From assembly GCF_007671685.1 (NCBI RefSeq), contig NZ_VCNL01000002.1, positions 806,001 to 870,000 of the forward strand: DNA of 64,000 nt, written 5' to 3'. Positions 1-64,000 of the stretch are shown here, in pieces (the stretch's first letter is position 1; each line of letters opens with the position of its first letter). The notes under the pieces are model-generated. The model was given only the letters and a program-made list of their open reading frames with translations. It made no database searches and was not told where the DNA came from. Source of the stretch: Halorubrum salsamenti (lineage in GTDB: Archaea > Halobacteriota > Halobacteria > Halobacteriales > Haloferacaceae). A program made the position numbers and the translations under genes.

Positions 1-746
1 TCGGTGTATCCCGTCGTGTCGAGCACGCCCTTCACGCGCGCGTTCGCGTCGTAGACCTTCGTGTCCTTGGCGTGGACGTGGTGGATCGCGTCGCGTGCGC
101 CCAGAAATCGGACGGCCTCGGTCACGTCGATCCCCTGCCAGTAGAGGTGCGAGGGGTCGAAGTTGGCGCCGATCCGCTCGTTGGTCGCCTCCCGGAGCGC
201 GAGCATCCCGGTCGGCTCGTAGACGAGCATGTTCGGGTGCATCTCGATGGCGACGTCGACGCCGTGATGCTCGGCGTGTTTCGCCAGGTCCTCCCAGTAC
301 GGAATCGCGACCTCGTCCCACTGGTAGTCGAGCGCGTCGGCGTGCTCGGTCGGCCACGGCGCCGTGATCCAGTTCGGCGTCGAGTCGCCCGGCGCGCCGC
401 CGGGAAGCCCGGAGAAGCAGGTGACCGTGCCGACGTCCAACTGATCGGCCAGCTCGATCGCCTCGCGGAGCTCTCGGTCGGCCCCCGCGGCACGCTCCTC
501 GTCCGGATGCAGGGGGTTGTTGTGGGTCGCGAGCGCGGAGATCCGGAGGCCGTGTTCGTCGATCAGCTCCGCGAGTTCCGCCCGCGCCGCGTCGTCGTCG
601 AGGAGCGCCTCGCGGTCGACGTGGTCCTCTCCGGGCCACCCGCCGACGCCGAGTTCGACGGCGTCGACGCCGATCTCATCGAGGTACGCGACCGCGTCGT
701 CGATCGATTCGCCGCCCAAGGGAACGGTGAGCACGCCGATGTCCAT
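1..746 (-). CDS. Sugar phosphate isomerase/epimerase family protein (3' end cut by window edge)
   Basis: An open frame runs from an ATG at 744-746 through the left edge with no stop, so the C-terminus lies outside the window. The start reads MDIGVLTVPLGGES. Residues expected of the xylose-isomerase-like TIM-barrel family are visible: an EMHP segment, FDPSHL and HVHAKD supply the usual Glu, Asp and His metal ligands. Such enzymes isomerise or epimerise sugars or inositols with a divalent metal. The actual substrate cannot be read from the sequence. The gene is transcribed away from pspA, with an AT-rich promoter patch just upstream around 755-780. Confidence 0.85.
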   Translation of the reverse strand, partial: MDIGVLTVPLGGESIDDAVAYLDEIGVDAVELGVGGWPGEDHVDREALLDDDAARAELAELIDEHGLRISALATHNNPLHPDEERAAGADRELREAIELADQLDVGTVTCFSGLPGGAPGDSTPNWITAPWPTEHADALDYQWDEVAIPYWEDLAKHAEHHGVDVAIEMHPNMLVYEPTGMLALREATNERIGANFDPSHLYWQGIDVTEAVRFLGARDAIHHVHAKDTKVYDANARVKGVLDTTGYT

Positions 747-891
747 GTGGAAGAATAGTACAACACACCGAATAAATCTTCAGGAAGCGGCGCCCGGGTC
801 GTCGGGGTTCGGATTTTCGGTAGCCGCGCGACGGCCGGACGACGGCTTCTCTCCCCGTTTTGCCCCGAGAAGGGCCGCGAACCACATGAGG

Positions 892-897
892 TTTTAA
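892..897 (+). promoter_or_regulatory. TATA box of pspA
   Basis: TTTTAA centred 26 nt before ATG 921. The spacing fits an archaeal TATA box driving a leaderless mRNA and decides between the two candidate ATGs. Confidence 0.6.
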
Positions 898-920
898 CGG
901 GTGGAGCGCGTATGACGGAT

Positions 921-1799
921 ATGGGAATCCTCTCGCGCGCCTCCTACGTCATCCGCTCGAAGGTGAACGCCCTCCTCAACCGGGCGGAGGATCCGACGGA
1001 GTCGCTCGACTACTCGTACGAACAGATGCGCGACGAGCTACAGGACGTGAAACAGGGAATCGCCGACCTGACGACCCAGAAGAAGCGGCTGGAGATCCAG
1101 AAGCGAAAGCTGGAGGAGAACGTCGAGAAGCACAACCGGCAGGCCCGCGAGGCGGTCCAGCAGGACCGCGACGACCTCGCGCGGAAGGCCCTCGAAAAGA
1201 AGAAATCGAAGATGGCCCAGATCGAGGAGCTGGAGGGCCAGATAGCCGACTTGAACGACACGCAGGAACAGCTCGTCGAGAAGAAGAACAAGCTCCAGAA
1301 CCGCATCGAGGAGTTCCGCACGAAGAAGGAGACGATGAAGGCCCGCTACGAGGCCGCGGAGGCGTCCTCGCGCGTCTCGGAGGCGATGACGGGCGTCGGC
1401 GACGAGATGGAGGACGTGAGCCGCTCCATCGAGCGCGCCGAGGAGCGCACCGAGGAGATGGAGGCGCGCTCGGAGGCGATGGACGAGCTGGAGGACTCGG
1501 GCGCCTTCGAGGACGCGCTCTCGGATAAGGACAGCATCGACCGCGAGCTGGAGAGCCTCTCGACGAACAGCGAGGTCGACGCCGAGCTGGAGACGCTGAA
1601 AGGCGAACTCGGGAAGGGCGAGCCCGCGAACGCCGACGCCGAGGCGAGCACCGACGAGGAGATCGACGACGAGCTCGCGGACATCGAATCGGAGATCGAC
1701 GCGGACGACCTCGAGTCAGATCTCGACGGCGACGCCGACGAGGAGGTCGACGTGGAGCTAGAGGAGTCCGAGGTCGACGCCGACGAGCAGCGGAACTGA
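921..1799 (+). CDS. pspA: PspA/IM30 family membrane-stress protein
   Basis: The protein begins MGILSRASYVIRSKVNALLNR, an amphipathic helix typical of PspA/Vipp1 proteins, which coat and protect the cytoplasmic membrane. A long charged coiled coil follows (about residues 25-165). The tail from about 190 to 292 is strongly acidic and probably disordered, which is common in haloarchaeal homologues. I chose ATG 921 rather than ATG 912 because a TTTTAA box at 892-897 puts a leaderless transcript start at about 921. It stands alone, without pspB, pspC or pspF-like partners nearby, so its control is likely different from the enterobacterial Psp system. Confidence 0.88.
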   Translation: MGILSRASYVIRSKVNALLNRAEDPTESLDYSYEQMRDELQDVKQGIADLTTQKKRLEIQKRKLEENVEKHNRQAREAVQQDRDDLARKALEKKKSKMAQIEELEGQIADLNDTQEQLVEKKNKLQNRIEEFRTKKETMKARYEAAEASSRVSEAMTGVGDEMEDVSRSIERAEERTEEMEARSEAMDELEDSGAFEDALSDKDSIDRELESLSTNSEVDAELETLKGELGKGEPANADAEASTDEEIDDELADIESEIDADDLESDLDGDADEEVDVELEESEVDADEQRN

Positions 1800-1856
1800 C
1801 GGCGCGAGACGGCGGTCGGTCCCTGCCACGGTCCCGTTCCCGCTCTTGTACTCGCC

Positions 1857-2903
1857 TTACTCCGACCGCAACCGCGCCCCGGTCCCCGCGCGGTCGCGGT
1901 CGCCGAGCCGGATCTCGCCGCCCGCCAGGTCCACGCCGTCGTACGGGTCCTCGGCGAGCAGCAGCGACCCGTCGAGGTCGGCGTAGTCGAGCAGGGGCGC
2001 GAGCTGCGCGGCCGCGGCGATCGACGCGTTCGACTCGATCATGCAGCCGCACATCACTTCCAGCCCGTGAGCGCGCGCGGCGGCGATCATCCGCCTCGCC
2101 TCCAGCAGGCCGCCGGTCTTCATCAGCTTCAGGTTCGCGATGTCGCAGCGGTCAGCGATCGCGGGGACGTCCGAGAACGTGACGCAGGACTCGTCGGCGG
2201 CGATCGGGAGCGCGGACCGCTCGTAGACGAACCGGAGTCCCTCCGGGTCCTCGGCGGGCACCGGCTGCTCGACGAACTCCACGTCGCGGTCGGCGAGCCA
2301 CTCGCTCTTGTCGACCGCCTCGCGGGGCGTCCACGCCTCGTTGGCGTCGACCCGGAGCCGGGCGTCGGGGGCGGCCTCGCGGACCGCGTCGATCAGCTCG
2401 CGGTCACGGTCGGTGCCGAGCTTGATCTTGAGGACCGGGTAGCCCGCCTCGACCGCTTCCTCGGCCTTCTCCCGGACGCGCTCCGTCTCGTCGAGCCCGA
2501 TCGTGTAGGAGGTCGCGGGCGCGGCCGACGGGTCGAGCCCCCAGAGGCGGTGGAGGGGGACGCCGAGCCGCTTCGCGGCGAGGTCGTGGACCGCGATCGA
2601 GACGGCGGCGCGGGCGGCGGGGTTGTCGTTGACGACGGCCGCCAACTCGGCCTCGATCTCGTGGAGCGCGTGGGGGTCGCCGACGCGCTCGACGGCGTCG
2701 AGCAGGGACGGGAGCACGGCCTCGACGGTGTCGGCGGTCTCGCCGTAGTGGGCGGAGGGGGCCGCGCCGCCGACGCCGGTCATCCCGGCCTCGTCCGTAA
2801 TCTCCACGATCACGTTCTCGGCGGCCGTCTGGGTCCCTCTGGCGATCGTGAACGGGTTCTCCAAGGGGAGCGACGCCCGCTCGAAGGTCGCGTCGAGGCT
2901 CAT
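1857..2903 (-). CDS. dgcA: Enolase-superfamily epimerase, probable N-acetyl-D-glutamate racemase DgcA
   Basis: This 348-residue protein has the muconate-lactonising/dipeptide-epimerase layout. The KxK motif is at 159-161 (LKIKLG), metal ligands are Asp186 (RVDANEAW), Glu212 (VEQP) and Asp237 (AADES), and a second-base lysine lies in NLKLMKTGG near 259-262. It starts at ATG 2903, overlapping the stop of the upstream DUF1611 gene by an ATGA. That pairing matches the DgcN-DgcA route, where D-glutamate is N-acetylated and then racemised to N-acetyl-L-glutamate. This route is described in marine bacteria and haloarchaea. On fold alone it could be an L-Ala-D/L-Glu epimerase; the partner gene favours DgcA. 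Confidence 0.75.
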   Translation of the reverse strand: MSLDATFERASLPLENPFTIARGTQTAAENVIVEITDEAGMTGVGGAAPSAHYGETADTVEAVLPSLLDAVERVGDPHALHEIEAELAAVVNDNPAARAAVSIAVHDLAAKRLGVPLHRLWGLDPSAAPATSYTIGLDETERVREKAEEAVEAGYPVLKIKLGTDRDRELIDAVREAAPDARLRVDANEAWTPREAVDKSEWLADRDVEFVEQPVPAEDPEGLRFVYERSALPIAADESCVTFSDVPAIADRCDIANLKLMKTGGLLEARRMIAAARAHGLEVMCGCMIESNASIAAAAQLAPLLDYADLDGSLLLAEDPYDGVDLAGGEIRLGDRDRAGTGARLRSE

Positions 2904-3991
2904 TCGCCGGCGGCCCCTCCGTCGGCGGTCGAGGCCCCCTCGCCTAACCCCGCCTCGACGATCCCGTCCACGATCCGGTCGGCGCCGTCCCGGACCGGGT
3001 CGGCGGCCGGGACGCCGACCTCGTCGCCGAAGTCGTCGACCGCGTCCGCGGCGGCCGCGTCGTCGTCGACGTCCTTCGTGTTGAGCGCGCCGGCGACGAC
3101 GCTCGCCTCGTTGACGGGCGCCGCGAGCCCCTCGTAGAGGTCGACGTACTCGGCCAGCGGCGGGAGCGAGAACGACTCGTATCCGTGGACGGCCTCGCGG
3201 CCCGCGGCGTGACAGAGCACGAGCCCGTCCGCCATCGACCCGTGGAGGATGCCGCAGGTGACCGCCGAGTAAGCGGGGTGGATAATGCTCCCCTGTCCCT
3301 CGACGACGAGGAGGTCGTGGTCGTCGCCGACCTCGACGAGCATGTCCTCGACCGCGCCCGCAGTGAAGTCGGAGACGACGCGGTCGATCGGGTTCCCCCA
3401 CCCGGCGATCATGATCCCGGTCTGGCCGGTCGGGACGAACGCGGCGTCGATCCCGCGCTCGCGGGCGGCCGCGACGATCTCCAGCGAGGCGGTCATCTTC
3501 CCGACCGAGCAGTCGGTGCCGACCGTGCACACCACGTCCGCGTCCACGTCGCCGGAGGCGCCGGTCGCGACCGTGAGACCGTCGTCGGGTTCGCGCACGT
3601 CGACGAGTTCGACGCCGTGTTCGGCTGCCAGCGCGGCGAGCTCCTCGTCCTCGTTCAAGAAGTAGTGGAGCCCGCTCACCACGTCGCAGCCGGCCTCGAT
3701 CGCGGCCTCCACGTCCGACCGCCACGACTCGTCGAAGCCGCCGCCGATCGGCGAGATCCCGATATATAAGGCGTCCACGTCGCCGTCGGCGGCCGCGTAC
3801 GCCTCGTCGAACGACTCGACGATCGGCGCGTCCGAGATGTCGGGCACGTGGTCGGTGACGCGGTCGCCGGCGCTGTCGCGGTCGAGCACGGCGCGCACGT
3901 CCTGGTCGCCGTAGCGCATCACGCCGAGGGCGGTCTTCGCGCGGTCAGGGAACTTCTCGTGGGCGAGGATCACGATTCGGTCGTCGCTCAT
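2900..3991 (-). CDS. dgcN: DUF1611 protein, probable D-glutamate N-acetyltransferase DgcN
   Basis: 363 residues, the normal DUF1611 length. The N-terminal half looks Rossmann-like. The C-terminal half is a P-loop domain with a Walker A motif GTDCSVGKMT at about 158-167. DUF1611 proteins were annotated only as putative NAD-dependent or ATPase proteins until DgcN was reported as an N-acetyltransferase for D-glutamate. The gene is first in a two-gene operon with the epimerase. A TTAAAA box at 4017-4022 sits about 26 nt before ATG 3991, so the mRNA is likely leaderless. The function is inferred from family and context. Confidence 0.75.
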   Translation of the reverse strand: MSDDRIVILAHEKFPDRAKTALGVMRYGDQDVRAVLDRDSAGDRVTDHVPDISDAPIVESFDEAYAAADGDVDALYIGISPIGGGFDESWRSDVEAAIEAGCDVVSGLHYFLNEDEELAALAAEHGVELVDVREPDDGLTVATGASGDVDADVVCTVGTDCSVGKMTASLEIVAAARERGIDAAFVPTGQTGIMIAGWGNPIDRVVSDFTAGAVEDMLVEVGDDHDLLVVEGQGSIIHPAYSAVTCGILHGSMADGLVLCHAAGREAVHGYESFSLPPLAEYVDLYEGLAAPVNEASVVAGALNTKDVDDDAAAADAVDDFGDEVGVPAADPVRDGADRIVDGIVEAGLGEGASTADGGAAGE

Positions 3992-4016
3992 GGTGAGTCG
4001 CTCGCTCCGGGCGGGC

Positions 4017-4022
4017 TTAAAA
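4017..4022 (-). promoter_or_regulatory. TATA box of the dgcN-dgcA operon
   Basis: TTTTAA on the minus strand, centred about 28 nt from the ATG of dgcN. No other good box lies between dgcN and folD's 3' end. Confidence 0.5.
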
Positions 4023-4098
4023 GAGTCGAGCCGCGGGCGGGTCGGCGAACCGCGACGGCCCGATCGACGGCTCTGGGACGAGGGAACGCCGGTCCGTC

Positions 4099-4992
4099 TC
4101 AGTCGAGGTCGACCGACACGTCCGACTGCAGTCCGGCCGCCTTCACCGTATTATAAAGGAGCATCGCGCGCGTCATCGGACCGACGCCGCCGGGGACGGG
4201 CGTGATCGCGCCCGCGGCCTCCTTCGCAGACTCGTACGCCACGTCGCCGACGAGCTCGTACCCCTTCTCGGTGTCCGCGTCGACGCGGTTGATCCCCACG
4301 TCGATCACGGTCGCTCCCTCCTTCAGCGTCGAGCCGTCGATGAACTCCGGAACGCCGACCGCGGCGATCACGATGTCCGCGGTCGACAGTTTGCCTTCCA
4401 AGTCCTCAGTCCGCGAGTGACAGACGGTCGTGGTCGCGTTGCCGACCGGCCCCTTCTGGATCAGGAGGTTCGCCATCGGCTTCCCGACGATGTCCGACCG
4501 GCCGACGACGACGGCGTCGGCGCCCTCGGTCTCCACGTCGTACGCCGCCAGCAGCTTCTGGACGCCGTGGGGCGTGCAGGGTTTAAACCGGGCGTCGCCG
4601 GCGACGAGCCGTCCGACGTTCTCCGGATGGAAGCCGTCAACGTCCTTCTCGGGGGCGATCCGTCGGAGCACGCGCCGCCTGTCGACGTGGTCTGGGACCG
4701 GGAGCTGGACCAGAATCCCGTGGACGTCCTCGCGCTCGTTGAGGTCGTCGATGGTCTCGTACAGCTCCTCGGCCGGGGCGTCGGCGTCGATCTCGACGTG
4801 GACGCTCTCGATGCCGACCTCCTCGCAGTCGCGCTGTTTCATCGAGACGTACGTCTCGCTCGCGGGGTCGTCGCTCATCAGCACGGTGGCGAGTCCCGGC
4901 GTCACGCCCCCCTCTTCAAGCGTCTCGACGTGGGCGGTCACGTCGTCGCGCACGTCGGCGGCGACCGCCTCCCCGTCGATGATCTCGGTCAT
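4099..4992 (-). CDS. folD: Bifunctional methylenetetrahydrofolate dehydrogenase/cyclohydrolase FolD
   Basis: 297 residues, standard FolD length. It interconverts 5,10-methylene-, methenyl- and 10-formyl-tetrahydrofolate in the cytosol. Family signatures are clear: SETYVSMKQRDCEEVGI near residues 46-62 with the catalytic Lys, VVVGRSDIVGKPMANLL around 162 for the NADP site, and PVPGGVGPMTRAML near 268. The start at ATG 4992 is supported by a minus-strand TTTTAC box around 5017-5021. Haloarchaea use folate C1 chemistry, which fits. It stands alone between dgcN and the reductase gene. Confidence 0.95.
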   Translation of the reverse strand: MTEIIDGEAVAADVRDDVTAHVETLEEGGVTPGLATVLMSDDPASETYVSMKQRDCEEVGIESVHVEIDADAPAEELYETIDDLNEREDVHGILVQLPVPDHVDRRRVLRRIAPEKDVDGFHPENVGRLVAGDARFKPCTPHGVQKLLAAYDVETEGADAVVVGRSDIVGKPMANLLIQKGPVGNATTTVCHSRTEDLEGKLSTADIVIAAVGVPEFIDGSTLKEGATVIDVGINRVDADTEKGYELVGDVAYESAKEAAGAITPVPGGVGPMTRAMLLYNTVKAAGLQSDVSVDLD

Positions 4993-5099
4993 GTCCGACC
5001 GTCGTCGTCGCTGACGTAAAAGTGACGCGGGATCGTGGTCATCGAGGGGTCCTCAGACCGACTTCGATCCTCGTCCGTGGATCGATCGCGGCGGAAACG

Positions 5100-5864
5100 C
5101 TACTCAGGGAACAGCTCCTCCTCGCGATCGACGGCGTCGATGGCGGCGGTCTCCTCGGGCGTCAGGTCGAGGTCAGCGGCCGCCAGGTTCGCCCGGAGGT
5201 GCCCCTCGCTCGACGCCTTCGGGATCGCCACGACCGGCTCCTTCGCGGTCGCCCACGCGATGGCGACCGCCTCGGGCGTCGCGTCGTGTGCCTCGGCGAC
5301 GTCGACCACGGGATCGATCTCGCTCACTCGCCCGCCCGCCAGCGGCGCGTAGGCGACCACGGTGTACCCGTGCTCGCGGGCGTGATCGAGGAGTTTCGGC
5401 CGGTAGAACAGGGGATGTAGCTCCGTCTGATGAGCCGCGAGCGGCGCGTCGAGAACGTCGATCGCGCGGTCGAGCTGGTCGGGTTCGAAGTTCGAAACGC
5501 CGACGCCCTCAACGAGCCCGTCGTCAACCAGCCGGTCGAGCGCGGGGAGGGTCTCCGCCGGGTCGTACGCGCCGCGCGGGCGGTGGACGTAGAGGAGGTC
5601 GATCGTCTCCACGCCGAGCAGGTCGGCGCTCTCGCGGGCGGTCGGGCCCACGTCCGCGGCGCCGAGGTCGTCGATCCACAGCTTCGTGGCGAGCGTGACC
5701 GCCTCGCGGTCCGCGTCGCTCGCGGCGAGCCCGTCGCCGACGACGGCCTCGTTGCCGTAGATCCGGGCGGTGTCGAGGTGGCGGTAGCCGAGAGAGAGCG
5801 CGGTCGCGATCGTGTCGGGGTCGTCGATCCCCATCGTTCCGAGACCGACCGGCGGAAGGTGCAT
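5100..5864 (-). CDS. Aldo/keto reductase (AKR, short form)
   Basis: 254 residues from ATG 5864 (MHLPPVGLGTMG). The AKR catalytic tetrad is intact: Asp31 and Tyr36 in DTARIYGNEA, Lys61 in ATKLW and His94 in LYVHRP. It would reduce aldehydes or ketones with NAD(P)H on a TIM barrel in the cytosol; the substrate is unknown. The reading frame stays open far upstream, but that part is low-complexity Arg/Asp/Gly sequence and no family member starts there, so I use the internal ATG. It is divergent from the membrane protein at 6039. Confidence 0.88.
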   Translation of the reverse strand: MHLPPVGLGTMGIDDPDTIATALSLGYRHLDTARIYGNEAVVGDGLAASDADREAVTLATKLWIDDLGAADVGPTARESADLLGVETIDLLYVHRPRGAYDPAETLPALDRLVDDGLVEGVGVSNFEPDQLDRAIDVLDAPLAAHQTELHPLFYRPKLLDHAREHGYTVVAYAPLAGGRVSEIDPVVDVAEAHDATPEAVAIAWATAKEPVVAIPKASSEGHLRANLAAADLDLTPEETAAIDAVDREEELFPE

Positions 5865-6038
5865 GCTCGCGTTCGGGACGACCGACGCAAAAACCGATCG
5901 GTGAGCCGAGCGACCGTCCGGCGGCCGCGTCGCACCGGGACCGCGTTTTAAATCGAACGCCTGCGAACCGTGAGCGTATCCCTCCATGTCGCCGCCAACC
6001 CCCCCGCGGTCGAGCCACGGATCCCCGCCGACGAACCG

Positions 6039-6632
6039 ATGACGAGATCGACGAGCGTCCGCGGAACGTGGTCGTTCGCCACGGCCCGTGGGTCGGTCCG
6101 CGTCGCCCCCGCCGAGCTCCGTATCCGCCGCGGCGTCGTCAGAACCGTCGCCGAGGCCGGGAGCGCCCTCGCCGCCGGGCGACTGCCGTCGGCGCTCCGT
6201 GACGTTAGCTGGACCGGGGTCGCGGCCGTCACGGCGGTCCTCCCCTCGCTGATAGAGTGGCTCCTCGAGGGCGGCGGCGGGGTGCAGACGACGCTCGGCG
6301 CGCTCGGCCTCCTCGCCGCTGTCGGCGGTGTCGCCGCGTCCGTCGCGCGCGGGCGAACGACTGCCGTTCCCCACCGCGACATCGAGCACGTCGCCTTCGA
6401 CGACGGCGATATCGTGATCGTCCACCGGGAGGGGAGAGGAGCGGATGACGACGAGAGCGAGACGGAGACCGTGCGTCCCCTCGACGACGCGGCGCGCGCC
6501 GACGCGGCGCTCGCGCTCCGACTCCGGGGCGTGGAACTCCGCGGTGGGGAGGGCGACGAGGCGGTCTCCCGCACGGTCGTCGACGCCCCGAAGACGGCAC
6601 TTCCCGCCGAGTCAGAACGGAGCGACGGATAA
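6039..6632 (+). CDS. Hypothetical protein with a central hydrophobic pair
   Basis: Not recognised. About 197 residues from ATG 6039 (MTRSTSVRGTWSF). A GTG at 5970 in the same frame would add 23 residues, but it lies only about 20 nt after the TTTTAAAT box at 5946-5953, upstream of the expected transcript start, so the shorter form is preferred. A central hydrophobic stretch (roughly residues 65-105) can form two membrane segments. It is followed by a beta-rich stretch (HRDIEHVAFDDGDIVIVHREG) that resembles a PH-like or 'bPH' domain found in other membrane proteins, and an acidic tail. That likeness is only an impression. Confidence 0.6.
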   Translation: MTRSTSVRGTWSFATARGSVRVAPAELRIRRGVVRTVAEAGSALAAGRLPSALRDVSWTGVAAVTAVLPSLIEWLLEGGGGVQTTLGALGLLAAVGGVAASVARGRTTAVPHRDIEHVAFDDGDIVIVHREGRGADDDESETETVRPLDDAARADAALALRLRGVELRGGEGDEAVSRTVVDAPKTALPAESERSDG

Positions 6633-6697
6633 CCGACCTACCGCGAGAACGATGTGAATTTCGGTCGCGTGGGGTTCGGCCGACCTCTCCGTCTGGC

Positions 6698-6765
6698 GCG
6701 CTCGGACCGGTGCCGCGCTCGGACCGGTGCCGCGCTCGGACCGGTGCCGCGCTCGGACCGGTGCC
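6698..6765. repeat. Four perfect tandem copies of a 17-bp unit
   Basis: The unit GCGCTCGGACCGGTGCC is repeated without mismatch at 6698-6714, 6715-6731, 6732-6748 and 6749-6765. It lies between two genes, just before the membrane protein at 6817. Each unit contains the 6-bp palindrome ACCGGT. It may be replication slippage or a repeated protein-binding site. Confidence 0.95.
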
Positions 6766-6816
6766 GCGGCAGGAGCGCCGAAAGGACTACGCGCCGCGCG
6801 TGAGACGTGGCCGCCG

Positions 6817-7635
6817 ATGCGTTTGCCCTCCGCGCGGACGCTTCTCGCCGGCTTCGCCGGCGGGGTCGTTCACCTGACCGTCGTCGAGGTGCTGTTCCGT
6901 CAGACGGCTCACGTCCCCGAAACGCTGTGGCCCCTCGCGTCCCCCGGGAGCGCCCTCGCGCTTTTCGTCGCGGGATCTCTCGTCGCCGCCACGGCCGCCC
7001 ACACGGGACTGGCGTCGCCGCCGACCGGACTCGCCGCGCTGCTGGGGTGGGCGACGTACCGCGACCTGACGACCCCGGACCCGGCGTGGTCGGAGCTCGG
7101 TGAGCGGCTCGTCGTCGACGGCGACGTGTTCCTCACGAGCTACGTCGGCGCGTGGCACGTCTGGCTCGGGCTCCTCGCCGTCGCCGCCGCCGTCGAGTTC
7201 GGGCTGCGGCGGGAGTTCGGGGTCGCCGACGGCCGGCTCCGGAACCTCCCGTCACCGAATGAAACCGGTCGCGACGGCGGGGGCGTCACCGGTGGCACCG
7301 CCGGCACCGCCGCCGTCGCGGTCGGCGGCGTCTTCGGAGTCGCCGTCGCCGCGCAGGCCGCCGGCGTCGGCGTTAGCCCGGCTGCGGTCCTCCCGGTGGT
7401 GGTCGTCACGACGGGCGCGGCCGGCGGGGTTCCGGTCGCGTGCGCGCTCCGCGGGCTCGCGGCGCCCGCGCTGGGGTTCGCCGTGGTCGTCGTGCCGCCG
7501 CTCCTCCGGACGACCCTCACCGGCGGCGAGGGAGGGCCGGTCTTCCTGCTGCTTCTGGGGCCGCTCGCGGTCGGGCTCGCGCTCGTCGGGCTGGCGGAGG
7601 AGGCGCTCCGGCGGCGGCTTCGAGACCGCGAGTGA
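6817..7635 (+). CDS. Polytopic membrane protein, hypothetical
   Basis: Not recognised. From ATG 6817 (MRLPSARTLLAGFAGG) the protein is 272 residues with about seven hydrophobic segments, mostly Ala/Gly/Val rich. Its frame extends back to 6727 through the 17-bp tandem repeat, but that extension is Arg-rich and not membrane-like, so the internal ATG is chosen. Its N-terminal LLAGFA...H pattern and a later segment ending VEFGLRRE resemble the 139-residue protein at 35551-35970, so the two may be paralogues. No transport or enzyme motif is visible. Confidence 0.7.
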   Translation: MRLPSARTLLAGFAGGVVHLTVVEVLFRQTAHVPETLWPLASPGSALALFVAGSLVAATAAHTGLASPPTGLAALLGWATYRDLTTPDPAWSELGERLVVDGDVFLTSYVGAWHVWLGLLAVAAAVEFGLRREFGVADGRLRNLPSPNETGRDGGGVTGGTAGTAAVAVGGVFGVAVAAQAAGVGVSPAAVLPVVVVTTGAAGGVPVACALRGLAAPALGFAVVVVPPLLRTTLTGGEGGPVFLLLLGPLAVGLALVGLAEEALRRRLRDRE

Positions 7636-7667
7636 CCGGCGTGCGGACCGCAGATCCGGTCGCCGGT

Positions 7668-8378
7668 TCAGATCTCCCCGTCGGCGTCGACCGGGGTTCG
7701 CCCGCAGATGCTCACGAGGTCGTGGAGGTCGTCGATCTCGTAGGTGGGCTGACAGGACAGTTCCGTCGACCGTCGGTGCGGGCGCCGGACGAACGCGGAG
7801 TCGATCCCGGCGTTGTCAGCGGCGTGGATGTCCGACTCGTTGTCGCCGACGAAGATCGCGGTCTCGGCACCGAGGTCCTCGAGGGCGCGTTCGAGGTAGT
7901 ACGGCGACGGCTTCTTCCGCGAGAGGCTGGCGATCGAGGGCTCGCGGCCGTACGCGACCTCGAACCGCCCGGAGAGCCCGAAGTGATCGAGGACCGCGTC
8001 GACGGTCGCTTGCTGGTTCGAGGAGACGACCCCGAGCGAGGCGTCGAGGTGGCGAAGCGCTTCGACGTCGTCGTAGGGGGTCTTGCGCCCGCTCCGCGCC
8101 GCGTCGACCTGCGCGGTTGCAGCGGTCTCGTCGCGGACCCGCCAGAACTCGACCGGGTCGAGCTCGTAGCGCTCGCAGATGTCCGTCAGGGTGGCGGGGT
8201 CGACGCCGACGGCGATGTCGTCGACGTGAGCGAGGTCCGGGTCCTCGACGCCGAGGCTCACGAAGGCGTCCCAAGCGGCCTCCCGAAGGGTGTCGAACGG
8301 GGTCCGACCGACGAGGACCCCGTCCTTATCGAGGACGACGGCGTCGTACACGACCCCCTCTCCGTCGGTAACCGGCAA
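7668..8378 (-). CDS. HAD-superfamily hydrolase (phosphoglycolate phosphatase-like)
   Basis: 236 residues. HAD motif I is VVLDKDGVL with nucleophile Asp17 and acid/base Asp19. Motif II is probably the Ser in VVSSNQQ. Motif III is a Lys in the SRKKPSPYYLE segment, and motif IV is FVGDNESDIHAADNAG. A helical cap lies between motifs I and II, as in phosphoglycolate or pyrophosphatase-type members. It would remove phosphate from a small metabolite; the substrate cannot be assigned. The ATG at 8378 gives 11 residues before the first beta strand. Confidence 0.88.
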   Translation of the reverse strand: MPVTDGEGVVYDAVVLDKDGVLVGRTPFDTLREAAWDAFVSLGVEDPDLAHVDDIAVGVDPATLTDICERYELDPVEFWRVRDETAATAQVDAARSGRKTPYDDVEALRHLDASLGVVSSNQQATVDAVLDHFGLSGRFEVAYGREPSIASLSRKKPSPYYLERALEDLGAETAIFVGDNESDIHAADNAGIDSAFVRRPHRRSTELSCQPTYEIDDLHDLVSICGRTPVDADGEI

Positions 8379-8403
8379 AAAGCTTTCACCGGCCCGACGG
8401 GCC

Positions 8404-8544
8404 TCACGCGCCCAGCAGCCTGAGCACGAGACCGACGATCAGGACGACCGTGCCGACGAACAGGCCGATAAACGGGATCGGAACCGGTAGCGGGACTACG
8501 ATGAGCAGGAGCCCGATCGCGATCAGCGCGGTAGATAGTCTCAT
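8404..8544 (-). CDS. Small two-helix membrane protein (46 aa)
   Basis: MRLSTALIAIGLLLIVVPLP, then a proline turn and a second hydrophobic helix ending LRLLGA: a compact membrane hairpin. The start is ATG 8544. It lies between the HAD gene and the divergent CBS gene, on the HAD strand. No function is known to me. The highly biased hydrophobic composition with clean charged ends argues it is real rather than chance. Confidence 0.65.
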   Translation of the reverse strand: MRLSTALIAIGLLLIVVPLPVPIPFIGLFVGTVVLIVGLVLRLLGA

Positions 8545-8665
8545 GCATATCTTTCGCCGCCCGAACGGAAAGGTATTGAGGTGCTTGTCCCGTGAGGTCG
8601 ATCCCATTGGCGGGCACACCTCCCGCACTTTCAATACCCGGCGCGTCCAACCCTCGAATTGGACC

Positions 8666-9805
8666 ATGAATATTGTTGATATCGCGGTGCCGGAGTACGT
8701 CGAGGTCGACGTCAGCGAACGACTCGCCAAGGTCCGGTCCATCTTCGAGCGCGAAAATCCGAAGGGGATCGTCGTCACCGAGGACGGCGAGTACGCGGGC
8801 GTCGTGGGCGAGAAACAGCTCATGCGCTCCCGGATGGAGGACGACACCAAGGTGTCGGCCGTGATGAAGTCGGCGCCGTCGGTCGACCGCCACGAGGACC
8901 TCCGCGAGACCGCCCGCCTGCTCGTCGAGGGCGACGTGAAGATCGCCCCGGTGTACGAGGGCGAGAAGCTCTACGGGATCGTCACCGTCGACCAGATCCT
9001 CGAGGCCGTCCTCGACAGCCTCGACGCGATCACCGTCGGTCAGATCGCGACCGAGGACGTGATCGGGATCAACGAGAAGGACAGCGTCGGGAGCGCGATC
9101 AACCGCCTCCGCGAGAACGGGATCTCTCGACTCCCCGCGCTCGACGAGGACGGCCAGCTCGTCGGCGTCGTGACCACCAACGACATCGTCGAGTTCGTCG
9201 TCCGCGACCAGGAGCGACAGGGCAGCGGCGACCGCGCGGGCGACATCGACCGGATGCTCGACATCCCGGTCTACGACATCATGTCGAGCCCCGTGGTCAC
9301 CGCGACCGCCGACGAGACCGCGGAGGCCGTCGTTCAGCGCATGTTCGACAACAACATCTCCGGGCTGGTCGTCACGCCCAAGGGCGCCGACACCGTCGCC
9401 GGCATGGTGACGAAGACCGACGTGTTGCGCGCGCTCACGTTCACCGAGGAGGACTCGATGGACGTGCAGATCACCAACGTCGAACTGCTGGACACGACCT
9501 CCCGCGAACACATCGTCGAGTCCATCGAGCAGGTCGCGAACAAGTACGCGGACATGCACGTCATCCACGCGCACGTCCGGCTCCACGCCCACAAGGAGAA
9601 GCTCCGCGGCACTCCCCTGATCCAGTGTCAGATCCGCCTCCGCACCAACGAGGGACAGGTCGGCGGCTCCGGCGAGGGGTACGGCGCCGAGCACGCCTTC
9701 CACGTCGCGCTCGACAAGTTGGAGCGCAACGTCTTAGAGATCAAAGGCGTCAACGCCGACGAGGAGTACCGCGGACAGCTCCTCCGCAAGCTCGGCCAGC
9801 TGTAA
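8666..9805 (+). CDS. Four-CBS-domain protein with a C-terminal S30AE/HPF-like domain
   Basis: 379 residues from ATG 8666 (MNIVDIAVPEYVEVDV). Four CBS motifs are visible: near residues 10-55, 70-120 (VSAVMKSAPSVDRHEDL), 125-180 (VGQIATEDVIGINEKDS) and 205-265 (VYDIMSSPVVTATADET). These form two Bateman modules that usually bind adenine nucleotides. The last about 105 residues (VQITNVELLDTTSREHIVES onward, ending in HVALDKLERNVLEIKG) look like a ribosome hibernation/S30AE fold. It could be an energy-sensing ribosome-silencing factor, since CBS proteins have been reported on hibernating archaeal ribosomes. The domain call is by eye. Confidence 0.8.
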   Translation: MNIVDIAVPEYVEVDVSERLAKVRSIFERENPKGIVVTEDGEYAGVVGEKQLMRSRMEDDTKVSAVMKSAPSVDRHEDLRETARLLVEGDVKIAPVYEGEKLYGIVTVDQILEAVLDSLDAITVGQIATEDVIGINEKDSVGSAINRLRENGISRLPALDEDGQLVGVVTTNDIVEFVVRDQERQGSGDRAGDIDRMLDIPVYDIMSSPVVTATADETAEAVVQRMFDNNISGLVVTPKGADTVAGMVTKTDVLRALTFTEEDSMDVQITNVELLDTTSREHIVESIEQVANKYADMHVIHAHVRLHAHKEKLRGTPLIQCQIRLRTNEGQVGGSGEGYGAEHAFHVALDKLERNVLEIKGVNADEEYRGQLLRKLGQL

Positions 9806-9962
9806 GGCGATAGCGCCCGACGCGACGGCATCGGTTCCGTCGCCGTCGACCGGCTCCGACCGTTTCGTCGCGGCGGCTCCCGCTTCCGCCTCCGTCTTCG
9901 CCCTCATTTTCGCCGCTATTTCCTCTCCGCGTCGTCCGCATCCGGTTCGCCACGCGCGACGC

Positions 9963-10670
9963 TTACGCGTCCGTGCCTTCGGCGAGTCCGTCGGCGACGA
10001 TCCGGAAGGTGGCGGTGTCGCCCGCGGGCTTCGAGCGGTGCTTTTCGAGGGTCGCACGCCGGTTCCCGCCGCGAAATCGGTCGACGCGGAGGATTGCACC
10101 GGTCCAGTGGTTGAGGGTGTTGCCGCCGAGCGCGCGGTCGCGGTCACTGTCGGGATCGGTGAACACCTGGTTCGTGATGACGACGGCGATCTCGTGTCGC
10201 CGAGCCAGAGACAGGAGGTGCGTCACCTGCTTTGCGACCTTGCGGAGCGACTGGCCGCCCTCGGTGTCGCCGGCGCGCTCCAGTCGGTAAAAGCCCGTCG
10301 CGGAGTCCAACACGATCAGCTCGACCTCCTCGGCGAGCTCCTCGGCGTCGCGGACGGCCTCGCGCTGGTCGTCGAAGTCGTACGCCTCCGAGATCACCAG
10401 CCGCGAGGCGATCTCCTCGACCGTCTCGTCGGCGTCGGGACGGTCGGCTCGCCCCGCGGCCATCTGCTCGAACCGATCGATGGAGAGCCCCTCGGTGTCG
10501 ACGTAGAGGGCGCGGTCGCCGCCGGCCGCGACTTCGACGGCCGCGGCGAGCGCGAGGTTCGTCTTACCGGCCGCGGGCGGGCCGTACACCTGCGTGACGA
10601 CCCCGCGCTCGAACCCCCCGCCCAACAGGTCGTCGACCGGCTGACAGCCGGTCGGGATCGGATCGCTCAC
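9963..10670 (-). CDS. radB: DNA repair and recombination protein RadB
   Basis: 235 residues, the RadB length: a RecA-fold recombinase paralogue of RadA without the N-terminal helix-hairpin-helix domain. Walker A is GPPAAGKT at 30-37 and Walker B is VELIVLDSATG near 112-122. RadB helps RadA in homologous recombination in euryarchaea. The start is a GTG at 10668-10670, with an ATTTAAAT box at 10696-10703 placing the transcript start almost on it. Confidence 0.93.
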   Translation of the reverse strand: MSDPIPTGCQPVDDLLGGGFERGVVTQVYGPPAAGKTNLALAAAVEVAAGGDRALYVDTEGLSIDRFEQMAAGRADRPDADETVEEIASRLVISEAYDFDDQREAVRDAEELAEEVELIVLDSATGFYRLERAGDTEGGQSLRKVAKQVTHLLSLARRHEIAVVITNQVFTDPDSDRDRALGGNTLNHWTGAILRVDRFRGGNRRATLEKHRSKPAGDTATFRIVADGLAEGTDA

Positions 10671-10771
10671 TGACGAGGGGTTCGCTCGCGCTCGTATTTA
10701 AATGGTCGATCGCGGAGAGGACGGGACGATACGCGTCGCCCGTCAGAGGAAGCGCCGTCGCTCGTCGAGAG

Positions 10772-10778
10772 TTTATAA
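10772..10778 (+). promoter_or_regulatory. TTTATAA element without an assigned gene
   Basis: TTTATAAG in the radB-csp spacer with an ATG (10796) about 22 nt downstream on the plus strand. The frame from that ATG runs antisense through the cold-shock gene and does not look like a protein. The box may drive an antisense or small RNA, or be fortuitous. Confidence 0.3.
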
Positions 10779-10867
10779 GTGTGAAAGAAACGGAGATGGC
10801 GTCGATCACGTCGAGCGACAGCCGAGATCCGGTGGTGCGTGCGGACGCGGTGTCCGCGACAGAATCG

Positions 10868-11074
10868 TTAGTTGCGCGTCAGGTTCGTCGCTCGGGGTCC
10901 CTTGGGGGACGACTCGATGTCGAATTCCACTTCCTGACCCTCCTCGAGGTCCGGGCCGCCGACGTCTTCCATGTGGAAGAACACGTCTTCGTCGTCGTCG
11001 AGGTCGCCGTCGTCAGTCGAGATGAAACCGTAGCCGCCAGTGTCGTTGAAGAAGTCAACCTTACCGTTTGCCAT
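10868..11074 (-). CDS. cspA: Cold-shock domain protein
   Basis: 68 residues: one complete cold-shock OB fold. RNA-binding motifs are GYGFI (14-18) and VFFH (31-34), after KVDFFND. It binds single-stranded RNA or DNA and helps translation or RNA folding. It is more acidic than bacterial CspA (DDGDLDDDED loop), as expected for a high-salt cytoplasm. ATG 11074. The gene is monocistronic and divergent from the Sco operon. Confidence 0.93.
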   Translation of the reverse strand: MANGKVDFFNDTGGYGFISTDDGDLDDDEDVFFHMEDVGGPDLEEGQEVEFDIESSPKGPRATNLTRN

Positions 11075-11245
11075 TGCAAACAAACGTACTGCCCGTTCGG
11101 GGATAACCCTTGCGAGGGTCACGGTACCACGACCGTCTCGAGACGGGGTCACACCCGCCCGGAGACGCGATCGCGCGCCTGTGTTCAGCGCGTGCCATCA
11201 GCCGCGGGGTTCATTTACGAGCGACCACGTAAGTCGGACAACGAC

Positions 11246-11941
11246 ATGGAACGCCGCCACTTCCTCCGCTCGCTCGCCGCCACCGGCGTCGTCGCCGGCA
11301 CGACCGCTACGGCCGGCTGTACCGGAGTCCTCGGCGGCTCCGGCGCCGAGGGAACGGTTCTCGGTCCGCCGGAACAGACCCGGGGCGACCCGGTCCACCC
11401 GATTCACGGCGACGAGATGCCCGAGTTCAGCGTCCCCGATCCGATCACGGGCGAAGAGATATCGACGGCGCAGTTCGAGGACGAACGCGCGTTCCTGTGG
11501 ACCTCCTTCTACACGAACTGCCCCGACGGCGTCTGTCCGGCGCTGATCCTCCGACTCCGGCGGGTTCAGGAGGTCGCCGCCGAGGAGGGATTCGGCGACG
11601 AGGCCGCGTTCCTGCCGCTCACGTTCGATCCCGAGCGCGATACCGAGGAAGTCCTCCGCGAGTACGCCAGCGAACGCGGAGTCGACCTCGACGCCGGCAA
11701 CTGGCACTTCCTCCGACCCGAGAGCTACGAGGCGGGCGTGGAGCTGATGGACGAGAACTTCGGACTCAAGATCGAGAAGACGAACGGGTCAGAGTACGAG
11801 AACTTGGAGTACGCGTTCCCGCACTACGGGCTGATCCTCCTCGTCAACAAACGGGGGATCGTCGAGCGGGCGTACCCGCGCGGCCCGGCAACCGACGTCG
11901 AACGGATCGTCGACGACTTCCGGCGGGTGGTCACGGCGTGA
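11246..11941 (+). CDS. Sco1/SenC-family thiol-redox copper chaperone, Tat lipoprotein
   Basis: 231 residues from ATG 11246. The N-terminus RRHFLRSLAATG... with TAGC at 22-25 is a twin-arginine signal with a lipobox (Cys25), so it should be exported folded and lipid-anchored outside the membrane. The Sco redox pair is Cys92 and Cys97 (NCPDGVCPAL) with conserved His193 (FPHYG). Bacterial Sco has CxxxC; here one extra residue gives CxxxxC. Sco proteins mature the CuA site of terminal oxidases. It is the first gene of a three-gene operon with a TlpA-like protein and CcdA. Confidence 0.85.
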   Translation: MERRHFLRSLAATGVVAGTTATAGCTGVLGGSGAEGTVLGPPEQTRGDPVHPIHGDEMPEFSVPDPITGEEISTAQFEDERAFLWTSFYTNCPDGVCPALILRLRRVQEVAAEEGFGDEAAFLPLTFDPERDTEEVLREYASERGVDLDAGNWHFLRPESYEAGVELMDENFGLKIEKTNGSEYENLEYAFPHYGLILLVNKRGIVERAYPRGPATDVERIVDDFRRVVTA

Positions 11942-12507
11942 GGCGACGGCACCTGCTGGCCGGGCTCGCGAGCGTCGGGGTTCTCGGCGGAGCGGGCGCC
12001 GTCGCGACCGGCGGGGTACCAGACGCGATCGGCGGCGACCCCGCCGGGAGTCAAACCAGCGGTGACGAACCGGAGCCGATCGAGCCGGTGACGCTCGACA
12101 CCATCGAGGCACCGGGTAGCCGCGACGGCGAGGTAACGCTACCCGCCCCCGACCGGCCGACGTTCGTCGACTTCTTCGGGACGTGGTGTCCCCCCTGCGC
12201 CGAGCAGATGCCGGCCCTCGCGGAGGCCCACGATCGGATCGGCGACGAGGTGTTATTCGTCTCAGTGACGACACAGGATGTCGGTGATGCGGTCAGTGAG
12301 GAGACGATCGTCGACTGGTGGTCGGAACACGACGGGGACTGGCTCGTCGCGGCCGACGTGACGGCTGAACTCGCGTCGCGGTTTCCGATCGGCAGCTACC
12401 CGAGCGCGCGGGCCATGGACGCCTCGGGACGCGTCCGCTGGGCCACCTCCGGGACGCACACCACGGAGGAGTTCGTCGCCGGCATCGAGAAGGCACTCGA
12501 CCGATGA
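11938..12507 (+). CDS. TlpA-like extracytoplasmic thioredoxin
   Basis: 189 residues starting at GTG 11938, overlapping the Sco stop by GTGA. The N-terminus MRRRHLLAGLASVGVLGG is a Tat-type signal or anchor. The thioredoxin domain carries FFGTWCPPCAEQMPAL with the active pair Cys84 and Cys87. A cis-proline segment (GSYPSARAMD) follows. It would reduce disulfides of exported proteins, plausibly the neighbouring Sco or apocytochromes, using electrons from CcdA downstream. Confidence 0.87.
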   Translation: MRRRHLLAGLASVGVLGGAGAVATGGVPDAIGGDPAGSQTSGDEPEPIEPVTLDTIEAPGSRDGEVTLPAPDRPTFVDFFGTWCPPCAEQMPALAEAHDRIGDEVLFVSVTTQDVGDAVSEETIVDWWSEHDGDWLVAADVTAELASRFPIGSYPSARAMDASGRVRWATSGTHTTEEFVAGIEKALDR

Positions 12508-12523
12508 AGCGGCAGGTCGACAG

Positions 12524-13189
12524 ATGACCGACGTCTCGCTCGCGACCAACGTCCCGTTCGCCGTGACCGCGGGGGTCGCGACGTTCTTCTCCCCGTGCGC
12601 GTACCCGCTGTTGCCGGGGTACGTCGGATTCTACGTGAACTCCGTCGACGCCGATTCCGCGTCGGTCCTCGGGGCGGGCGTTCGCGGCGTCGCCGCCGCG
12701 GTCGGCGTGTTGGCGACGTTCGCGCTGCTGGCCGGCGCCACCGTCCGGGTGGGCTACTCGACGCTGTCGAACATCACCGTCTTCGAGACGCTCGTCGGCG
12801 CGTTGCTCATCGTCTTCGGGCTGCTCGTGGTGTCCGGGCGTGCCCCGTCGATCTCGGTGCCGCTGCCGAAGCGACGGACCGGCGTGTTCGGGTTCGGCCT
12901 GTTCGGCTCGGGGTACGCGCTGGCCGGTGCCGGCTGCGTGGCGCCGGTGTTCCTCGGCGTCGTGGCCCGTGCGATCTCGCTCCCGTCAGAGGCGGCGCTC
13001 CTCGTCCTCTCGGTGTACGCCGGCACCGTCGCCGTCCTCATGGCCGCGACGACCGTCGCGACGGGCGTAGGGCTCATCAGCAACGCCAATCGGGTGATGA
13101 CCCACGCCGACACGCTGAAGCGGTTCGCGGGCGCGGTGATGGTCGCCGCGGGCGTCGGACAGCTGTACCTCTCGCTCGTCGTGTACTGA
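12524..13189 (+). CDS. ccdA: CcdA/DsbD-type transmembrane electron carrier
   Basis: 221 residues with six predicted membrane helices. The two cysteines of the family are Cys25 (FFSPCAYPLLPGY) in helix 1 and the one in AGAGCVAPVFLG in helix 4. CcdA moves reducing power from cytoplasmic thioredoxin across the membrane to TlpA-like proteins. It lies 16 nt after the TlpA-like gene, completing a Sco-TlpA-CcdA module for cytochrome oxidase and haem protein assembly. Confidence 0.9.
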   Translation: MTDVSLATNVPFAVTAGVATFFSPCAYPLLPGYVGFYVNSVDADSASVLGAGVRGVAAAVGVLATFALLAGATVRVGYSTLSNITVFETLVGALLIVFGLLVVSGRAPSISVPLPKRRTGVFGFGLFGSGYALAGAGCVAPVFLGVVARAISLPSEAALLVLSVYAGTVAVLMAATTVATGVGLISNANRVMTHADTLKRFAGAVMVAAGVGQLYLSLVVY

Positions 13190-13211
13190 CCGACGGCGGC
13201 GCCGTCCGACC

Positions 13212-13230
13212 CGTGGGGAGATCCCCCACG
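13212..13230 (+). terminator. Hairpin after ccdA
   Basis: A 7-bp perfect stem (CGTGGGG / CCCCACG) with a 5-nt loop, 22 nt after the ccdA stop. A T-rich tract follows only loosely (CATTCTT). It may mark the end of the redox operon or act in RNA stability. Confidence 0.4.
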
Positions 13231-13278
13231 CCTCCCGTACATTCTTAAACTACACCGCGGAATTTCCCCACAGCCGAA

Positions 13279-13291
13279 CCGAACGGTTCGG
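13279..13291. promoter_or_regulatory. 13-nt palindrome CCGAACGGTTCGG before the AIM24 gene
   Basis: The palindrome is perfect (6-bp arms, central G) and sits just after the transcript start predicted from the TTAAAC box at 13245-13250. It is a candidate operator or 5' UTR hairpin; no regulator is known. Confidence 0.35.
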
Positions 13292-13301
13292 TCCCCGCAA
13301 C

Positions 13302-13958
13302 ATGAATCTCGATCAGTTCACCGCCGAGAACGCACCGACAGCGAGCGACGAGCCGTTCCAGCGCGAGAACAGCTACACCTTAGACGTCGACGTCGACGGC
13401 ACCGTGATGGCGAAGGCCGGGTCCATGGTCGCGTACACGGGCGACGTCTCGTTCACCGGGAAGGCATCGGCCGAAGGGGGGATCAAGGGATTCCTCAAAG
13501 AGGCGACGACGGGCGAGGGAACCCCCATCATGGCCGTCGAGGGCGAGGGTCACGTCTACTTCGCGGACGACGGCAAGAAGGTACAGGTCGTCGAGCTCGG
13601 TGCCGGCGAGTCGATCACGGTCAACGGCGAGGACGTGCTCGCGTTCGAGGAGTCGCTCTCGTACGAGATCAGCACCATCGACAGCCTCGCGGGAGCGCTC
13701 GCGGGCGGCTTCAGCAACGTCTACCTCGAGGGGCCGGGCTACGTGGCGCTCACCACCCACGGCGACCCGATCGTCTTGGAACCGCCTGTCGCGACCGATC
13801 CGAGCGCGACCGTCGCGTGGGGCGGTACCTCCCCGAACGTGGAGGTCAACCGGAGCCTCTCGGACATGATCGGACAGGAATCCGGCGAGCGCTACCAGAT
13901 GCGGTTCGACGGACCGGACGGGTTCGTCGTGGTCCAGCCGCGCGAGGAACACGTCTGA
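13302..13958 (+). CDS. AIM24 family protein
   Basis: 218 residues, the typical length. The all-beta double-stranded helix of this family is suggested by Gly-rich repeated strands (YTLDVDVDGTVMAKAGSMVA, GEGHVYFADDG, GFSNVYLEGPGYVALTTHG). In yeast AIM24 is mitochondrial and affects inner-membrane organisation. Prokaryotic members (TIGR00266) have no settled role. It has its own promoter (TTAAAC near 13247), so it is likely monocistronic. Confidence 0.88.
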   Translation: MNLDQFTAENAPTASDEPFQRENSYTLDVDVDGTVMAKAGSMVAYTGDVSFTGKASAEGGIKGFLKEATTGEGTPIMAVEGEGHVYFADDGKKVQVVELGAGESITVNGEDVLAFEESLSYEISTIDSLAGALAGGFSNVYLEGPGYVALTTHGDPIVLEPPVATDPSATVAWGGTSPNVEVNRSLSDMIGQESGERYQMRFDGPDGFVVVQPREEHV

Positions 13959-14079
13959 CCGGCTCGCTCCGCGTTCCCCGTCTTCCTCGCGCCCCGTCTC
14001 CATGCGCTTCGTCCTGCGCTCTCCCGTCTCCCCGCGCCGACGGCTATCTTTTTGTCTCAGGCCTCCAAGCCGCCGATCG

Positions 14080-14268
14080 ATGGACGAGCGCGCCGAGCCC
14101 GACGACTCCCCGGACGAGCCGGATCCGACTCGGAATGAGGAGACGGAGAGCGACTCCGCCGCGAACGGCGACGGTACCGAGGACTCGTCCGGCGCGCTCG
14201 CACGGGCCAGAACGGTCGGCGCCGAAGCAGTCGGTGCCGTCGTCGATGCCGTGCTCGACGCGCTATGA
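14080..14268 (+). CDS. Short acidic hypothetical protein
   Basis: 62 residues: an acidic, disordered N-terminus (MDERAEPDDSPDEPDPTRNE) and a short amphipathic helix at the C-terminus (ARTVGAEAVGAVVDAVLDAL). Its stop overlaps the start of the glycerophosphodiesterase by ATGA, which supports translation. No relatives with a known function come to mind. The helix might bind a membrane or the partner enzyme. Confidence 0.55.
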   Translation: MDERAEPDDSPDEPDPTRNEETESDSAANGDGTEDSSGALARARTVGAEAVGAVVDAVLDAL

Positions 14269-15104
14269 CCCGGATCACAGACGGCGAACCGCTCTTATTC
14301 GCCCACCGCGGATTCGCCGGGGAGAACCCCGAGAACACCGTCGCGGCGGTCGAAGCGGCCGCGGGCGTCGACGGGACCGACGGGGTCGAGATCGACGTGG
14401 TCCCAACCGCCGACGGCGACCCGGTCGTCTTCCACGACGCGCTCCTGTCCGGTCGCGGCGGCCCTCCCGGCGCGTCCGACGACCGCGGGCTCACCGACGC
14501 TACTGGGGTCGTCTGGGAGACCGACACCGCGACCGTCACCGCGGCCGAGGTGCTTGACAGCGGGGAGACCGTGCCGCTTCTCGGCGACCTCCTCGACGCG
14601 ATCCCCTCTCGGGTCGGCGTGAACGTAGAGCTCAAGAACCCCGGACGGGACCGCTCTGCGCTCCGACCCGACGAGGCGCTGGCTCCGGACGCGCTGGCGG
14701 AGCAACGAGCGGTCTGGCGTCCGTTTGTCGAACGAGTGTTGACAATTGTCGAGGGACGGAAAAACGACCTGCTGATCTCGTCGTTCCACGAGGCCGCGCT
14801 CGCCGCGACGCGGGAGCTGTCCGAAATTGCTGTCGCGCCGCTGTTTTCGGAGTCGGTCGAGGACGCGCTAGCGATCGCCCGGCGGTACGACGCGGCCGCC
14901 GTGCATCCCCCGATCGATGCGATTCGGGGAACGCCGTTCTTCGACCCGTCCCGGTTCGGCGACCGTCTCCTCGTCGACGCCGCGCACGACGCGGGGCGCG
15001 CGGTGAACGTCTGGACGGTCGAGACGTGGTTCGAGGCCGACCGGCTCGCGGCGGCCGGCGTCGACGGGGTGATCGCCGACTACTCGACCCTCGAAAAGCG
15101 CTGA
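14265..15104 (+). CDS. ugpQ: Glycerophosphodiester phosphodiesterase
   Basis: 279 residues. GDPD signatures: LLFAHRGFAGENPENT with His14 and Glu24, VEIDVVPTADGDPVVFHD with Glu and Asp metal ligands and the second catalytic His, and VNVELKNP. It hydrolyses glycerophosphodiesters to glycerol-3-phosphate (or its archaeal stereoisomer) and an alcohol. There is no signal peptide, so it is probably cytosolic and works in lipid head-group turnover. Cotranscribed with the short acidic protein upstream. Confidence 0.9.
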   Translation: MTRITDGEPLLFAHRGFAGENPENTVAAVEAAAGVDGTDGVEIDVVPTADGDPVVFHDALLSGRGGPPGASDDRGLTDATGVVWETDTATVTAAEVLDSGETVPLLGDLLDAIPSRVGVNVELKNPGRDRSALRPDEALAPDALAEQRAVWRPFVERVLTIVEGRKNDLLISSFHEAALAATRELSEIAVAPLFSESVEDALAIARRYDAAAVHPPIDAIRGTPFFDPSRFGDRLLVDAAHDAGRAVNVWTVETWFEADRLAAAGVDGVIADYSTLEKR

Positions 15105-15134
15105 AAACGAGAGCCGATCGTCGCTCGTTTCCGC

Positions 15135-16490
15135 CTACCGCGCCGCCAGCCAGTCCGCGAAGCTTCCGGTGAGGAAGTCGGCGTAGTCGACGATCCCGAG
15201 GTACAGCGAGACGACGACGACGATCACGATCGGGATCCGGACCGCCCAGATCCACGCGTCGCCGAGGCCGCCGATGTCGGCGATGCCCTTCCGGAGTTCC
15301 TCGCGGGCGATGTCCGGGATCACCCACCCGACGAACAGCGAGAGCAGTAGCGAGCCGAGGACGAGCAGTATTCCGTCCGCGAGCAGGTCGTACAGGTCGA
15401 GGAAGATCAGGTCGATCGTCACCGGCACGCCGAGCAGGAAGACGGCGACGCCCAGCGCGACCGACGCCGGAATCCGAGCGACGCCGACCTCGTCGATCAG
15501 GTAGGAGACGAGCACTTCGAGGATGCTGATCGCAGACGAGAGCGCGGCGATGCCGACCATGCCGAAGAACACGACGCCGATGGCTCGGCCGCCGGGGATC
15601 CCAGCGAACGCCGAGGTGAGACTCACGAAGATCGCGCCCGGGCCACCCGTGCCCGGCTCGATCCCGACGGTGAAGAGGACGGGGAAGACGACGAAGCCGA
15701 CGAGGACGGCGACGAGCGTATCGAGAGCGGCGATAATGCCGGCGTCTGACGCCAGATTCCGGTCCTCACCGAGGTAGGAGGCGTAGGTGATCATCACGCC
15801 CATCCCGAGCGAGAGGGTGAAGAAGGCCTGTCCGGCGGCGGCGGGCAGGATCTCGGTCCAGTTCGCCGCGATCGTCCCGAAATCCGGCGAGAGGTAGTAA
15901 CTGTACGCCGCACTCGCGCCGTCGAGGGTGAATCCGTAGACGGCCAGCCCCAGGAGCAACAGGAGGATGGCGGGGACCATCACCTTCACGCTCAGCTCGA
16001 TGCCGCGCCTGACGCCGGCGGCGATGATGCCGATGACGAGCGTCATGAACACGGCGTGGAAGAGGAGCGTGTCGAGGCCGGTCGAGACCGTCCCGAACAG
16101 CGCGCTCGCCTCGGCCGGATCGGTGATCGTGAACCCTTCGGTGAGGCCGATGAGGGTGTATCGGAGGAACCACCCGGCGACGACGCTGTAGTACGAGAGG
16201 ATTATGAAGCCGGTGACGACGAACAGCCAGCCGACGTACGACCACGCGCCGCTACCGAGTTCCCGGAGCGCGCCGACGGGGTTCCGGTCGGTCCGACGGC
16301 CGATCACGAACTCGACGAGGATCGCCGGGAACCCGATCAGCGCGACGAACGCCAGATAGGTGATCAGAAACGACGATCCGCCGTACTGGCCGGTGATGAA
16401 GGGGAACCGCCAGATGTTCCCCAGCCCGACCGCGCTGCCGACCGCGGCGAGAATGAATCCCGCCCGCGTTGCCCATGTCTCGCGTGCCAT
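15135..16490 (-). CDS. Sodium-dependent neurotransmitter:sodium symporter (NSS) family transporter
   Basis: 451 residues and about 11-12 membrane helices. It starts MARETWATRAGFILAAVGSA and continues with the hallmark GLGNIWRFPF segment of helix 1, which holds the sodium sites in LeuT-type transporters. Family members import amino acids or similar solutes with sodium. The last helices include an LVGWVIP-type segment and a charged loop. ATG 16490 follows a minus-strand TTTTTACG box at 16518-16525. Confidence 0.92.
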   Translation of the reverse strand: MARETWATRAGFILAAVGSAVGLGNIWRFPFITGQYGGSSFLITYLAFVALIGFPAILVEFVIGRRTDRNPVGALRELGSGAWSYVGWLFVVTGFIILSYYSVVAGWFLRYTLIGLTEGFTITDPAEASALFGTVSTGLDTLLFHAVFMTLVIGIIAAGVRRGIELSVKVMVPAILLLLLGLAVYGFTLDGASAAYSYYLSPDFGTIAANWTEILPAAAGQAFFTLSLGMGVMITYASYLGEDRNLASDAGIIAALDTLVAVLVGFVVFPVLFTVGIEPGTGGPGAIFVSLTSAFAGIPGGRAIGVVFFGMVGIAALSSAISILEVLVSYLIDEVGVARIPASVALGVAVFLLGVPVTIDLIFLDLYDLLADGILLVLGSLLLSLFVGWVIPDIAREELRKGIADIGGLGDAWIWAVRIPIVIVVVVSLYLGIVDYADFLTGSFADWLAAR

Positions 16491-16658
16491 TTGTGTGCAA
16501 GATTGAAACCTCGGACCCCGTAAAAACGTGTCTCTCCGCCGCCCTAACCAGTAATCATCAAACATGATCAATCGGTCACCGGGGCAGCAGCGAGGGCGTT
16601 TCGGTGTCTCGCGTCAGCGCCGACGCCGGTGTCGCGACGTCCCGTCGGGGACCGTGAA

Positions 16659-16664
16659 TTTAAT
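16659..16664 (+). promoter_or_regulatory. TATA box of the flavoprotein gene at 16689
   Basis: TTTAAT centred 27 nt before ATG 16689; supports a leaderless start and excludes the earlier in-frame ATG. Confidence 0.6.
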
Positions 16665-16688
16665 AGCCGGACAGCAACCTCACGGGGT

Positions 16689-18077
16689 ATGGAACGCGTA
16701 GACGTCGCGATCGTGGGTGGCGGTCCGGCCGGGTCCGCCGCAGCGCACGCGGCCGCGACCGGCGGCGCCGACGCGCTCGTGCTCGAAAAGGGGGTTCCCC
16801 GCGCCGACCGCGGCCGGCTCGGTCCCGACTCGACCGACGCCGCGGGCATCCTCGACTACTGGGTCGACATCATGGGGATCCACCCCGACGAGTTCGACGA
16901 AGGCGTCGTCCAGCGCGAGCTGAATCGCGCGGAGTTCCGCGGACCGGACGAGTCGGCGACGCTCACGAGCACCGGGATCGACTCCTCGTACGACAAGTTC
17001 GGCTACACCTTCCACCGCGCCCGGTTCGACGACTGGCTCCGCGACCGCGCCGAGGACGCCGGCGCCGAGTACCGCGCCGGCGTGTCGGTCCGCGGCGTCG
17101 ACACCGATCCCGCCGTTTCGCCCGGAAGCGACGAGCCCCGACACGCCGTCGAACTCGCGTCCGGGGACACGGTGGGCGCCGACTTCGTCGTGCTCGCCGA
17201 CGGGCCCCAGCGCACGGTGACGAACCGGGTGCTCGACGAGTACCTCCCAGCGGACGCGGCCGCCTCCGACCGACTCGCCTCCCGGACGGCGAACCACATC
17301 GCGTATCAGGAGTACCGCCGCGTCCCCGAGGAAGTGTACGAGGCGGTGAACGACGCCATCGTCTTCTGGTGGGGCGTGATGCCCGGCGAGACCGCGTACC
17401 CGTGGATCTTCCCGAACGCCGACCGGGTCTGCCGGATCGGGCTCACGATGCCGATCGGCCTCGACATCGACGAGTTCGACCGAGGCGCGTACGCCCTGCT
17501 CGACGCCGACGACGAGTCGGTCCCGCAGGGCGGCGAGTACGTCCGTCGCCTCCTCGAGTGGCAGTACGGCGACGAGTACGACGTCGAGGAGGACTTCCCG
17601 CTCGTCGAGGACGCCGGCAAGCGGAACGGCACCGAGACGTACCCGATCTCCTCGACGCGCCCCATCGACTCGCCGACCGAGGTCGGGATCGCGGTCGCCG
17701 GCGGCGCGATGGGTACCACCTCCGCCTTCCACGAGGGCGGCGACCACGTCGCGGTCCGCACCGGCGCGATCGCGGGCGAGCTCGCCGCCGCGGGCGACAT
17801 GGCCCCCTACAACCGGCGGTGGAAGGAGGCGATCGGCGACGAGATCGTCCGGAACGTGACGATGGCTGACATGGTCGCCGACTACGAGCCCGACGACTGG
17901 AACCGGGTCATCGGCGCGGCCGACGCGATGCTCGCGGCGGAGACCGGCGACGGGCTCCTCTCGCAGCCGTACCGCTCCGGCTGGGAGTCGGTGAAGCTCA
18001 TGGTCGGCTACAAGTGGAACAAGCGCCGCGTGAAGAAGGACTACGTCGGGATCGACGAGAGCGAGTACGTCTACTGA
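16689..18077 (+). CDS. Geranylgeranyl reductase family FAD-dependent oxidoreductase
   Basis: 462 residues. The N-terminal FAD-binding Rossmann motif is VAIVGGGPAGSAAAHAAA (about 6-23) followed by LVLEKGVPRADRGRLGP. A second FAD motif is FVVLADGPQRTVTN, and a third is VGIAVAGGAMGTTSAFHEGG. This family saturates geranylgeranyl chains of archaeal lipids, menaquinone or other isoprenoids. Haloarchaea carry several paralogues, so the exact lipid substrate is open. The start is fixed by the TATA box 27 nt upstream. Confidence 0.83.
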   Translation: MERVDVAIVGGGPAGSAAAHAAATGGADALVLEKGVPRADRGRLGPDSTDAAGILDYWVDIMGIHPDEFDEGVVQRELNRAEFRGPDESATLTSTGIDSSYDKFGYTFHRARFDDWLRDRAEDAGAEYRAGVSVRGVDTDPAVSPGSDEPRHAVELASGDTVGADFVVLADGPQRTVTNRVLDEYLPADAAASDRLASRTANHIAYQEYRRVPEEVYEAVNDAIVFWWGVMPGETAYPWIFPNADRVCRIGLTMPIGLDIDEFDRGAYALLDADDESVPQGGEYVRRLLEWQYGDEYDVEEDFPLVEDAGKRNGTETYPISSTRPIDSPTEVGIAVAGGAMGTTSAFHEGGDHVAVRTGAIAGELAAAGDMAPYNRRWKEAIGDEIVRNVTMADMVADYEPDDWNRVIGAADAMLAAETGDGLLSQPYRSGWESVKLMVGYKWNKRRVKKDYVGIDESEYVY

Positions 18078-18113
18078 CGCGGCGCGATCATTTTCCGCGG
18101 TCGCCGGCGGCGG

Positions 18114-19235
18114 CTAGCGGATGACCGGCGCGGACAGCTCCCGCGGTTCGGTCGCGATCCCGTCGACGTCGACCGGTTCCACCTCGTGGGTCGGCCACTG
18201 GCCCGTCTTCGTCAGCGTCTCGGTCCGGTCGGGCGCCACGAGGTGGGTGTCCTCGCTTTTCGCTCCCTGTACGGTCGGGTTCCACGCGTAGCCCATCGGC
18301 CACCGGACCGTCTCGTCGCTCTCGGGGGTCGCGATCCACTCGCGGCCCGCGAAGCCCGCCGCGCCGCCCTGGTGGTGTTCGCGCCACTCCCCAGAGAAGC
18401 CGACCGCGTCGTACGCCTCCCGGATCGCGTCGAACACGTCGCCGGCGGTGTCCGGATCGGCGGAGTCGGTGAGATCGCCGGCCGCGGCGGCTTCGGTCGC
18501 CGCGAGCGCGGTCGCCTCGACGCGGGCGGCCGCGCGGTGGCGCTCCTCCAGCCAGTCGGGGGCGTCGAACGCGACGGTGCGGGTCAGGGAGGCGTACAGC
18601 CCCGCGCGCTCGGCGGTGACGGACACGAGCGCGTAGTCGCCGAGCGTCGCGTCGCTCGGGGTGTAGTGGCGGTACCGCTGGGCGCGTTCCGCGCCGCCGA
18701 CGAGCACGACCGGGGTGTCCACGTCGCGGGATGCAAGCGAGATATCGATCCCGGCGGCGACCTCGTACTCCGGGTCCTCCGGTTCGAGGTTGCGGCAGAC
18801 CGTTTCGAGGGCGGCGGCGGCCTCCCGGCCGAGCTCGCGGTAGCGCTCGACGTCGTCGTCGGTGAGCGGCTGGCGGAGCCGGCTCCCGTCGACGCGCTCG
18901 AAGCCCGGCACGTCGAAGTCGGCGGCCGCGGGTGCGGGAGAGCGCTCCCCGACGGCCTCGGCCAGCGAGTTCGCGTGCCACGGGAACGACTCGACGGCGA
19001 CGGCGTCGGGGAGCTCCTCGTCGGCGAGCCGGTTCGCCTCGATGTCGTCGGTGATCACTCGGAGATCGCCGTCGTAGCCGGCGGCGGCGATCCCGAAGTC
19101 GGCGTCGGCGTCGACGACGTTGTCGCCGCCGGTGAGCCACGCGAACCCGTTGGGCTTGGCGAACCACACCGCTTCGAGCCCGCGATCGTCGAGGTACGCG
19201 TCGAGCCTCTCGGTGCGGGCGGCGAGATCGACCAT
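18114..19235 (-). CDS. M24 (creatinase/aminopeptidase P) family protein, probably lacking metal ligands
   Basis: 373 residues with an N-terminal creatinase-like domain (to about 130) and a C-terminal pita-bread fold. The catalytic domain keeps a His segment (HHQGGAAGF) and a late Glu (QGAKSEDTH). The two Asp ligands normally found in DAG and SDITRT motifs are replaced (SVTAERAG and ASLTRT). It could be a metal-free enzyme like creatinase, or a non-peptidase. The annotation Xaa-Pro peptidase should not be taken literally. ATG 19235 has a minus-strand TTTTAC box near 19261. Confidence 0.78.
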   Translation of the reverse strand: MVDLAARTERLDAYLDDRGLEAVWFAKPNGFAWLTGGDNVVDADADFGIAAAGYDGDLRVITDDIEANRLADEELPDAVAVESFPWHANSLAEAVGERSPAPAAADFDVPGFERVDGSRLRQPLTDDDVERYRELGREAAAALETVCRNLEPEDPEYEVAAGIDISLASRDVDTPVVLVGGAERAQRYRHYTPSDATLGDYALVSVTAERAGLYASLTRTVAFDAPDWLEERHRAAARVEATALAATEAAAAGDLTDSADPDTAGDVFDAIREAYDAVGFSGEWREHHQGGAAGFAGREWIATPESDETVRWPMGYAWNPTVQGAKSEDTHLVAPDRTETLTKTGQWPTHEVEPVDVDGIATEPRELSAPVIR

Positions 19236-19404
19236 ATCCGATGACTCTCCCGGAGCCAGTAAAACCGGTCGGAACCGCTCCGCTCCGCGGAAAATCGGAG
19301 ACCGGGACCGGAAAATCAGCCGACCGCACCCTCACACCGGCGGCCGAAACGAAAGGTTCAATTACGTCCCCCGGAAACGAGGAGATGCGTCAGTAAGCCC
19401 CTGC

Positions 19405-19479
19405 GGGTTGGTAGTCTAGTCCGGTTATGACACCTCCTTGACATGGAGGAGGCCGGCAGTTCAAATCTGCCCCAACCCA
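19405..19479 (+). tRNA. tRNA-Val (GAC)
   Basis: Complete cloverleaf: acceptor GGGTTGG pairs with CCAACCC, the anticodon stem-loop is CCTCC-TTGACAT-GGAGG with anticodon GAC, and the T arm is GGCAG-TTCAAAT-CTGCC. Discriminator A at 19479. No intron. It borders a lower-GC patch on its 3' side. Confidence 0.96.
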
Positions 19480-19543
19480 CTCCCTTATAAGCGAAAACCG
19501 CACGACGGCGAGAGACACTTATATCGTTAGGGGATCTTTATAA

Positions 19544-19679
19544 AGTCCTCCCGCGGAATCCGACGGAGAGGCCGATGTCGTCTGCGATTTCTGCGGCTTC
19601 CCGATCGACGGCGAGATCGACAGCTGTCCGGCTCGCGATATTGAAAGTCAAAACGCGGGATTTCCTCTGACATGGTACC
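19544..19679 (+). pseudogene. Fragment of a zinc-finger protein without start codon
   Basis: The frame opens after a TAA at 19541-19543 and reads AESDGEADVV then CDFCGFPIDGEIDSCPARD, a convincing zinc-knuckle pattern (CxxC ... C). It then drifts into unrelated residues and has no ATG, GTG or TTG upstream. An out-of-frame ATG at 19575 gives only 31 unremarkable residues. I read it as the remnant of a longer gene cut at both ends. Confidence 0.45.
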
Positions 19680-19739
19680 CCCGAAGTACCATTAATATGT
19701 TCGTTCAAAACTGCGAAATAAGTTGTGATATTAACGGCG

Positions 19740-19847
19740 ATGGAGGCGGTCGAGGTCCCGCTCGGGACAGTACAGAATTTGCTCGATCGCCGTGACTGGT
19801 ACGTTGAGCGCGAAAAGATGGCCGAAAAGGGTTCTTCTAGTAAGTGA
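19740..19847 (+). CDS. Possible 35-residue protein
   Basis: ATG 19740 to TGA 19847, reading MEAVEVPLGTVQNLLDRRDW then a charged end. The composition is protein-like and an AT-rich stretch precedes it (ATTAATATG, around 19690). It is too short for a firm call and may be another remnant in this spacer. Confidence 0.3.
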   Translation: MEAVEVPLGTVQNLLDRRDWYVEREKMAEKGSSSK

Positions 19848-19919
19848 TACGCTCTCGCGGCCGTGCCGAATACAAAGCGTGCAGCTATCAAACGAGGTGC
19901 ACGAGAGTGCACTCGGTTT

Positions 19920-20258
19920 TCAGGTGCCGGGAGTGTGTGTCTCCGGTGTTGATTCAAGGAGTCTGCTGAGGAGTTCATCACCGGAGTATCGGATCGTCTC
20001 GGAGCGAGAGTCGTAATCAAACGCATCGATCGTGGCGAGCTTTGGAAGGTGGCTGTGGTGGAGGTTGATTGCGATTGTATCAGGCTCGTCTGACGTCGGG
20101 TCCTGCTTCCGAAGGTGGCTCACCACATCACTGACCGGCACGTGGTCTGTCTCGCTTTCTTGCAGGAACTGAATGAGACACCGACGCTCGTACCGGGTTA
20201 ACAGTGCGAATCGTTGGTCGATTTCTTCGGTGGTATACTCCTCTTTCATCTCATCCAT
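19920..20258 (-). CDS. Haloarchaeal winged-helix-type regulator (DUF7344-like)
   Basis: 112 residues from ATG 20258 (MDEMKEEYTTEEIDQRFALL). The body, LTRYERRCLIQFLQE...VSDVVSHLRKQ and INLHHSHLPKLATIDAFDYD, is the pattern of the many small haloarchaeal HTH proteins grouped as DUF7344-like. They are thought to bind DNA, but targets are unknown. A TATAAA at 20282-20287 puts the leaderless start exactly on ATG 20258, excluding upstream ATGs at 20270 and 20276. Lower GC than its neighbours, in the post-tRNA patch. Confidence 0.75.
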   Translation of the reverse strand: MDEMKEEYTTEEIDQRFALLTRYERRCLIQFLQESETDHVPVSDVVSHLRKQDPTSDEPDTIAINLHHSHLPKLATIDAFDYDSRSETIRYSGDELLSRLLESTPETHTPGT

Positions 20259-20281
20259 TACATTTCTCATGAACATGTTAG

Positions 20282-20287
20282 TATAAA
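20282..20287 (-). promoter_or_regulatory. TATA box of the DUF7344-like gene
   Basis: TTTATA on the minus strand centred 26 nt from ATG 20258. Confidence 0.65.
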
Positions 20288-20520
20288 GTATTGTTCTGAT
20301 TGATGCTTCTAGGGAACGGCTAGAACTCGGCGTCGGCGCTCGACGCGGAGCGGACTCGCGAGCTGACGGTGAGTGAGCGGCTCGTCGAGAACGACGACGG
20401 CGAGAGGTATTCATCCCATCACCCGAGGTTGTTGTGGCCGCTTGCTGAGTTCGACAGACGTCCGTTCCCGCCGAACCGATCCGCGGAAGGTACAAGCCGT
20501 TCGTCGCCCAAGAGTGTGAT

Positions 20521-20871
20521 ATGTCATCACCGCTCGCTGACGAGCCGGTCGAGCCGGCCGACGAGGGAACCGAGCCGTTAACCGACGACGAGTACGCCGA
20601 GTACCTCGCCGAGATCGGTTCGGCGTGGGAAGTCGTCGACGACCACCACCTCGAAGCGACCTACGAGTTCGACGACTTCGCGGAGGCGCTGGCGTTCACG
20701 AACGAGATCGGCGAGCTCGCCGAGGAGGAGTGGCACCACCCCGACATCCACCTCTCGTGGGGCGAGGTGGCCGTCGAGATGTGGAGCCACGAGGTCGGCG
20801 GGCTCCACGAGTCCGACTTCGTGATGGCCGCGCGGATGGACCGGATCTACGACGGGTACGACGACGACTGA
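20521..20871 (+). CDS. phhB: Pterin-4a-carbinolamine dehydratase family protein
   Basis: 116 residues. The core [20 protein letters not shown] keeps the dehydratase HHPD motif, with the third active-site position in the [11 protein letters not shown] segment. The N-terminal 20 residues are a haloarchaeal acidic extension. The enzyme recycles hydroxylated pterin cofactors. Without a phenylalanine hydroxylase nearby it may act on molybdopterin- or tetrahydropterin-related metabolites instead. Confidence 0.88.
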
Positions 20872-20920
20872 GCCGCGATCGGGAGACGGTCGTCGAAGGG
20901 CCGCCGAAGCAACGAACGGC

Positions 20921-20926
20921 TTTAAA
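20921..20926 (+). promoter_or_regulatory. TATA box of the EVE-like gene
   Basis: TTTAAA centred 27 nt before ATG 20951, implying a leaderless mRNA. Confidence 0.65.
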
Positions 20927-20950
20927 CCCCTCCCGACGGAAATAGGGGTA

Positions 20951-21433
20951 ATGAGCGCGAACGTCTTCCTGGTCCCGATCGACCCGGAGAACTTCGATCG
21001 AACGGTCCGGTCCGCGGTCGACCTCACCGAGTACGACGACCGCCCGGACGCCCTCGCCGACCTCGACGAGGCCCGCCTGTGGGCCGTCGACGACGACAGC
21101 GGCAACGGCTCGACGTTCGAGCGGATGGAAGAAGGCGACCTCCTCCTCTTCTACCACGACGACGAGTACCTCGCCACCGGTCGGATCGGGACGGCCTTCG
21201 AGGACGAGGACCGCTGGGTCTCCAGCACGTTCTGGACCGCGTTCCCGACGACACGCGTGTACACGGTCACCGACTTCACGGCCGTCTCCGCCCCGAAGCG
21301 CGCGGTCAACGCCATCTTCGACTACTCCAAGTCGTACACCCCCGGCTTCATGCGCGTCGCCGACAGTCGGGTGAACGCCGATCTCTCCTCGATCGAGTCC
21401 GCGATCGACCACTACTCGAAGCGGAACGCCTGA
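20951..21433 (+). CDS. EVE/PUA-like domain protein
   Basis: 160 residues. A segment such as LWAVDDDSGNGSTFERMEEGD followed by LLLFYHDDEYLATGRIG matches the beta-barrel of EVE/PUA-like domains, which often read modified bases. Similar modules precede McrB-type or HNH nucleases in halophiles, but here the domain stands alone with a C-terminal helical part (APKRAVNAIFDYSKSYTPGF). A role in modified DNA or RNA recognition is a family-level guess. Confidence 0.6.
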   Translation: MSANVFLVPIDPENFDRTVRSAVDLTEYDDRPDALADLDEARLWAVDDDSGNGSTFERMEEGDLLLFYHDDEYLATGRIGTAFEDEDRWVSSTFWTAFPTTRVYTVTDFTAVSAPKRAVNAIFDYSKSYTPGFMRVADSRVNADLSSIESAIDHYSKRNA

Positions 21434-21477
21434 GTACACCGTTAGCGTTTTCTTCCGAGTTACTGTCCGATCTCTCG

Positions 21478-22383
21478 CTAGACGGCGTCGAACAGCGTCT
21501 CGTAGGCCGAACCGTAGCGTTCCGCGACGCGGTTCGGATCCCCTCGTTCGTCACCGGACAGCGCCGGCAGGTCGACGGTCGCCAGCGGCTCGATCATCTC
21601 CGTCACGGTCCCGGTGTGCTCCTCCATCGCTCCCTCGCGCGGGCCGCCGGACGCGACCCGGCGCGCCTTCGCGTACCGGTCGCCGGCGTAGATCCGCGCG
21701 CGGCCCGGGTCGACGATCGCGACCGCGTCGGGCTCGACCGGTCCCTCCCGCGGGAGCGGCCCGGCGATGTCCGCGTACGACTCGACGACCACGGGGACCG
21801 CCGCCGCCGAGACACGGGCCGCGAGGCGGTCGAACGCCGGGAGGTAGTCGGCCGCCATCACGTCGTTGAACGCCGCCACGTCGTCGACGCGGGTCGCCTC
21901 CGCCAGCGGGAGTCGGTCGGCGAGCCCGTCGGGGAGCAGCCCCGCGGCCTCGGCCGCCCCGTTGACGACGAACCGGGAGCCGTCCTCGGTCGTCACCCGA
22001 TCGCAGAGGAACGTCCGATCCGTGTCGCCCAGCATGCCGGTTCGGCCGGGCGTCGGCCGCCAGAGTCGGTGGACGGGGTTGATAGACTCCGGAGTGATCG
22101 CCTCGGGAGGGCTCCGATCGCCGACGGTCGGGAGCGGTCGCGTGCTCGCGGCCGCGAGGCGCCGCGCGTCCTTCCCGTAGAGCCGGCCCGAATCGGTCGC
22201 GATCCGGTAGTCGTCGTGGTCGTACCAGTAGTCGTTGCCGGCGCGGGGTTTGATCCCGACCGCGTCGCCGGCGCGGGCGGCGAGGCTCGCGGCCAGCCCG
22301 GTCGAAAACGTCGTTTTGCCGGCGTCGACGCGGGCGCCACCGGCGACGAGGACCACCGGGGCGTCGTGTCGCTCCCGGCTCAC
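21478..22383 (-). CDS. P-loop ATPase, haloarchaeal, function unknown
   Basis: 301 residues from GTG 22383. Near the N-terminus is a Walker A of the dethiobiotin synthetase/CobQ-like class (GGARVDAGKTTFSTGL). A KPRAGNDYWYDHDD segment follows, then VVVESYADIAGPL as a Walker B-like strand. That resembles ATPases of the MinD/DTBS superfamily acting on a small molecule. The start overlaps the stop of the DUF5827 gene (GTGA), so they are cotranscribed. The substrate is unknown. Confidence 0.7.
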   Translation of the reverse strand: MSRERHDAPVVLVAGGARVDAGKTTFSTGLAASLAARAGDAVGIKPRAGNDYWYDHDDYRIATDSGRLYGKDARRLAAASTRPLPTVGDRSPPEAITPESINPVHRLWRPTPGRTGMLGDTDRTFLCDRVTTEDGSRFVVNGAAEAAGLLPDGLADRLPLAEATRVDDVAAFNDVMAADYLPAFDRLAARVSAAAVPVVVESYADIAGPLPREGPVEPDAVAIVDPGRARIYAGDRYAKARRVASGGPREGAMEEHTGTVTEMIEPLATVDLPALSGDERGDPNRVAERYGSAYETLFDAV

Positions 22384-22709
22384 GCTCCGTCTTGCGGGTC
22401 GACGTTTTCGCTCTCCCCCTCTCCCTCGTCCCCGTCGACCGCGTGCGGCGCGACCCCGTAGTAGCCGGGGCCGTCCTCCGCCAGCGGCTCCGCGATCACG
22501 AGGTCCTCGGCGTGAGTCATCACCCACGGGATCGCCCAGTCGATCAGCACGGCCTCGGTGTCGGGGTCGACCTCGGCGTCAGGCTCCAACTCCTGCAGCA
22601 GTCGGGCGATCTCGGGGATCGTGTACATCTGATCGGGCTCGAACAGCTCCGCGGGCTCGTAGAAGTCACACGGATAGGTCGCGTCGAACGTCGACTTCGG
22701 CTCGGGCAT
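22380..22709 (-). CDS. DUF5827-like haloarchaeal protein
   Basis: 109 residues beginning MPEPKSTFDATYPCDFYEPA. The body (EPDQMYTIPEIARLLQELEP, LIDWAIPWVMTHAEDLVIAE) matches my memory of a small haloarchaea-specific family, DUF5827. The tail is acidic. No enzymatic motif is seen. It is immediately upstream of, and overlaps, the P-loop ATPase gene, so the two proteins may work together. Confidence 0.65.
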   Translation of the reverse strand: MPEPKSTFDATYPCDFYEPAELFEPDQMYTIPEIARLLQELEPDAEVDPDTEAVLIDWAIPWVMTHAEDLVIAEPLAEDGPGYYGVAPHAVDGDEGEGESENVDPQDGA

Positions 22710-22862
22710 GGGCGCCGCTACGGCGTCGTCTCCGTAAACGCTGCCGATACGGACGGCACCGAACGGCTCCTCACTCCGAGAGACGACGCTATCGCTCAGC
22801 GGTCGGGGTTCGAAAATATTCGGGGTTTCGACGCGCGTCGCGGCGCGTTCGGGCGGAGAGCG

Positions 22863-23462
22863 TTACTCGAAGAGCTCGACGGCCTGCTCGTAGCGGGTCG
22901 CGGGCTCGTCCCAGTCGACGACCTCGAAGAAGTTGTCGACGAACTCGCCGCGGGCCGGGCCGTAGTCGTGGTAGTAGGAGTGCTCCCACACGTCCAGCGC
23001 CAGGATCGGGTGGCCGCCCCAGATCGCGCCCTGGTCGTGCTTGTCCACCACGACGTTCCGAAGCTGGTTCGAGAACGTGTCGTACACGAGCAGCGCCCAG
23101 CCGGACGCGCCCGAGGCCGCCGCCTCGAACTCGCCCTTCCACGCCTCGTACGAGCCGAAGTCCTCCTCGATCCGGTCGGCCAGCGCGCCCTCGGGCTCGT
23201 CGCCGCCCTCGGGGCTCATGTTCTGCCAGAACAGGTCGTGCAGAATGTGTCCCGAGGAGTTGTGCGTCACGTTCCGAATAGCGCCCGCAGACGACGAGAA
23301 GTCGTGCTCCTCGCGGTTCGCTTCGAGCGTCTCCTCCGCCGAGTTCCATCCGTTCACGTACCCTTGGTGGTGGGTGTCGTGATGCCATTCCAGCACCTGC
23401 TCGGAAATGTGCGGCTCCAGCGCGTCGTAATCGTACGGCAGCGGATCGAGTTCGTAGCTCAT
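22863..23462 (-). CDS. sod: Superoxide dismutase (Mn/Fe type)
   Basis: 199 residues, standard length. Metal ligands are the His in LEWHHDTHHQGYVNG, the His in SGHILHDLFW, and the Asp and His of ALDVWEHSYYHDYG. Haloarchaeal SODs normally use manganese. It converts superoxide to peroxide and oxygen in the cytosol. ATG 23462 is preceded by an A/T-rich promoter stretch near 23500. Confidence 0.96.
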   Translation of the reverse strand: MSYELDPLPYDYDALEPHISEQVLEWHHDTHHQGYVNGWNSAEETLEANREEHDFSSSAGAIRNVTHNSSGHILHDLFWQNMSPEGGDEPEGALADRIEEDFGSYEAWKGEFEAAASGASGWALLVYDTFSNQLRNVVVDKHDQGAIWGGHPILALDVWEHSYYHDYGPARGEFVDNFFEVVDWDEPATRYEQAVELFE

Positions 23463-23693
23463 CGTTGAATCACCTGTCAGTTACATGGCTCGGAAACCTG
23501 TTAAAGATAATGCGGCACACGATACCACGCGTCACCGGACGAGACGGATCTCGAATGTGGCGGACCGAGAGCGCTGGGCTCGCGGTTCAGGCCGTGCGGG
23601 ATCGCGGAAGCGAGTCGATCGGCCTCGACGCCGATCCGAGACGTAACTGAAAGAGGTTTCTTTTTGTCGTGCGAGACGCGCGCGACGCGGTGG

Positions 23694-23729
23694 GCGCCGC
23701 GCGCTGACGGTGGGACTGGGATTCGAACC
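23694..23729 (-). repeat. Duplicated 3' end of tRNA-Ser
   Basis: A 36-bp block identical to 23795-23830, which is the T arm, acceptor and flank of tRNA-Ser. Offset is 101 bp. Beyond the block the T-arm partner strand and the rest of the tRNA are absent, so this copy cannot fold into a tRNA. It looks like a tandem duplication or an old attachment site. Confidence 0.85.
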
Positions 23730-23808
23730 ACGGTCGCTCCCTATCGATCGCTCTCTGATTCGAATCGCCGCACGAAACGCACGCGGCGCGGGGTGCGCCG
23801 CGCGCTGA

Positions 23809-23892
23809 CGGTGGGACTGGGATTCGAACCCAGGAAGCCGTGAGGCTACCGGTTTTCAAGACCGGCGCAATGGGCCACTCTGCCATCCCACC
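23809..23892 (-). tRNA. tRNA-Ser (TGA)
   Basis: 84 nt with acceptor GGTGGGA/TCCCACC, a long variable arm as in serine tRNAs, anticodon stem-loop CCGGT-CTTGAAA-ACCGG (anticodon TGA), T arm CTGGG-TTCGAAT-CCCAG and discriminator G. No intron. Its 3' end is duplicated 101 bp downstream. Confidence 0.95.
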
Positions 23893-23918
23893 GCACTCGG
23901 ACCGTCGGGGGCGTCCGA

Positions 23919-24485
23919 CTAAGGGGTGTCGGTGTCGGTCGCGTCGGTGGCGCCGGTCGCGTTCGTCGCCTCGCTCTCGTCGCCCCCCCGAAGCCGGTAG
24001 TGGATCGCGAACACGACGAGGGCGGCGAGGACCGGCGGGACGACGCCGGCGATCTGCGGGAGCCCGTAGAGGGCGCCGACGACGGCCGACTCGGTCGGCT
24101 CGCGGAGCTCCGCCGGCGCGGAGATGATCAGCCCGACGTACAGCGAGAGGAGGAACAGGAATCCGCCGTACGCGAGCTTCCGGTCGTATCCCGACTTCAC
24201 GGGGTCGCCGCGGCGGTGTCGGCGAGCGACGAACAGCAGGGGCGCGAGCAGGGGCGCGACCGCGGCGAACCCGGCGATCACGTACAGCGACCGAGAGAAC
24301 AGGAACGTTCCGCCCTGTACCTCCGCGGTCTCGGCCATCCAGACGACGAGCGCGAGGGAGACCACCGTCGCGATCAGTCCGGCCGCGAGCGCCCCGATCA
24401 CGCCGTACACGCGCATCGTCCACGACTCCGTCTCGCGGATCGCGTAGGGGATCGCGCCGAACACCCCGCGGTAGCTGTCTGCCAT
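23919..24485 (-). CDS. Hypothetical membrane protein with four or five helices
   Basis: 188 residues from ATG 24485 (MADSYRGVFGAIPYAIRETE). Hydrophobic segments lie near residues 28-50, 62-82, 100-118 and 135-158. There is an RRHRRGD positively charged loop in the middle and an acidic/Thr-Asp tail at the C-terminus. No recognised motif. Short spacing to tRNA-Ser on its 3' side. Confidence 0.7.
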   Translation of the reverse strand: MADSYRGVFGAIPYAIRETESWTMRVYGVIGALAAGLIATVVSLALVVWMAETAEVQGGTFLFSRSLYVIAGFAAVAPLLAPLLFVARRHRRGDPVKSGYDRKLAYGGFLFLLSLYVGLIISAPAELREPTESAVVGALYGLPQIAGVVPPVLAALVVFAIHYRLRGGDESEATNATGATDATDTDTP

Positions 24486-24616
24486 CGCCGCCGCTACGGG
24501 CGACGGCGAATTAAACCCCTCGTCGCCGGCCGCGTCCGGTTCGAGTGCCGCGGTCGGCGCTTTTTTCCCGGGAGTCGTGACGCCCGGGAACGCCGCGACG
24601 TCCTGGTGACGTGATC

Positions 24617-24623
24617 TTTTATA
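24617..24623 (+). promoter_or_regulatory. TATA box of the UppS-like gene
   Basis: TTTTATA centred 26 nt before GTG 24646. This favours GTG 24646 over GTG 24631. Confidence 0.6.
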
Positions 24624-24645
24624 CTCCGCAGTGGGACCTTCCAAC

Positions 24646-25338
24646 GTGGGCCTGTACGACACGTACCTCGCCGTTCGCCACCGCCTCCACGACGGCGACC
24701 CGCCCGAACACGTCGCGATCGTCATCACCGAGCGCGACCTCCTCGCCGACGGCGCGTTCGACACCCTCTCGGCGTCGCTCGGGTGGGCCTTCGAGTACGG
24801 CGCGGACCGCGTCACCGTCTCGGTGTCCGTGCTTGACGCCGCCGTCGTCCCGACGCTCGTCCGCGAACTCCGTCAGGTTGACGCCCCCCGACGGCTCGTC
24901 GTTCGGGGACCGGAAGACGCGGCGCTCGACGGGGGCGCGGCCGATTTCGAACGCGACGCCGAAAGCGGCGCCGGAAGTGGCACCGGACAGCGGGTGCGCG
25001 ACGAGCGATCGAGTGACGCGCCGATCCGGATCACGGTCGGGCTCGGCGGCAAGGCCGAGTTCGCGGCCGCGGTCCGGGAGCTCGCGGCCGACGTGGACGT
25101 CGGCGACCTCGATCCGGAGTCGATCGACGCCGCCGACATCTCGGACCGGCTGGTGTTCCCCGAGGAGCCGGACCTCGTGATCAAGACCGGAGCCGAGCGG
25201 CTCTCCGACTTCGCCATCTGGCAGTCGGTGTACGCCGAGCTCTACTTCACTGACGTGAACTGGCGAGACTTCAGAAAGCGGGACTACCTCCGGGCGGTGC
25301 TCGACTTTCAGGACCGACAGCGCCGGTTCGGTCGGTGA
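24646..25338 (+). CDS. Undecaprenyl diphosphate synthase-like protein, degenerate active site
   Basis: 230 residues. The C-terminal signature of cis-prenyltransferases is clear: VIKTGAERLSDFAIWQSVYA then ELYFTDVNWRDF and a final QRRFG. At the N-terminus the catalytic DGNxR motif after the HVAI strand is missing; HVAIVITERDLLADG stands in its place. A Ser/Thr/Gly-rich acidic insertion occupies the middle (about 95-125). It is probably a divergent paralogue whose role is binding or regulation rather than prenyl transfer. The start follows the TATA box spacing. Confidence 0.78.
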   Translation: MGLYDTYLAVRHRLHDGDPPEHVAIVITERDLLADGAFDTLSASLGWAFEYGADRVTVSVSVLDAAVVPTLVRELRQVDAPRRLVVRGPEDAALDGGAADFERDAESGAGSGTGQRVRDERSSDAPIRITVGLGGKAEFAAAVRELAADVDVGDLDPESIDAADISDRLVFPEEPDLVIKTGAERLSDFAIWQSVYAELYFTDVNWRDFRKRDYLRAVLDFQDRQRRFGR

Positions 25339-25389
25339 GCGCGGGGCGTCCACGCGCTCCCCCGTTCCCCCGCTCGCGGCGGCGCGTCC

Positions 25390-26556
25390 TCACCAGACGA
25401 ACCGGAACAGGAGCGTGAACGTGACGAGCGCACCGACCGTCGAGAGGATCGGGACGACGTTCTGCATCAGCACGACGCGCGCGCTCGTGCTCGGGTTGAA
25501 CAGGTCCGACGCGGAGGGGATGTCCGACGGGTCGCCCTCGCCGATCGGTCCCGTCTCGTCGGCCTTCAGCGCGCCGACGGAGACCTTCGGCTCCTTCTCG
25601 CCGCTGATCCCCTGTTTGACCGTCACGGTCCGCGTCGCGCGTCCCCACCCGAGGCCGACGATCGACATCGTCGCGATGATGACGAACGACGCCGGGATCC
25701 CCACCGCCGAGAGGCTGATGACGATCCCGGAGGAGACGCAGGCGACGACGATCGCCGCGGTGAGCGGGAGGTCGGTGATGTCGTTGCCGAGCGTGTCGAG
25801 CGTCCGGCGCGCGATCGTGAACGCGCCGACCGCGACGGCGGCGCTCCCGAGGAGGATCATCGGCGTCATCTCGACGTTATCGAGCGCGACGAGCGGCGCG
25901 ATCGCGTTCGCGATGTTCGACGTGCCCGAGGAGAAGGCCATCAGACAGCCGATCGCGATGACGACGAAGCCGCCGACCAGCTCGCGGCGCGTCGTGTTCG
26001 GCCCCGGGACGGGCGTCGGGACGAGCCCCGACCGGTCGAACTCGAACAGCGCGCCGTCGGTGCTCTCGATCGCCACCCAGCTGTCGATCGCGGGGTAGAA
26101 GTACCGACCGACGACGCCGGAGACCCAGAACCCGATGATCGGCGCGACGATCCACCAGATGGCGATCTCGCCCATCACGGCCCGGTCGAGGGTGCCGGTC
26201 GCCAGCCCCAGCCCGGCGATGGCGCCGACCGCCGTCATCGACGTCGACGCGGGCACGCCGGCGAAGTTCCCGACGAACAGCGCGCCGCCGATGAAAAAGA
26301 GGACGACGATGCTCGTCTCCAGCGTGAACACGTTCCCGCCGGTGACCAGGTCCTCGCCGAGCGTCGTCACGACGCGCTGTCCGAGCGTCCCCGCGCCGAT
26401 AAAGAAGAACACCGACATCAGCGCCGCGGCGCCCGACTTCGAGATCACGTCCGCGCCGACCGCCGGCCCGAACGCCGGCCCGGTCGTCGCGCCGCCGATG
26501 TTGTATCCGACGAACGCCGCGACCACGAACCCGACGAGAAGTAAGACCTCAACCAT
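25390..26556 (-). CDS. pitA: Inorganic phosphate transporter, Pit family
   Basis: 388 residues with about ten membrane helices. Both PiT signature repeats are visible: the N-terminal GYNIGGATTGPAFGPAVGAD and the mirrored FSSGTSNIANAIAPLVALD, where N and D residues form the phosphate/cation site. Transport of phosphate with H+ or Na+ is expected. A cytosolic loop (about 305-345) is charged and acidic. ATG 26556 has a GTTTAA box at about 26583-26588 on the minus strand. Confidence 0.92.
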   Translation of the reverse strand: MVEVLLLVGFVVAAFVGYNIGGATTGPAFGPAVGADVISKSGAAALMSVFFFIGAGTLGQRVVTTLGEDLVTGGNVFTLETSIVVLFFIGGALFVGNFAGVPASTSMTAVGAIAGLGLATGTLDRAVMGEIAIWWIVAPIIGFWVSGVVGRYFYPAIDSWVAIESTDGALFEFDRSGLVPTPVPGPNTTRRELVGGFVVIAIGCLMAFSSGTSNIANAIAPLVALDNVEMTPMILLGSAAVAVGAFTIARRTLDTLGNDITDLPLTAAIVVACVSSGIVISLSAVGIPASFVIIATMSIVGLGWGRATRTVTVKQGISGEKEPKVSVGALKADETGPIGEGDPSDIPSASDLFNPSTSARVVLMQNVVPILSTVGALVTFTLLFRFVW

Positions 26557-26731
26557 ATACTCCCACAACGACACACGGCGGGTTAAACGAACAGGTTTCC
26601 GCGTCCCGACAGAAGCACCGAAGACCCGACGAACGACGGTATCGGGAGAATCGCTTAAAAGTCGGACGCGGAGCGGATCACCGTGAGTCTGATACCGGGA
26701 GTATTTGTTCCGCGGTTGCCTCCGATCGGTC

Positions 26732-28201
26732 ATGCGAACGCTCGTTTTCGACGGTCGGACCGGCGCCGCCGGCGACATGATCTGCGCCGCGCTGATCGCG
26801 GCCGGCGCCGACCCCGACGCCCTCGCGCCCGTGGCCGATCGGCTTCCGGTCCGGTACGAGGTCGGGGAGACGACCAAAAACGGGATCCGGGCGACGACCG
26901 TCGACGTGCTTCTCGACGGCGACGGCGATGGGGACAGCGATGACGACAGCGACGGCCACACTCACGGTGGCGGTCACACTCCCGATCACACCCATGAGCA
27001 CGGCCACGACCACTCTCACGCCGACTCCGAACACGACCACTCCCACGAACACGACGATTCCGAACACACCCATAGCGACCGCGAACACACCCATAGCGAC
27101 CGCGAACACGCCGAAGGGGCCGGCGTCCACCGCAGCTACCCCGAGGTCGTCGGGGTCGTTGAGTCGATGGACCTCCCCGACTCGGTCGAATCGGTCGCGC
27201 TCGACGCCTTCGAGCGCCTCGGCCGAGCGGAGGCGTCGGTCCACGGCACCGACCTCGACGAGACCCACTTCCACGAGGTCGGCGCCGACGACGCGATCGC
27301 CGACGTGGTCGGCGCGGCGCTGCTGCTCGACGACCTCGGTCCCGATCGGGTCGTGACGACTCCGGTCGCGACGGGCGGCGGCGAGGTGGAGATGAGCCAC
27401 GGCGTCTACCCGGTCCCCGCGCCGGCGACGACCGAGATCGCGGCCGGCGCCGACTTCGCGGTGGTCGGCGGGCCGGTCGACCGCGAACTGCTCACGCCCA
27501 CGGGCGCCGCGATCCTCGCCGCGGTCGCCGAGGGCGCCGACGCGATCCCCGGCCTCGCCGTCGACGCCGCCGGGTACGGCGCGGGCGACGCGACCTTCCC
27601 GGAGCATCCGAACGTCCTTCGGGCGCTGGTCGGCGAGGGGAGCGAGTCGGAGGCCGAGAATCATGTTCACGGCCACGCTCACGGGCACGGCGGCGCGGCC
27701 CACCGGGGCGACGACCGCACCCGCGGCCTCGTCCACGACGAGATCGCGGTCCTCGAAACGAACCTCGACGACGCCGCCCCCGAGGTGCTCGGCGGGCTTC
27801 AGGAGACGCTCGAGCACGCCGGCGCGCGCGACGTGACGATCGTCCCGACCACGATGAAGAAGTCGCGGCCGGGCCACCTCGTGAAGGTGATCTGCAAGCC
27901 CGAGGACGCCGAGGCGGTCGCGGAGCGGCTCGCCCGGGAGACGGGGACCCTCGGAGTCCGTCAGTCCGGCGCGAGCCACCGGTGGATCGCCGAGCGCGAC
28001 TTCGAGGCGGCGGCGCTCTCGGTCGACGGCGACGACCACGAAGTGGCGGTGAAAGTCGCGTCGACCGCCGACGGCGACGTGTACGACGTGAGCGCCGAGT
28101 ACGACGACGCCGCCGCGGTCGCCGAAGCGACCGGGCTCCCGGTTCGGGACGTGCTCCGCCGGGCGGAGCGAGACGTGCGGGACCGACTCGGAGCGGAGTA
28201 G
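26732..28201 (+). CDS. larC: Nickel-pincer cofactor biosynthesis protein LarC
   Basis: 489 residues from ATG 26732 (MRTLVFDGRTGAAGDMICAA), the canonical LarC N-terminus. LarC inserts nickel into pyridinium-3,5-bisthiocarboxylate mononucleotide to make the cofactor of lactate racemase-like enzymes. The protein is a continuous LarC1-LarC2 fusion, without the frameshift used in some bacteria. Residues about 75-130 form a very His/Asp-rich loop that likely stores or senses nickel, with a second HVHGHAHGHGG patch near 310. No larA, larB or larE is in the window. Confidence 0.92.
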   Translation: MRTLVFDGRTGAAGDMICAALIAAGADPDALAPVADRLPVRYEVGETTKNGIRATTVDVLLDGDGDGDSDDDSDGHTHGGGHTPDHTHEHGHDHSHADSEHDHSHEHDDSEHTHSDREHTHSDREHAEGAGVHRSYPEVVGVVESMDLPDSVESVALDAFERLGRAEASVHGTDLDETHFHEVGADDAIADVVGAALLLDDLGPDRVVTTPVATGGGEVEMSHGVYPVPAPATTEIAAGADFAVVGGPVDRELLTPTGAAILAAVAEGADAIPGLAVDAAGYGAGDATFPEHPNVLRALVGEGSESEAENHVHGHAHGHGGAAHRGDDRTRGLVHDEIAVLETNLDDAAPEVLGGLQETLEHAGARDVTIVPTTMKKSRPGHLVKVICKPEDAEAVAERLARETGTLGVRQSGASHRWIAERDFEAAALSVDGDDHEVAVKVASTADGDVYDVSAEYDDAAAVAEATGLPVRDVLRRAERDVRDRLGAE

Positions 28202-28222
28202 GGCCCGACCGAAGTCCCCCGG

Positions 28223-28534
28223 TCAGCCCGGCGGTTCGACCCGCTCGACCCGTTCCGGTTCGACGCCGAACGCGTCGGCCAACCGGTCGGCGACGCGCTC
28301 TGCGACGCGCTCGGCGGATCGGTCCGCGTCCGGGACCGCGAGGGTCGCGACCGCCTCGACCGTCGTGTCGTTGAGCCCGGGCTGGAGGCCGGCGATCGAC
28401 AGGTCCTCGACGTCGACGCCGTCGACTCGATCCAGTTGCGCGCGGGCGCCGGCGGCGAGGTCGCCGGCGGCCGCCTGCGAGACGCGAACCGTCACGGTCG
28501 CTTCCACGGTCTCCGTGTGGATGGCTGCTGCCAT
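28223..28534 (-). CDS. Hypothetical protein, 103 aa
   Basis: Not recognised. MAAAIHTETVEATVTVRVSQ begins an alternating strand pattern, followed by LDRVDGVDVEDLSIAGLQPGL and another strand (VEAVATLAVP), then a long helix with an arginine/glutamate-rich end. A two-layer alpha/beta fold such as an ACT- or dodecin-like domain is possible. It converges with larC, 21 nt apart. No operon partner. Confidence 0.6.
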   Translation of the reverse strand: MAAAIHTETVEATVTVRVSQAAAGDLAAGARAQLDRVDGVDVEDLSIAGLQPGLNDTTVEAVATLAVPDADRSAERVAERVADRLADAFGVEPERVERVEPPG

Positions 28535-29072
28535 GAGCCCCCCGCCGCGAGTCGAACGCGGCGCGGACCGGTCCGCGGCCTCGAACGCGGGTCCGTTACG
28601 GGCAGACCCGACGCTCGCGAGGGGAACACGGTCGCGTCCGGCGGTCGGTGATCACCGAGCGACACAGCGACGGCTGGAGAAGTCGGGAGGCGGTCCGTCC
28701 CGCGGGGAACTCCCCCAGCCGACGCGCGTCACGCGGTCGGGCGGACGGACCGTGTCTCCGGAATCCCGTAGCCGTTCCAGCCGAGGGACGCGCCGCTGAC
28801 GGGGGCGGCGGACGCCGAGACGGCGGAACGGAAGCGGGTCATACGTGGACTCCGGCGGCGCAAAGCGCCGTTATCGCTCCGATATGTCGGATGGCTATTA
28901 AATCTATGGCGTCCATGTGAAATGGTACCAACCATCTTATAGATGCGGGAGCGTTCCGCCGAGTCAGGGGCGCAAATCCCGCGCAGATGACCCAGATCGG
29001 CCGGTTCCGGCGAGGGCGAGACGACAGGCCTATGACGAACGCCCGACCAGTTGCGCGTAAGCAGCCACCGTT
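28535..29072. other. Spacer between the 103-aa gene and aspS, no firm gene
   Basis: 538 nt. The only ORF with protein-like composition is minus-strand 28729-28842 (MTRFRSAVSASAAPVSGASL..., 37 residues), which I leave unconfirmed. A perfect 6-bp hairpin with AAA loop sits at 28856-28870 and a TTTAAT-like element at 28897-28903. The aspS promoter is not obvious; AT-rich patches lie at 28920-28945. Confidence 0.5.
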
Positions 29073-30377
29073 ATGATCGAGCGAATCCACACGTCGGACG
29101 TCGAACCGGACGCGGACGAGGTCGCCATCGCCGGCCACGTCCACGAGATCCGCGACCTGGGAGGCCTCGTCTTCCTCATCGTGCGCGACCGCGAGGGGCT
29201 CATCCAGATCGTCTTCAAGGAGGAGCGCGAGCCGGAGCTGTTCGAGGCCGTCCAGGACGTCGGCGCCGAGGACGTGGTCCGCGTGGTCGGCGAGCCGCTG
29301 GAGAGCGATCAGGCGCCCGGCGGCGTCGAGATCGCGCCCACCGAGTACGAGGTCATCGACGAGGCCGACTCCCCGCTCCCCTTAGAGATCTCGAAGGACA
29401 TCGAGGTCGACCTCTCGACCCGGCTCGACAACCGCGCGCTCGACCTCCGCAAGCCGGAGACGCTCGCCGTGTTCACCCTGCGCTCGAAGCTGATGACGGC
29501 GATGGAGGAGTGGTTCGACGACGAAGGCTTCGTCGACATCAAGACCCCGCTCATCTCGAAGGGCGGCGCCGAGGGCGGCGCCGAGCTGTTCCCCATCCTC
29601 TACTACAACCAGGACGCGTTCCTCTCGCAGAGCCCCCAGCTGTACAAGCAGATGCTGATGGCGTCGGGCTACGAGGCCGTCTACGAGACGGGCACCGCGT
29701 TCCGCGCCGAGGACTTCGCGACCTCCCGGCACGTCTCCGAGATCGCGATGTTCGACGTCGAGCTCGCGTACATCGACGACCACGACGACGTGATGGACGT
29801 ACAGGAGGAGTCGCTGCGCCACGCGCTCCGCGCGGCCGCCGAGAACGCCGAACGCGAGCTCGACCTGCTCGACGTCGACCTCGACGTCCCCGAGGACGAC
29901 TTCCCGCGGATCACCTTCGACGAGGCGCTCGACATCCTCGAGACCGAGTTCGGCCACTTCCCGGACGACCCGACCGACCTCGACACGAAGGGCGAGAAGC
30001 TGCTCGGCCAGCACTTCGAGGAGCGGGGCCACCCCGCGTTCTTCGTTGTCGGCTACCCCGACGAGAAGTTCTACTACATGCAGGACGTGCCCGAGGACGA
30101 CATCGCCTCGCGGAAGTTCGACCTCATTTATAAGGGCCAGGAGCTCTCCTCGGGCGGCCAGCGCGAGCACGACGTCGACCGCATGGTCGATGTCATGGAG
30201 GAGGAGGGCGTCGAGACCGCCAACTTCGAATTTTACATCGAGGCGCTCAGCTTCGGCACCCCGCCGCACGGCGGCTACGGGCTCGGCATCGACCGGCTCG
30301 TCCAGAAGGTCGCCGACCTCGACAACATCAAGGAGGCGATCATGTTCCCGCGCGACCCGAACCGACTGGAGCCCTGA
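29073..30377 (+). CDS. aspS: Aspartate-tRNA ligase, archaeal type
   Basis: 434 residues, the archaeal/eukaryotic-type short AspRS. The N-terminal OB fold binds the anticodon ([20 protein letters not shown]). Class II motifs are present: motif 1 with its proline ([20 protein letters not shown]), motif 2 [15 protein letters not shown], and motif 3 [13 protein letters not shown]. Archaeal enzymes of this type may also charge tRNA-Asn; whether this one does depends on a GatCAB elsewhere. It is monocistronic. Confidence 0.95.
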
Positions 30378-30577
30378 CCCGGTCGAAGTCCACTGACGCG
30401 GTTCGCGCTCGCGGTGTCGATCCGGCCGATAGGCGGGCTCTTTTATAAACGACCGTCGATCGCTCCGAATTCACGCCGTCAGGCCGCCTTCCGTCGATTA
30501 AACCGAGTTAAATCGGGCGTAATTGGGCTGAACGGCTCGGGGTATTAAAGGTAACAGCGGCCCGAGCGGAGACCGTC

Positions 30578-30871
30578 ATGAACGCGATCCGAACGACACT
30601 GATCGTGGCGCTCGCCACGGTGGTACTGATCGGGACCGGCGCGGCCGCCGGTGCCGTCGCGGCGACGTCCGGACCGGACAACGCCTCGGGCGACGCGGGA
30701 CCGCCGAGCGACCTGCCGGATCAGGTTCCGGACTTCGTCGGCGACATCCTGAGTAGCGTGAACGACTTCCTCTCCGGCGGCGGCGACGACCTCGGTGAGA
30801 ACGTGAGCGACGAGGCCGGCAACGGAACCGGTGCGGACGGCGGCGAGGATGACGGGGAGGAGGGTGCGTAA
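30578..30871 (+). CDS. Small secreted acidic protein
   Basis: 97 residues. The N-terminus MNAIRTTLIVALATVVLIGT then AAAGAVAATSG is a Sec signal with a likely cleavage after an Ala-x-Ala. The mature part is about 65 residues, very acidic and Gly/Asn rich, with no structure I can name. It precedes the DUF4382 gene by 1 nt, so the two are probably translated from one message. Confidence 0.65.
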   Translation: MNAIRTTLIVALATVVLIGTGAAAGAVAATSGPDNASGDAGPPSDLPDQVPDFVGDILSSVNDFLSGGGDDLGENVSDEAGNGTGADGGEDDGEEGA

Positions 30872-30872
30872 C

Positions 30873-31625
30873 GTGACGGACCGCACGCCCGACCTCGACG
30901 CGCTCGACCGGCGGACCTACCTGCAGGCGACCGGCGCCGCCGCGCTCGGCGTGTCCGGCCTCGCCGGCTGCGTCGGTCGCGCGACCGGGACGCTCGCGAC
31001 CGCCGTCACCGACCAGCCCGCAGACATCGGTGACTTCGAGTCGCTCGTGGTCACCGTCGAAGGGATCTGGCTCGGTCCCGAGGGCGCCGAGAGCGGCGCG
31101 GACGGGAACGAGACGGACGACGGGAACGCGACCAACGCCGATGGTACCGACGGCAACGAGACCGATGACGGGAGCGACGGGGAGGACGACGAGGAGGGCG
31201 GCGAACCCTCCGGCCGCGAGTACCTCGAGTTCGACGAGGCGCAGGAGGCCGACCTCGTCCGGCTACAGAACGGGGAGACGAAGCTGATCGACGAGCGCGA
31301 GCTTTCGGTCGGTACGTACCGGTTCCTCCAGCTCGACGTCTCGAACGCCGACGGCACCCTAGAGGGCGGCGACGAGGCCGCGGTCGACCTCCCGGGGAAC
31401 GCCCCGCTGACGTTCAACGCGGGGTTCGACGTTCGCGAGAACACCCGAACGGTGTTCACCGCCGACTTCGCCCCCGTCCGGCGCGGGAACGGGCGGTACC
31501 TCTTGCGACCGGTCCCGAGCGGGATCGAGGTCGACTACGAGGAGACGGACGGCGAGTCCGGAGACGGCAACGGAACGGACGACGACACCGACGGAACCAA
31601 CGCGAGCGACGACGAGACGGCGTAG
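30873..31625 (+). CDS. DUF4382-family Tat lipoprotein
   Basis: 250 residues from GTG 30873. DRRTYLQATGAAALGVSGLA and the following GC form a twin-arginine-type signal with lipobox. The exposed domain (FESLVVTVEGIWLGPEG..., VGTYRFLQLDVSNADG, RYLLRPVPSGIEVDY) matches the all-beta DUF4382 fold, split by an Asp/Asn-rich linker between about residues 75 and 115. The C-terminus is acidic. Members are cell-surface proteins of unknown role. Confidence 0.75.
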   Translation: MTDRTPDLDALDRRTYLQATGAAALGVSGLAGCVGRATGTLATAVTDQPADIGDFESLVVTVEGIWLGPEGAESGADGNETDDGNATNADGTDGNETDDGSDGEDDEEGGEPSGREYLEFDEAQEADLVRLQNGETKLIDERELSVGTYRFLQLDVSNADGTLEGGDEAAVDLPGNAPLTFNAGFDVRENTRTVFTADFAPVRRGNGRYLLRPVPSGIEVDYEETDGESGDGNGTDDDTDGTNASDDETA

Positions 31626-31896
31626 TCGCCGACCCGTCGCACACCCCTCGGTCCCCCGTTGAAGCCGCGGTCCGATCGCACCAATCGGCGAGCGGTCCGA
31701 CCGCGTCGACCGCGGCTTCGGGGTCAGGGCTGGGAGCGGTCCCGGGATTCGGGGACCAGGGGAATGCACGCTGAGATCGGTCCCTCTTCGGAGGCACACG
31801 ACCCGTTCGATCGTCCCGCCGCGGCGCTACGCGCCGGGACGGTCGGGTTTCGTTCGACGCGACGGAGCGAGACGACGTGCGCCGTACCCACGCCGG

Positions 31897-32574
31897 TCAC
31901 GCGGTCGGCGACGCGCGATCTCTTATAAACGTTCGATACAGCGGTCCGACGAGCAGCAGCGTTCCGAGGCCAGCCATCGCGACTAACGCGGTCGGATCGA
32001 TCGAGGCGACGCCCCCGTCCGCGAGCCGGGTGACGGAGACCCCGATCGCGACGCCGACGACCGCCCACGGGAGCTCTCCGAACGCCGTGCCGACGAGCAG
32101 GGACCGGAGGCGGATCCCCGACCCGCCGGCGGCGACGGAGACGGCGTCCGAGGGGACCGGCAGCAGCCGGCTCGCGGTGACCGCCCGAACGCCGCCGGTG
32201 GTCGCGGCCAGCCGCTCGCCGGCGTCGCAGAGTCGGTCGGCGACCCGCGATCCCTCGCGGGCTCGGACGCGCCCGGCCCGCGCGAGCCAGTACGGCGGAA
32301 GCGCGGTCGCGACCATCGCGGCGACGCCGAGCGGGAGCCCGGCCCATCCGTACCCGAAGCCGGCGACGACGGCGAGCAGCGTCGTGGGCCACGCGAGAAA
32401 CGGCCTGATCGCCGTCAGCGCGACCAGCGCGGCCCCGAACCGGACGGGATCGTCGGCGAGCCACGTCAACGGCCCGAGCACGGCGTCGGGTGAGACGACC
32501 CACGCGAGCGCCGCGAACGCGGCCAGCGCGACCCCCGCGAGTGCGTACCCGACGATCCCGGTTCGACGATTCAC
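31897..32574 (-). CDS. TVP38/TMEM64 (VTT-domain) family membrane protein
   Basis: 225 residues from GTG 32574 (VNRRTGIVGYALAG), preferred to GTG 32640 because a TTAAAA box at 32625-32630 lies between them. About five helices. The VTT domain is seen in WPTTLLAVVAGFGYGWAGLP and SDAVSVAAGGSGIRLRSLLV. VTT/DedA proteins include lipid scramblases and undecaprenyl-phosphate flippases; archaeal ones are uncharacterised. It follows the gene at 32637-33164 on the same strand. Confidence 0.8.
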   Translation of the reverse strand: MNRRTGIVGYALAGVALAAFAALAWVVSPDAVLGPLTWLADDPVRFGAALVALTAIRPFLAWPTTLLAVVAGFGYGWAGLPLGVAAMVATALPPYWLARAGRVRAREGSRVADRLCDAGERLAATTGGVRAVTASRLLPVPSDAVSVAAGGSGIRLRSLLVGTAFGELPWAVVGVAIGVSVTRLADGGVASIDPTALVAMAGLGTLLLVGPLYRTFIRDRASPTA

Positions 32575-32636
32575 GAGCGGTGGTGTTCCCTCGGGCGATA
32601 AACGCTTTGTGGAGCGTCTCGGCATTTTAAGAGACC

Positions 32637-33164
32637 TCACTCATCGATGAACTCCCGTCGGAACGCCGTCGAGAGGTGCTCCCGCTGCCACGCCTCGATC
32701 TCGGTCTCGTCGAGGCGGGACGCCCAGAGCGCGAGCAGGCCGACGGCGAAGGCGACCCCGGGGAGGATCAGCGCGGCGGCGTCGACGAACAGCCCCGGCC
32801 GAAAGAGGAAGAGGGCGATCCGGTCTCGGAACGCGACCCACGCCGGCCCGAACGTGACCCACCGAAACGCGGTCGGGACGACCGCCACGGTCCCGACCGG
32901 GTAGACGAACGCGTCCGCCACCGGCCCGCCCCTGCCCCGGACGAACCCGGCGGCGTAGAACCCCCAGCAGGCCAGCGACGCGACCGCGGAGGCGACCCGT
33001 CGGGGACCGTCCGGTGCGCCGTGATCGAGGGCGCCGATCTCGAACAGGAGCGCGGCGGCGCCGACGTAGCCGATCAGGCAGGCGAGGGCGCCGCCGACGA
33101 GGACGCCGGCGTGGGCGGTCCGCGACTGGTTCGCGAACGGGGCCAAACCGATCGGAAGCGACAT
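32637..33164 (-). CDS. Hypothetical polytopic membrane protein
   Basis: 175 residues with four likely helices (around 18-42, 55-75, 85-105 and 130-150). The N-terminus MSLPIGLAPFANQSRTAHAG and the C-terminus ETEIEAWQREHLSTAFRREF are charged and cytosolic-looking. No family is recognised. It lies just upstream of the VTT-domain gene in the same direction, but that gene has its own TATA box. Confidence 0.65.
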   Translation of the reverse strand: MSLPIGLAPFANQSRTAHAGVLVGGALACLIGYVGAAALLFEIGALDHGAPDGPRRVASAVASLACWGFYAAGFVRGRGGPVADAFVYPVGTVAVVPTAFRWVTFGPAWVAFRDRIALFLFRPGLFVDAAALILPGVAFAVGLLALWASRLDETEIEAWQREHLSTAFRREFIDE

Positions 33165-33251
33165 GGGCGGAAGATGCGACCGACCGGCGGTTGAAGCTTG
33201 CGAGTCGACCGGGGGCCCGAGAGCGAGCCGGGCGTCGCCGCGTTCGCCCGC

Positions 33252-34079
33252 TCACGACAGCTTCCCGAGCGCCTCGAAGAAGTCGGAGGGAGGGCCCGCG
33301 ATCCGCATCGGCGGGGTCGTTCGCTCGACGGTCACCTCGGCCGGGGCGGGGAGGCTCGTCACGTTTCGCCCGTCGCTGGCGACGACGATCTCCTCGACGC
33401 CCTCGACCGCCACGGTCACGGTCGCGTCGGCGTCGACCACGAGCGGGGGCATCCCCTCGTCGGCGACCATCTCGTTGACGACGAGCCCGCTCACCTCGGG
33501 GTGGACGAGCGGTCCGCCCTCCGAGAGGTTGTACGCGGTCGAGCCGGTCGGCGTCGCGACGAGGACCCCGTCGGCGTGTCCGCCCGCGTACCGGCTCCCG
33601 TCCACGCGGACCTCGTAGTCGATCCCGGCGCCGGGGCCGCGCCGGTCGCCTTGGACCACGATCTCGTTGGCTGCGGGGACGGAGCTCCACTCGTCGGTCG
33701 TGGCGGCGAGCCGCGGGGCCTCCCACACGTCCATCTCGCCGCGGTCGAACGCCTCGACCTCCGAGACGACGGCCTCCGCGGCCGCCTCCGGGGGGACGGC
33801 GTTGAGGAATCCGACCTCTCCGAGATTGACGCCGACGATCGGGGTGTCCCCGGCGTTGCGCGCGACGAAGAGGAACGTCCCGTCGCCGCCGACCGCGACC
33901 GCGAGGTCGCAGGCGGCCAGCGCGTCGACCTCGCGGCCGGCAGCCGGCTCACCGAGCGCGTCGGCGGTCTCCGCGTCGAGCCAGACGGACGCCCCGGCAC
34001 CGACGACCGCGTCGCGCAGCTCGTCGGCGACGGCGACCGCGCGCTCGCTCCCCTTCCGCGCCACGATTCCGACCTCCAT
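33252..34079 (-). CDS. nadK: NAD(+) kinase
   Basis: 275 residues, the haloarchaeal length. The kinase loop is VGGDGTFLFVARNAG near residue 67. The NAD-binding region is NEIVVQGD, and VATPTGSTAYNLSEGG is the second signature. It phosphorylates NAD to NADP and probably accepts ATP or polyphosphate. ATG 34079. Divergent from the KaiC-like gene. Confidence 0.93.
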   Translation of the reverse strand: MEVGIVARKGSERAVAVADELRDAVVGAGASVWLDAETADALGEPAAGREVDALAACDLAVAVGGDGTFLFVARNAGDTPIVGVNLGEVGFLNAVPPEAAAEAVVSEVEAFDRGEMDVWEAPRLAATTDEWSSVPAANEIVVQGDRRGPGAGIDYEVRVDGSRYAGGHADGVLVATPTGSTAYNLSEGGPLVHPEVSGLVVNEMVADEGMPPLVVDADATVTVAVEGVEEIVVASDGRNVTSLPAPAEVTVERTTPPMRIAGPPSDFFEALGKLS

Positions 34080-34199
34080 GCGCCACCGATTCTCGCCGCC
34101 GGACAAAAGGATGCGGACATCGGACCGCGGTTCCGGAAAGTTTCAAGCCGTCCGCCCGCCTTGCCAGAATCATGTCGACCCCCACGGCCGACCGGAACC

Positions 34200-35492
34200 A
34201 TGAGTGAGGAAGACGACTGGTTCGAGCGCGCGTTGCGGGACATCGACGAGGAGCCCGCCGACACGGCCGACAGCGACGAGGAAAGCGGTGCGGCCGACAG
34301 CGACGAGGAAAGCGGTGCGGCCGAGGAACCGTCCGACTCCGGGGAACCAGACGACGGCGCGGGCGAACGCGAGAGCGATCCGTTCGGCGGGATCCGGAGG
34401 GGCGAACGGGACCCGTCGCGCGACGCCGGCGACGGCCTCGATGACGGCGAGCCCGATAGCGACGGCTTCGATGGCGGCGAGTTCGGAGACGGCGAGTCCG
34501 GGGGCGACGATCCGTTTGGCGGCGACGGATCGGGCGACGACCCGTTCGGGGGAGAACCGCCGCCGTCCGACGACGAGAACAGGGACGAGACGAGACCCGA
34601 TCCGTTCGGCGGCGGGTCGTTCGGCGACGACGACCCGTTCGGCGGCGAATCAGCGGACCCATTCGGCGGGTATCGGGGGAACGCCGCGGGCGGATCGGGA
34701 GGCCCGAACGACGTCGGGTTCGACGAGTTCGGCGGCGGAGAGGGCGGCGACGCGTCACCGGGGTTCGACGTCGACCCCGACGAGTTCGAGTCGTCGATCG
34801 AGCGCACCGACATCGGGATCGAGGGGCTCGACGAGATGATCCTCGGCGGGGTCCCGCGTCGCTCGCTGTTGTCGGTCATCGGCGGCGCCGGAACCGGGAA
34901 GACGACGTTCGCGCTGCAGTTCCTCAACGAGGCGCTCGAATCCGACCGGAAGGGGATCTACATCACCCTCGAACAGACCCGCGAGTCGATCCTCTCGACG
35001 GCCGAGGAGAAGGGGTGGTCGTTCCGCGAGCACGCCGAGGAAGACCGGCTCGCGGTGGTCGCCATCGACCCGATCGAGATGGCGAACTCGCTGGCGTCGA
35101 TCCGGAACGACCTCGTCCGGCTCATCTCGGAGTTCGACGCCGACCGGCTGGTGCTCGACTCCGTCTCGCTCCTCGAGATGATGTACGACCACCCGGCGAA
35201 GCGGCGCTCGGAGGTGTTCGGGTTCACCCGGTCGCTGAAGGACGCCGGCGTCACGACCCTGCTCACCTCGGAGGCGAGCGAGACGAACCCCTACGCCTCC
35301 CGTCACGGGATCGTCGAGTACCTCACAGACGCGGTGTTCGTGCTCCAGTACGTCCGCGGCACCGACTTCCGCGAGACGCGCCTCGCCGTCGAGATCCAGA
35401 AGATCCGCGACGCGAACCACTCCCGGCAGTCGAAGCCGTACGAGATCACCGACACCGGCATCTCGGTGTACGGGCAGGCGAACATCTTCTGA
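34200..35492 (+). CDS. KaiC-like RecA-superfamily ATPase with DPFGG repeats
   Basis: 430 residues from ATG 34200. Residues 1-195 are acidic and disordered, with six DPFGG motifs (near 60, 104, 114, 134, 145, 153) and one DEFGG near 175. From about 200 follows one KaiC/ArlH-like ATPase domain: GIEGLDEMILGGVPRRSLL, Walker A GGAGTGKT at 228-235, and ADRLVLDSVSLLEMMYD as Walker B. Single-domain KaiC-like ATPases act in signalling or motility control. The tail and its repeats are unusual and may recruit partners. Confidence 0.82.
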   Translation: MSEEDDWFERALRDIDEEPADTADSDEESGAADSDEESGAAEEPSDSGEPDDGAGERESDPFGGIRRGERDPSRDAGDGLDDGEPDSDGFDGGEFGDGESGGDDPFGGDGSGDDPFGGEPPPSDDENRDETRPDPFGGGSFGDDDPFGGESADPFGGYRGNAAGGSGGPNDVGFDEFGGGEGGDASPGFDVDPDEFESSIERTDIGIEGLDEMILGGVPRRSLLSVIGGAGTGKTTFALQFLNEALESDRKGIYITLEQTRESILSTAEEKGWSFREHAEEDRLAVVAIDPIEMANSLASIRNDLVRLISEFDADRLVLDSVSLLEMMYDHPAKRRSEVFGFTRSLKDAGVTTLLTSEASETNPYASRHGIVEYLTDAVFVLQYVRGTDFRETRLAVEIQKIRDANHSRQSKPYEITDTGISVYGQANIF

Positions 35493-35520
35493 CGACCGCG
35501 GTCGCGCGCAGCGGGGTGGT

Positions 35521-35529
35521 TTTATAAAT
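35521..35529 (+). promoter_or_regulatory. TATA box of the small membrane protein gene
   Basis: TTTATAAAT centred 26 nt before GTG 35551. Confidence 0.6.
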
Positions 35530-35550
35530 CGTATCTCGAAACGGATCGTC

Positions 35551-35970
35551 GTGTCCCCCGCGATCGCGCTCCTCATTCCCTCCCGGCGAGCAGTCGGGAG
35601 CGGGCTGCTCGCCGGTTTCGCTCACCTGATCGTCGCCGTCGCGCTCGCCGAGTGGTTCGGGCTCTCGATAGGCGCCACCCCCCTGTTAGGGTACGTCGCC
35701 GCCGGCGGTCTGCTGCTCGGGGCGGTCCCGGTCGCGATTTGGGTCGGGAGCCGGCTCGTCACCCCGACGATCGTCGTCGGCGGCGCGCTCGCCGCGTCGG
35801 CGTACGGGACGTGGTCCGTGTACGTCGCGCCGGTCGTGTCCCCGACGCCGGTCGATCCCACGCCGTTCGGCTGGTACCTGATCGGATGGGTCGTCGTGCT
35901 CGGCGCGGCGCTGGTCGCGGGCGGCGCGGAGTACGGTCTCCGTCGGGTGATGGCCGCGCGGCGCGAGTGA
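35551..35970 (+). CDS. Hypothetical membrane protein, four helices
   Basis: 139 residues from GTG 35551. It starts MSPAIALLIPSRRAVGSGLL and continues LAGFAHLIVAVALAEWFG, then three more hydrophobic segments, ending ALVAGGAEYGLRRVMAARRE. The LLAGFA-H start and the EYGLRR end resemble parts of the larger protein at 6817-7635, suggesting a family in this genome. No function is evident. Confidence 0.65.
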   Translation: MSPAIALLIPSRRAVGSGLLAGFAHLIVAVALAEWFGLSIGATPLLGYVAAGGLLLGAVPVAIWVGSRLVTPTIVVGGALAASAYGTWSVYVAPVVSPTPVDPTPFGWYLIGWVVVLGAALVAGGAEYGLRRVMAARRE

Positions 35971-36030
35971 GCGGGTGTGGTTCGTTTAAAAGATAGACTC
36001 GCAGATCGCGAGATCGATCGTCACAGAACC

Positions 36031-36080
36031 GCACCGTCCGGGACCCCCCGCGAGCTTGCGAGCGGGGGTACGGACGGTGC
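36031..36080. repeat. Nested hairpin containing tRNA-Gly acceptor sequence
   Basis: Outer 10-bp perfect inverted repeat GCACCGTCCG / CGGACGGTGC at 36031-36040 and 36071-36080, with an inner C-run/G-run stem. The sequence GCACCGTCCGGGA is identical to the tRNA-Gly 3' end at 36227-36239. More partial copies lie at 36094-36110 (GTCCGGGAATTGAACC) and inverted at 36173-36184. Confidence 0.75.
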
Positions 36081-36191
36081 ACGAACGAAGTGAGGTCCGG
36101 GAATTGAACCAGAGGAAGACGGTCCGGGCTTGCGGTCTCGCTGCGCTCGACCGTTCCGGGCTGTGACTTCCAGGGTTCAATTCCACTGCTG

Positions 36192-36226
36192 ATTCCTGCG
36201 GCTCGCGGATTGCTCGCCGCAGGAAT
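36192..36226. repeat. 11-bp perfect hairpin at the 3' end of tRNA-Gly
   Basis: ATTCCTGCGGC at 36192-36202 pairs with GCCGCAGGAAT at 36216-36226 across a 13-nt loop. It touches the tRNA-Gly discriminator. It may aid 3' end processing or termination, or belong to an old integration junction. Confidence 0.7.
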
Positions 36227-36296
36227 GCACCGTCCGGGAATTGAACCCGGGCTATTAGCTTGGGAAGCTAATGTCCTACCACTGGACCAACGGTGC
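36226..36296 (-). tRNA. tRNA-Gly (CCC)
   Basis: 71 nt: acceptor GCACCGT/ACGGTGC, anticodon stem-loop TTAGC-TTCCCAA-GCTAA with anticodon CCC, T arm CCGGG-TTCAATT-CCCGG, discriminator A. No intron. Confidence 0.95.
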
Positions 36297-36387
36297 TCAC
36301 TCGAACGTATCGAACCTTCACACTTGAACGTAGCGTTTCCGGTGCCGCGAGCCACACCCTTAACCCGTCGCCGACGGACTCGTCCCC

Positions 36388-37863
36388 ATGCACTCGGAGC
36401 CGAACGAGACGGCCGTATCGGCCGATCCGGCGGCCGTCGAGCGCGTCCGCGAGCGCCGCAGCGAACTCGCGCCGGCGCTCGGCCGCACGTGGACCGACGG
36501 CGACCCGCGGCGCTTCCTCACCGACCTCACCGCGATCGGGAGCCGTATGGCGGGCAGCGAGGGAGAGCGCCGGGCCGCGGAGGTCGTCGCCGACGCGTTC
36601 GAGCGGGCGGGGCTCACCGGGGTCGAGACGAGGGCGTTCGAGATGGACGCGTGGGAGCGCGGGGACGCGACGCTCCGCCTGACCGCGCCCGGGCGCGACG
36701 GCGCGGCGGCGACCCGCGAGTTCGAGGCGATCGCCCTGCCGTACTCGCCGGGCGGAAGCGTCACCGGCGAACTCGTGGACGTGGGGTACGGCACGCCCGC
36801 CGAAATCGACGAGCGAGACGTCGAGGACCGGATCGCGGTCGCGTCGACGACGACCCCCGAGGGCGGTCGGTTCGTCCATCGAATGGAGAAGTTCGGGTAC
36901 GCGATCGACGCCGGCGCGGTCGGCTTCGTCTTCGTCAACCACCTCGACGGCCAGCTCCCGCCGACGGGAGCGCTGACGTTCGGCGAGGAGGCCGACGCGG
37001 TCGCCGTCGGCGTCTCGAAGGAGACCGGGGCGTGGCTCCGGGAGTACGCGGTCGGCGGGGGCGGCGGAGGCGGCGGGAGCAGCGCGGGCGGTACGGACGG
37101 CGGGAGCGCCGCCGAATCGGGCCCCGCGACGACCGCCGAACTGTCGGTCGAGGCGTCGACGACGCCGGGCGAGAGCCGGAACGTGATCGGGCACGCCGGC
37201 CCGGACACCGACGAGCGGCTCCTCCTGCTCGCGCACTACGACGCCCACGACATCGCGGAGGGCGCGCTCGACAACGGCTGCGGGATCGCGACCGTCGTGA
37301 CCACGGCGGAGGTCCTGACCGAGGCGGACCTCCCGATCGGCGTCGACGTGGTCGGTGTCGGGGCCGAGGAAGTCGGGCTCCTCGGCGCGGAGCGACTGGC
37401 GGAGCGGCTCGACCTCGACCGGGTCAAGGGCGTGATCAACGTCGACGGCGCGGGGCGGTTCCGCGACCTGGTGGCGCTGGCGCACGCCTCCGAGACGGCC
37501 GCGGCGGTCGCCGAGGCGGTGTCGGCGGCGACCAACCAGCCGATCGCGGTGAACGCGGAGCCGCACCCGTTCTCCGACCAGTGGCCGTTCGTCCGGCGCG
37601 GGGTGCCCGCGCTCCAACTCCACAGCGACTCCGGCGATCGGGGACGCGGCTGGGGCCACACCCACGCCGACACCCGAGACAAGGTCGACGACCGGAACGT
37701 CCGGGAGCACGCGATGCTCGTCGCCCTGCTCGTCGCCGAGTTCGCGTCCCCCGAGCGCGACGCGCCCCGGCTCGACCGCGACGACCTGATCGCGGCGTTG
37801 CGGGCGGCCGACTTCGAGACGGGGATGCGCGCGGCCGACCTCTGGCCGGCCGGCTGGGAGTAG
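36388..37863 (+). CDS. M28-family zinc peptidase/aminopeptidase
   Basis: 491 residues, no signal peptide, so probably cytosolic. An N-terminal helical part and a PA-like insert (about 110-230) precede the M28 core. Zinc ligands are in AHYDAHD, LDNGCG, GAEEVGLLG and INVDGAG, with the final His in GHTHADTRDKVD. A poly-Gly/Ser linker sits near 217-232. It cleaves N-terminal residues or small peptides. ATG 36388 has a CTTAAC box about 26 nt upstream. Confidence 0.88.
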   Translation: MHSEPNETAVSADPAAVERVRERRSELAPALGRTWTDGDPRRFLTDLTAIGSRMAGSEGERRAAEVVADAFERAGLTGVETRAFEMDAWERGDATLRLTAPGRDGAAATREFEAIALPYSPGGSVTGELVDVGYGTPAEIDERDVEDRIAVASTTTPEGGRFVHRMEKFGYAIDAGAVGFVFVNHLDGQLPPTGALTFGEEADAVAVGVSKETGAWLREYAVGGGGGGGGSSAGGTDGGSAAESGPATTAELSVEASTTPGESRNVIGHAGPDTDERLLLLAHYDAHDIAEGALDNGCGIATVVTTAEVLTEADLPIGVDVVGVGAEEVGLLGAERLAERLDLDRVKGVINVDGAGRFRDLVALAHASETAAAVAEAVSAATNQPIAVNAEPHPFSDQWPFVRRGVPALQLHSDSGDRGRGWGHTHADTRDKVDDRNVREHAMLVALLVAEFASPERDAPRLDRDDLIAALRAADFETGMRAADLWPAGWE

Positions 37864-37907
37864 GGGCGAGCGCTGACGGGGAGCCGGACGTCGGTCCTCC
37901 GCGCCGG

Positions 37908-38825
37908 TCAGTCCTCTCGTCCCGTCGGCATCGGCGGAGTCGTGCGCTTGTGCGCCGTGGCGCGGTGGCGCGCGAGCAGGTCGGCGACCGTCTCCTCGTC
38001 GACCTCGTTCGCCAACCGACCGGCGACCGCCTCCTCGTCGAGCCCGCGGTCGACCCCGAGCCGCAGCACCGCGTCGATCACGTCGTATGGGGCGCCGAGG
38101 TCGTCGGCGTCGCGCTGACCGGGGAGGAACCCCGCGGTCGGCGGCTTCTCGACGACGAACTCTGGCACGTCGAGCGCGTCCGCGAGCGCGCGAACGTCGG
38201 TCTTGTAGAGGTGACCGAGCGGGAACAGGTCGGCGGCGCCGTCGCCGTGTTTCGTGACGTACCCGAGCAGGTGTTCGCTCCGGTTGGTCGTCCCGCAGAC
38301 GAGGCGGTTCGTCGCGTTGGCGGCGAGGTACGCCATCGCCATCCGGAGCCGCGCGATCGCGTTCCCGGAGCGGATCGGCTCGTCGTGGAGGTCGAACCGG
38401 TCGGGCGCGACCGCGCCGAACTGCGCGAACAGCGGCTGGAGGTGAACCGTATCGTGGTCGATCCCGAGCGCGTCTGCGAGTGCCTCGGCGTCGCGGGCGT
38501 GGGGCGCCCCGATCTTGTTACAGGGGAGGATCAGCCCGTACACGCGGTCGGCGCCGAGCGCCTCCACCGCCAGCGCCGCCGTGACCGTCGAGTCGAGCCC
38601 GCCGCTCATGTTGACGACCAGCCCGTCCGCGTTCGCGGCCGCGACCGCGTCGTCGAGGAACGTTCGGATCCGGTCGCGCTCCACGGCCGGATCGGGAGCG
38701 TCGAAGGGATCAGCGGCGGCGTCGTGGGTGTGGCGGGTCGGTGAGCCCCCGCCGTTCGACGCCGCGGTCGCGGAGCGGTCGGACAGGGTATCCGATCCGA
38801 ACGCGGTCGACCGCGGATCACCCAT
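37908..38825 (-). CDS. nadE: NAD(+) synthase, ammonia-dependent
   Basis: 305 residues. The ATP-pyrophosphatase loop is SGGLDS at 74-79. Further NadE motifs are LVCGTTNRSEHLLGY and TKHGDGAADLFPLGHLYKTD. It makes NAD from nicotinate adenine dinucleotide with ammonia; no glutaminase domain is present. The N-terminal 45 residues before PAVERDRIRTFL are low-complexity and may not be translated, but I see no better in-frame start with a promoter. Confidence 0.9.
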   Translation of the reverse strand: MGDPRSTAFGSDTLSDRSATAASNGGGSPTRHTHDAAADPFDAPDPAVERDRIRTFLDDAVAAANADGLVVNMSGGLDSTVTAALAVEALGADRVYGLILPCNKIGAPHARDAEALADALGIDHDTVHLQPLFAQFGAVAPDRFDLHDEPIRSGNAIARLRMAMAYLAANATNRLVCGTTNRSEHLLGYVTKHGDGAADLFPLGHLYKTDVRALADALDVPEFVVEKPPTAGFLPGQRDADDLGAPYDVIDAVLRLGVDRGLDEEAVAGRLANEVDEETVADLLARHRATAHKRTTPPMPTGRED

Positions 38826-39268
38826 CGGTGCGTCCCCCGAACGGCGGTTTCGGGACCGGTTCGACTCGGGAGCGCCCGCTCGAAGCTCGCCGCCCTCCGG
38901 CGGTTCGAGCGGTTCTCGTGACCCGTTCGCGCCGCAAATGCGCGCGGGTACCGATTCGAAGTCTCATGTTCGCCCGTCGCTTCCGAACGAACGGGTAAAT
39001 ATCCGTGGTGAGATGTGTTTAAGGTATTACCGAAATTACGCATAGTAAGATCTATTCTATCCGTATTTCAATTCAGAATGTCCAGTTAGTATCCGATATA
39101 TACACAAAAACAAGAATATCACTCTCCGAGAAAGTGAGGCCAGACGAGTGATCAGATCTGTTTCAATTTGTGACGAATATAAACTTAAGCGCCCAAAATA
39201 CACAGACAGAACAATATAAGGCCATTATAAACAAACATTTATACACTGAGATCCCCCACAATGCGGTC
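38826..39268. other. Spacer between nadE and the HTH regulator, AT-rich half
   Basis: 443 nt. The part to about 39000 is GC-rich and holds nothing recognisable. From 39000 to 39268 it is strongly AT-rich (TTTAAGG, ATTTCAATTC, ATATATACAC, AACTTAAG), with several TATA-like boxes but no protein-like frame. This is a long regulatory region for the HTH gene or a remnant of inserted DNA. Confidence 0.6.
39238..39243 (+). promoter_or_regulatory. TATA box of the HTH regulator gene
   Basis: TTTATA centred 27-28 nt before ATG 39269, giving a leaderless start and excluding the upstream in-frame ATG. Confidence 0.65.
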
Positions 39269-39802
39269 ATGTCGACGATACAGCTCACAACGAGTCAGAG
39301 ACGGGTGCTCACGGCGCTCGTGAACCTCGCCGAGAACGCGGACCGGCCGGTGTCCGGTTCGCGGATCGCCGAGTCGATCGACCGCAACGCCGGCACGGTT
39401 CGAAATCGGATGCAGAGCCTGCGCGACATCGGGTTAGTCGAGGGCGTCGCCGGACCGCAGGGCGGCTACATCCCGACCGACGCGGCCTACGAAACGCTCG
39501 GCGTCGAGCGGATGGACGACGCCGCGCGCACGCCCGTCGAGCGCGAGGGCGATCCGGTAGAGGGCGTCAACGTCGAGGAGATCGACCTCTCCAGCGTCGC
39601 CAACCCCGAGCTGTGCCGGGCGGAGCTCGTGATCCGCGGTCCGGTCGGCTCCTTCGACGCCGGCGACCGCGTGACCGTCGGCCCGACGCCGGGCGCGGGA
39701 CTCCGGCTCTCGGGGATCGTCGACGCGACCCACGTCGACGGCAACACCCTGTTGGTCCGCGTCGAGGGAATGGAGACGCCGAGCGGAGAGCAGGCGGCGT
39801 AG
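39269..39802 (+). CDS. Rrf2-like HTH transcriptional regulator
   Basis: 177 residues from ATG 39269. An N-terminal winged helix (TTSQRRVLTALVNLAENADR, then SGSRIAESIDRNAGTVRNRM, QSLRDIGLVEGVAGPQGGYI) has the Rrf2/BadM-like pattern. A C-terminal beta domain (ELVIRGPVGSFDAGDRVTVG onward) could bind a ligand or act in dimerisation. No Fe-S cysteines are evident; one Cys is in PELCRAE. The long AT-rich upstream region suggests regulated expression. Confidence 0.78.
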   Translation: MSTIQLTTSQRRVLTALVNLAENADRPVSGSRIAESIDRNAGTVRNRMQSLRDIGLVEGVAGPQGGYIPTDAAYETLGVERMDDAARTPVEREGDPVEGVNVEEIDLSSVANPELCRAELVIRGPVGSFDAGDRVTVGPTPGAGLRLSGIVDATHVDGNTLLVRVEGMETPSGEQAA

Positions 39803-39809
39803 TTCGCGG

Positions 39810-40688
39810 TCAGTCTCTCCCCGCGATCCGGTCCCGGATCGCGCCCGTCGCCGCGGCGGCGTGTCGGGCGTCGCGGTACCGCTCCCCGAAGGCGACGCGG
39901 GCGCTCTCGGCCGCCTCGGAGTCGACTTCGAACGACACGTCCCCGTAGGACACGTCCCAGAGCACCAACGGTTCGGGTGGCGCGGGACCGATCCCGATCT
40001 CCCCGGGGACCGGCTCGGGAGCGAGCAGGCGGTCGATCAGAGAGCGGTCGGTCGCGCCGCGCCCGACCGCGCGGACCGCGGCGACGAGCCGGCGCACGAG
40101 CGCTCGCGGGAACCCCCCGGCGCTCACCTCGACGACGAGGAGGTCGTCCTCTCGGGTCGCGGTCGCGGTCAGATCGCGGACGGTCCCGGTCTCGTCGCTC
40201 GTCAGGTTGTGGAAGTCGTGTTCGCCCGAGATCCGGGCGAGAGCGTCGCGGACGCGGTCGTCGTCGACCGCGTGGTCGCGATCGGCGTCCCCGTCGCCGC
40301 GGGCGGGCGCGTACAGGTGATACCGGTAGGTCCGTCGGACCGCGTCGTGGGTCGCGTGGAGCCCGTCGGGCACGTCGGCGGCCGCCCACACCCGCACCGA
40401 ACCGGGGAGGTGCCCGTTGAACGCCCGCGGCGTGAGCCAGTCGGGCGCCGCGAACGCGACCGTCTGCGCGAGCGCTGAGACGCCCGCGTCCGTCCGTCCC
40501 GCGGCGGCGTACGCCGGCGGCGTCGCGTGCGTCGGCCCGTCGCCGCGGTCGAGGATCCCGTGTTCGGCGAGCGCGCGCAGGAGGGTCCCCTCGACGGTCG
40601 TCGCGTGGGGCTGGCGCTGGAAGCCGGCGTACTCGCGGCCGTCGTACGCGACCCGAAACGCGCGGGTCGCCGTCGGGTCGTCGGTCAC
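39810..40688 (-). CDS. truA: tRNA pseudouridine(38-40) synthase TruA
   Basis: 292 residues from GTG 40688. The catalytic Asp is in AAGRTDAGVSALAQ, and RTYRYHLY and EHDFHNLTSDET are the other TruA motifs. It forms pseudouridine in the anticodon stem of many tRNAs. The start overlaps the stop of the universal stress protein gene (GTGA), so both are on one mRNA. Confidence 0.92.
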   Translation of the reverse strand: MTDDPTATRAFRVAYDGREYAGFQRQPHATTVEGTLLRALAEHGILDRGDGPTHATPPAYAAAGRTDAGVSALAQTVAFAAPDWLTPRAFNGHLPGSVRVWAAADVPDGLHATHDAVRRTYRYHLYAPARGDGDADRDHAVDDDRVRDALARISGEHDFHNLTSDETGTVRDLTATATREDDLLVVEVSAGGFPRALVRRLVAAVRAVGRGATDRSLIDRLLAPEPVPGEIGIGPAPPEPLVLWDVSYGDVSFEVDSEAAESARVAFGERYRDARHAAAATGAIRDRIAGRD

Positions 40689-41194
40689 TCCGCGTCGGAA
40701 TCGGCGTCGTCGGCCGCGTCTGCATCCCCGCCCGCGGTCTCCGCGTCGGCCTCCGTCTCCTCCTCGCGGTCGGCCATCGGCACCGTGACGACCGGGACGG
40801 GGGAGACGCGCACCACTTTCTCGGTGACGCTCCCGAGCAGCACGCGCTGGATCCCGGAGCGCGCGTGGCTCGGCATCACGACGATGTCGGCGCCCACGTC
40901 GCCGATCGCGTTCTCGATGACGTCGACGGGCTCGCCGCGGACGACGTTGCCGACTACGTCGACACCGGCCGACTCCAGCTCCGCCGTCACCGTCTCGACC
41001 CGCTCCTCGGCGGCGTCCTCGACGCGCTGCGCGAACGCGCCGGCCTGGGGACCGCGCAGCGTCTGCGCGATCGTGTCGATCGCGGAGACGACGTACACGG
41101 TCGCGTCGTACCGCTCCGCGAGGCTCTTTGCGTGCGGGATCGCGTCGTTGGCCTCGCCGCCCGGCGCCACGGGGAGGAGGATGTCGTCGTACAT
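40685..41194 (-). CDS. Universal stress protein (UspA family)
   Basis: 169 residues. MYDDILLPVAPGGEANDAIP opens the Usp alpha/beta fold. The ATP-binding signature is VVMPSHARSGIQRVLLGSVT (about 103-122). An acidic tail of about 30 residues follows. It senses or buffers stress through nucleotide binding. First gene of a pair with truA. Confidence 0.9.
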   Translation of the reverse strand: MYDDILLPVAPGGEANDAIPHAKSLAERYDATVYVVSAIDTIAQTLRGPQAGAFAQRVEDAAEERVETVTAELESAGVDVVGNVVRGEPVDVIENAIGDVGADIVVMPSHARSGIQRVLLGSVTEKVVRVSPVPVVTVPMADREEETEADAETAGGDADAADDADSDAE

Positions 41195-41273
41195 ACGTGA
41201 CGGTCCGCCCGCCGGGTGCAAAACGGTACCGGCCGTTCGAGGGAGGGAAGCCACGGTTGCGGAGACGGCGGCG

Positions 41274-41474
41274 CTACAGCCCGAGCGCGTCGAGCAGATC
41301 GAAGCCGACGCCGGCGTAGCCGACGAGCTTGAATCCGAGGTAGATCCCGACGATCGCCACCACGCCCGGCAGTTCGGGCGGGGCGGGGATCGGAACGCGG
41401 AGGAAGGCGAACAGCGCACCGACCGTGAGGCCGACGACGAGCGCCGCGATTGTCACCACGGGCGTGGAACTCAT
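41274..41474 (-). CDS. XapX-domain small membrane protein (DUF1427)
   Basis: 66 residues, two helices with the family core VGALFAFLRVPIPAPPELPG then GVVAIVGIYLGFKL. XapX proteins occur in bacteria and archaea, near cation or xanthosine transport genes in some genomes, without an established role. ATG 41474. Confidence 0.85.
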   Translation of the reverse strand: MSSTPVVTIAALVVGLTVGALFAFLRVPIPAPPELPGVVAIVGIYLGFKLVGYAGVGFDLLDALGL

Positions 41475-41608
41475 GTCGGCGATTCGGCGGCGTCGGCTCA
41501 TAAGGGCGACGTTCTCCGCCGATGCGGTGTGACCGCTGCGTGACCCGTCGGACACCGTCCACGCCGCGGATGGGCAGGGTTTTCAGACGGGCGCCCCACC
41601 ACGGGGAC

Positions 41609-42175
41609 ATGGCACGAGAGGTTTCCAACTCCGACAACCCGCAGGTGACGCTGCAGACAAATCACGGCGACGTCGTCGTCGAGCTGTTCGCCGACCGCGC
41701 GCCGAAGACGGTCGAGAACTTCCTCGGACTGGCGCGCCACGACCCCGCTGCGGACGCCGACCCCGCCCGCGACACGAACACGTGGGAGGACCCCGAGAGC
41801 GGCGAGGTCCGCGGCGACTCGCTGTACGAGGGGAACGTCTTCCACCGCGTCATCGAGGACTTCATGATCCAGGGCGGCGACCCGCAGGAGAGCGGCCGCG
41901 GCGGCCCCGGCTACCAGTTCGACGACGAGTTCCACGACGACCTCACCCACGACGGTCCGGGCATCCTCTCGATGGCGAACTCCGGCCCGAACACGAACGG
42001 CTCGCAGTTCTTCATCACGCTTGACGCCACGCCCCACCTCGACGGCAAACACGCCGTCTTCGGGCAGGTCATCGACGGGATGGACGTGGTCGAGGAGATC
42101 GGCTCCGTCCCGACCGACCGCCAAGACGAGCCCCGCGACACGGTCGAGATCGAGCAGGTCACGGTCGACGAGTAG
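41609..42175 (+). CDS. ppiA: Cyclophilin-type peptidyl-prolyl isomerase
   Basis: 188 residues, no signal peptide. [20 protein letters not shown], then [15 protein letters not shown] with the catalytic Arg, and [20 protein letters not shown] are cyclophilin signatures. An insertion of about 20 acidic residues ([20 protein letters not shown]) is typical for haloarchaeal members. It speeds proline isomerisation in the cytosol. Confidence 0.94.
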
Positions 42176-42194
42176 ATCCCGTTCGCGGAGCTGT

Positions 42195-42377
42195 TCAGTC
42201 GATAGCCTCCCCTTTTCGAGACAGGTGGAATCCGTACAGCCCGACGAGCGCCGAGATCCACAGGAGGGCCGTGTACGGCCAGACGATGCCGAACCCCTGC
42301 CCGTAGACGCGGATCGCCCCGAAGCAAGCGATCACACCCAACAGAATCGCGAGTCGCTGGACAGCATCGCTTTTCAT
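42195..42377 (-). CDS. Small membrane protein (60 aa)
   Basis: MKSDAVQRLAILLGVIACFG followed by IVWPYTALLWISALVGLYGF: two helices with charged ends. ATG 42377, with a GATAAAC element about 26 nt upstream on the minus strand. Unknown function. Confidence 0.6.
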   Translation of the reverse strand: MKSDAVQRLAILLGVIACFGAIRVYGQGFGIVWPYTALLWISALVGLYGFHLSRKGEAID

Positions 42378-42422
42378 CGAATCACGATTTGGACGGCGCG
42401 AACGGATAAACGGTTCGTCCGC

Positions 42423-43370
42423 TCACGCGACCAGATTCTCCAGTTCCTCGCCGCTGTCGAGCCGGCCGACGTTCTCCGCGAGGATGTCGGCGACGCGCTC
42501 GTAGTAGTGCGGGGTGTGGCCGGCGTTGTGCGGGGTGATCGTGACGTTTCCGAGCCCCCACAGCGGGTGGTCCTCGGGGAGCGGCTCGGGGTCGGTCACG
42601 TCGAGCGCGGCCCCGCGAATGCGGCTGTTCCGGAGCGCCGAGACGAGCGCGTCGGTGTCGACGATCGGCCCGCGCGCGATATTTATAAGGACCGCGTCGG
42701 CTCGCATCGTCCGGAGCGCGTCAGCGTCAACGAGCCCACGGGTCGTCTCCGTGAGCGGACTCGCGAGCACCACGTACTCGGCGTCGGCGATCGCGTCGTG
42801 GAACTCGTCGAACCCGTACACCTCGTCGGTGGGTCCCCCCTTCTCGGGCGAGTACCGGACCCCGACCGTGTCGGCGTCGAAGGGTTCCAGGCGGTCGACG
42901 ACGGCGGAGCCGATCGCGCCGAGCCCGACGACGGCGACGGTCGAACCGTACACCTCGGTCGTCTCGTAGCTCCGCCACTCCCGACGCTCCTGCTGGCGGT
43001 GCGCCCGCCCCCACTGGCGGGCGTGGGTGATCATCGACCCGAGGACGTGTTCGGCGATGTTCGGCTCGTGGACCCCCGAGGCGTTCGTCAGGGCGACGCC
43101 GTGGTCCGCGAGCACCTCACGGGGGAGGTGACCGGTGCCGGCGAACACGCACGCGAACAGTTCCAGGTTCTCGGCGGCGGCCAGCAGCTCCTCGTCGATG
43201 TCGAGCCCGACCGCGATCCGCGCGGTCTCGAGCATCTCTCGCTCCTCGGCCGGCGTTCGGGCCAGCGCCACCGATCGGTCGGGGAGCCGCCCTCGGATCG
43301 CCGCCGCCAGTTCGGTGCCGTCCGAGCCGTGGATCGTCTGTCGCAGCACGACGACATCTGGGTCGGTCAT
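42423..43370 (-). CDS. D-2-hydroxyacid dehydrogenase
   Basis: 315 residues. NAD site: VAVVGLGAIGSAVVDRL. Catalytic residues: Arg in NIARGPIVDTD, Glu in DPEPLPEDHPLWG, and His in TPHNAGHTPHYYE. It interconverts 2-oxo and 2-hydroxy acids with NAD(P)H. Substrate unknown. Divergent from the DUF2589 operon. Confidence 0.9.
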   Translation of the reverse strand: MTDPDVVVLRQTIHGSDGTELAAAIRGRLPDRSVALARTPAEEREMLETARIAVGLDIDEELLAAAENLELFACVFAGTGHLPREVLADHGVALTNASGVHEPNIAEHVLGSMITHARQWGRAHRQQERREWRSYETTEVYGSTVAVVGLGAIGSAVVDRLEPFDADTVGVRYSPEKGGPTDEVYGFDEFHDAIADAEYVVLASPLTETTRGLVDADALRTMRADAVLINIARGPIVDTDALVSALRNSRIRGAALDVTDPEPLPEDHPLWGLGNVTITPHNAGHTPHYYERVADILAENVGRLDSGEELENLVA

Positions 43371-43503
43371 GCAGCCGTGTTCGACGACTCCCCTCAAAAG
43401 CCTGGGTGCTGCGGCAGCGGATGAGCGACCGGGGATCGATTGTTTCCCGCTTCAGGCCCCGTAAAGACTTAGTATCTTGACAATAGATTGTTGATTGTTA
43501 CCT

Positions 43504-44124
43504 ATGCCTAATCCAGACTTCGCGGCCGAACTGGGGAGCATTCCCTACGAGGAGGTGATCGGGACGCCGCTTCGAGCCGCCGTGGAGGCGAACGCGAAGG
43601 CCTCGATGACGGCGGCAGAGTTCATCAGATCGGTCGGCTTCACCGAGCCGACTGTCGGACAGCCCGAACCGGTGACCGTCGAGTTCGGGTACGAGAAGCG
43701 CACTGTCGACGAGGACGGCAACGAGACGGCCGAACGGCGCTCGCTGTCCGTACCGCTGTTGCTGCTCGTGAACGTTCCGTATTTCGAGGTCAGCAACGTG
43801 ACCATCGACTTCAACGTCAAGTTGAACTCGGTGGAGTCGTACGAGCAGTCGAGCGAGTTCGAGTTCGGGTACCAACAGACGAGCCAGGCGAGCGCGAACC
43901 TCGGGTTCCTCCAGGGGAAGACCAAATCCGAGGTCAGCGTGAGCTACCAGCGCTCGTCGTCCCGCGGACAGGAGATCGAGCGGACCTACGACCAGTCGGT
44001 CCACGTGGAGGCGGAGTCGGTCGAGCCGCCGGAGGGAGTGAACCGGTTGATGGGCGCGCTCGAACAGACCATCGCCGACGACTCCTCGAACGGGAACGGC
44101 AACGGCAACGGGAACACGAGCTGA
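43504..44124 (+). CDS. DUF2589-family protein, copy 1
   Basis: 206 residues from ATG 43504. The conserved start IPYEEVIGTPLRAAVEANAK then AAEFIRSVGFTEP, with a following strand (VTVEFGYEKR), is the DUF2589 pattern. A strand-rich core SVPLLLLVNVPYFEVSNVTI then DFNVKLNSVESYEQ suggests a beta-sandwich. The C-terminus ends in an Asn/Gly repeat (NGNGNGNGNTS). No signal or membrane helix. Function unknown. First of four co-directional genes, 10 nt before copy 2. Pfam assignment is by eye. Confidence 0.7.
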   Translation: MPNPDFAAELGSIPYEEVIGTPLRAAVEANAKASMTAAEFIRSVGFTEPTVGQPEPVTVEFGYEKRTVDEDGNETAERRSLSVPLLLLVNVPYFEVSNVTIDFNVKLNSVESYEQSSEFEFGYQQTSQASANLGFLQGKTKSEVSVSYQRSSSRGQEIERTYDQSVHVEAESVEPPEGVNRLMGALEQTIADDSSNGNGNGNGNTS

Positions 44125-44134
44125 ACGGGGAACA

Positions 44135-44737
44135 GTGAACGGAACTGACACCCTCGCGGACCTCCCGCTGTCGTCGCTGTTCTCCGGGCCGCTCGTCGCG
44201 GCCGTCGAGGCCAGCATTCAGGCGCAGACCGAGTCGCTCGCGCTGGTTCGAGAGATCGGGTTCGACGACGAGGGCGACCTGCGGACGGTCTCCTTCGAGT
44301 ACCGGACGACCGAGGTCGACCCCGAAACGGGCGAACAGCGCCAAGCGAGCCGGCAGCTCACGGTGCCACTGGTGTTGTTCCTCTCGGTTCCGGAACTCGT
44401 CGTCCGCGAGATCGAACAGGAGTTCTCCGCGCGGATCGTCGACACGGAATCCAGGGAGCGGGAGGAGGACTCAGACGGGTCGGGCGGATCGGCGGGGCTC
44501 CCGACGCTCTCCCCGAGCCGCCTCCGCGTGTCACCGGCCTCCGAGGAGACCACCTTCTCCCGGAAGACCAAGGCGAAGTTCGATCTCGACGTCCGGATGG
44601 TCGCGGAGATCGACAGCCAGTCGACCGGTATGGAAATGCTCGAACGGACGGCGAACGGCGCGATCCGCGATGAGCCCGGATCGGTGGAGAGAATCGAGGA
44701 CCGATCGCCCCGTCTCGACGAGACCACACGAGAATGA
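44135..44737 (+). CDS. DUF2589-family protein, copy 2
   Basis: 200 residues from GTG 44135. LSSLFSGPLVAAVEASIQAQ, then ESLALVREIGFDDEGDLRTV and FEYRTTEVDPETGEQRQASR, closely parallel copy 1. The hydrophobic strand LTVPLVLFLSVPELVVREIE is shared. A Ser/Gly/Asp insert (about 110-125) and a KFDLDVRMVAEIDSQSTGME segment follow. The two copies are diverged, so they may form a heteromer. Its stop overlaps the next gene's ATG by 4 nt. Confidence 0.68.
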   Translation: MNGTDTLADLPLSSLFSGPLVAAVEASIQAQTESLALVREIGFDDEGDLRTVSFEYRTTEVDPETGEQRQASRQLTVPLVLFLSVPELVVREIEQEFSARIVDTESREREEDSDGSGGSAGLPTLSPSRLRVSPASEETTFSRKTKAKFDLDVRMVAEIDSQSTGMEMLERTANGAIRDEPGSVERIEDRSPRLDETTRE

Positions 44738-45468
44738 CGACGCTCGACAGCTACCTCGCAGCGGTGTACGACGCCGCCGCAGAGGCCGAGACGCTGGCGC
44801 TGATCAACGGCCAGCGGCGACTTCGCCGGATGGTCGAGTCAGGGCGGCTGCCCGAGGACGCCAGTGTGCCGGTCTACCACGCGGCCGACCTCTCCGTGAC
44901 GCTCGACGTCGGGCTCGAGGCGCGCGAGACCGAGGGCGGGACGGAACTCGTCGTGACCGAGTCCGAGTCGAACGACGACACTGCCATCGACATCGATCTC
45001 GAGGTGTACGATATGTTAGAGGCGGGATCCCTTCCCCAGTCGGGAGCCGGGCCCCGGGGGCCCGACACTGTCGACGTTCACTTCCCCATCCCCGATGCTT
45101 CCGATGAAGACGGGGGGTCCGACGGCGGTCACGCCCCACGGACATCGTCACCAACGAGAGGCAGCGACGAGCGGGAGAGGGAAGACGAAGCGGAGCGGGA
45201 GGAGCGCGAACGCGAGCGAGAAGAACGGGAGAACGAGGACGGCGGGCCCGAAGGGCGGGGGAGCGATCGCCGCGGAGACGCCGACGGCGGCGCCCCGTCT
45301 GCCCGTCGTTCCGCGGGGAGCGGGGGGATCCTCCCGTTCGACCTCGACGCGGTCACGGAATCGGATCTGGTCGATCCGACCGAAGACGATCCGGACGACC
45401 GCGGAGGGACGAGAGACGACGGGACCGATACGAACGACGACGCCGAAACCGACCGAAACGATGACTGA
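44734..45468 (+). CDS. Acidic partner protein of the DUF2589 cluster (244 aa)
   Basis: Residues 1-100 are structured: MTTLDSYLAAVYDAAAEAET then LALINGQRRLRRMVESGR, followed by a strand-rich region (SVTLDVGLEARETEGGTELV). From about 125 to 244 the protein is disordered and extremely charged: a Glu/Arg-rich stretch near 150-180, then Gly/Asp/Thr repeats. No known domain. It overlaps the DUF2589 gene upstream by 4 nt and the next gene by 8 nt, which strongly supports cotranslation. Confidence 0.6.
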   Translation: MTTLDSYLAAVYDAAAEAETLALINGQRRLRRMVESGRLPEDASVPVYHAADLSVTLDVGLEARETEGGTELVVTESESNDDTAIDIDLEVYDMLEAGSLPQSGAGPRGPDTVDVHFPIPDASDEDGGSDGGHAPRTSSPTRGSDEREREDEAEREEREREREERENEDGGPEGRGSDRRGDADGGAPSARRSAGSGGILPFDLDAVTESDLVDPTEDDPDDRGGTRDDGTDTNDDAETDRNDD

Positions 45469-45793
45469 GAACGATCCACCACTCGACGACTACTTCGATC
45501 CGCTGCGCACCGACCATCGAACGTCGCTCCGGAAGCGCATGGAGCGCTACCGTGAGCAACTGGAGGACCGAGGGTACGAGGTGACGATCGCCGAGGGAAC
45601 GACGGGCCTGTTCGCCGGCGTGCTCGTCATCGATGAGGACCGGGGGCGCTTCGGGTTCCTCGAGGAGGACGGCAGCGTCTCGTGGCTCGACGGCACGGGG
45701 AGCATCGGCGCGCTCGGGTCCGCCATCGTCCAGAACCACAGCGAGGCGTTCGAACGGCAGACGGCGGAGCTCGACGACCTCGACGTCGAGTGA
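45461..45793 (+). CDS. Last gene of the DUF2589 cluster (110 aa)
   Basis: 110 residues. MTENDPPLDDYFDPLRTDHR, a charged helix (LRKRMERYREQLEDRGYEVT), then a beta-rich part AGVLVIDEDRGRFGFLEEDG and SVSWLDGTGSIGALGSAIVQ. A small alpha/beta domain is likely; no family is recognised. It begins inside the 3' end of the previous gene (8-nt overlap), completing the operon before the converging methionine-pathway gene. Confidence 0.6.
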   Translation: MTENDPPLDDYFDPLRTDHRTSLRKRMERYREQLEDRGYEVTIAEGTTGLFAGVLVIDEDRGRFGFLEEDGSVSWLDGTGSIGALGSAIVQNHSEAFERQTAELDDLDVE

Positions 45794-45860
45794 CGGACGA
45801 GCGCGACAGGAACCGACGGCGCCGCGGCGCCACGGAGCGGCGGCGCCGCGATGTCGACGG

Positions 45861-47096
45861 TTACGCGAGCGCCGCGTCGAACGCCCGCTGGAGATCTGCC
45901 TTCATGTCGTCGACGTGCTCGATCCCCACCGAGACCCGGATGAGTCCGTCGGTGAGCCCGGCCGCGAGCCGCTCCTCGCGGGGGATCGCGGCGTGGGTCA
46001 TCGCCGCGGGCTGCTCGATCAGGCTCTCGACGCCGCCGAGCGACTCGGCGAGCGTGAACACCTCGGTCTCGCTGACGACCGTCGACGCCTGATCGAGGGT
46101 CCCGTCGAACTCGAAGGAGAGCATGCCGCCGAACGCGTCCATCTGCTCGGCCGCGAGCTCGTGGTCCGGGTGGCTCTCCAGTCCGGGGTAGTAGACGCGG
46201 CTCACGTCGTCGTGGTCCTCCAGCCACTCCGCCAGTTCCATCGCGTTCTCGCAGTGGCGCTCCATCCGGACGGAGAGCGTCTTCGTCCCGCGCAACACGA
46301 GGAAGGAGTCGAACGGACCCGGCGTCGCGCCCACCGAGTTCTGGTAGAAGCCGAGCCGCTCGTCGAGGTCGGCGTCGTCGACGATCAGCGCGCCGCCGAT
46401 GGTGTCGGAGTGCCCGCCGAGGTACTTCGTCAGCGACTGGGAGACGACGTCGGCGCCGTGTTCGAGCGGGCGCTGGAGGTACGGGGTCGCGAACGTGTTG
46501 TCGACCGCGCAGAGCGCGTCGTTCGCGTGGGCGATGTCCGCGAGGGCGCCGATATCGTTGACGTTCAACAGGGGGTTCGTCGGCGTCTCGACCCACACCA
46601 GCTCCGTCTCCTCGCGCACCGCGTCCCGAACCGCGTCGTGGTCGGTCGTGTCGACGAAGGAGGTCTCGATGTCGTACTGCTCGTACACCTGCGTGAGGAT
46701 GCGGTGAGTCCCGCCGTACACGTCGTCGCCGGCGACGACGTGGTCGCCCGCCTCCAGCAGGTTCAAGACGGTGTTTATCGCGGCCATCCCGGAGGCGAAA
46801 CAGCGCGCGTGGCTCCCGGACTCCAGCGAGGCGAGGTTGGCTTCGAGGTCGGTCCGCGTCGGGTTCCCGGTGCGGCTGTACTCGTACCCGCGGTGCTCGC
46901 CCGGGCCGTCCTGTTGATACGTGGAGTTCGCGTGGATCGGCGTCATCAGCGCGCCGGTCTCCGGGTCGGGCTCCTGTCCGGCGTGGATCGCGCGGGTCTC
47001 GAAGTGTCGGTCGTCGCCGCCGGCCGCGTCGCCCTCGTGGTGATCGCCGCTCTCGCTGGGAGCGTCGCCCTCGGCGTCGTCGGATCGGTCGCTCAT
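45861..47096 (-). CDS. metB: Cystathionine gamma-synthase/beta-lyase family PLP enzyme
   Basis: 411 residues. The N-terminal 30 are acidic linker. The PLP-binding lysine is in SQSLTKYLGGHSDTIGG, and SRTGNPTR and VWVETPTNPLLNVNDI are family motifs. It belongs to the cys/met metabolism family, making or breaking cystathionine in methionine or cysteine biosynthesis. Several activities share these motifs, so the symbol is provisional. It converges with the DUF2589 operon. Confidence 0.88.
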   Translation of the reverse strand: MSDRSDDAEGDAPSESGDHHEGDAAGGDDRHFETRAIHAGQEPDPETGALMTPIHANSTYQQDGPGEHRGYEYSRTGNPTRTDLEANLASLESGSHARCFASGMAAINTVLNLLEAGDHVVAGDDVYGGTHRILTQVYEQYDIETSFVDTTDHDAVRDAVREETELVWVETPTNPLLNVNDIGALADIAHANDALCAVDNTFATPYLQRPLEHGADVVSQSLTKYLGGHSDTIGGALIVDDADLDERLGFYQNSVGATPGPFDSFLVLRGTKTLSVRMERHCENAMELAEWLEDHDDVSRVYYPGLESHPDHELAAEQMDAFGGMLSFEFDGTLDQASTVVSETEVFTLAESLGGVESLIEQPAAMTHAAIPREERLAAGLTDGLIRVSVGIEHVDDMKADLQRAFDAALA

Positions 47097-47194
47097 ACCC
47101 GACGGTCGTCGCCGAGGGAGGTGATTCTTCCCCTTCCGAGGCGGGGGAGAGTAAACGGCTATCGCGGCCGCTAACAGCGTGAGACTGTGAGAAG

Positions 47195-47305
47195 TGCTCG
47201 GTCAGGGATTTGAACCCTGGTCGTCGGCTGTCTTCCAAACCGGCGCGCCGTCGCGCCGCGTCTGCCGAAAGGCCAACATGATTGGCCGGACTACACCAAC
47301 CGAGC
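47195..47305 (-). tRNA. tRNA-Glu (TTC) with intron
   Basis: 111-nt gene. Acceptor GCTCGGT/ACCGAGC, D arm with TGTAGTCCGG, anticodon stem TTGGC/GCCGA with loop CTTTCG-A after splicing, anticodon TTC, T arm CAGGG-TTCAAAT-CCCTG, discriminator A. The 36-nt intron lies between positions 37 and 38. Confidence 0.92.
47230..47265 (-). other. Intron of tRNA-Glu, 36 nt, position 37/38
   Basis: Removing it restores a 7-nt anticodon loop and a 5-bp stem. It contains a strong self-complementary GC segment (GGCGCG.../...CGCGCC), as expected for the bulge-helix-bulge substrate of the archaeal splicing endonuclease. Confidence 0.8.
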
Positions 47306-47728
47306 GCAATTTCGGGTTGTGCCGCATCCGATTTAACTCTTCTCAAGTCGCGGCACCGTGGGAGGCGTCGGCAGGGTCGCGTCTCCCGGTTCGGGCGCGC
47401 TCCGCGCAGCCGTCAGCCCCGGCTTCGGTTCGCGTTTCGACCGTCGTTCCGGCCATCGGCGACCGTCAAGAACGACCGGAGCGGTTCCGGATCGGACGCC
47501 GAAGACCTCGTTCCCGGATATCACCCCCGAAATCCGGTGTCTCGATCGTGTCTCGAATTAGATATATAGTACTATATAAAACAAAGGTGTATAATTATCA
47601 GTCGGTATTCTCAGATGAGTCGTGTTCGGATATCTATGTAAAATTGGGCGTTTCAGCTCCTAGAAGCTCTTTATAGGCTGGTATATATTTCGAACAACTT
47701 TAAGGGATATGGGATCTGATACCGAGGT
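47306..47728. other. Spacer between tRNA-Glu and the AbrB-PhoU gene
   Basis: 423 nt with no convincing gene. To about 47540 it is GC-rich; from 47550 to 47728 it is markedly AT-rich and holds a 16-bp palindrome (47563-47578), several TATA-like stretches and a TTTAAG box near 47699. This is probably the regulatory region of the downstream phosphate-type regulator. Confidence 0.6.
47563..47578. promoter_or_regulatory. 16-bp perfect palindrome TATATAGTACTATATA
   Basis: Perfect dyad 151 nt before the AbrB-PhoU start, inside the AT-rich half of the spacer. A candidate dimer-binding operator. Confidence 0.45.
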
Positions 47729-48727
47729 ATGGAGACGAGGAAGGTGCAAGTCACCGGCGGTTCGACGTACACGGTCTCGATTCCGAAGACGTGGGCGACC
47801 GACAACGACGTCGAGGCGGGAACGGAGATCGAGTTCCACCCCGACGGTGACTCGCTGTTCCTCACGCCGCGCTCAGAGGAGGAGCGCACCCGCGGGACGC
47901 TCGACATCTCGGACCTGTCGGGACAGGCGCTCACCCGAGCGGTGACGACGATGTACGTCAGCGGATTCGACGTGATCGAACTCGAAGGCGCCGAGATCAC
48001 CACCGAGCAGCGGTCGACGGTCCGCGAGGCGGTCCAGAGCCTCGTCGGGCTGGAGGTGTTAGAGGAGACCCGCGACCGGGTGGTCGTACAGGACCTCCTC
48101 GACTCCTCGGAGCTGTCGATCCACAACGCGGTCACGCGGATGCGGCTGATCTCGCTGTCGATGCTCGAAGACGCCATCGCGGCGCTCTCCGAGCGCGACC
48201 ACGACCTCGCGCGCGACGTGATCGGACGGGACGACGACCTCGACCGGCTCTGGCTCGTCGTCTCGCGGATCTTCCGGGCGACGCTCCGGACGCCGAAGGC
48301 GGCCGAGGAGCTCGGGCTCCCCCGCGAGGAGTGCTTCGACTACCACTCCAGCGCCCGCCAGCTCGAACGGATCGGCGACCACGCGACGAAGATCGCACAC
48401 CTGACGCTGAGCATCGAAGAGCCCCTCCCTGACGACGTGGTCGAGGCGGTCAACGAGCTCTACGGCGACGCGGTCGAGGTGATCGACACCGCGATGGACG
48501 CGCTGTTCGCGGACGACAGCGAGGAGGCGACCCGCCTCGCGAACGAGGCGCGCACCGGCGTCCGGGCGATCGACGAGCGGGTGCGCGCCATCGACGAGCT
48601 GCTCCGCGAGCTGGATCCCACCCGCGCGCAGCTGCTCGGGCTGGTCGTCGACTCCGTGCTCCGGTCGGCCGATTACGGCGGCAACGTCGCGGAGACGGCG
48701 CTGCAGAAGGCCGCGCCGACGCCGTGA
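47729..48727 (+). CDS. AbrB/PhoU-domain phosphate-type regulator
   Basis: 332 residues. The N-terminus METRKVQVTGGSTYTVSIPK then TWATDNDVEAGTEIEF is a SpoVT/AbrB swapped-hairpin DNA-binding domain. Residues 110-325 are two PhoU three-helix bundles, with HSSARQLERIGDHATKIAHL in the metal-binding style (E/D..D). Archaeal AbrB-PhoU proteins are thought to regulate phosphate uptake genes. No pst genes are adjacent. The AT-rich upstream region is likely its control region. Confidence 0.88.
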   Translation: METRKVQVTGGSTYTVSIPKTWATDNDVEAGTEIEFHPDGDSLFLTPRSEEERTRGTLDISDLSGQALTRAVTTMYVSGFDVIELEGAEITTEQRSTVREAVQSLVGLEVLEETRDRVVVQDLLDSSELSIHNAVTRMRLISLSMLEDAIAALSERDHDLARDVIGRDDDLDRLWLVVSRIFRATLRTPKAAEELGLPREECFDYHSSARQLERIGDHATKIAHLTLSIEEPLPDDVVEAVNELYGDAVEVIDTAMDALFADDSEEATRLANEARTGVRAIDERVRAIDELLRELDPTRAQLLGLVVDSVLRSADYGGNVAETALQKAAPTP

Positions 48728-48811
48728 ACTGAGGGTTCTCAATCGGCGACGACCGTCGGTCGGATGGCCGGGGAGGCGGGTTTTTTGGGTGTCGCCGTCG
48801 GACGGATCGGT

Positions 48812-49195
48812 ATGCCAGAGATCGAACTCGGCGTGCCGAGGGGCGTCGTCGAGTCGCTGCCCGAGGAGGACGGCACCGCCGAACAGGACATGCGACGCGC
48901 GATCGCCGGGATCCAGTCCCGGCTGAACGACGAGATCGCGGACGCGGAGCCCGCGGAGGCGGCCGAGGTCGTCGCCGACGCCGTCGAGCGCATGGAGGCG
49001 CAGGCGAGCACGTACCACGAGTTCGTCCCCGAACTGCGAGCGTGGGGACAGTCGCCGATCTACGCGATCGCGTGGCGGAACCTCTACGTGGAGCTCATCG
49101 GCCAGCTGTACGAGCACGAGTGGCTCGGCGACGAGCTCGGCCGCGAGCGAAACTTCCGGCTCGTCGAAGACGGGATCCGGCTGTCGGATCTGTAG
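48812..49195 (+). CDS. Haloarchaeal hypothetical protein, 127 aa
   Basis: MPEIELGVPRGVVESLPEED then an all-helical body (MRRAIAGIQSRLNDEIADAE, VVADAVERMEAQASTYHEFV) and a C-terminal SPIYAIAWRNLYVELIGQLY segment. No cofactor motif. It is upstream of the MoaD-like cluster but 66 nt away, and the latter has its own TATA box. Confidence 0.65.
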   Translation: MPEIELGVPRGVVESLPEEDGTAEQDMRRAIAGIQSRLNDEIADAEPAEAAEVVADAVERMEAQASTYHEFVPELRAWGQSPIYAIAWRNLYVELIGQLYEHEWLGDELGRERNFRLVEDGIRLSDL

Positions 49196-49230
49196 GCGGA
49201 GGGGCGCAGACGGATCCCCGGTGTCGCCCG

Positions 49231-49238
49231 TTTTTAAG
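49231..49238 (+). promoter_or_regulatory. TATA box of the MoaD-like cluster
   Basis: TTTTTAAG centred 27 nt before ATG 49262; leaderless start. Confidence 0.6.
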
Positions 49239-49261
49239 CCTTCGCAGCCCGATGAACACGT

Positions 49262-49549
49262 ATGGAACTCGAACTGCGGTTCTTCGCGACCTTTCGTGAG
49301 GCCGCCGGCGGGAAGACGCTCCACGCGGAATTCGCCGACGGTTCGTCCGTCGGCGACGTGTTGCGAGAGCTGGAGGCGGAGTACGATGGGATGGACGGCC
49401 GCCTGATCGTCGACGGCGCCCTCGCCCCGCAGATCAACGTGTTGAAGAACGGCCGCGAGGTGCTCCACCTCGACGGGCTCGACACGCCCCTCGACGACGG
49501 CGACCGAGTCTCCGTGTTCCCGCCCGTGGCCGGCGGAGGAGGGACATGA
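49262..49549 (+). CDS. MoaD/ThiS/SAMP-like ubiquitin-fold protein with C-terminal overhang
   Basis: 95 residues, beta-grasp: MELELRFFATFREAAGGKTL, VGDVLRELEAEYDGMD, HLDGLDTPLDDGDRVSVFPP. Active sulfur carriers and archaeal SAMPs end in Gly-Gly. This one ends VAGGGGT, so a Thr follows the glycines. Unless it is trimmed, it may not be adenylated. It overlaps the next gene by ATGA. Possible roles are sulfur transfer in molybdopterin synthesis or protein modification. Confidence 0.8.
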   Translation: MELELRFFATFREAAGGKTLHAEFADGSSVGDVLRELEAEYDGMDGRLIVDGALAPQINVLKNGREVLHLDGLDTPLDDGDRVSVFPPVAGGGGT

Positions 49550-49896
49550 GCGACGCGGGAGGCAGGAACAGCGAAACCGGCGGTGACGCTCCCGAGTCCC
49601 AACCGCCCGCCGAGGAAGGGTGGGAACGCAAGGAGGTCGCGTACCGAGGCATCTCGCGGCGCCTCGCGGCCCACTACCTCGTCAATCTCGGCGGCGAACT
49701 CGTCGGGACCGACGACCCCGCGGAGGCGACCCGCGTGGACGGCGACGGGTGGCGCGTCGCGCTCAGCGCCGAGAAGGTGACGGCCGCCGGTTCGATCTCG
49801 CTCACGGAGGTGACCGCCTCGTTCGCGGGCGAGTCCGAGGCGCTCGCGGCGCTGCTCCCGAAGTACCGGCAGAAGGCGATGCGCGCGGGCGGGTGA
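49546..49896 (+). CDS. Partner of the MoaD-like protein, hypothetical (116 aa)
   Basis: A disordered N-terminus of about 25 residues, then GWERKEVAYRGISRRLAAHY, LVNLGGELVGTDDPAEAT and a C-terminal strand-helix region. No family is recognised. Translationally coupled to the MoaD-like gene on one side (ATGA) and to the 132-aa gene on the other (TGATG), so the three form one unit. Confidence 0.65.
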   Translation: MSDAGGRNSETGGDAPESQPPAEEGWERKEVAYRGISRRLAAHYLVNLGGELVGTDDPAEATRVDGDGWRVALSAEKVTAAGSISLTEVTASFAGESEALAALLPKYRQKAMRAGG

Positions 49897-50294
49897 TGGC
49901 CGACGAGGACTCGCACTCCCCCGGCCCGTACCCGATCGAGGGGACCGCCCTCGTGAAGACGGCGGCGCTCGCGAGCGTTCCCGCCGAACGCCTCCCCGAA
50001 CTGCTCGCTCGGGTGCAGGCCGACCTCGGGCCGCAGATCGACGAGTACCGCCGACGGTACGAGCGGGTCGCGGCGGAGCCGGACCGCGAGACGTTCCTCG
50101 TCGAGCCCGACCACTGGGAGGGGATCGCGGACCGGCTCGCACTCTCGGACCGCGAGCGCGACGCCGTCGCCCGGGCCCACGAGGCCGCCGTCGAGCGCGC
50201 CGGCGACGACGATCGGCGGGCCGAGTTCGAGACCGCCCTCGAGATCCGGTCCGGCGTCGTGATCGGCGTGTCGGACGACCGCGACTCCGAGTAA
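49896..50294 (+). CDS. Third gene of the MoaD-like cluster, hypothetical (132 aa)
   Basis: MADEDSHSPGPYPIEGTALV, then a helical segment (LPELLARVQADLGPQIDEYR), a WEGIADRLALSDRERDAVAR stretch and an acidic C-terminus. No catalytic motif is seen. Start ATG 49896 shares its A with the stop of the previous gene. Confidence 0.6.
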   Translation: MADEDSHSPGPYPIEGTALVKTAALASVPAERLPELLARVQADLGPQIDEYRRRYERVAAEPDRETFLVEPDHWEGIADRLALSDRERDAVARAHEAAVERAGDDDRRAEFETALEIRSGVVIGVSDDRDSE

Positions 50295-50348
50295 CGACCC
50301 GGTTGCGGTCACCGACGCCTTTTCGGCGCCCCGCACAGACGTGCCTGC

Positions 50349-51068
50349 ATGCGACTCGCTCGCCTGCTCACGCCGGACGGACCGGTTTCGGGACGCTACG
50401 AGGACGGGACCGTCGTCGCCGAAGACGGCCGGTACGAGGTCGGCCGCGACGGGCGTCTCCTCCCGCCCTGCGACCCGAGCGCGCTCTACTGCGTCGGCCG
50501 GAACTACGCGGAGACGCTCGACCAGATGGAGTACGAGCGGCCCGATGAGCCGGACTTCTTCATCAAGCCGCCCGCGAGCCTGCTCGCGCACGGCGAGCCG
50601 GTCCGGTACCCCGAGTGGACCGACGAGCTGACGTACGCCGGCGAGTTGGTCGCCGTCATCGGCGAGCGGTGCCGCGACGTCGAACCCGCCGACGTGCCCG
50701 AGGTCGTCCGCGGGTACACGATCTTGAACGACGTCGACGCGTTAGACCAGCAGGGCCGGACCGCTCGCAAGGCGTTCGACGGCTCCGCGCCCCTCGGGCC
50801 GTGGATCGAGACCGACGTCGACCCGACGAACCTCGACATCTCGACGACGGTCGGCGGGGAACAGCGCCAGGACGCAAACACCGAGCTGATGCTGTTCGGG
50901 CCCCACGAGATCGTCTCGTACCTCTCGGAGCGGTTCACGTTCGAGCCCGGCGACTGCATCGCCTTCGGCAGCCCGGCGAACCCGGGACTCGTCGAGCCCG
51001 GCGAGCGCGTCGAGATCACCTACGAGGGCGTCGGAACGCTGTCGAATCCGGTCGTCGACGGGGAGTAG
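50349..51068 (+). CDS. Fumarylacetoacetate hydrolase family protein
   Basis: 239 residues. Family motifs: YCVGRNYAETLDQM, FFIKPPASL, ELTYAGELVAVIGERCRDVE with the metal-binding Glu residues, and YTILNDVDALDQQGRT then KAFDGSAPLGPW. It hydrolyses or decarboxylates a 2-keto-type substrate; many members have unknown substrates. No operon partner. Confidence 0.88.
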   Translation: MRLARLLTPDGPVSGRYEDGTVVAEDGRYEVGRDGRLLPPCDPSALYCVGRNYAETLDQMEYERPDEPDFFIKPPASLLAHGEPVRYPEWTDELTYAGELVAVIGERCRDVEPADVPEVVRGYTILNDVDALDQQGRTARKAFDGSAPLGPWIETDVDPTNLDISTTVGGEQRQDANTELMLFGPHEIVSYLSERFTFEPGDCIAFGSPANPGLVEPGERVEITYEGVGTLSNPVVDGE

Positions 51069-51478
51069 CCGAGAGTGTTTTTAAAAGACGTGCGGTGGCG
51101 CGTGCCTTCGAGTGGCCGCCGAAGGCGGCCGCGAGGAGCACGCGCGAGGGACGCGGCGACCGGAGGGAGCCGCGAGGCTGGGGAGGTGTGAGGCTGAGCT
51201 GTACGGTCGGGCGGGACTCAAAGGGGCAGTCGCGAGGAGCGCGGAGGCGATGTAAGCACCGCAAGAGCGAGTGAAACGAGCGACTGAGGAGCGTGGTTCG
51301 AGAGAGCTTTGCTCTCTCGTCATCGCCAGAAATCGGTGATCTCTGGCTAGCAGTCAGAACGCTTTGCGTTCTGACGACATCACGAAAGGCGCGCAGCGCC
51401 TTTCGAACGACAGCGAGCGTGCGCGCTCCTCGCGACTGGGGCTTTGGAGGTGTTCACCGTCTCGCTGCCAGCGACGAC
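51069..51478. other. Non-coding spacer holding a hairpin array
   Basis: 410 nt. I see no protein-like frame. A TTTTTAAAA stretch sits at 51078-51086. From 51113 to 51438 the sequence is a chain of inverted repeats, detailed in the next entries. GC content is similar to the genome. Confidence 0.7.
51227..51438. repeat. 17-bp perfect inverted repeat enclosing four short hairpins
   Basis: Arms CAGTCGCGAGGAGCGCG (51227-51243) and its complement (51422-51438). Between them, hairpin 1 at 51299-51319 (9 bp, loop TTT), hairpin 2 at 51325-51347 (9 of 10 pairs, loop GGT), hairpin 3 at 51353-51375 (10 bp, loop TTT), hairpin 4 at 51383-51405 (10 bp, loop GCA). Centres lie 27-30 nt apart with 5-7 nt spacers, and the four stems differ in sequence. 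Confidence 0.9.
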
Positions 51479-52681
51479 TTATTTCGGATTTCGCATCGGC
51501 TGCGTCTCTCCGTACGTGAGCGTCCGCCACACCCACTCGACGGGCCCGAACCGGAAGCGCCGCAGCCACAGCACCGACAGGACGATCTGCACCGCCCAGA
51601 CGGCGACGACGAACCCGAGCTGTTCGACGCGGTTGACGGAGCCGAACAGCCCGAGTCCGTGACCGTAGAAGACGGTGGTCGCGATCACCGTCTGGAGCAG
51701 GTAGTTCGTGAACGCCGTCCGGCCGACCGCGGCGAGCCCGCGGGTCACGGGGCCGTCCGGGCGCCGGCGCGCGTACAGCATCACGAGCCCGAGGTAGCCG
51801 CCCGCGAGGGGGAAACTGCCGATATAGATGAACTGCCGCCAGTACAGCGCGGCGGTGGCGCTCCAGTCGTTGGCCTCGATGTAGACGACGCCGGCGACGG
51901 TGATCGCGAGGCCGACGACGCCGAGCGCGACGAGCCGGCGGTACAGGGCCGCCGACCGCTCGCCGGTCAACACGCCCCAGCGGTACAGCGCCATCCCGAG
52001 GAGCATGGTGCCGCCGACCTGCCAGAACGGCCCGTTGATGTAGCCGCTCGTCTGTCGGCCGAACGACGAGGGGGCTCGGTGGTCGAGCTGTTCGAGCCAG
52101 CCGCCGCGGTACGTGGCGACCTCCTGTCGGAGCGCGGCCTCCGCCGGCGCCCACTGCGAGGCGATCGCGTCGCCGCCGAGGCTGACCGCGGCGAGCAGCT
52201 CTACCACGGGGAGGAACAGCAGGAAGACCGCGCCGACCCCGGCGAGCTGCCGGGCTTCGAAGTCCCGGAACGCGACGACCACCAGCGCGGTCACCCCGTA
52301 CGCGACGAGGATGTCGCCGTACCACAGCAGGTACGCGTGCATGAGCCCGATCGCGATGAGGATCGCGGTCCGCCGGTAGTGGAGCCGCATCGCGTCCTGT
52401 CCTTTCCCCTCTTTGCTCTCGATGAACAGCAGGATCCCCGCGCCGAACAGCGCCGAGAACAGCGTGATGAACTTGTTCTGTGCGAACACGTGGCTGACGG
52501 CCCACGCCCAGTAGTTCGCGCCCGTGAAGTCGCCGTAGATCGTCGGGTTCAGCAGCGTCTGCTCGGGCATCGAGAACGACCAGACGTTGATCAGGAGGAT
52601 GCCGAGCAGGGCGACGCCCCGGAGCGCGTCGAGGCTGACGATTCGTTCAGAGGGCGGCGTCGGGCCGGCGTCGCGGGTCAC
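51479..52681 (-). CDS. DUF418-family polytopic membrane protein
   Basis: 400 residues from GTG 52681. ERIVSLDALRGVALLGILLI then NVWSFSMPE is the usual DUF418 start, followed by about ten membrane helices. The C-terminal DUF418 domain holds VGRTAFTNYLLQTVIATTVF and WLRRFRFGPVEWVWRTLTYG. These proteins are thought to move or modify envelope lipids or sugars but are uncharacterised. The 3' end faces the hairpin-rich spacer. Confidence 0.9.
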   Translation of the reverse strand: MTRDAGPTPPSERIVSLDALRGVALLGILLINVWSFSMPEQTLLNPTIYGDFTGANYWAWAVSHVFAQNKFITLFSALFGAGILLFIESKEGKGQDAMRLHYRRTAILIAIGLMHAYLLWYGDILVAYGVTALVVVAFRDFEARQLAGVGAVFLLFLPVVELLAAVSLGGDAIASQWAPAEAALRQEVATYRGGWLEQLDHRAPSSFGRQTSGYINGPFWQVGGTMLLGMALYRWGVLTGERSAALYRRLVALGVVGLAITVAGVVYIEANDWSATAALYWRQFIYIGSFPLAGGYLGLVMLYARRRPDGPVTRGLAAVGRTAFTNYLLQTVIATTVFYGHGLGLFGSVNRVEQLGFVVAVWAVQIVLSVLWLRRFRFGPVEWVWRTLTYGETQPMRNPK

Positions 52682-52785
52682 GAGTTGGCTCGCAAAAGGG
52701 AGCGCAGGACCGAATAGGTTCGGATGACGGGCGGAGCCCACCAGTCCAGCCGGGCGGACCGGTCTACTCCAGCCGGGCGGGCCGA

Positions 52786-53856
52786 TCAGTCCAGTCGGAC
52801 CGCCTCGCCGCGCTCCGAGGACCGGTAGATCGCGTCGATCACGCGCTGGACGGAGAGCGCCTCCTCGACCGTGTTGATGTCGGGCGCCTCGCCCGCGGCG
52901 ACCGCCTCGAGGAACGCCGCCTGCTCGGCGGCGTGACTGTCGCTCTCCCGCGTCTCGATCGCGGCGTCCGAGAAGTGGTGGTGGTCGTCGTCGAAGGCGG
53001 TCGCCTCGTGGAGCGTGAGCTCGTCGCTCCCGCGGTCGAACGTCGCGCCGGCCTCCGTGCCGCGGATCACGAACTCGTCGTTCGTCGGACGGTTCGTCGC
53101 CCACGCGACCTCCAGCGAGACGGTGTTGCCGCGGGCGTCGCGAATGAACGCCGACGCGGAGTCCTCGACGTCGAACCCGTCGGAGCCGTTGTCGTCGCCC
53201 CACATGTGGACGAACGCGTAATCGTCGCGACCGCCGAACTCCGAGCGCGTCTCGCCGGACACCTCGACGACCTCGGGGTGGTCGAGGAAGTAGAGCGCCA
53301 GGTCGATCGCGTGGACGCCGATGTCGATGAGCGCGCCGCCGCCGGCGACCTCGTCGGAGGTGAACCACGACCCGCGGCCGGGGACGCCGCGTCGGCGGAC
53401 GTAGTTGGCCTCGACGTGGGTGGTCTCGCCGAACCGCCCCTCCGCCTGATACTCCTTCAGCACCTGCACGGGCTCCGCGAAGCGGTTGTTGAACCCGACC
53501 ATGCAGAACCCCTCGGCGTCGCGAGCGGCCTCGGCGATCCGCTCCGCGCTCTCGGCGGTGTGCGCCAGCGGCTTCTCCAGGAGCACGTCGAGCCCCGCTT
53601 CGAGCGCCGAGACCGCGTACTGCTCGTGGAACCGGTTCGGCGTCGTGATCAGGACGGCGTCGCACTCCTCGTAGAGATCGGACTCGTCCTCGTAGGCGTG
53701 AACGTCGAACTCCTCGTGGAACCGCCGACGCGCGTCCGCGTCGATGTCCATCCCGGCAACGAGGTTCGCGCCGCGGTCGACAAGCTTCGTCGCGTGATGG
53801 TTCCCGATCCCGCCGAGGCCGACGATACCGACGGCCACGTCGTTCGCGTGAGTCAT
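52786..53856 (-). CDS. Gfo/Idh/MocA family NAD(P)-dependent oxidoreductase
   Basis: 356 residues. N-terminal Rossmann: VAVGIVGLGGIGNHHATKLV, then the family EKPLAHTAESAERI lysine-proline signature and VGFNNRF. The C-terminal part has SWFTSDEVAGGGALIDIGVH with the catalytic-type Asp/His. It oxidises or reduces a sugar, inositol or similar compound; the substrate is unknown. Coordinates suggest a single-gene unit. Confidence 0.9.
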   Translation of the reverse strand: MTHANDVAVGIVGLGGIGNHHATKLVDRGANLVAGMDIDADARRRFHEEFDVHAYEDESDLYEECDAVLITTPNRFHEQYAVSALEAGLDVLLEKPLAHTAESAERIAEAARDAEGFCMVGFNNRFAEPVQVLKEYQAEGRFGETTHVEANYVRRRGVPGRGSWFTSDEVAGGGALIDIGVHAIDLALYFLDHPEVVEVSGETRSEFGGRDDYAFVHMWGDDNGSDGFDVEDSASAFIRDARGNTVSLEVAWATNRPTNDEFVIRGTEAGATFDRGSDELTLHEATAFDDDHHHFSDAAIETRESDSHAAEQAAFLEAVAAGEAPDINTVEEALSVQRVIDAIYRSSERGEAVRLD

Positions 53857-53971
53857 GGTCGAGATTCACAACGAATGTTGTTAAGGTTCACGCTCCGGGC
53901 AGGGGGAGGGGCGAGGGAGGCGGTCGAACACGCGGGTACCGGTGGCAAGTCACGGAACCGCCGGGAGGGGA

Positions 53972-54424
53972 TCACGGAACCGCCGCAAACGCGGCGAGGA
54001 GCACGTCGAGCAGCTCAAGCAACTGATCGACCGACTCCGCCCCGGCGCCGAGGCGCTCGCCGTCGGTCAGGACCCCCTCGATCCGCTTCGATTCCCCGGT
54101 CCACACGAACCGTGCGAGGACCCAGCCGCCCCCGAGGAACGCGAGCGCCGCCGAGAGCCGCGAGATGAGGAGGAGCCGCAGGAGAAGCGGAAGCAGCAGC
54201 ACCGCGGCCAGCGCGCCGACCACGTAGGTGACGATCGACGCCGCCGACTCGCCGAGCCCCGGATCGACGATCCCCGTTCCCGAGAGGAGCACGAAGCCGC
54301 CGACGGCGACGGCGAGCGCGCCCCACACGAGCGTCGCGAGGAGTCGAACGTGACCGTCGTACCCGGCGCCGGCCGACTCGGGCATGTCGTCGTGGACCCA
54401 GGGGTTGCGCACGGTCGATGTCAC
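53972..54424 (-). CDS. Hypothetical membrane protein, 150 aa
   Basis: GTG start at 54424. About three helices (LLATLVWGALAVAVGGFVLL; VTYVVGALAAVLLLPLLLRL; ALAFLGGGWVLARF). Charged ends. The C-terminus is a leucine-rich helix (AGAESVDQLLELLDVLLAAF). No recognised family. Confidence 0.6.
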   Translation of the reverse strand: MTSTVRNPWVHDDMPESAGAGYDGHVRLLATLVWGALAVAVGGFVLLSGTGIVDPGLGESAASIVTYVVGALAAVLLLPLLLRLLLISRLSAALAFLGGGWVLARFVWTGESKRIEGVLTDGERLGAGAESVDQLLELLDVLLAAFAAVP

Positions 54425-54509
54425 GCATCCACCGACATATACCTCGCTTCAGATACCCGAAACGCGACCGGTGAAGGGAACGGAACAGGAGGGGAAAACG
54501 CGACCCAAC

Positions 54510-56246
54510 TCACCGCTCCCGCGTCATCCGCTCGCTCGCCTGCGGCTCGTTCGGATCGGTGACGACCTCGACGAGGGCGGGCCCGTCGTGATCAAGCGCG
54601 GACGCGACCGCATCCCCGACCGCGCCCCGAGCGGTCACCCGCTCGGCGCGGACGCCCATCCCGGACGCGACGGCGACGAGGTCCAGTCCCGCCTCGGTCC
54701 AGCCGTACGCGCCGGTCGGGAGGTCGTACGACCGCGACGCCTCCTCGCTGATGATCGCGTAGTCGTCGTTGTTGAACGCGACGACGGTCACGTCGATTCC
54801 CTCCGCGGCCAGCGTGTGTAATTCGTGAACGCACATCATGAGCCCGCCGTCGCCGACGAGCGTCACCACGTCGCGGTCGGGGTTCGCGAGCTTCGCGCCG
54901 ATCGCCGACGGGAGCGCGGTCCCCATCGTCGCCCACGACCCGGGGTTCACGTACCGCGAGGGGCCGGCCGCAGGGAACGAGACGAGGGCCCACTGACGAG
55001 ACCCGCCGGCGTCCGCGGTGACGACTGCCTCCGCCGGAAGTGTCTCGCGGACCTCGCGGAGGACCTCGACGGATCGGAGGGGATCGTCGGGGGCGCGCTC
55101 GTCGGCGACCGCCGCGAACCGCTCGCGGTCCGCGGACCGGACCGCGTCGGCACGGGCGGCGCCGGTCGAGTGCGAAGACGGGTCCGTCGCCTCATCGGCC
55201 GACCGCTTCTCTCCCGTCAGTCGGTCCCCGAGCGCCCCCAGAAACAGGTCCGCGTCCGCGACGACGCCGAGGTCGGTCTCGTAGCCGAATCCGATGTCGC
55301 CGCCGTCGAGCGTGACGTGAATCAGGGATCCGGGAAGCGACACCGACCACGAGGCGGTCGCGACCGCGTCGAGGTCGGAGCCGACGACGAGCCCGCGGTC
55401 CGCGTCCGCAAGAAGCTCGCGGAGCTCGGCGCTCGACCCGCCACAGAGCACGCCCGCGGAGAGTGGGTGCGTCTCGGGGAACGTTCCCTTTCCCTTGTAC
55501 GTCGTGACGACCGGGGCGTCGAGGCGCTCGGCGACCGCGCGGAGCGAGTCGCTCGCGCCCGCGCGCCTGACGCCGCCGCCCGCGAGGACCACCGGCGCGT
55601 CGGCCTCGGTGAGCAGGTCGGCCGCACGTTCCACCGCGTCCGCGGGCGGCGCGGGCGGCGCGGCCGGCTCCCGCTCTCCCACCGCCGGCTGCGGCGTGCG
55701 GCTCGCGAGGGCGTTCTTCGGAATCCCGACCCGGACCGGACCCTGCGGGTGCTCGCGGGCGACGCGGATCGCCTCGGCGACGGCGGGGACCGCGCCGGCG
55801 GGCGAGTCGACGTGGACGTTCTCCTTGACGACCGTGTCGTACGTCTCGGGCGGCGTCTCGTGGATGCCGTCGCCGCCGCGGACCTCTCGCTCGGTCTCGA
55901 CCGCGATGTGGAGGAGCGGGACGCAGTCGTTCAGGGCGTTCTTCAGCCCGTTCATCGCGTTCATGTCGCCGGGCCCGGGGACGACGATCGACGCCGCCAT
56001 CGCTCCGGGCTCGCTCGTCTCCGCGTACCCCCACGCCTGATGCGTCACCGCCGTCTCGTGACGTGCGACGACGAACCGGGCGTCGCGCTCGCCGAGCGCC
56101 CGGTTCAGCGGGAGGGTCTGCTTGCCGGGGATCCCGAAGGCGACGTCGACTCCGCGGTCGAGCATGCAGTCGACGACCGACTCGGCGACGGTCGGGGCGT
56201 CGCCCGCGCCCGGGTCCGTATCGCTCGGGGGCTCGTCCGTGTTCAT
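54510..56246 (-). CDS. ThDP-dependent enzyme of the acetolactate synthase type
   Basis: 578 residues, three-domain ThDP enzyme. The catalytic Glu is in VVARHETAVTHQAWGYAETS. The ThDP/Mg motif is VGDGGLMMCVHELHTLAAEG through VVAFNNDDYAIISEE (GDG...NN). The middle domain is VVLAGGGVRRAGASDSLRAV. It resembles the catalytic subunit of acetolactate synthase or related decarboxylases. No regulatory subunit gene is adjacent, so sulfopyruvate- or benzoylformate-type activities remain possible. Confidence 0.88.
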   Translation of the reverse strand: MNTDEPPSDTDPGAGDAPTVAESVVDCMLDRGVDVAFGIPGKQTLPLNRALGERDARFVVARHETAVTHQAWGYAETSEPGAMAASIVVPGPGDMNAMNGLKNALNDCVPLLHIAVETEREVRGGDGIHETPPETYDTVVKENVHVDSPAGAVPAVAEAIRVAREHPQGPVRVGIPKNALASRTPQPAVGEREPAAPPAPPADAVERAADLLTEADAPVVLAGGGVRRAGASDSLRAVAERLDAPVVTTYKGKGTFPETHPLSAGVLCGGSSAELRELLADADRGLVVGSDLDAVATASWSVSLPGSLIHVTLDGGDIGFGYETDLGVVADADLFLGALGDRLTGEKRSADEATDPSSHSTGAARADAVRSADRERFAAVADERAPDDPLRSVEVLREVRETLPAEAVVTADAGGSRQWALVSFPAAGPSRYVNPGSWATMGTALPSAIGAKLANPDRDVVTLVGDGGLMMCVHELHTLAAEGIDVTVVAFNNDDYAIISEEASRSYDLPTGAYGWTEAGLDLVAVASGMGVRAERVTARGAVGDAVASALDHDGPALVEVVTDPNEPQASERMTRER

Positions 56247-56338
56247 ACCGCGAGGTTGACGGACCGGATGTTGAAACCTTCGCCCCCGGTGGCGGCGCTC
56301 CCGGAGGCGGTACGAGGGGGCCGGTCTCGAACCGCCGT

Positions 56339-59300
56339 CTACTCCGCGACGTTCGTCTCCCGCACCCGGATCCCCTTGCGCGCGAGGTGCCGCATCTGCC
56401 GCTGGGCGAACTCCTCCTCGCTCGACCCTCGGGTCGCGAGGACGTACACGAGCGCGGACCCGGCCGGTCGCATGGTGCGGCCCGCGCGCTGCGAGCCCTG
56501 TCGGCGCGAGCCCCCGAGGCCGCTGGCGACGATCGCGAGCTCGGCGTTCGGGAGGTCGATCCCCTCGTCGCCGACGCGAGAGACGACGAGGGTGTCTATG
56601 TCGTCGCGGTCGGGATCGGACGACTCTCCGTCCTCGCGGAACCGCCGGAACAGCTCCGCGCGCTCGTAGTGGGGGGTCTCGCCGCTTATAAACGGGACGC
56701 CGAGCGCGTCGGCGATCGCCTCGCCCTGATCGAGGTACTCGATGAACACGAGCGCCTTCTTGTCGCGGTGGGCGGCCAGCAGGTACCGGATCTCCTCGAC
56801 CTTCGCGGGGTTCTCGGCCGCGAGCCGGCGTCGCTCCCGCCCGTCGGCGCTGGCGTACTCGTTGCGGGCCATCTCGTCGCGCCACGGGACGTACCGGATC
56901 TCCACTTCCGGCTCCTGGACGAAGCCGGCCTCGAACAGTTCGTCCCAGTCCGCGCCGATCGGCCGGCCGATCAGGGTGTATATCTCCTCCTCGCTGCCGG
57001 TCTCGCGGACCGGCGTGGCCGAGAGGCCGAGGCGGTGTTTGGTCTGGAGCTCGGCGGATCTGGAGAACACCGGAGCCGTGATGTGGTGACAGTTGTGCGT
57101 TAGATAACCATCTGCGACGAACGTATGGTCCTGCGTCTCGAAGTCATATACCGTCTCAACTCCCTGTTCTTCGACCGATGTGACTTCGACGATCTGTAGG
57201 TCTGCAAGCTGATCCAACCGATCTGCATGCCCGGCTGCGTTTATACGACAATTTTGATCACGTTCATCGATCACCCTCTCTGTTCGTTCATCTCCTTTGG
57301 AAACCAGCGTATACGCATGACTGGTTGAGACATCTAGTTTGTCACCGATCTCTGCGTATGTGACTCCGTTATCCCCACGCATCGCAGTAACCGAGATCGG
57401 ATCCGTCTGTGCATATTCCCGAAGCCCCTCGGCGAGAGAACTTAGATGCCGTTGACCCAGACGATTGTCCCCACGAATGACATCTCCGATCGTCTGCCGA
57501 GCCACACCAATCATATCTGCGATCTGTTCGTTAGAGAGTTCCACGTCGTCCTTGATCCGTTCTAGATATGTCCCAACAGGAACTCCCGTTGCGGGAGTCT
57601 TGCCAACGGAAATCCGATTCGATTTGTGCTGTAATCTGAATCCGACTTTCTCAGAGAATAGCACGCCGTACCGCGATGCGATCAGTACCCGACACTGATC
57701 GCTGTGCGGATCATCTTTGTCTATCCGAAGATGATTTGACGGGATTCCTAGGTGCTGTAGAAGCAAGATAACATCTTTGGCGAGTCGTTCTGAAACCGTG
57801 TTAAACTGTATTCGTCCCTTCTTATCAACAGAGCCCTCGGCGTCAAATAGCCCTCTCAACAACGAACCGACTTGATCAGGGTGCCATCCGTATGCTTCCG
57901 ACGGAACGGTCACTCGTCCTGCCTTACTTCCGGACAGAAGATTCCACGGAAGTTGGTCTGCAAAGCGTTTCGACCATAGCGTGAGGTCACCCCTACTGTT
58001 CTCGAACACCGAGTAGTCGAGTCCGACCCGGTTACACAGATCTTCGAGGATGTCTATCTGTTCCTGCTTGTTCCGTGCGAACGAGAACTTTGCGTGTCCG
58101 TGCCGATCTCGGTGACCATCTCCGAGGAACCAACCAAGCAGTTCGGCAGATGGGGTGCTGGGCGTGTTTGTCTCCGTATAATTCTTCGATTCTGTTTGCG
58201 GCCTAACAATGAAATCACCCTCTGAGACACCTTTTTGTTTCGTGATGCGTCCGGACTCGGGATCGAATACGAAGTGAGTGTGTCCCGCAGTCGCCGTTAT
58301 CGGGTAGCCCTGGCGTGTTTCGATCCGTTCGACTGGTGCCGTCGATTTATAAATACCCGTGACAGGAGTGAATCGGTATGTGCCCCGCTCTCGATCGAAA
58401 GTGCGGACCGAGAGATCGATATCTGTCGTCCATCCATCCCCCAACGCGTACCTCTCATCGAGTTCATCGAACGTCGTTCTTCCAGACGGTGTTTCAACGA
58501 TAGTATCTCCAGTCAGACACTCGTCGAAGCAGATCAACCCCCACTTCCGGGAGTCGAACAGGGCCCGGTGACGGTCCATCCCGGCGATCTGGTAGGTCGC
58601 GATCGTGACCGGCCGGATCTCTTTTTCCCCGCCGTGGTACAGTCCGATGTCGCCCGGGTCGATCGTGGAGTGGTCGAGCAGCTCCTCGCGCCACTGGCCG
58701 GCGAGTTCGCGCGAGGGGACCAGAATCAGCGTCTCGCCGCCGACCGCCGCGATGGTCGCGATGGCGGCGACGGTCTTGCCGGAGCCGGGCGGGCCGACGT
58801 ACACCCCGGAGCGCGCGTCGAGGAAGGTCTCGACCCACGTCTCCTGATAGGACCGGAGATCGGTCGTCAGGTCGACGTCGACGGGGTCGCCGACGTCGAG
58901 GTCGCGGTCGTCCTCGACCGGGTAGCCGGCGTCGTAGAGGGCGCGTTTCACCGCGGCGACCGCGTCCTCGTTCACCCACGCCTCCGTCTCGGAGATGGGT
59001 GCCCGAAGGTGGTCGTCGTCGAGGTGCTGGTCCGCGACGTTCCCCATCAGGCTCTCGGAGGCGGCCTGCAAGACGACGTAGCCGTCCTCGTGGGTGTAGA
59101 GCCGGAAGCGGTGCGCGCGGCGCCACTGGTCGCGGACCCACTCTTCGAGGTGATCGGACCGGCGAGGGAGCACCGACCGGAGGCTCGCGATCAGCCCGTC
59201 GGCGTCCTCGAACGGCGCGGCCCACACGTCCTCCTGTCTGATCCGGTAGAGGTACCCGCGCGTCCCGGGCTCGGTTCCGGTGGTGTCGACCAGGTGCGCG

Positions 59301-59680
59301 AACTGCGAGAGCCGCGCGCGGGTGAACTGCGTCGGGCGATCGACCACGATCTCCCGGCGGTCCGGGAACGCGACGACGCGCTCGCGCGTCGCCAGCCGCC
59401 CCCAGTCGGTCGGGTAGAAGACGACGGGGTCGCTCTCGACGTCGAGCCGGTCCACGTCGCCCCGGTCGACGAGCGCCGCGAGGGCGTCGCGCGCGGCCGC
59501 CTGCGAGGTCCCGAGTCGCCGGGCGACCTCGCTCGCGGTCGCGACGGGGCGCTCCTCGGCCTCCAACGCCTCGTGGAAGCGGTCGAGCGAGAGATCGGTG
59601 TCGTCGTTCCCGGGGTTATCGTCGGAACCGTTCCCGGGGTCGTCGCCGGCGGTGTCGCCGTCGCCGGTGTCGTCGGTCAT
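56339..59680 (-). CDS. XPB/Rad25-like DNA helicase containing an intein
   Basis: 1113 codons from ATG 59680: 637 residues of helicase plus a 476-residue intein. N-terminal: acidic leader, an HTH (TASEVARRLGTSQAAARDAL) and a damage-recognition-like region. Helicase motif I is VYVGPPGSGKTVAAIATIAA. Motif II is DECHH, interrupted by the intein after FDE. Motif III is GLSATPVRETG, motifs V and VI are SRVGDEGIDLPNAEL and GSQRAGRTMRP. It probably unwinds DNA in repair or transcription; several halobacterial XPB homologues carry inteins. Confidence 0.9.
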   Translation of the reverse strand: MTDDTGDGDTAGDDPGNGSDDNPGNDDTDLSLDRFHEALEAEERPVATASEVARRLGTSQAAARDALAALVDRGDVDRLDVESDPVVFYPTDWGRLATRERVVAFPDRREIVVDRPTQFTRARLSQFAHLVDTTGTEPGTRGYLYRIRQEDVWAAPFEDADGLIASLRSVLPRRSDHLEEWVRDQWRRAHRFRLYTHEDGYVVLQAASESLMGNVADQHLDDDHLRAPISETEAWVNEDAVAAVKRALYDAGYPVEDDRDLDVGDPVDVDLTTDLRSYQETWVETFLDARSGVYVGPPGSGKTVAAIATIAAVGGETLILVPSRELAGQWREELLDHSTIDPGDIGLYHGGEKEIRPVTIATYQIAGMDRHRALFDSRKWGLICFDECLTGDTIVETPSGRTTFDELDERYALGDGWTTDIDLSVRTFDRERGTYRFTPVTGIYKSTAPVERIETRQGYPITATAGHTHFVFDPESGRITKQKGVSEGDFIVRPQTESKNYTETNTPSTPSAELLGWFLGDGHRDRHGHAKFSFARNKQEQIDILEDLCNRVGLDYSVFENSRGDLTLWSKRFADQLPWNLLSGSKAGRVTVPSEAYGWHPDQVGSLLRGLFDAEGSVDKKGRIQFNTVSERLAKDVILLLQHLGIPSNHLRIDKDDPHSDQCRVLIASRYGVLFSEKVGFRLQHKSNRISVGKTPATGVPVGTYLERIKDDVELSNEQIADMIGVARQTIGDVIRGDNRLGQRHLSSLAEGLREYAQTDPISVTAMRGDNGVTYAEIGDKLDVSTSHAYTLVSKGDERTERVIDERDQNCRINAAGHADRLDQLADLQIVEVTSVEEQGVETVYDFETQDHTFVADGYLTHNCHHITAPVFSRSAELQTKHRLGLSATPVRETGSEEEIYTLIGRPIGADWDELFEAGFVQEPEVEIRYVPWRDEMARNEYASADGRERRRLAAENPAKVEEIRYLLAAHRDKKALVFIEYLDQGEAIADALGVPFISGETPHYERAELFRRFREDGESSDPDRDDIDTLVVSRVGDEGIDLPNAELAIVASGLGGSRRQGSQRAGRTMRPAGSALVYVLATRGSSEEEFAQRQMRHLARKGIRVRETNVAE
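57092..58519 (-). mobile_element. LAGLIDADG intein in the helicase DECHH box
   Basis: 476 residues. Splice junction N: CLTGDTIVETPSG after FDE. Block B has AGHTHF. Endonuclease motifs are LLGWFLGDG and LLRGLFDAEG, both with acidic residues intact, so homing is plausible. Two HTH segments lie between the endonuclease and the C-terminal blocks (NEQIADMIGVARQTIGDVIR and TYAEIGDKLDVSTSHAYT). Splice junction C: VADGYLTHN before CHHI. The region is clearly more AT-rich than its host gene. Confidence 0.9.
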
Positions 59681-59760
59681 CGTCGCCGCTTCGGCCGCGA
59701 CGCGGAAATGGATAGCGTCACCGGACGAGGGGCCGGCCGACCGCCGGTGACTGACACAAA

Positions 59761-59768
59761 ACATATAC
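59761..59768 (+). promoter_or_regulatory. TATA-like box of the 47-aa zinc protein
   Basis: ACATATAC centred about 28 nt before ATG 59794; leaderless start. Confidence 0.5.
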
Positions 59769-59793
59769 GACGCGTTCGTCAACTACCGCCCCC

Positions 59794-59937
59794 ATGCTAG
59801 ACGCCGAATTCGAAGTGTGTACCGAGTGCGGCAACCTCCACATGGAAGGCGGCGCCGGGCCGGCGCACGTCGAGGAGTGCGCCGTCTGCGGGGGACACGT
59901 CAGCGACGTCGAACTCGACGACCTCGTCGGCTTCTAA
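59794..59937 (+). CDS. Small zinc-ribbon-like protein (47 aa)
   Basis: MLDAEFEVCTECGNLHMEGG, then AHVEECAVCGGHVSDVELDD and LVGF. Two CxxC pairs about 17 residues apart form a zinc ribbon. It is divergent from the helicase gene and has its own box. Too short for a firm family, but the metal pattern and clean ORF make it credible. Small zinc proteins are often abundant and regulatory in haloarchaea. Confidence 0.72.
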   Translation: MLDAEFEVCTECGNLHMEGGAGPAHVEECAVCGGHVSDVELDDLVGF

Positions 59938-60066
59938 GCGGCGCTACGAACCGGGCGGGTCGGCGTCGAACCCGCGATCGGTGCCGAAATTTCGGTCGTC
60001 CAGTACCAGTCGTTTACTTATAAATAGTCGCCGAACGCGTCGCCTCAATAAATAGCCGTAACGCGC

Positions 60067-60792
60067 TCACCGTCCCGGCGACCGCTTTCGACAGCGCCGC
60101 GAGGTGATCCCCTCCTTCGACCGGAACCGGCAGCCGCAGGCCGTACAGCGGACGAACGGCTCGCCCGGTTCGGTCTCGAGTCGGTGCTCGCCGACGACGA
60201 AGGGACGCGTCACGGTCCGAGGCCGGATCCGGTCCGGGATCGGCGTCGAGGCGGACTCGCTCAGCGCCGCCCGCACGGCGATGGTGTCGACGTCGACGGA
60301 GTCCCACCGGGGGGCTTCGAGGGCCGCCTCGCGGTCGGCCACCTCGGTCCAGCCGGTGACGACGACCGGGGAGTTCGTCTCCGTGTCGCTCACGACGACG
60401 ACGAACCGGATCCCGCCGTCGACGAGGGCGAACCGCCACCCGTCGGTCCGGTTCCAGCGGAGCTGGCCGTTCCGGATCGCGTCGCTGACGGTCCTGGTCG
60501 AGACGTATCTCCCGGGCTGTTCTAACCGCTCGCGGAAGTGATCGGTCAGGGCGTAGAGTCCGGGATCGCGGACGGGGGGATCCTCGGCCGTTCTGCCGGC
60601 CGAGGGACGTTTGCCCGCCCTCGGAGACCGAGATCGGGGGGCGTCCGTGTCGGGTCCGTGCGGGAGGGAGTCCGATCTCGTCGCCGCCCGCCGGCGAGAC
60701 CCCGCCGGCGCGGTCGTGGACGCGGTCCGACGCTCCGTCGATCCGGGACGGGGTGACTCGGCGTCCCCCGGCCCGCCCTGTCGGGATGCCAC
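60067..60792 (-). CDS. Hypothetical protein with a C-terminal zinc-like tail
   Basis: 241 residues from GTG 60792. The first 75 are Arg/Ser/Pro rich and disordered. The core LYALTDHFRERLEQPGRYVS then SDAIRNGQLRWNRTDGWRFA and IRFVVVVSDTETNSPVVVTG resembles DUF4258-type or toxin-like small alpha/beta domains. The tail is FVRCTACGCRFRSKEG then ITSRRC. A CTTAAG box near 60816-60821 supports the GTG. Function unknown. Confidence 0.55.
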   Translation of the reverse strand: MASRQGGPGDAESPRPGSTERRTASTTAPAGSRRRAATRSDSLPHGPDTDAPRSRSPRAGKRPSAGRTAEDPPVRDPGLYALTDHFRERLEQPGRYVSTRTVSDAIRNGQLRWNRTDGWRFALVDGGIRFVVVVSDTETNSPVVVTGWTEVADREAALEAPRWDSVDVDTIAVRAALSESASTPIPDRIRPRTVTRPFVVGEHRLETEPGEPFVRCTACGCRFRSKEGITSRRCRKRSPGR

Positions 60793-60877
60793 TGCGTGTG
60801 AGTATAGAGCGGGGTCTTAAGTGTGTTACGGCGACACAGGGGTGCGGTCGAGCGATCCCGAGGCTGATCCCCCGGAC

Positions 60878-61846
60878 TCACTCGTGGCCGGAGACGCGGA
60901 CCGGCTCGTACGGCTCCTCTAACCACTCCACGTCCGACTCCGAGAGGTCGATGTCGAGCGCCTCGACGGCGTCTTCGAGGTGGTCCACGCTGGAGGTGCC
61001 GACGATTGGCGCGTCCACGACCTCCTTCCCGGCGACCCAGCGGAGCGCGATCTGGGCCATCCGCACCCCCTTCTCGTCTGCCAGTTCCTCTATCCGGCGG
61101 TTGATCTCCTCGCCGCCGCCCTCGCGGTACGGGCGTCCGAGCGCCGTCTCGTGTTCCCCGCGAGTCGTCGCGTCGTCCTGCTCGTAGGGGCGCGCGAGGT
61201 AGCCGGCGCCGACGGGGCTCCACGGGATCATCGCGATCCCCTCCTTCTCACAGAGGGGGACCATCTCGCGCTCCTCCTCGCGGTACGCGAGGTTGTAGAG
61301 GTTCTGCATGGTGACGAACCGCTCGTACCCCTCGCGGTCGCTCGTTTGCAAGGCCTCGGCGAACTGGTGGGCCCACATCGAGGAGGCGCCGACGTACCGC
61401 ACCCTCCCGCGTCGCACGGCGTCGTCGAGCGTCGCCAGCGTCTCTTCGATCGGCGTGTCGTAGTCCCACCGGTGGATCTGATAGAGATCGACTGTATCCA
61501 TCCCGAGCCGATCGAGGCTGTTCTCCAGCTCCTGTTCGATCGCCTTCCGCGAGAGCCCCCCCGAGTTCGGGTTCGACTCGTCCATCTGCCCGTACACCTT
61601 GGTGGCGACGGTGAACCGGTCGCGGTCGTACTCGGCGAGCACGTCGCCGAGGATCTCCTCGCTCTCGCCGTTCGAGTAGACGTTCGCGGTGTCGAAGAAG
61701 GTGATTCCTAGATCGATCGCGCGCTCGATCAGCTCCCGGCCCTCCTCCTCGTCGAGCATCCACTCGTGCTCGCTTCCGAAGCTCATACAGCCGAGCGCGA
61801 GTCGGCTGACGGTCGCGCCCGTGTCGCCCAGCGTCGTGTGCTCCAT
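60878..61846 (-). CDS. Aldo/keto reductase
   Basis: 322 residues. Catalytic Asp and Tyr are in FFDTANVYSNGESEEILG, Lys in VATKVYGQM, and His in LYQIHRWDYDTPIEE. The N-terminus MEHTTLGDTGATVSRLALGC is typical for the AKR11/12-type subfamily. The reductant is NADPH, probably acting on aldehydes or sugars. A CTTAAAAA box at about 61868-61875 gives a leaderless ATG 61846. Confidence 0.92.
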   Translation of the reverse strand: MEHTTLGDTGATVSRLALGCMSFGSEHEWMLDEEEGRELIERAIDLGITFFDTANVYSNGESEEILGDVLAEYDRDRFTVATKVYGQMDESNPNSGGLSRKAIEQELENSLDRLGMDTVDLYQIHRWDYDTPIEETLATLDDAVRRGRVRYVGASSMWAHQFAEALQTSDREGYERFVTMQNLYNLAYREEEREMVPLCEKEGIAMIPWSPVGAGYLARPYEQDDATTRGEHETALGRPYREGGGEEINRRIEELADEKGVRMAQIALRWVAGKEVVDAPIVGTSSVDHLEDAVEALDIDLSESDVEWLEEPYEPVRVSGHE

Positions 61847-61916
61847 ACGGATCGGGCGACCTCGGTACTTAAAAAATCACAGCGTGGGCGGGACGCCTCG
61901 GCGACGCGAACACCGC

Positions 61917-61975
61917 GCCGATCACAGACGGTTGTCGCGCGCCGATCACAGACGGTTGTCACGCGCCGATCACAG
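61917..61975. repeat. 2.5 tandem copies of a 24-bp unit running into the trmB 3' end
   Basis: GCCGATCACAGACGGTTGTC plus four bases is repeated at 61917-61940 and 61941-61964 with one difference, and a partial copy at 61965-61975 contains the trmB stop (TCA at 61970-61972). Confidence 0.9.
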
Positions 61976-63022
61976 CGCCGGCGGCTCGTCGCGGCCGATG
62001 ACGATCTCCTGTCCCTCGACGTCTTCGAGGGCGGCGACGCGGCCGCCGATGTCGACTCGGCCGGTCTCGGTCTCGACGGTCAGCGACGCCACCTCCTCGG
62101 TGTCCTCGAAGGCGAGGTCGACGACGCGGCCCTGCACCGTCACCGAGTCGCCCGTCTCGATGTCGCGGCCCTCGACGGTCACGTAGAACTCCTCGCCCTC
62201 GAACTCGCGGAGGTCCTTGACAGCGCGGCGGATCGAGGCGTAGCGGCGCGGGAACGGGCGGGCGGCCCCGTCGGCGGCGAGCGTCTCGGCCGTCGTCCAC
62301 AGCACGGTGCCGAAGAAGCCGGAGACGAGGAACCCGAGCGCGGAGCGGTTGAAGATGACGCCGTAGCGCTCGCGGTCGTCGCGGAGCGCGTCCTGCGTGG
62401 CGTACACGGAGTACTGGCCGTCGCCGACGGCGAGGATCGGCGTGGTGATCCCGCGGCGCGCGCGGGCGATGGTCGCGACCTCCAGGTAGTCGAACTCCTC
62501 GGGGTTCGGCGCCCGAGACGCCGGCGTGACGAGGAGTTCGACGCTGACGCCCGCCTGGACCTTCGCCGCGAGCTCGTCGCGGAAGCGGCGGAGCAGGCCC
62601 GGCGTGAGCGAGAGCGCCAGCTCGTACTCGGCGCCGGCGATCACCTCCTCGAGGTACCGGAGGATCGTCGACCGCGACTTCACCAGCGACACCGCCTCGG
62701 TCTCGCGGGTGGGCGCGGTGTAGCGGGCCTCCAGTTCGTCGACCATCTCGGCGAACGACGACCGGAGGTCGCCGAACGCGTCGTCCGGATCGACGGCGAC
62801 GATCTTCATCGGTCGCGACTCGCGGAGTTCGACAAGTCCCCGGTCCGAGAGGCTTCGAACCGTGTCGTACACGCGGGGCTGCGGGATGTCGGTTCGGTCG
62901 GCAATGTCGCTCGCCGTCAGCTCGCCGTGTTCCAGCACGGCGAGGTACGCGTCGATCTCGTACTCGCCGAGGTTGAATCGGTCCCCGACGCGGTCGAGCG
63001 TGCCACGGAGATCGTCGGTCAT
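61970..63022 (-). CDS. trmB: TrmB-family sugar-sensing transcriptional regulator
   Basis: 350 residues. N-terminal winged helix: [64 protein letters not shown]-like middle ([20 protein letters not shown]) and a C-terminal beta-rich sugar-binding domain follow. TrmB controls sugar metabolism and gluconeogenesis genes in haloarchaea. ATG 63022 has a TATAC element about 26 nt upstream. The stop lies in a tandem repeat. Confidence 0.92.
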
Positions 63023-63095
63023 AGATCCGTCGAGGCGGTCCTCCGGTATAGGTTTTTACTATGAGTCGAGTTGCACGCTTTTTCAGAGCTGCGTC

Positions 63096-63836
63096 CTACA
63101 TATACATCCGATCGTAGGTCCCGTCCGGCTCGCGCTCCTCGATCCGCTCGGCGAGGTCCTCGTAGTGGCGGCGGACATCGGCCGCGAAGGAGGCCAGCGG
63201 CTCGGAGTCGACCCCCAAGTCGTACGTTTCGTCGATCGTGTCCACGAGCCGGACCGCGGCGTCGGCGTCCGGGGCCTGTGCGTGGACCGGCGTGATGAAC
63301 ACGCCGACGCCGAGCGGAGAGTCGATCCCCCGTTCGAGCAGCGACGCGTTCGTCCCGTCGAGGAACCCCGTCTCCATCGGCGGGACCTCGTCGTCGTCGA
63401 GGCGCCGCTCGTGGTAGTCGTCCGTCGCGACGTGGAAGGTGCGATGTGCGTCCGGAGCGTGGGGGATCGGAGCCCCCGAGAGCACCGCGATCTCCGAGAC
63501 GCCCGCCGCTTCCGTCCAGTCGAGGATTGCCGCTGCGATCCGCTCGCCGAGTACGGGCGGGACGAATTGCTCGGCCACGAGCACGGTGACGTCCAGATCG
63601 TCCGCGGAGTACAGCCGGATCGGGTGCCGCGGTCGTCCCTTCTCGAAGGGCGTGATCGACGGGAGCCCCTCGGCTTGAACGTGCCCCGTCTGTTCGAGTT
63701 CGAGGTTCTTGACGAGGTAGTCGACGGCGGTCAGTCCGGCGAGTCCGAACGACGAGAATCCGGCGACGAGCACGTCGCTCGGGGTGGACTCGTGTGTGAC
63801 GCTGAAGGACGGGCGATCGCGTAGGGGCTCTGACAT
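63096..63836 (-). CDS. PAC2-family protein (proteasome assembly chaperone-like)
   Basis: 246 residues. VLVAGFSSFGLAGLTAVDYL then VKNLELEQTGHVQAEGLPSI and VTVLVAEQFVPPVLGERIAA are PAC2 signatures. Archaeal members are thought to help proteasome assembly or bind nucleotides/ligands. No proteasome gene lies in the window. Divergent in role from trmB although on the same strand, 73 nt upstream. Confidence 0.88.
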   Translation of the reverse strand: MSEPLRDRPSFSVTHESTPSDVLVAGFSSFGLAGLTAVDYLVKNLELEQTGHVQAEGLPSITPFEKGRPRHPIRLYSADDLDVTVLVAEQFVPPVLGERIAAAILDWTEAAGVSEIAVLSGAPIPHAPDAHRTFHVATDDYHERRLDDDEVPPMETGFLDGTNASLLERGIDSPLGVGVFITPVHAQAPDADAAVRLVDTIDETYDLGVDSEPLASFAADVRRHYEDLAERIEEREPDGTYDRMYM

Positions 63837-63916
63837 ACCTTCGATTTGCCGGGACGCGTGTTAGTGGTTACTCAAAAACGCCCGATCCACGGCTCCGGAA
63901 GCCGAACTTTCGGTCA

Positions 63917-63968
63917 CCGGGGAAGCGCTCCGCTTTCGGCCGCCGGGGAAGCGCTCCGCTTTCGGCCG
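63917..63968. repeat. Two tandem copies of a 26-bp unit
   Basis: CCGGGGAAGCGCTCCGCTTT plus six bases at 63917-63942 and again at 63943-63968, in the promoter-side spacer of the PAC2 gene at the window's right edge. A third partial copy follows (CCGGGA). Confidence 0.85.
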
Positions 63969-64000
63969 CCGGGAGAAACGCTTTTTCGAGTGGGCGACGG

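Follow-up and report, generated by a model that had tools for sequence, protein, structure and literature searches.

Four adjacent genes in the window (the whole 64,000-nucleotide stretch of Halorubrum salsamenti DNA that was analyzed), labeled A, B, C and D, form a real and conserved module to which no described system could be matched, in line with the original prediction of an undescribed system at this place. Neither known structures nor defence systems nor phage parts match the module, and its novelty is meant in that sense, not as a claim to a new mechanism. In the open-access literature searched, DUF2589 genes are mentioned in a single sentence of one paper and PF11655 not at all, and a description in subscription journals is possible. 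The module follows a strict subunit grammar common to archaea and bacteria, in which A and C are nearly always found and are accompanied by B or by another protein, E, but never by both. Among close haloarchaeal relatives it is a clean on/off cassette at one defined site, which makes its function testable, and the four genes can be removed or tagged in one piece. D is a haloarchaeal partner that occurred nowhere else in our sample.

The cassette and its DUF2589 proteins

The layout of the cassette is given in Table 1. The gaps between A and B, B and C, and C and D came out at 10, -4 and -8 nt when checked from the sequence, the same values as had been reported before. The genes beyond the two flanking genes encode a cyclophilin and a PhoU-domain protein. 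The Kyte-Doolittle mean did not exceed 1.64 in any 19-residue segment of the cassette proteins, so that no membrane helix is evident in them, as had been claimed. A scan of the locus for sigma-70-type promoters and terminators, using a model that is ill-suited to archaea, returned none.

Table 1. Genes and domains of the cassette and the genes that bound it, in window positions
Feature	Position	Strand	Details
Gene A, DUF2589 protein, canonical paralogue	43504-44124	+	ATG, 206 aa
Gene B, second diverged DUF2589 protein	44135-44737	+	GTG, 200 aa
Gene C, N-domain and charged low-complexity tail	44734-45468	+	ATG, 244 aa
C, conserved N-terminal domain, ~residues 1-115	44734-45078	+	
C, charged tail	45079-45465	+	in place of the HhH domains of other haloarchaeal genera
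Gene D, alpha/beta protein	45461-45793	+	ATG, 110 aa
Left boundary gene, outside the module: D-isomer 2-hydroxyacid dehydrogenase	42423-43370	-	PF02826, 1.9e-53
Right boundary gene, outside the module: Cys/Met metabolism PLP-dependent enzyme	45861-47096	-	PF01053, 9.1e-155

Both copies on whose DUF2589 membership the original prediction hung are members of that family (PF11655), well above its curated cut-off of 23 bits: A matched positions 2-153 of the 154-position model with 94.3 bits (E value 1.3e-26) and B matched positions 1-136 with 53.9 bits (E value 3.5e-14). They are the only DUF2589 members encoded in the genome (3.67 Mb assembly). The annotation of the family goes no further than a protein of unknown function, and it includes neither the partner C, the alternation of B and E, nor the partner D. 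C and D had no family match in Pfam, NCBIfam, PHROGs or PADLOC, and a direct comparison of the window C with PF11655 also gave no match. A tree built from 32 A and 22 B proteins of archaea and bacteria has one branch, with support of 81/94, that separates A from B; the split was recovered in 80% of bootstrap trees, and the B of the window groups with the B rows. This split lends support, short of proof, to one old duplication, with which it is compatible, and the long B branches may distort the tree.

Distribution and gene order in archaea and bacteria

Of the 292 haloarchaeal genomes sampled, 12, from four genera, contain DUF2589, always as two copies. All 12 genomes (that of the window and 11 others) contain A-B-C-D in the same order, with C and D, on whose conservation as downstream genes the original prediction also depended, lying beside A-B in every case. 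Because congeneric species are related, the 12 genomes count as four genera and not as 12 independent events; recurrence of the same order in 11 further haloarchaeal genomes places the four-gene arrangement well beyond chance. D is a partner found full-length only where the module is present, in the haloarchaeal cassettes: a profile search of the 292 genomes returned full-length D from exactly the 12 DUF2589-positive genomes and from no other. The tight spacing from which joint translation had been proposed is kept for B and C, which overlap (-4 or -8 nt) in 9 of 9 cassettes measured, but the coupling of C to D is variable, with a spacing that ranged from -8 to +47 nt across the cassettes measured.

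The flanks of the cassette are conserved within a genus only. Of 28 loci in congeners without the cassette, 25 have the two boundary genes directly side by side, while at the remaining three the retrieved sequence yielded no right-hand gene. Since the flanking genes adjoin in these congeners, the unit that is gained or lost is exactly A to D. In one congener (G097; L053:6400-7327) the repeats of the charged C tail are split between two frames and contain ambiguous bases, so that instability or poor assembly of this region is possible.

A contig search extended the DUF2589 loci to many archaeal and bacterial phyla; the best 80 of 153 were taken, and our count of arrangements covers the 71 loci with a called A gene among those 80. 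The order was A-C-E in 45 loci (in one of which an opposite-strand gene was called between A and C), A-B-C in 13, A-C-B in six, B-A-C in one, A-C in five and A alone in one. A gene of the C family lies beside A in 70 of the 71; the one locus without it is cut off by the end of its contig. As third subunit, B was present in 20 loci and E, an unrelated helical protein of ~190 residues, in 45, and B and E never occurred together among the 71 loci, a pattern that partly tracks phylogeny. Some of these loci also went into the profiles for C and E, so that the family assignments in these counts are not independent, whereas the adjacency of the genes is. The view of the unit as a local haloarchaeal oddity had to be abandoned, as A and C with B or E recur across archaea and bacteria, and the A-B-C module long predates the haloarchaea.

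The only expression evidence found concerns Archaeoglobus fulgidus, in which AF0414-AF0417, genes called DUF2589-related, were jointly up-regulated on lactate (PMC3949148). These are likewise short DUF2589-related genes in a row, and they are most likely the A-B-C operon at locus L061, as the gene order fits. That operon differs from the cassette of the window in having no D, a shorter C and a B in two frames, and the published sentence (PMC3949148) deals with regulation and not with function. The two frames of B in this Archaeoglobus (G391; L061:7588-7979) overlap, and the B of its relatives is intact; the split is due to a frameshift, to decay or to sequencing error.

Several further arrangements were seen outside the haloarchaea. 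Desulfobacterota loci (L090:2636-3355, and also L092 and L104) have a fourth gene after A-C-E that has no Pfam match and whose product, in its middle part, looks by eye like a degenerate helix-hairpin-helix domain. On a Vibrio plasmid (L161:7335-8534) a peptidase-domain ABC transporter and an HlyD-type adaptor are encoded upstream of two adjacent DUF2589-type genes. A similar small gene of 91 aa follows the DUF2589-type genes there, on a V. tubiashii plasmid (L158:8914-9189) and at L159.

The C and D proteins

The C proteins were compared by pairwise hhalign. Archaeoglobi C aligned with bacterial C at 98% (E value 4e-14), and the N-domain of haloarchaeal C (residues 1-66, in register) aligned with the start of bacterial C at 57% (E value 1e-4); this modest pairwise score, together with synteny, suggests that haloarchaeal C belongs to the bacterial C family. 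Bacterial C in turn matched the A family at 83% (E value 9e-6, pairwise) over a 31-column core centered on the motif VP-x-x-R-x-x-E-x-x-ID. This is moderate evidence from which we infer a distant common ancestry of C with A, so that C appears through its N-domain family to be a remote relative and not an unrelated partner. Comparisons of the B and C families that gave hhalign values of 99.4% (two over ~25-27 columns) were dropped as artefacts of gappy columns.

The remainder of C is exchangeable. Residues 116-244 of the window C consist of 47% D/E/K/R and 14% hydrophobic residues, with 44 D/E against 17 K/R, which bears out the earlier description of an extremely charged tail on this 244-aa protein. 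The charged tail is not general to the family, however, but a genus-level replacement of helix-hairpin-helix (HhH) domains. The C of three other haloarchaeal genera ends in an HhH tail, with Pfam HHH_5/DUF4332 matches at loci L050, L057, L060 and L155 (E values down to 4e-11) and a further one, L051, recognized by eye. DUF4332 was also found on the B protein of a Hydrothermarchaeota locus (L103; 1.2e-6), while Archaeoglobi C has no HhH tail.

The presence of an HhH of this type on two different subunits and in two archaeal phyla would fit a nucleic-acid-associated complex, in which the HhH of C, or of B in Hydrothermarchaeota, anchors a beta-rich assembly on DNA or RNA, the acidic tail found in the genus of the window being a derived state. 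We think this quite unlikely, given that the window C has no HhH and a strongly acidic tail, that the C of Archaeoglobi and of most bacteria likewise lacks one, and that HhH domains of such a kind are able to mediate protein contacts as well.

An alignment of 13 D sequences contained 30 invariant columns. The predicted model of D (mean pLDDT 75.7) has an alpha/beta fold, in agreement with the 110-aa alpha/beta protein that had been proposed, and a Foldseek search of the PDB with this model gave no usable structural match. Over 45 residues, D is similar to the last part of the FilR1 middle domain in haloarchaeal regulators (L188:1441-2238 and L189:910-1695; per-genome E value 2.5e-5). D was rejected as part of a FilR1-type regulator, as the two partial matches in such regulators were not borne out by the profile comparison (2.4%, E value 0.019).

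Predicted structure of A and possible functions of the module

The structure of A was modeled with AlphaFold2 using 59 homologues. The model has an N-terminal helix (residues 15-45), two strands (58-68 and 74-84), a long beta-hairpin with arms of ~30 residues each (94-124 and 143-172) and a C-terminal helix (177-191); the mean pLDDT is 69, and that of the far half of the hairpin (112-155) is below 50. A Foldseek search of the PDB with the model gave nothing at an E value <=0.001, with TM scores below 0.3. The invariant residues of A (F40, P84, L86, P92, A170, P176 and G178) are of the F/P/L/A/G type. We set A aside as a candidate enzyme as its invariant columns hold no catalytic-type set, which does not in itself disprove an enzyme function, and none of the module proteins matched an enzyme family in the libraries searched.

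Because the invariant residues are structural, no enzyme family was matched and the partners are inherited together, we favor the view that A, B and C make up a hetero-oligomer with no enzymatic role, in which C does the docking and D serves as an accessory in haloarchaea, a preference that we hold at somewhat less than even confidence. A, B and C would be co-translated subunits of one soluble cytosolic assembly. In each, an N-terminal helix is predicted to precede antiparallel beta strands, and these strands may hold the three together as a ring, tube or filament. The hairpin that would build such an assembly is the part in which the moderately confident model of A is unsure. A would be the main subunit and B a specialized second subunit, with the helical E in its place in most bacteria. 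C would act as an adaptor whose exchangeable tail docks the assembly onto a client or other surface, the tail being of the HhH type in some haloarchaea, charged and disordered here, and a helical insertion in bacteria. D might work only with the assembly, as a cap or regulator. Taken as a whole, the picture of an ancient, cytosolic, heteromeric beta-rich assembly, scattered through archaea and bacteria, with three homologous subunits, exchangeable docking tails, a dedicated fourth subunit in haloarchaea and no described cellular counterpart, is a tentative one that we regard as possible while inclining to doubt.

The long predicted hairpin of A could also be read in another way, as part of a lytic or conflict module. 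The Ser/Thr-rich hairpin would then enter a membrane as an oligomeric beta-barrel under the control of C, a Trypco-like adaptor, and in bacteria also of adjoining peptidases or cell-wall hydrolases. Alternation along arm 143-168 of the hairpin is strong (1.18, against 0.45 when shuffled), but it is absent from arm 94-112 (0.63 against 0.65). The non-significant PDB matches of A include many beta pores as well as phage ring proteins; a long hairpin attracts such a list, and this abundance is no sign of kinship. Among the pores, the best match had an E value of 0.27 and a TM score of 0.12, although this is a weak test with a model that is unsure in the hairpin.

The patchy, cassette-like distribution would suit a lytic or conflict module, as would the genes found near some bacterial loci, such as those for a lysozyme (L160:9554-9997) and an N-acetylmuramidase (L159:10796-11395) near DUF2589 genes on a Burkholderia and on a deltaproteobacterial plasmid. 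This neighborhood of peptidoglycan hydrolases was striking by eye. When counted, the sole repeated cell-wall or peptidase families among the immediate neighbors were Peptidase_C1 (3/107) and Amidase_2 (2/107), and we treat them as a lead and not as a demonstration. In a control at three genes' distance, no such family with at least two members was among the 25 commonest listed; singletons beyond that list may be hidden. Most loci are flanked by housekeeping genes, no peptidase gene adjoins the cassette of the window, and haloarchaea are not known to have peptidoglycan. The PADLOC search gave no match beyond a single chance-level hit to B (E value 0.027), and the missing PDB similarity described above likewise counts against a lytic or conflict role, which we consider unlikely.

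The adaptor part of the lytic reading draws on a weak similarity of C to Trypco2 (PF19631; PMC7159879). A similar order of elements is predicted in C, with a helix, a strand pair and a terminal strand that ends in an xxKLxLxP-like sequence. The best E value between Trypco2 and the C family was 0.0018, for one archaeal C, and hhalign gave 20% (E value 0.001). The C family nevertheless stays below the Trypco2 cut-off of 24.2 bits (best 18.9 bits, with 2 of 43 members at an E value <=0.1), the window C gave no match, and no trypsin-like peptidase, MoxR, vWA or VMAP gene lies beside the module of the window. Trypco2 was therefore kept as a lead only and not accepted as a relative of C. A comparison of A with nine Trypco1 sequences gave no support for Trypco1 as its relative.

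The Peptidase_C1 genes directly beside the operon occur in three unrelated bacterial lineages (L102:7078-7929, L151:5665-7614 and L152:6357-7247), and this could point to a regulator of cysteine peptidases, in which subunits made of a helix and an antiparallel sheet inhibit or chaperone the papain-like enzymes encoded next door. We judge this very improbable: the three are all that were counted among the 107 neighbors, none lies at a haloarchaeal or Archaeoglobi locus, and no cystatin was among the PDB matches listed.

As against the hetero-oligomer that we favor, a domesticated phage or tail-like structural part is a reading to which we give very little weight. Some of the weak structural matches have a ring-and-collar flavor, and the sole match in a library of viral structures, the BFVD protein A0A516MP19, is a clear sequence relative (E value 4e-9). 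The module proteins belong to no PHROGs family, however; one relative was found in 2.9 million viral contigs and no full-length match in 50,697 phage records, and there are no phage genes around the cassette of the window. An IMG/VR contig that carries A-C-B beside an integrase-like gene would also suit a phage origin. The contig is Bacteroidota-like (L175:1226-4956) and has a LytTR-like regulator ahead of A-C-B, with the integrase-like gene following; it is possibly a mobile form of the module.
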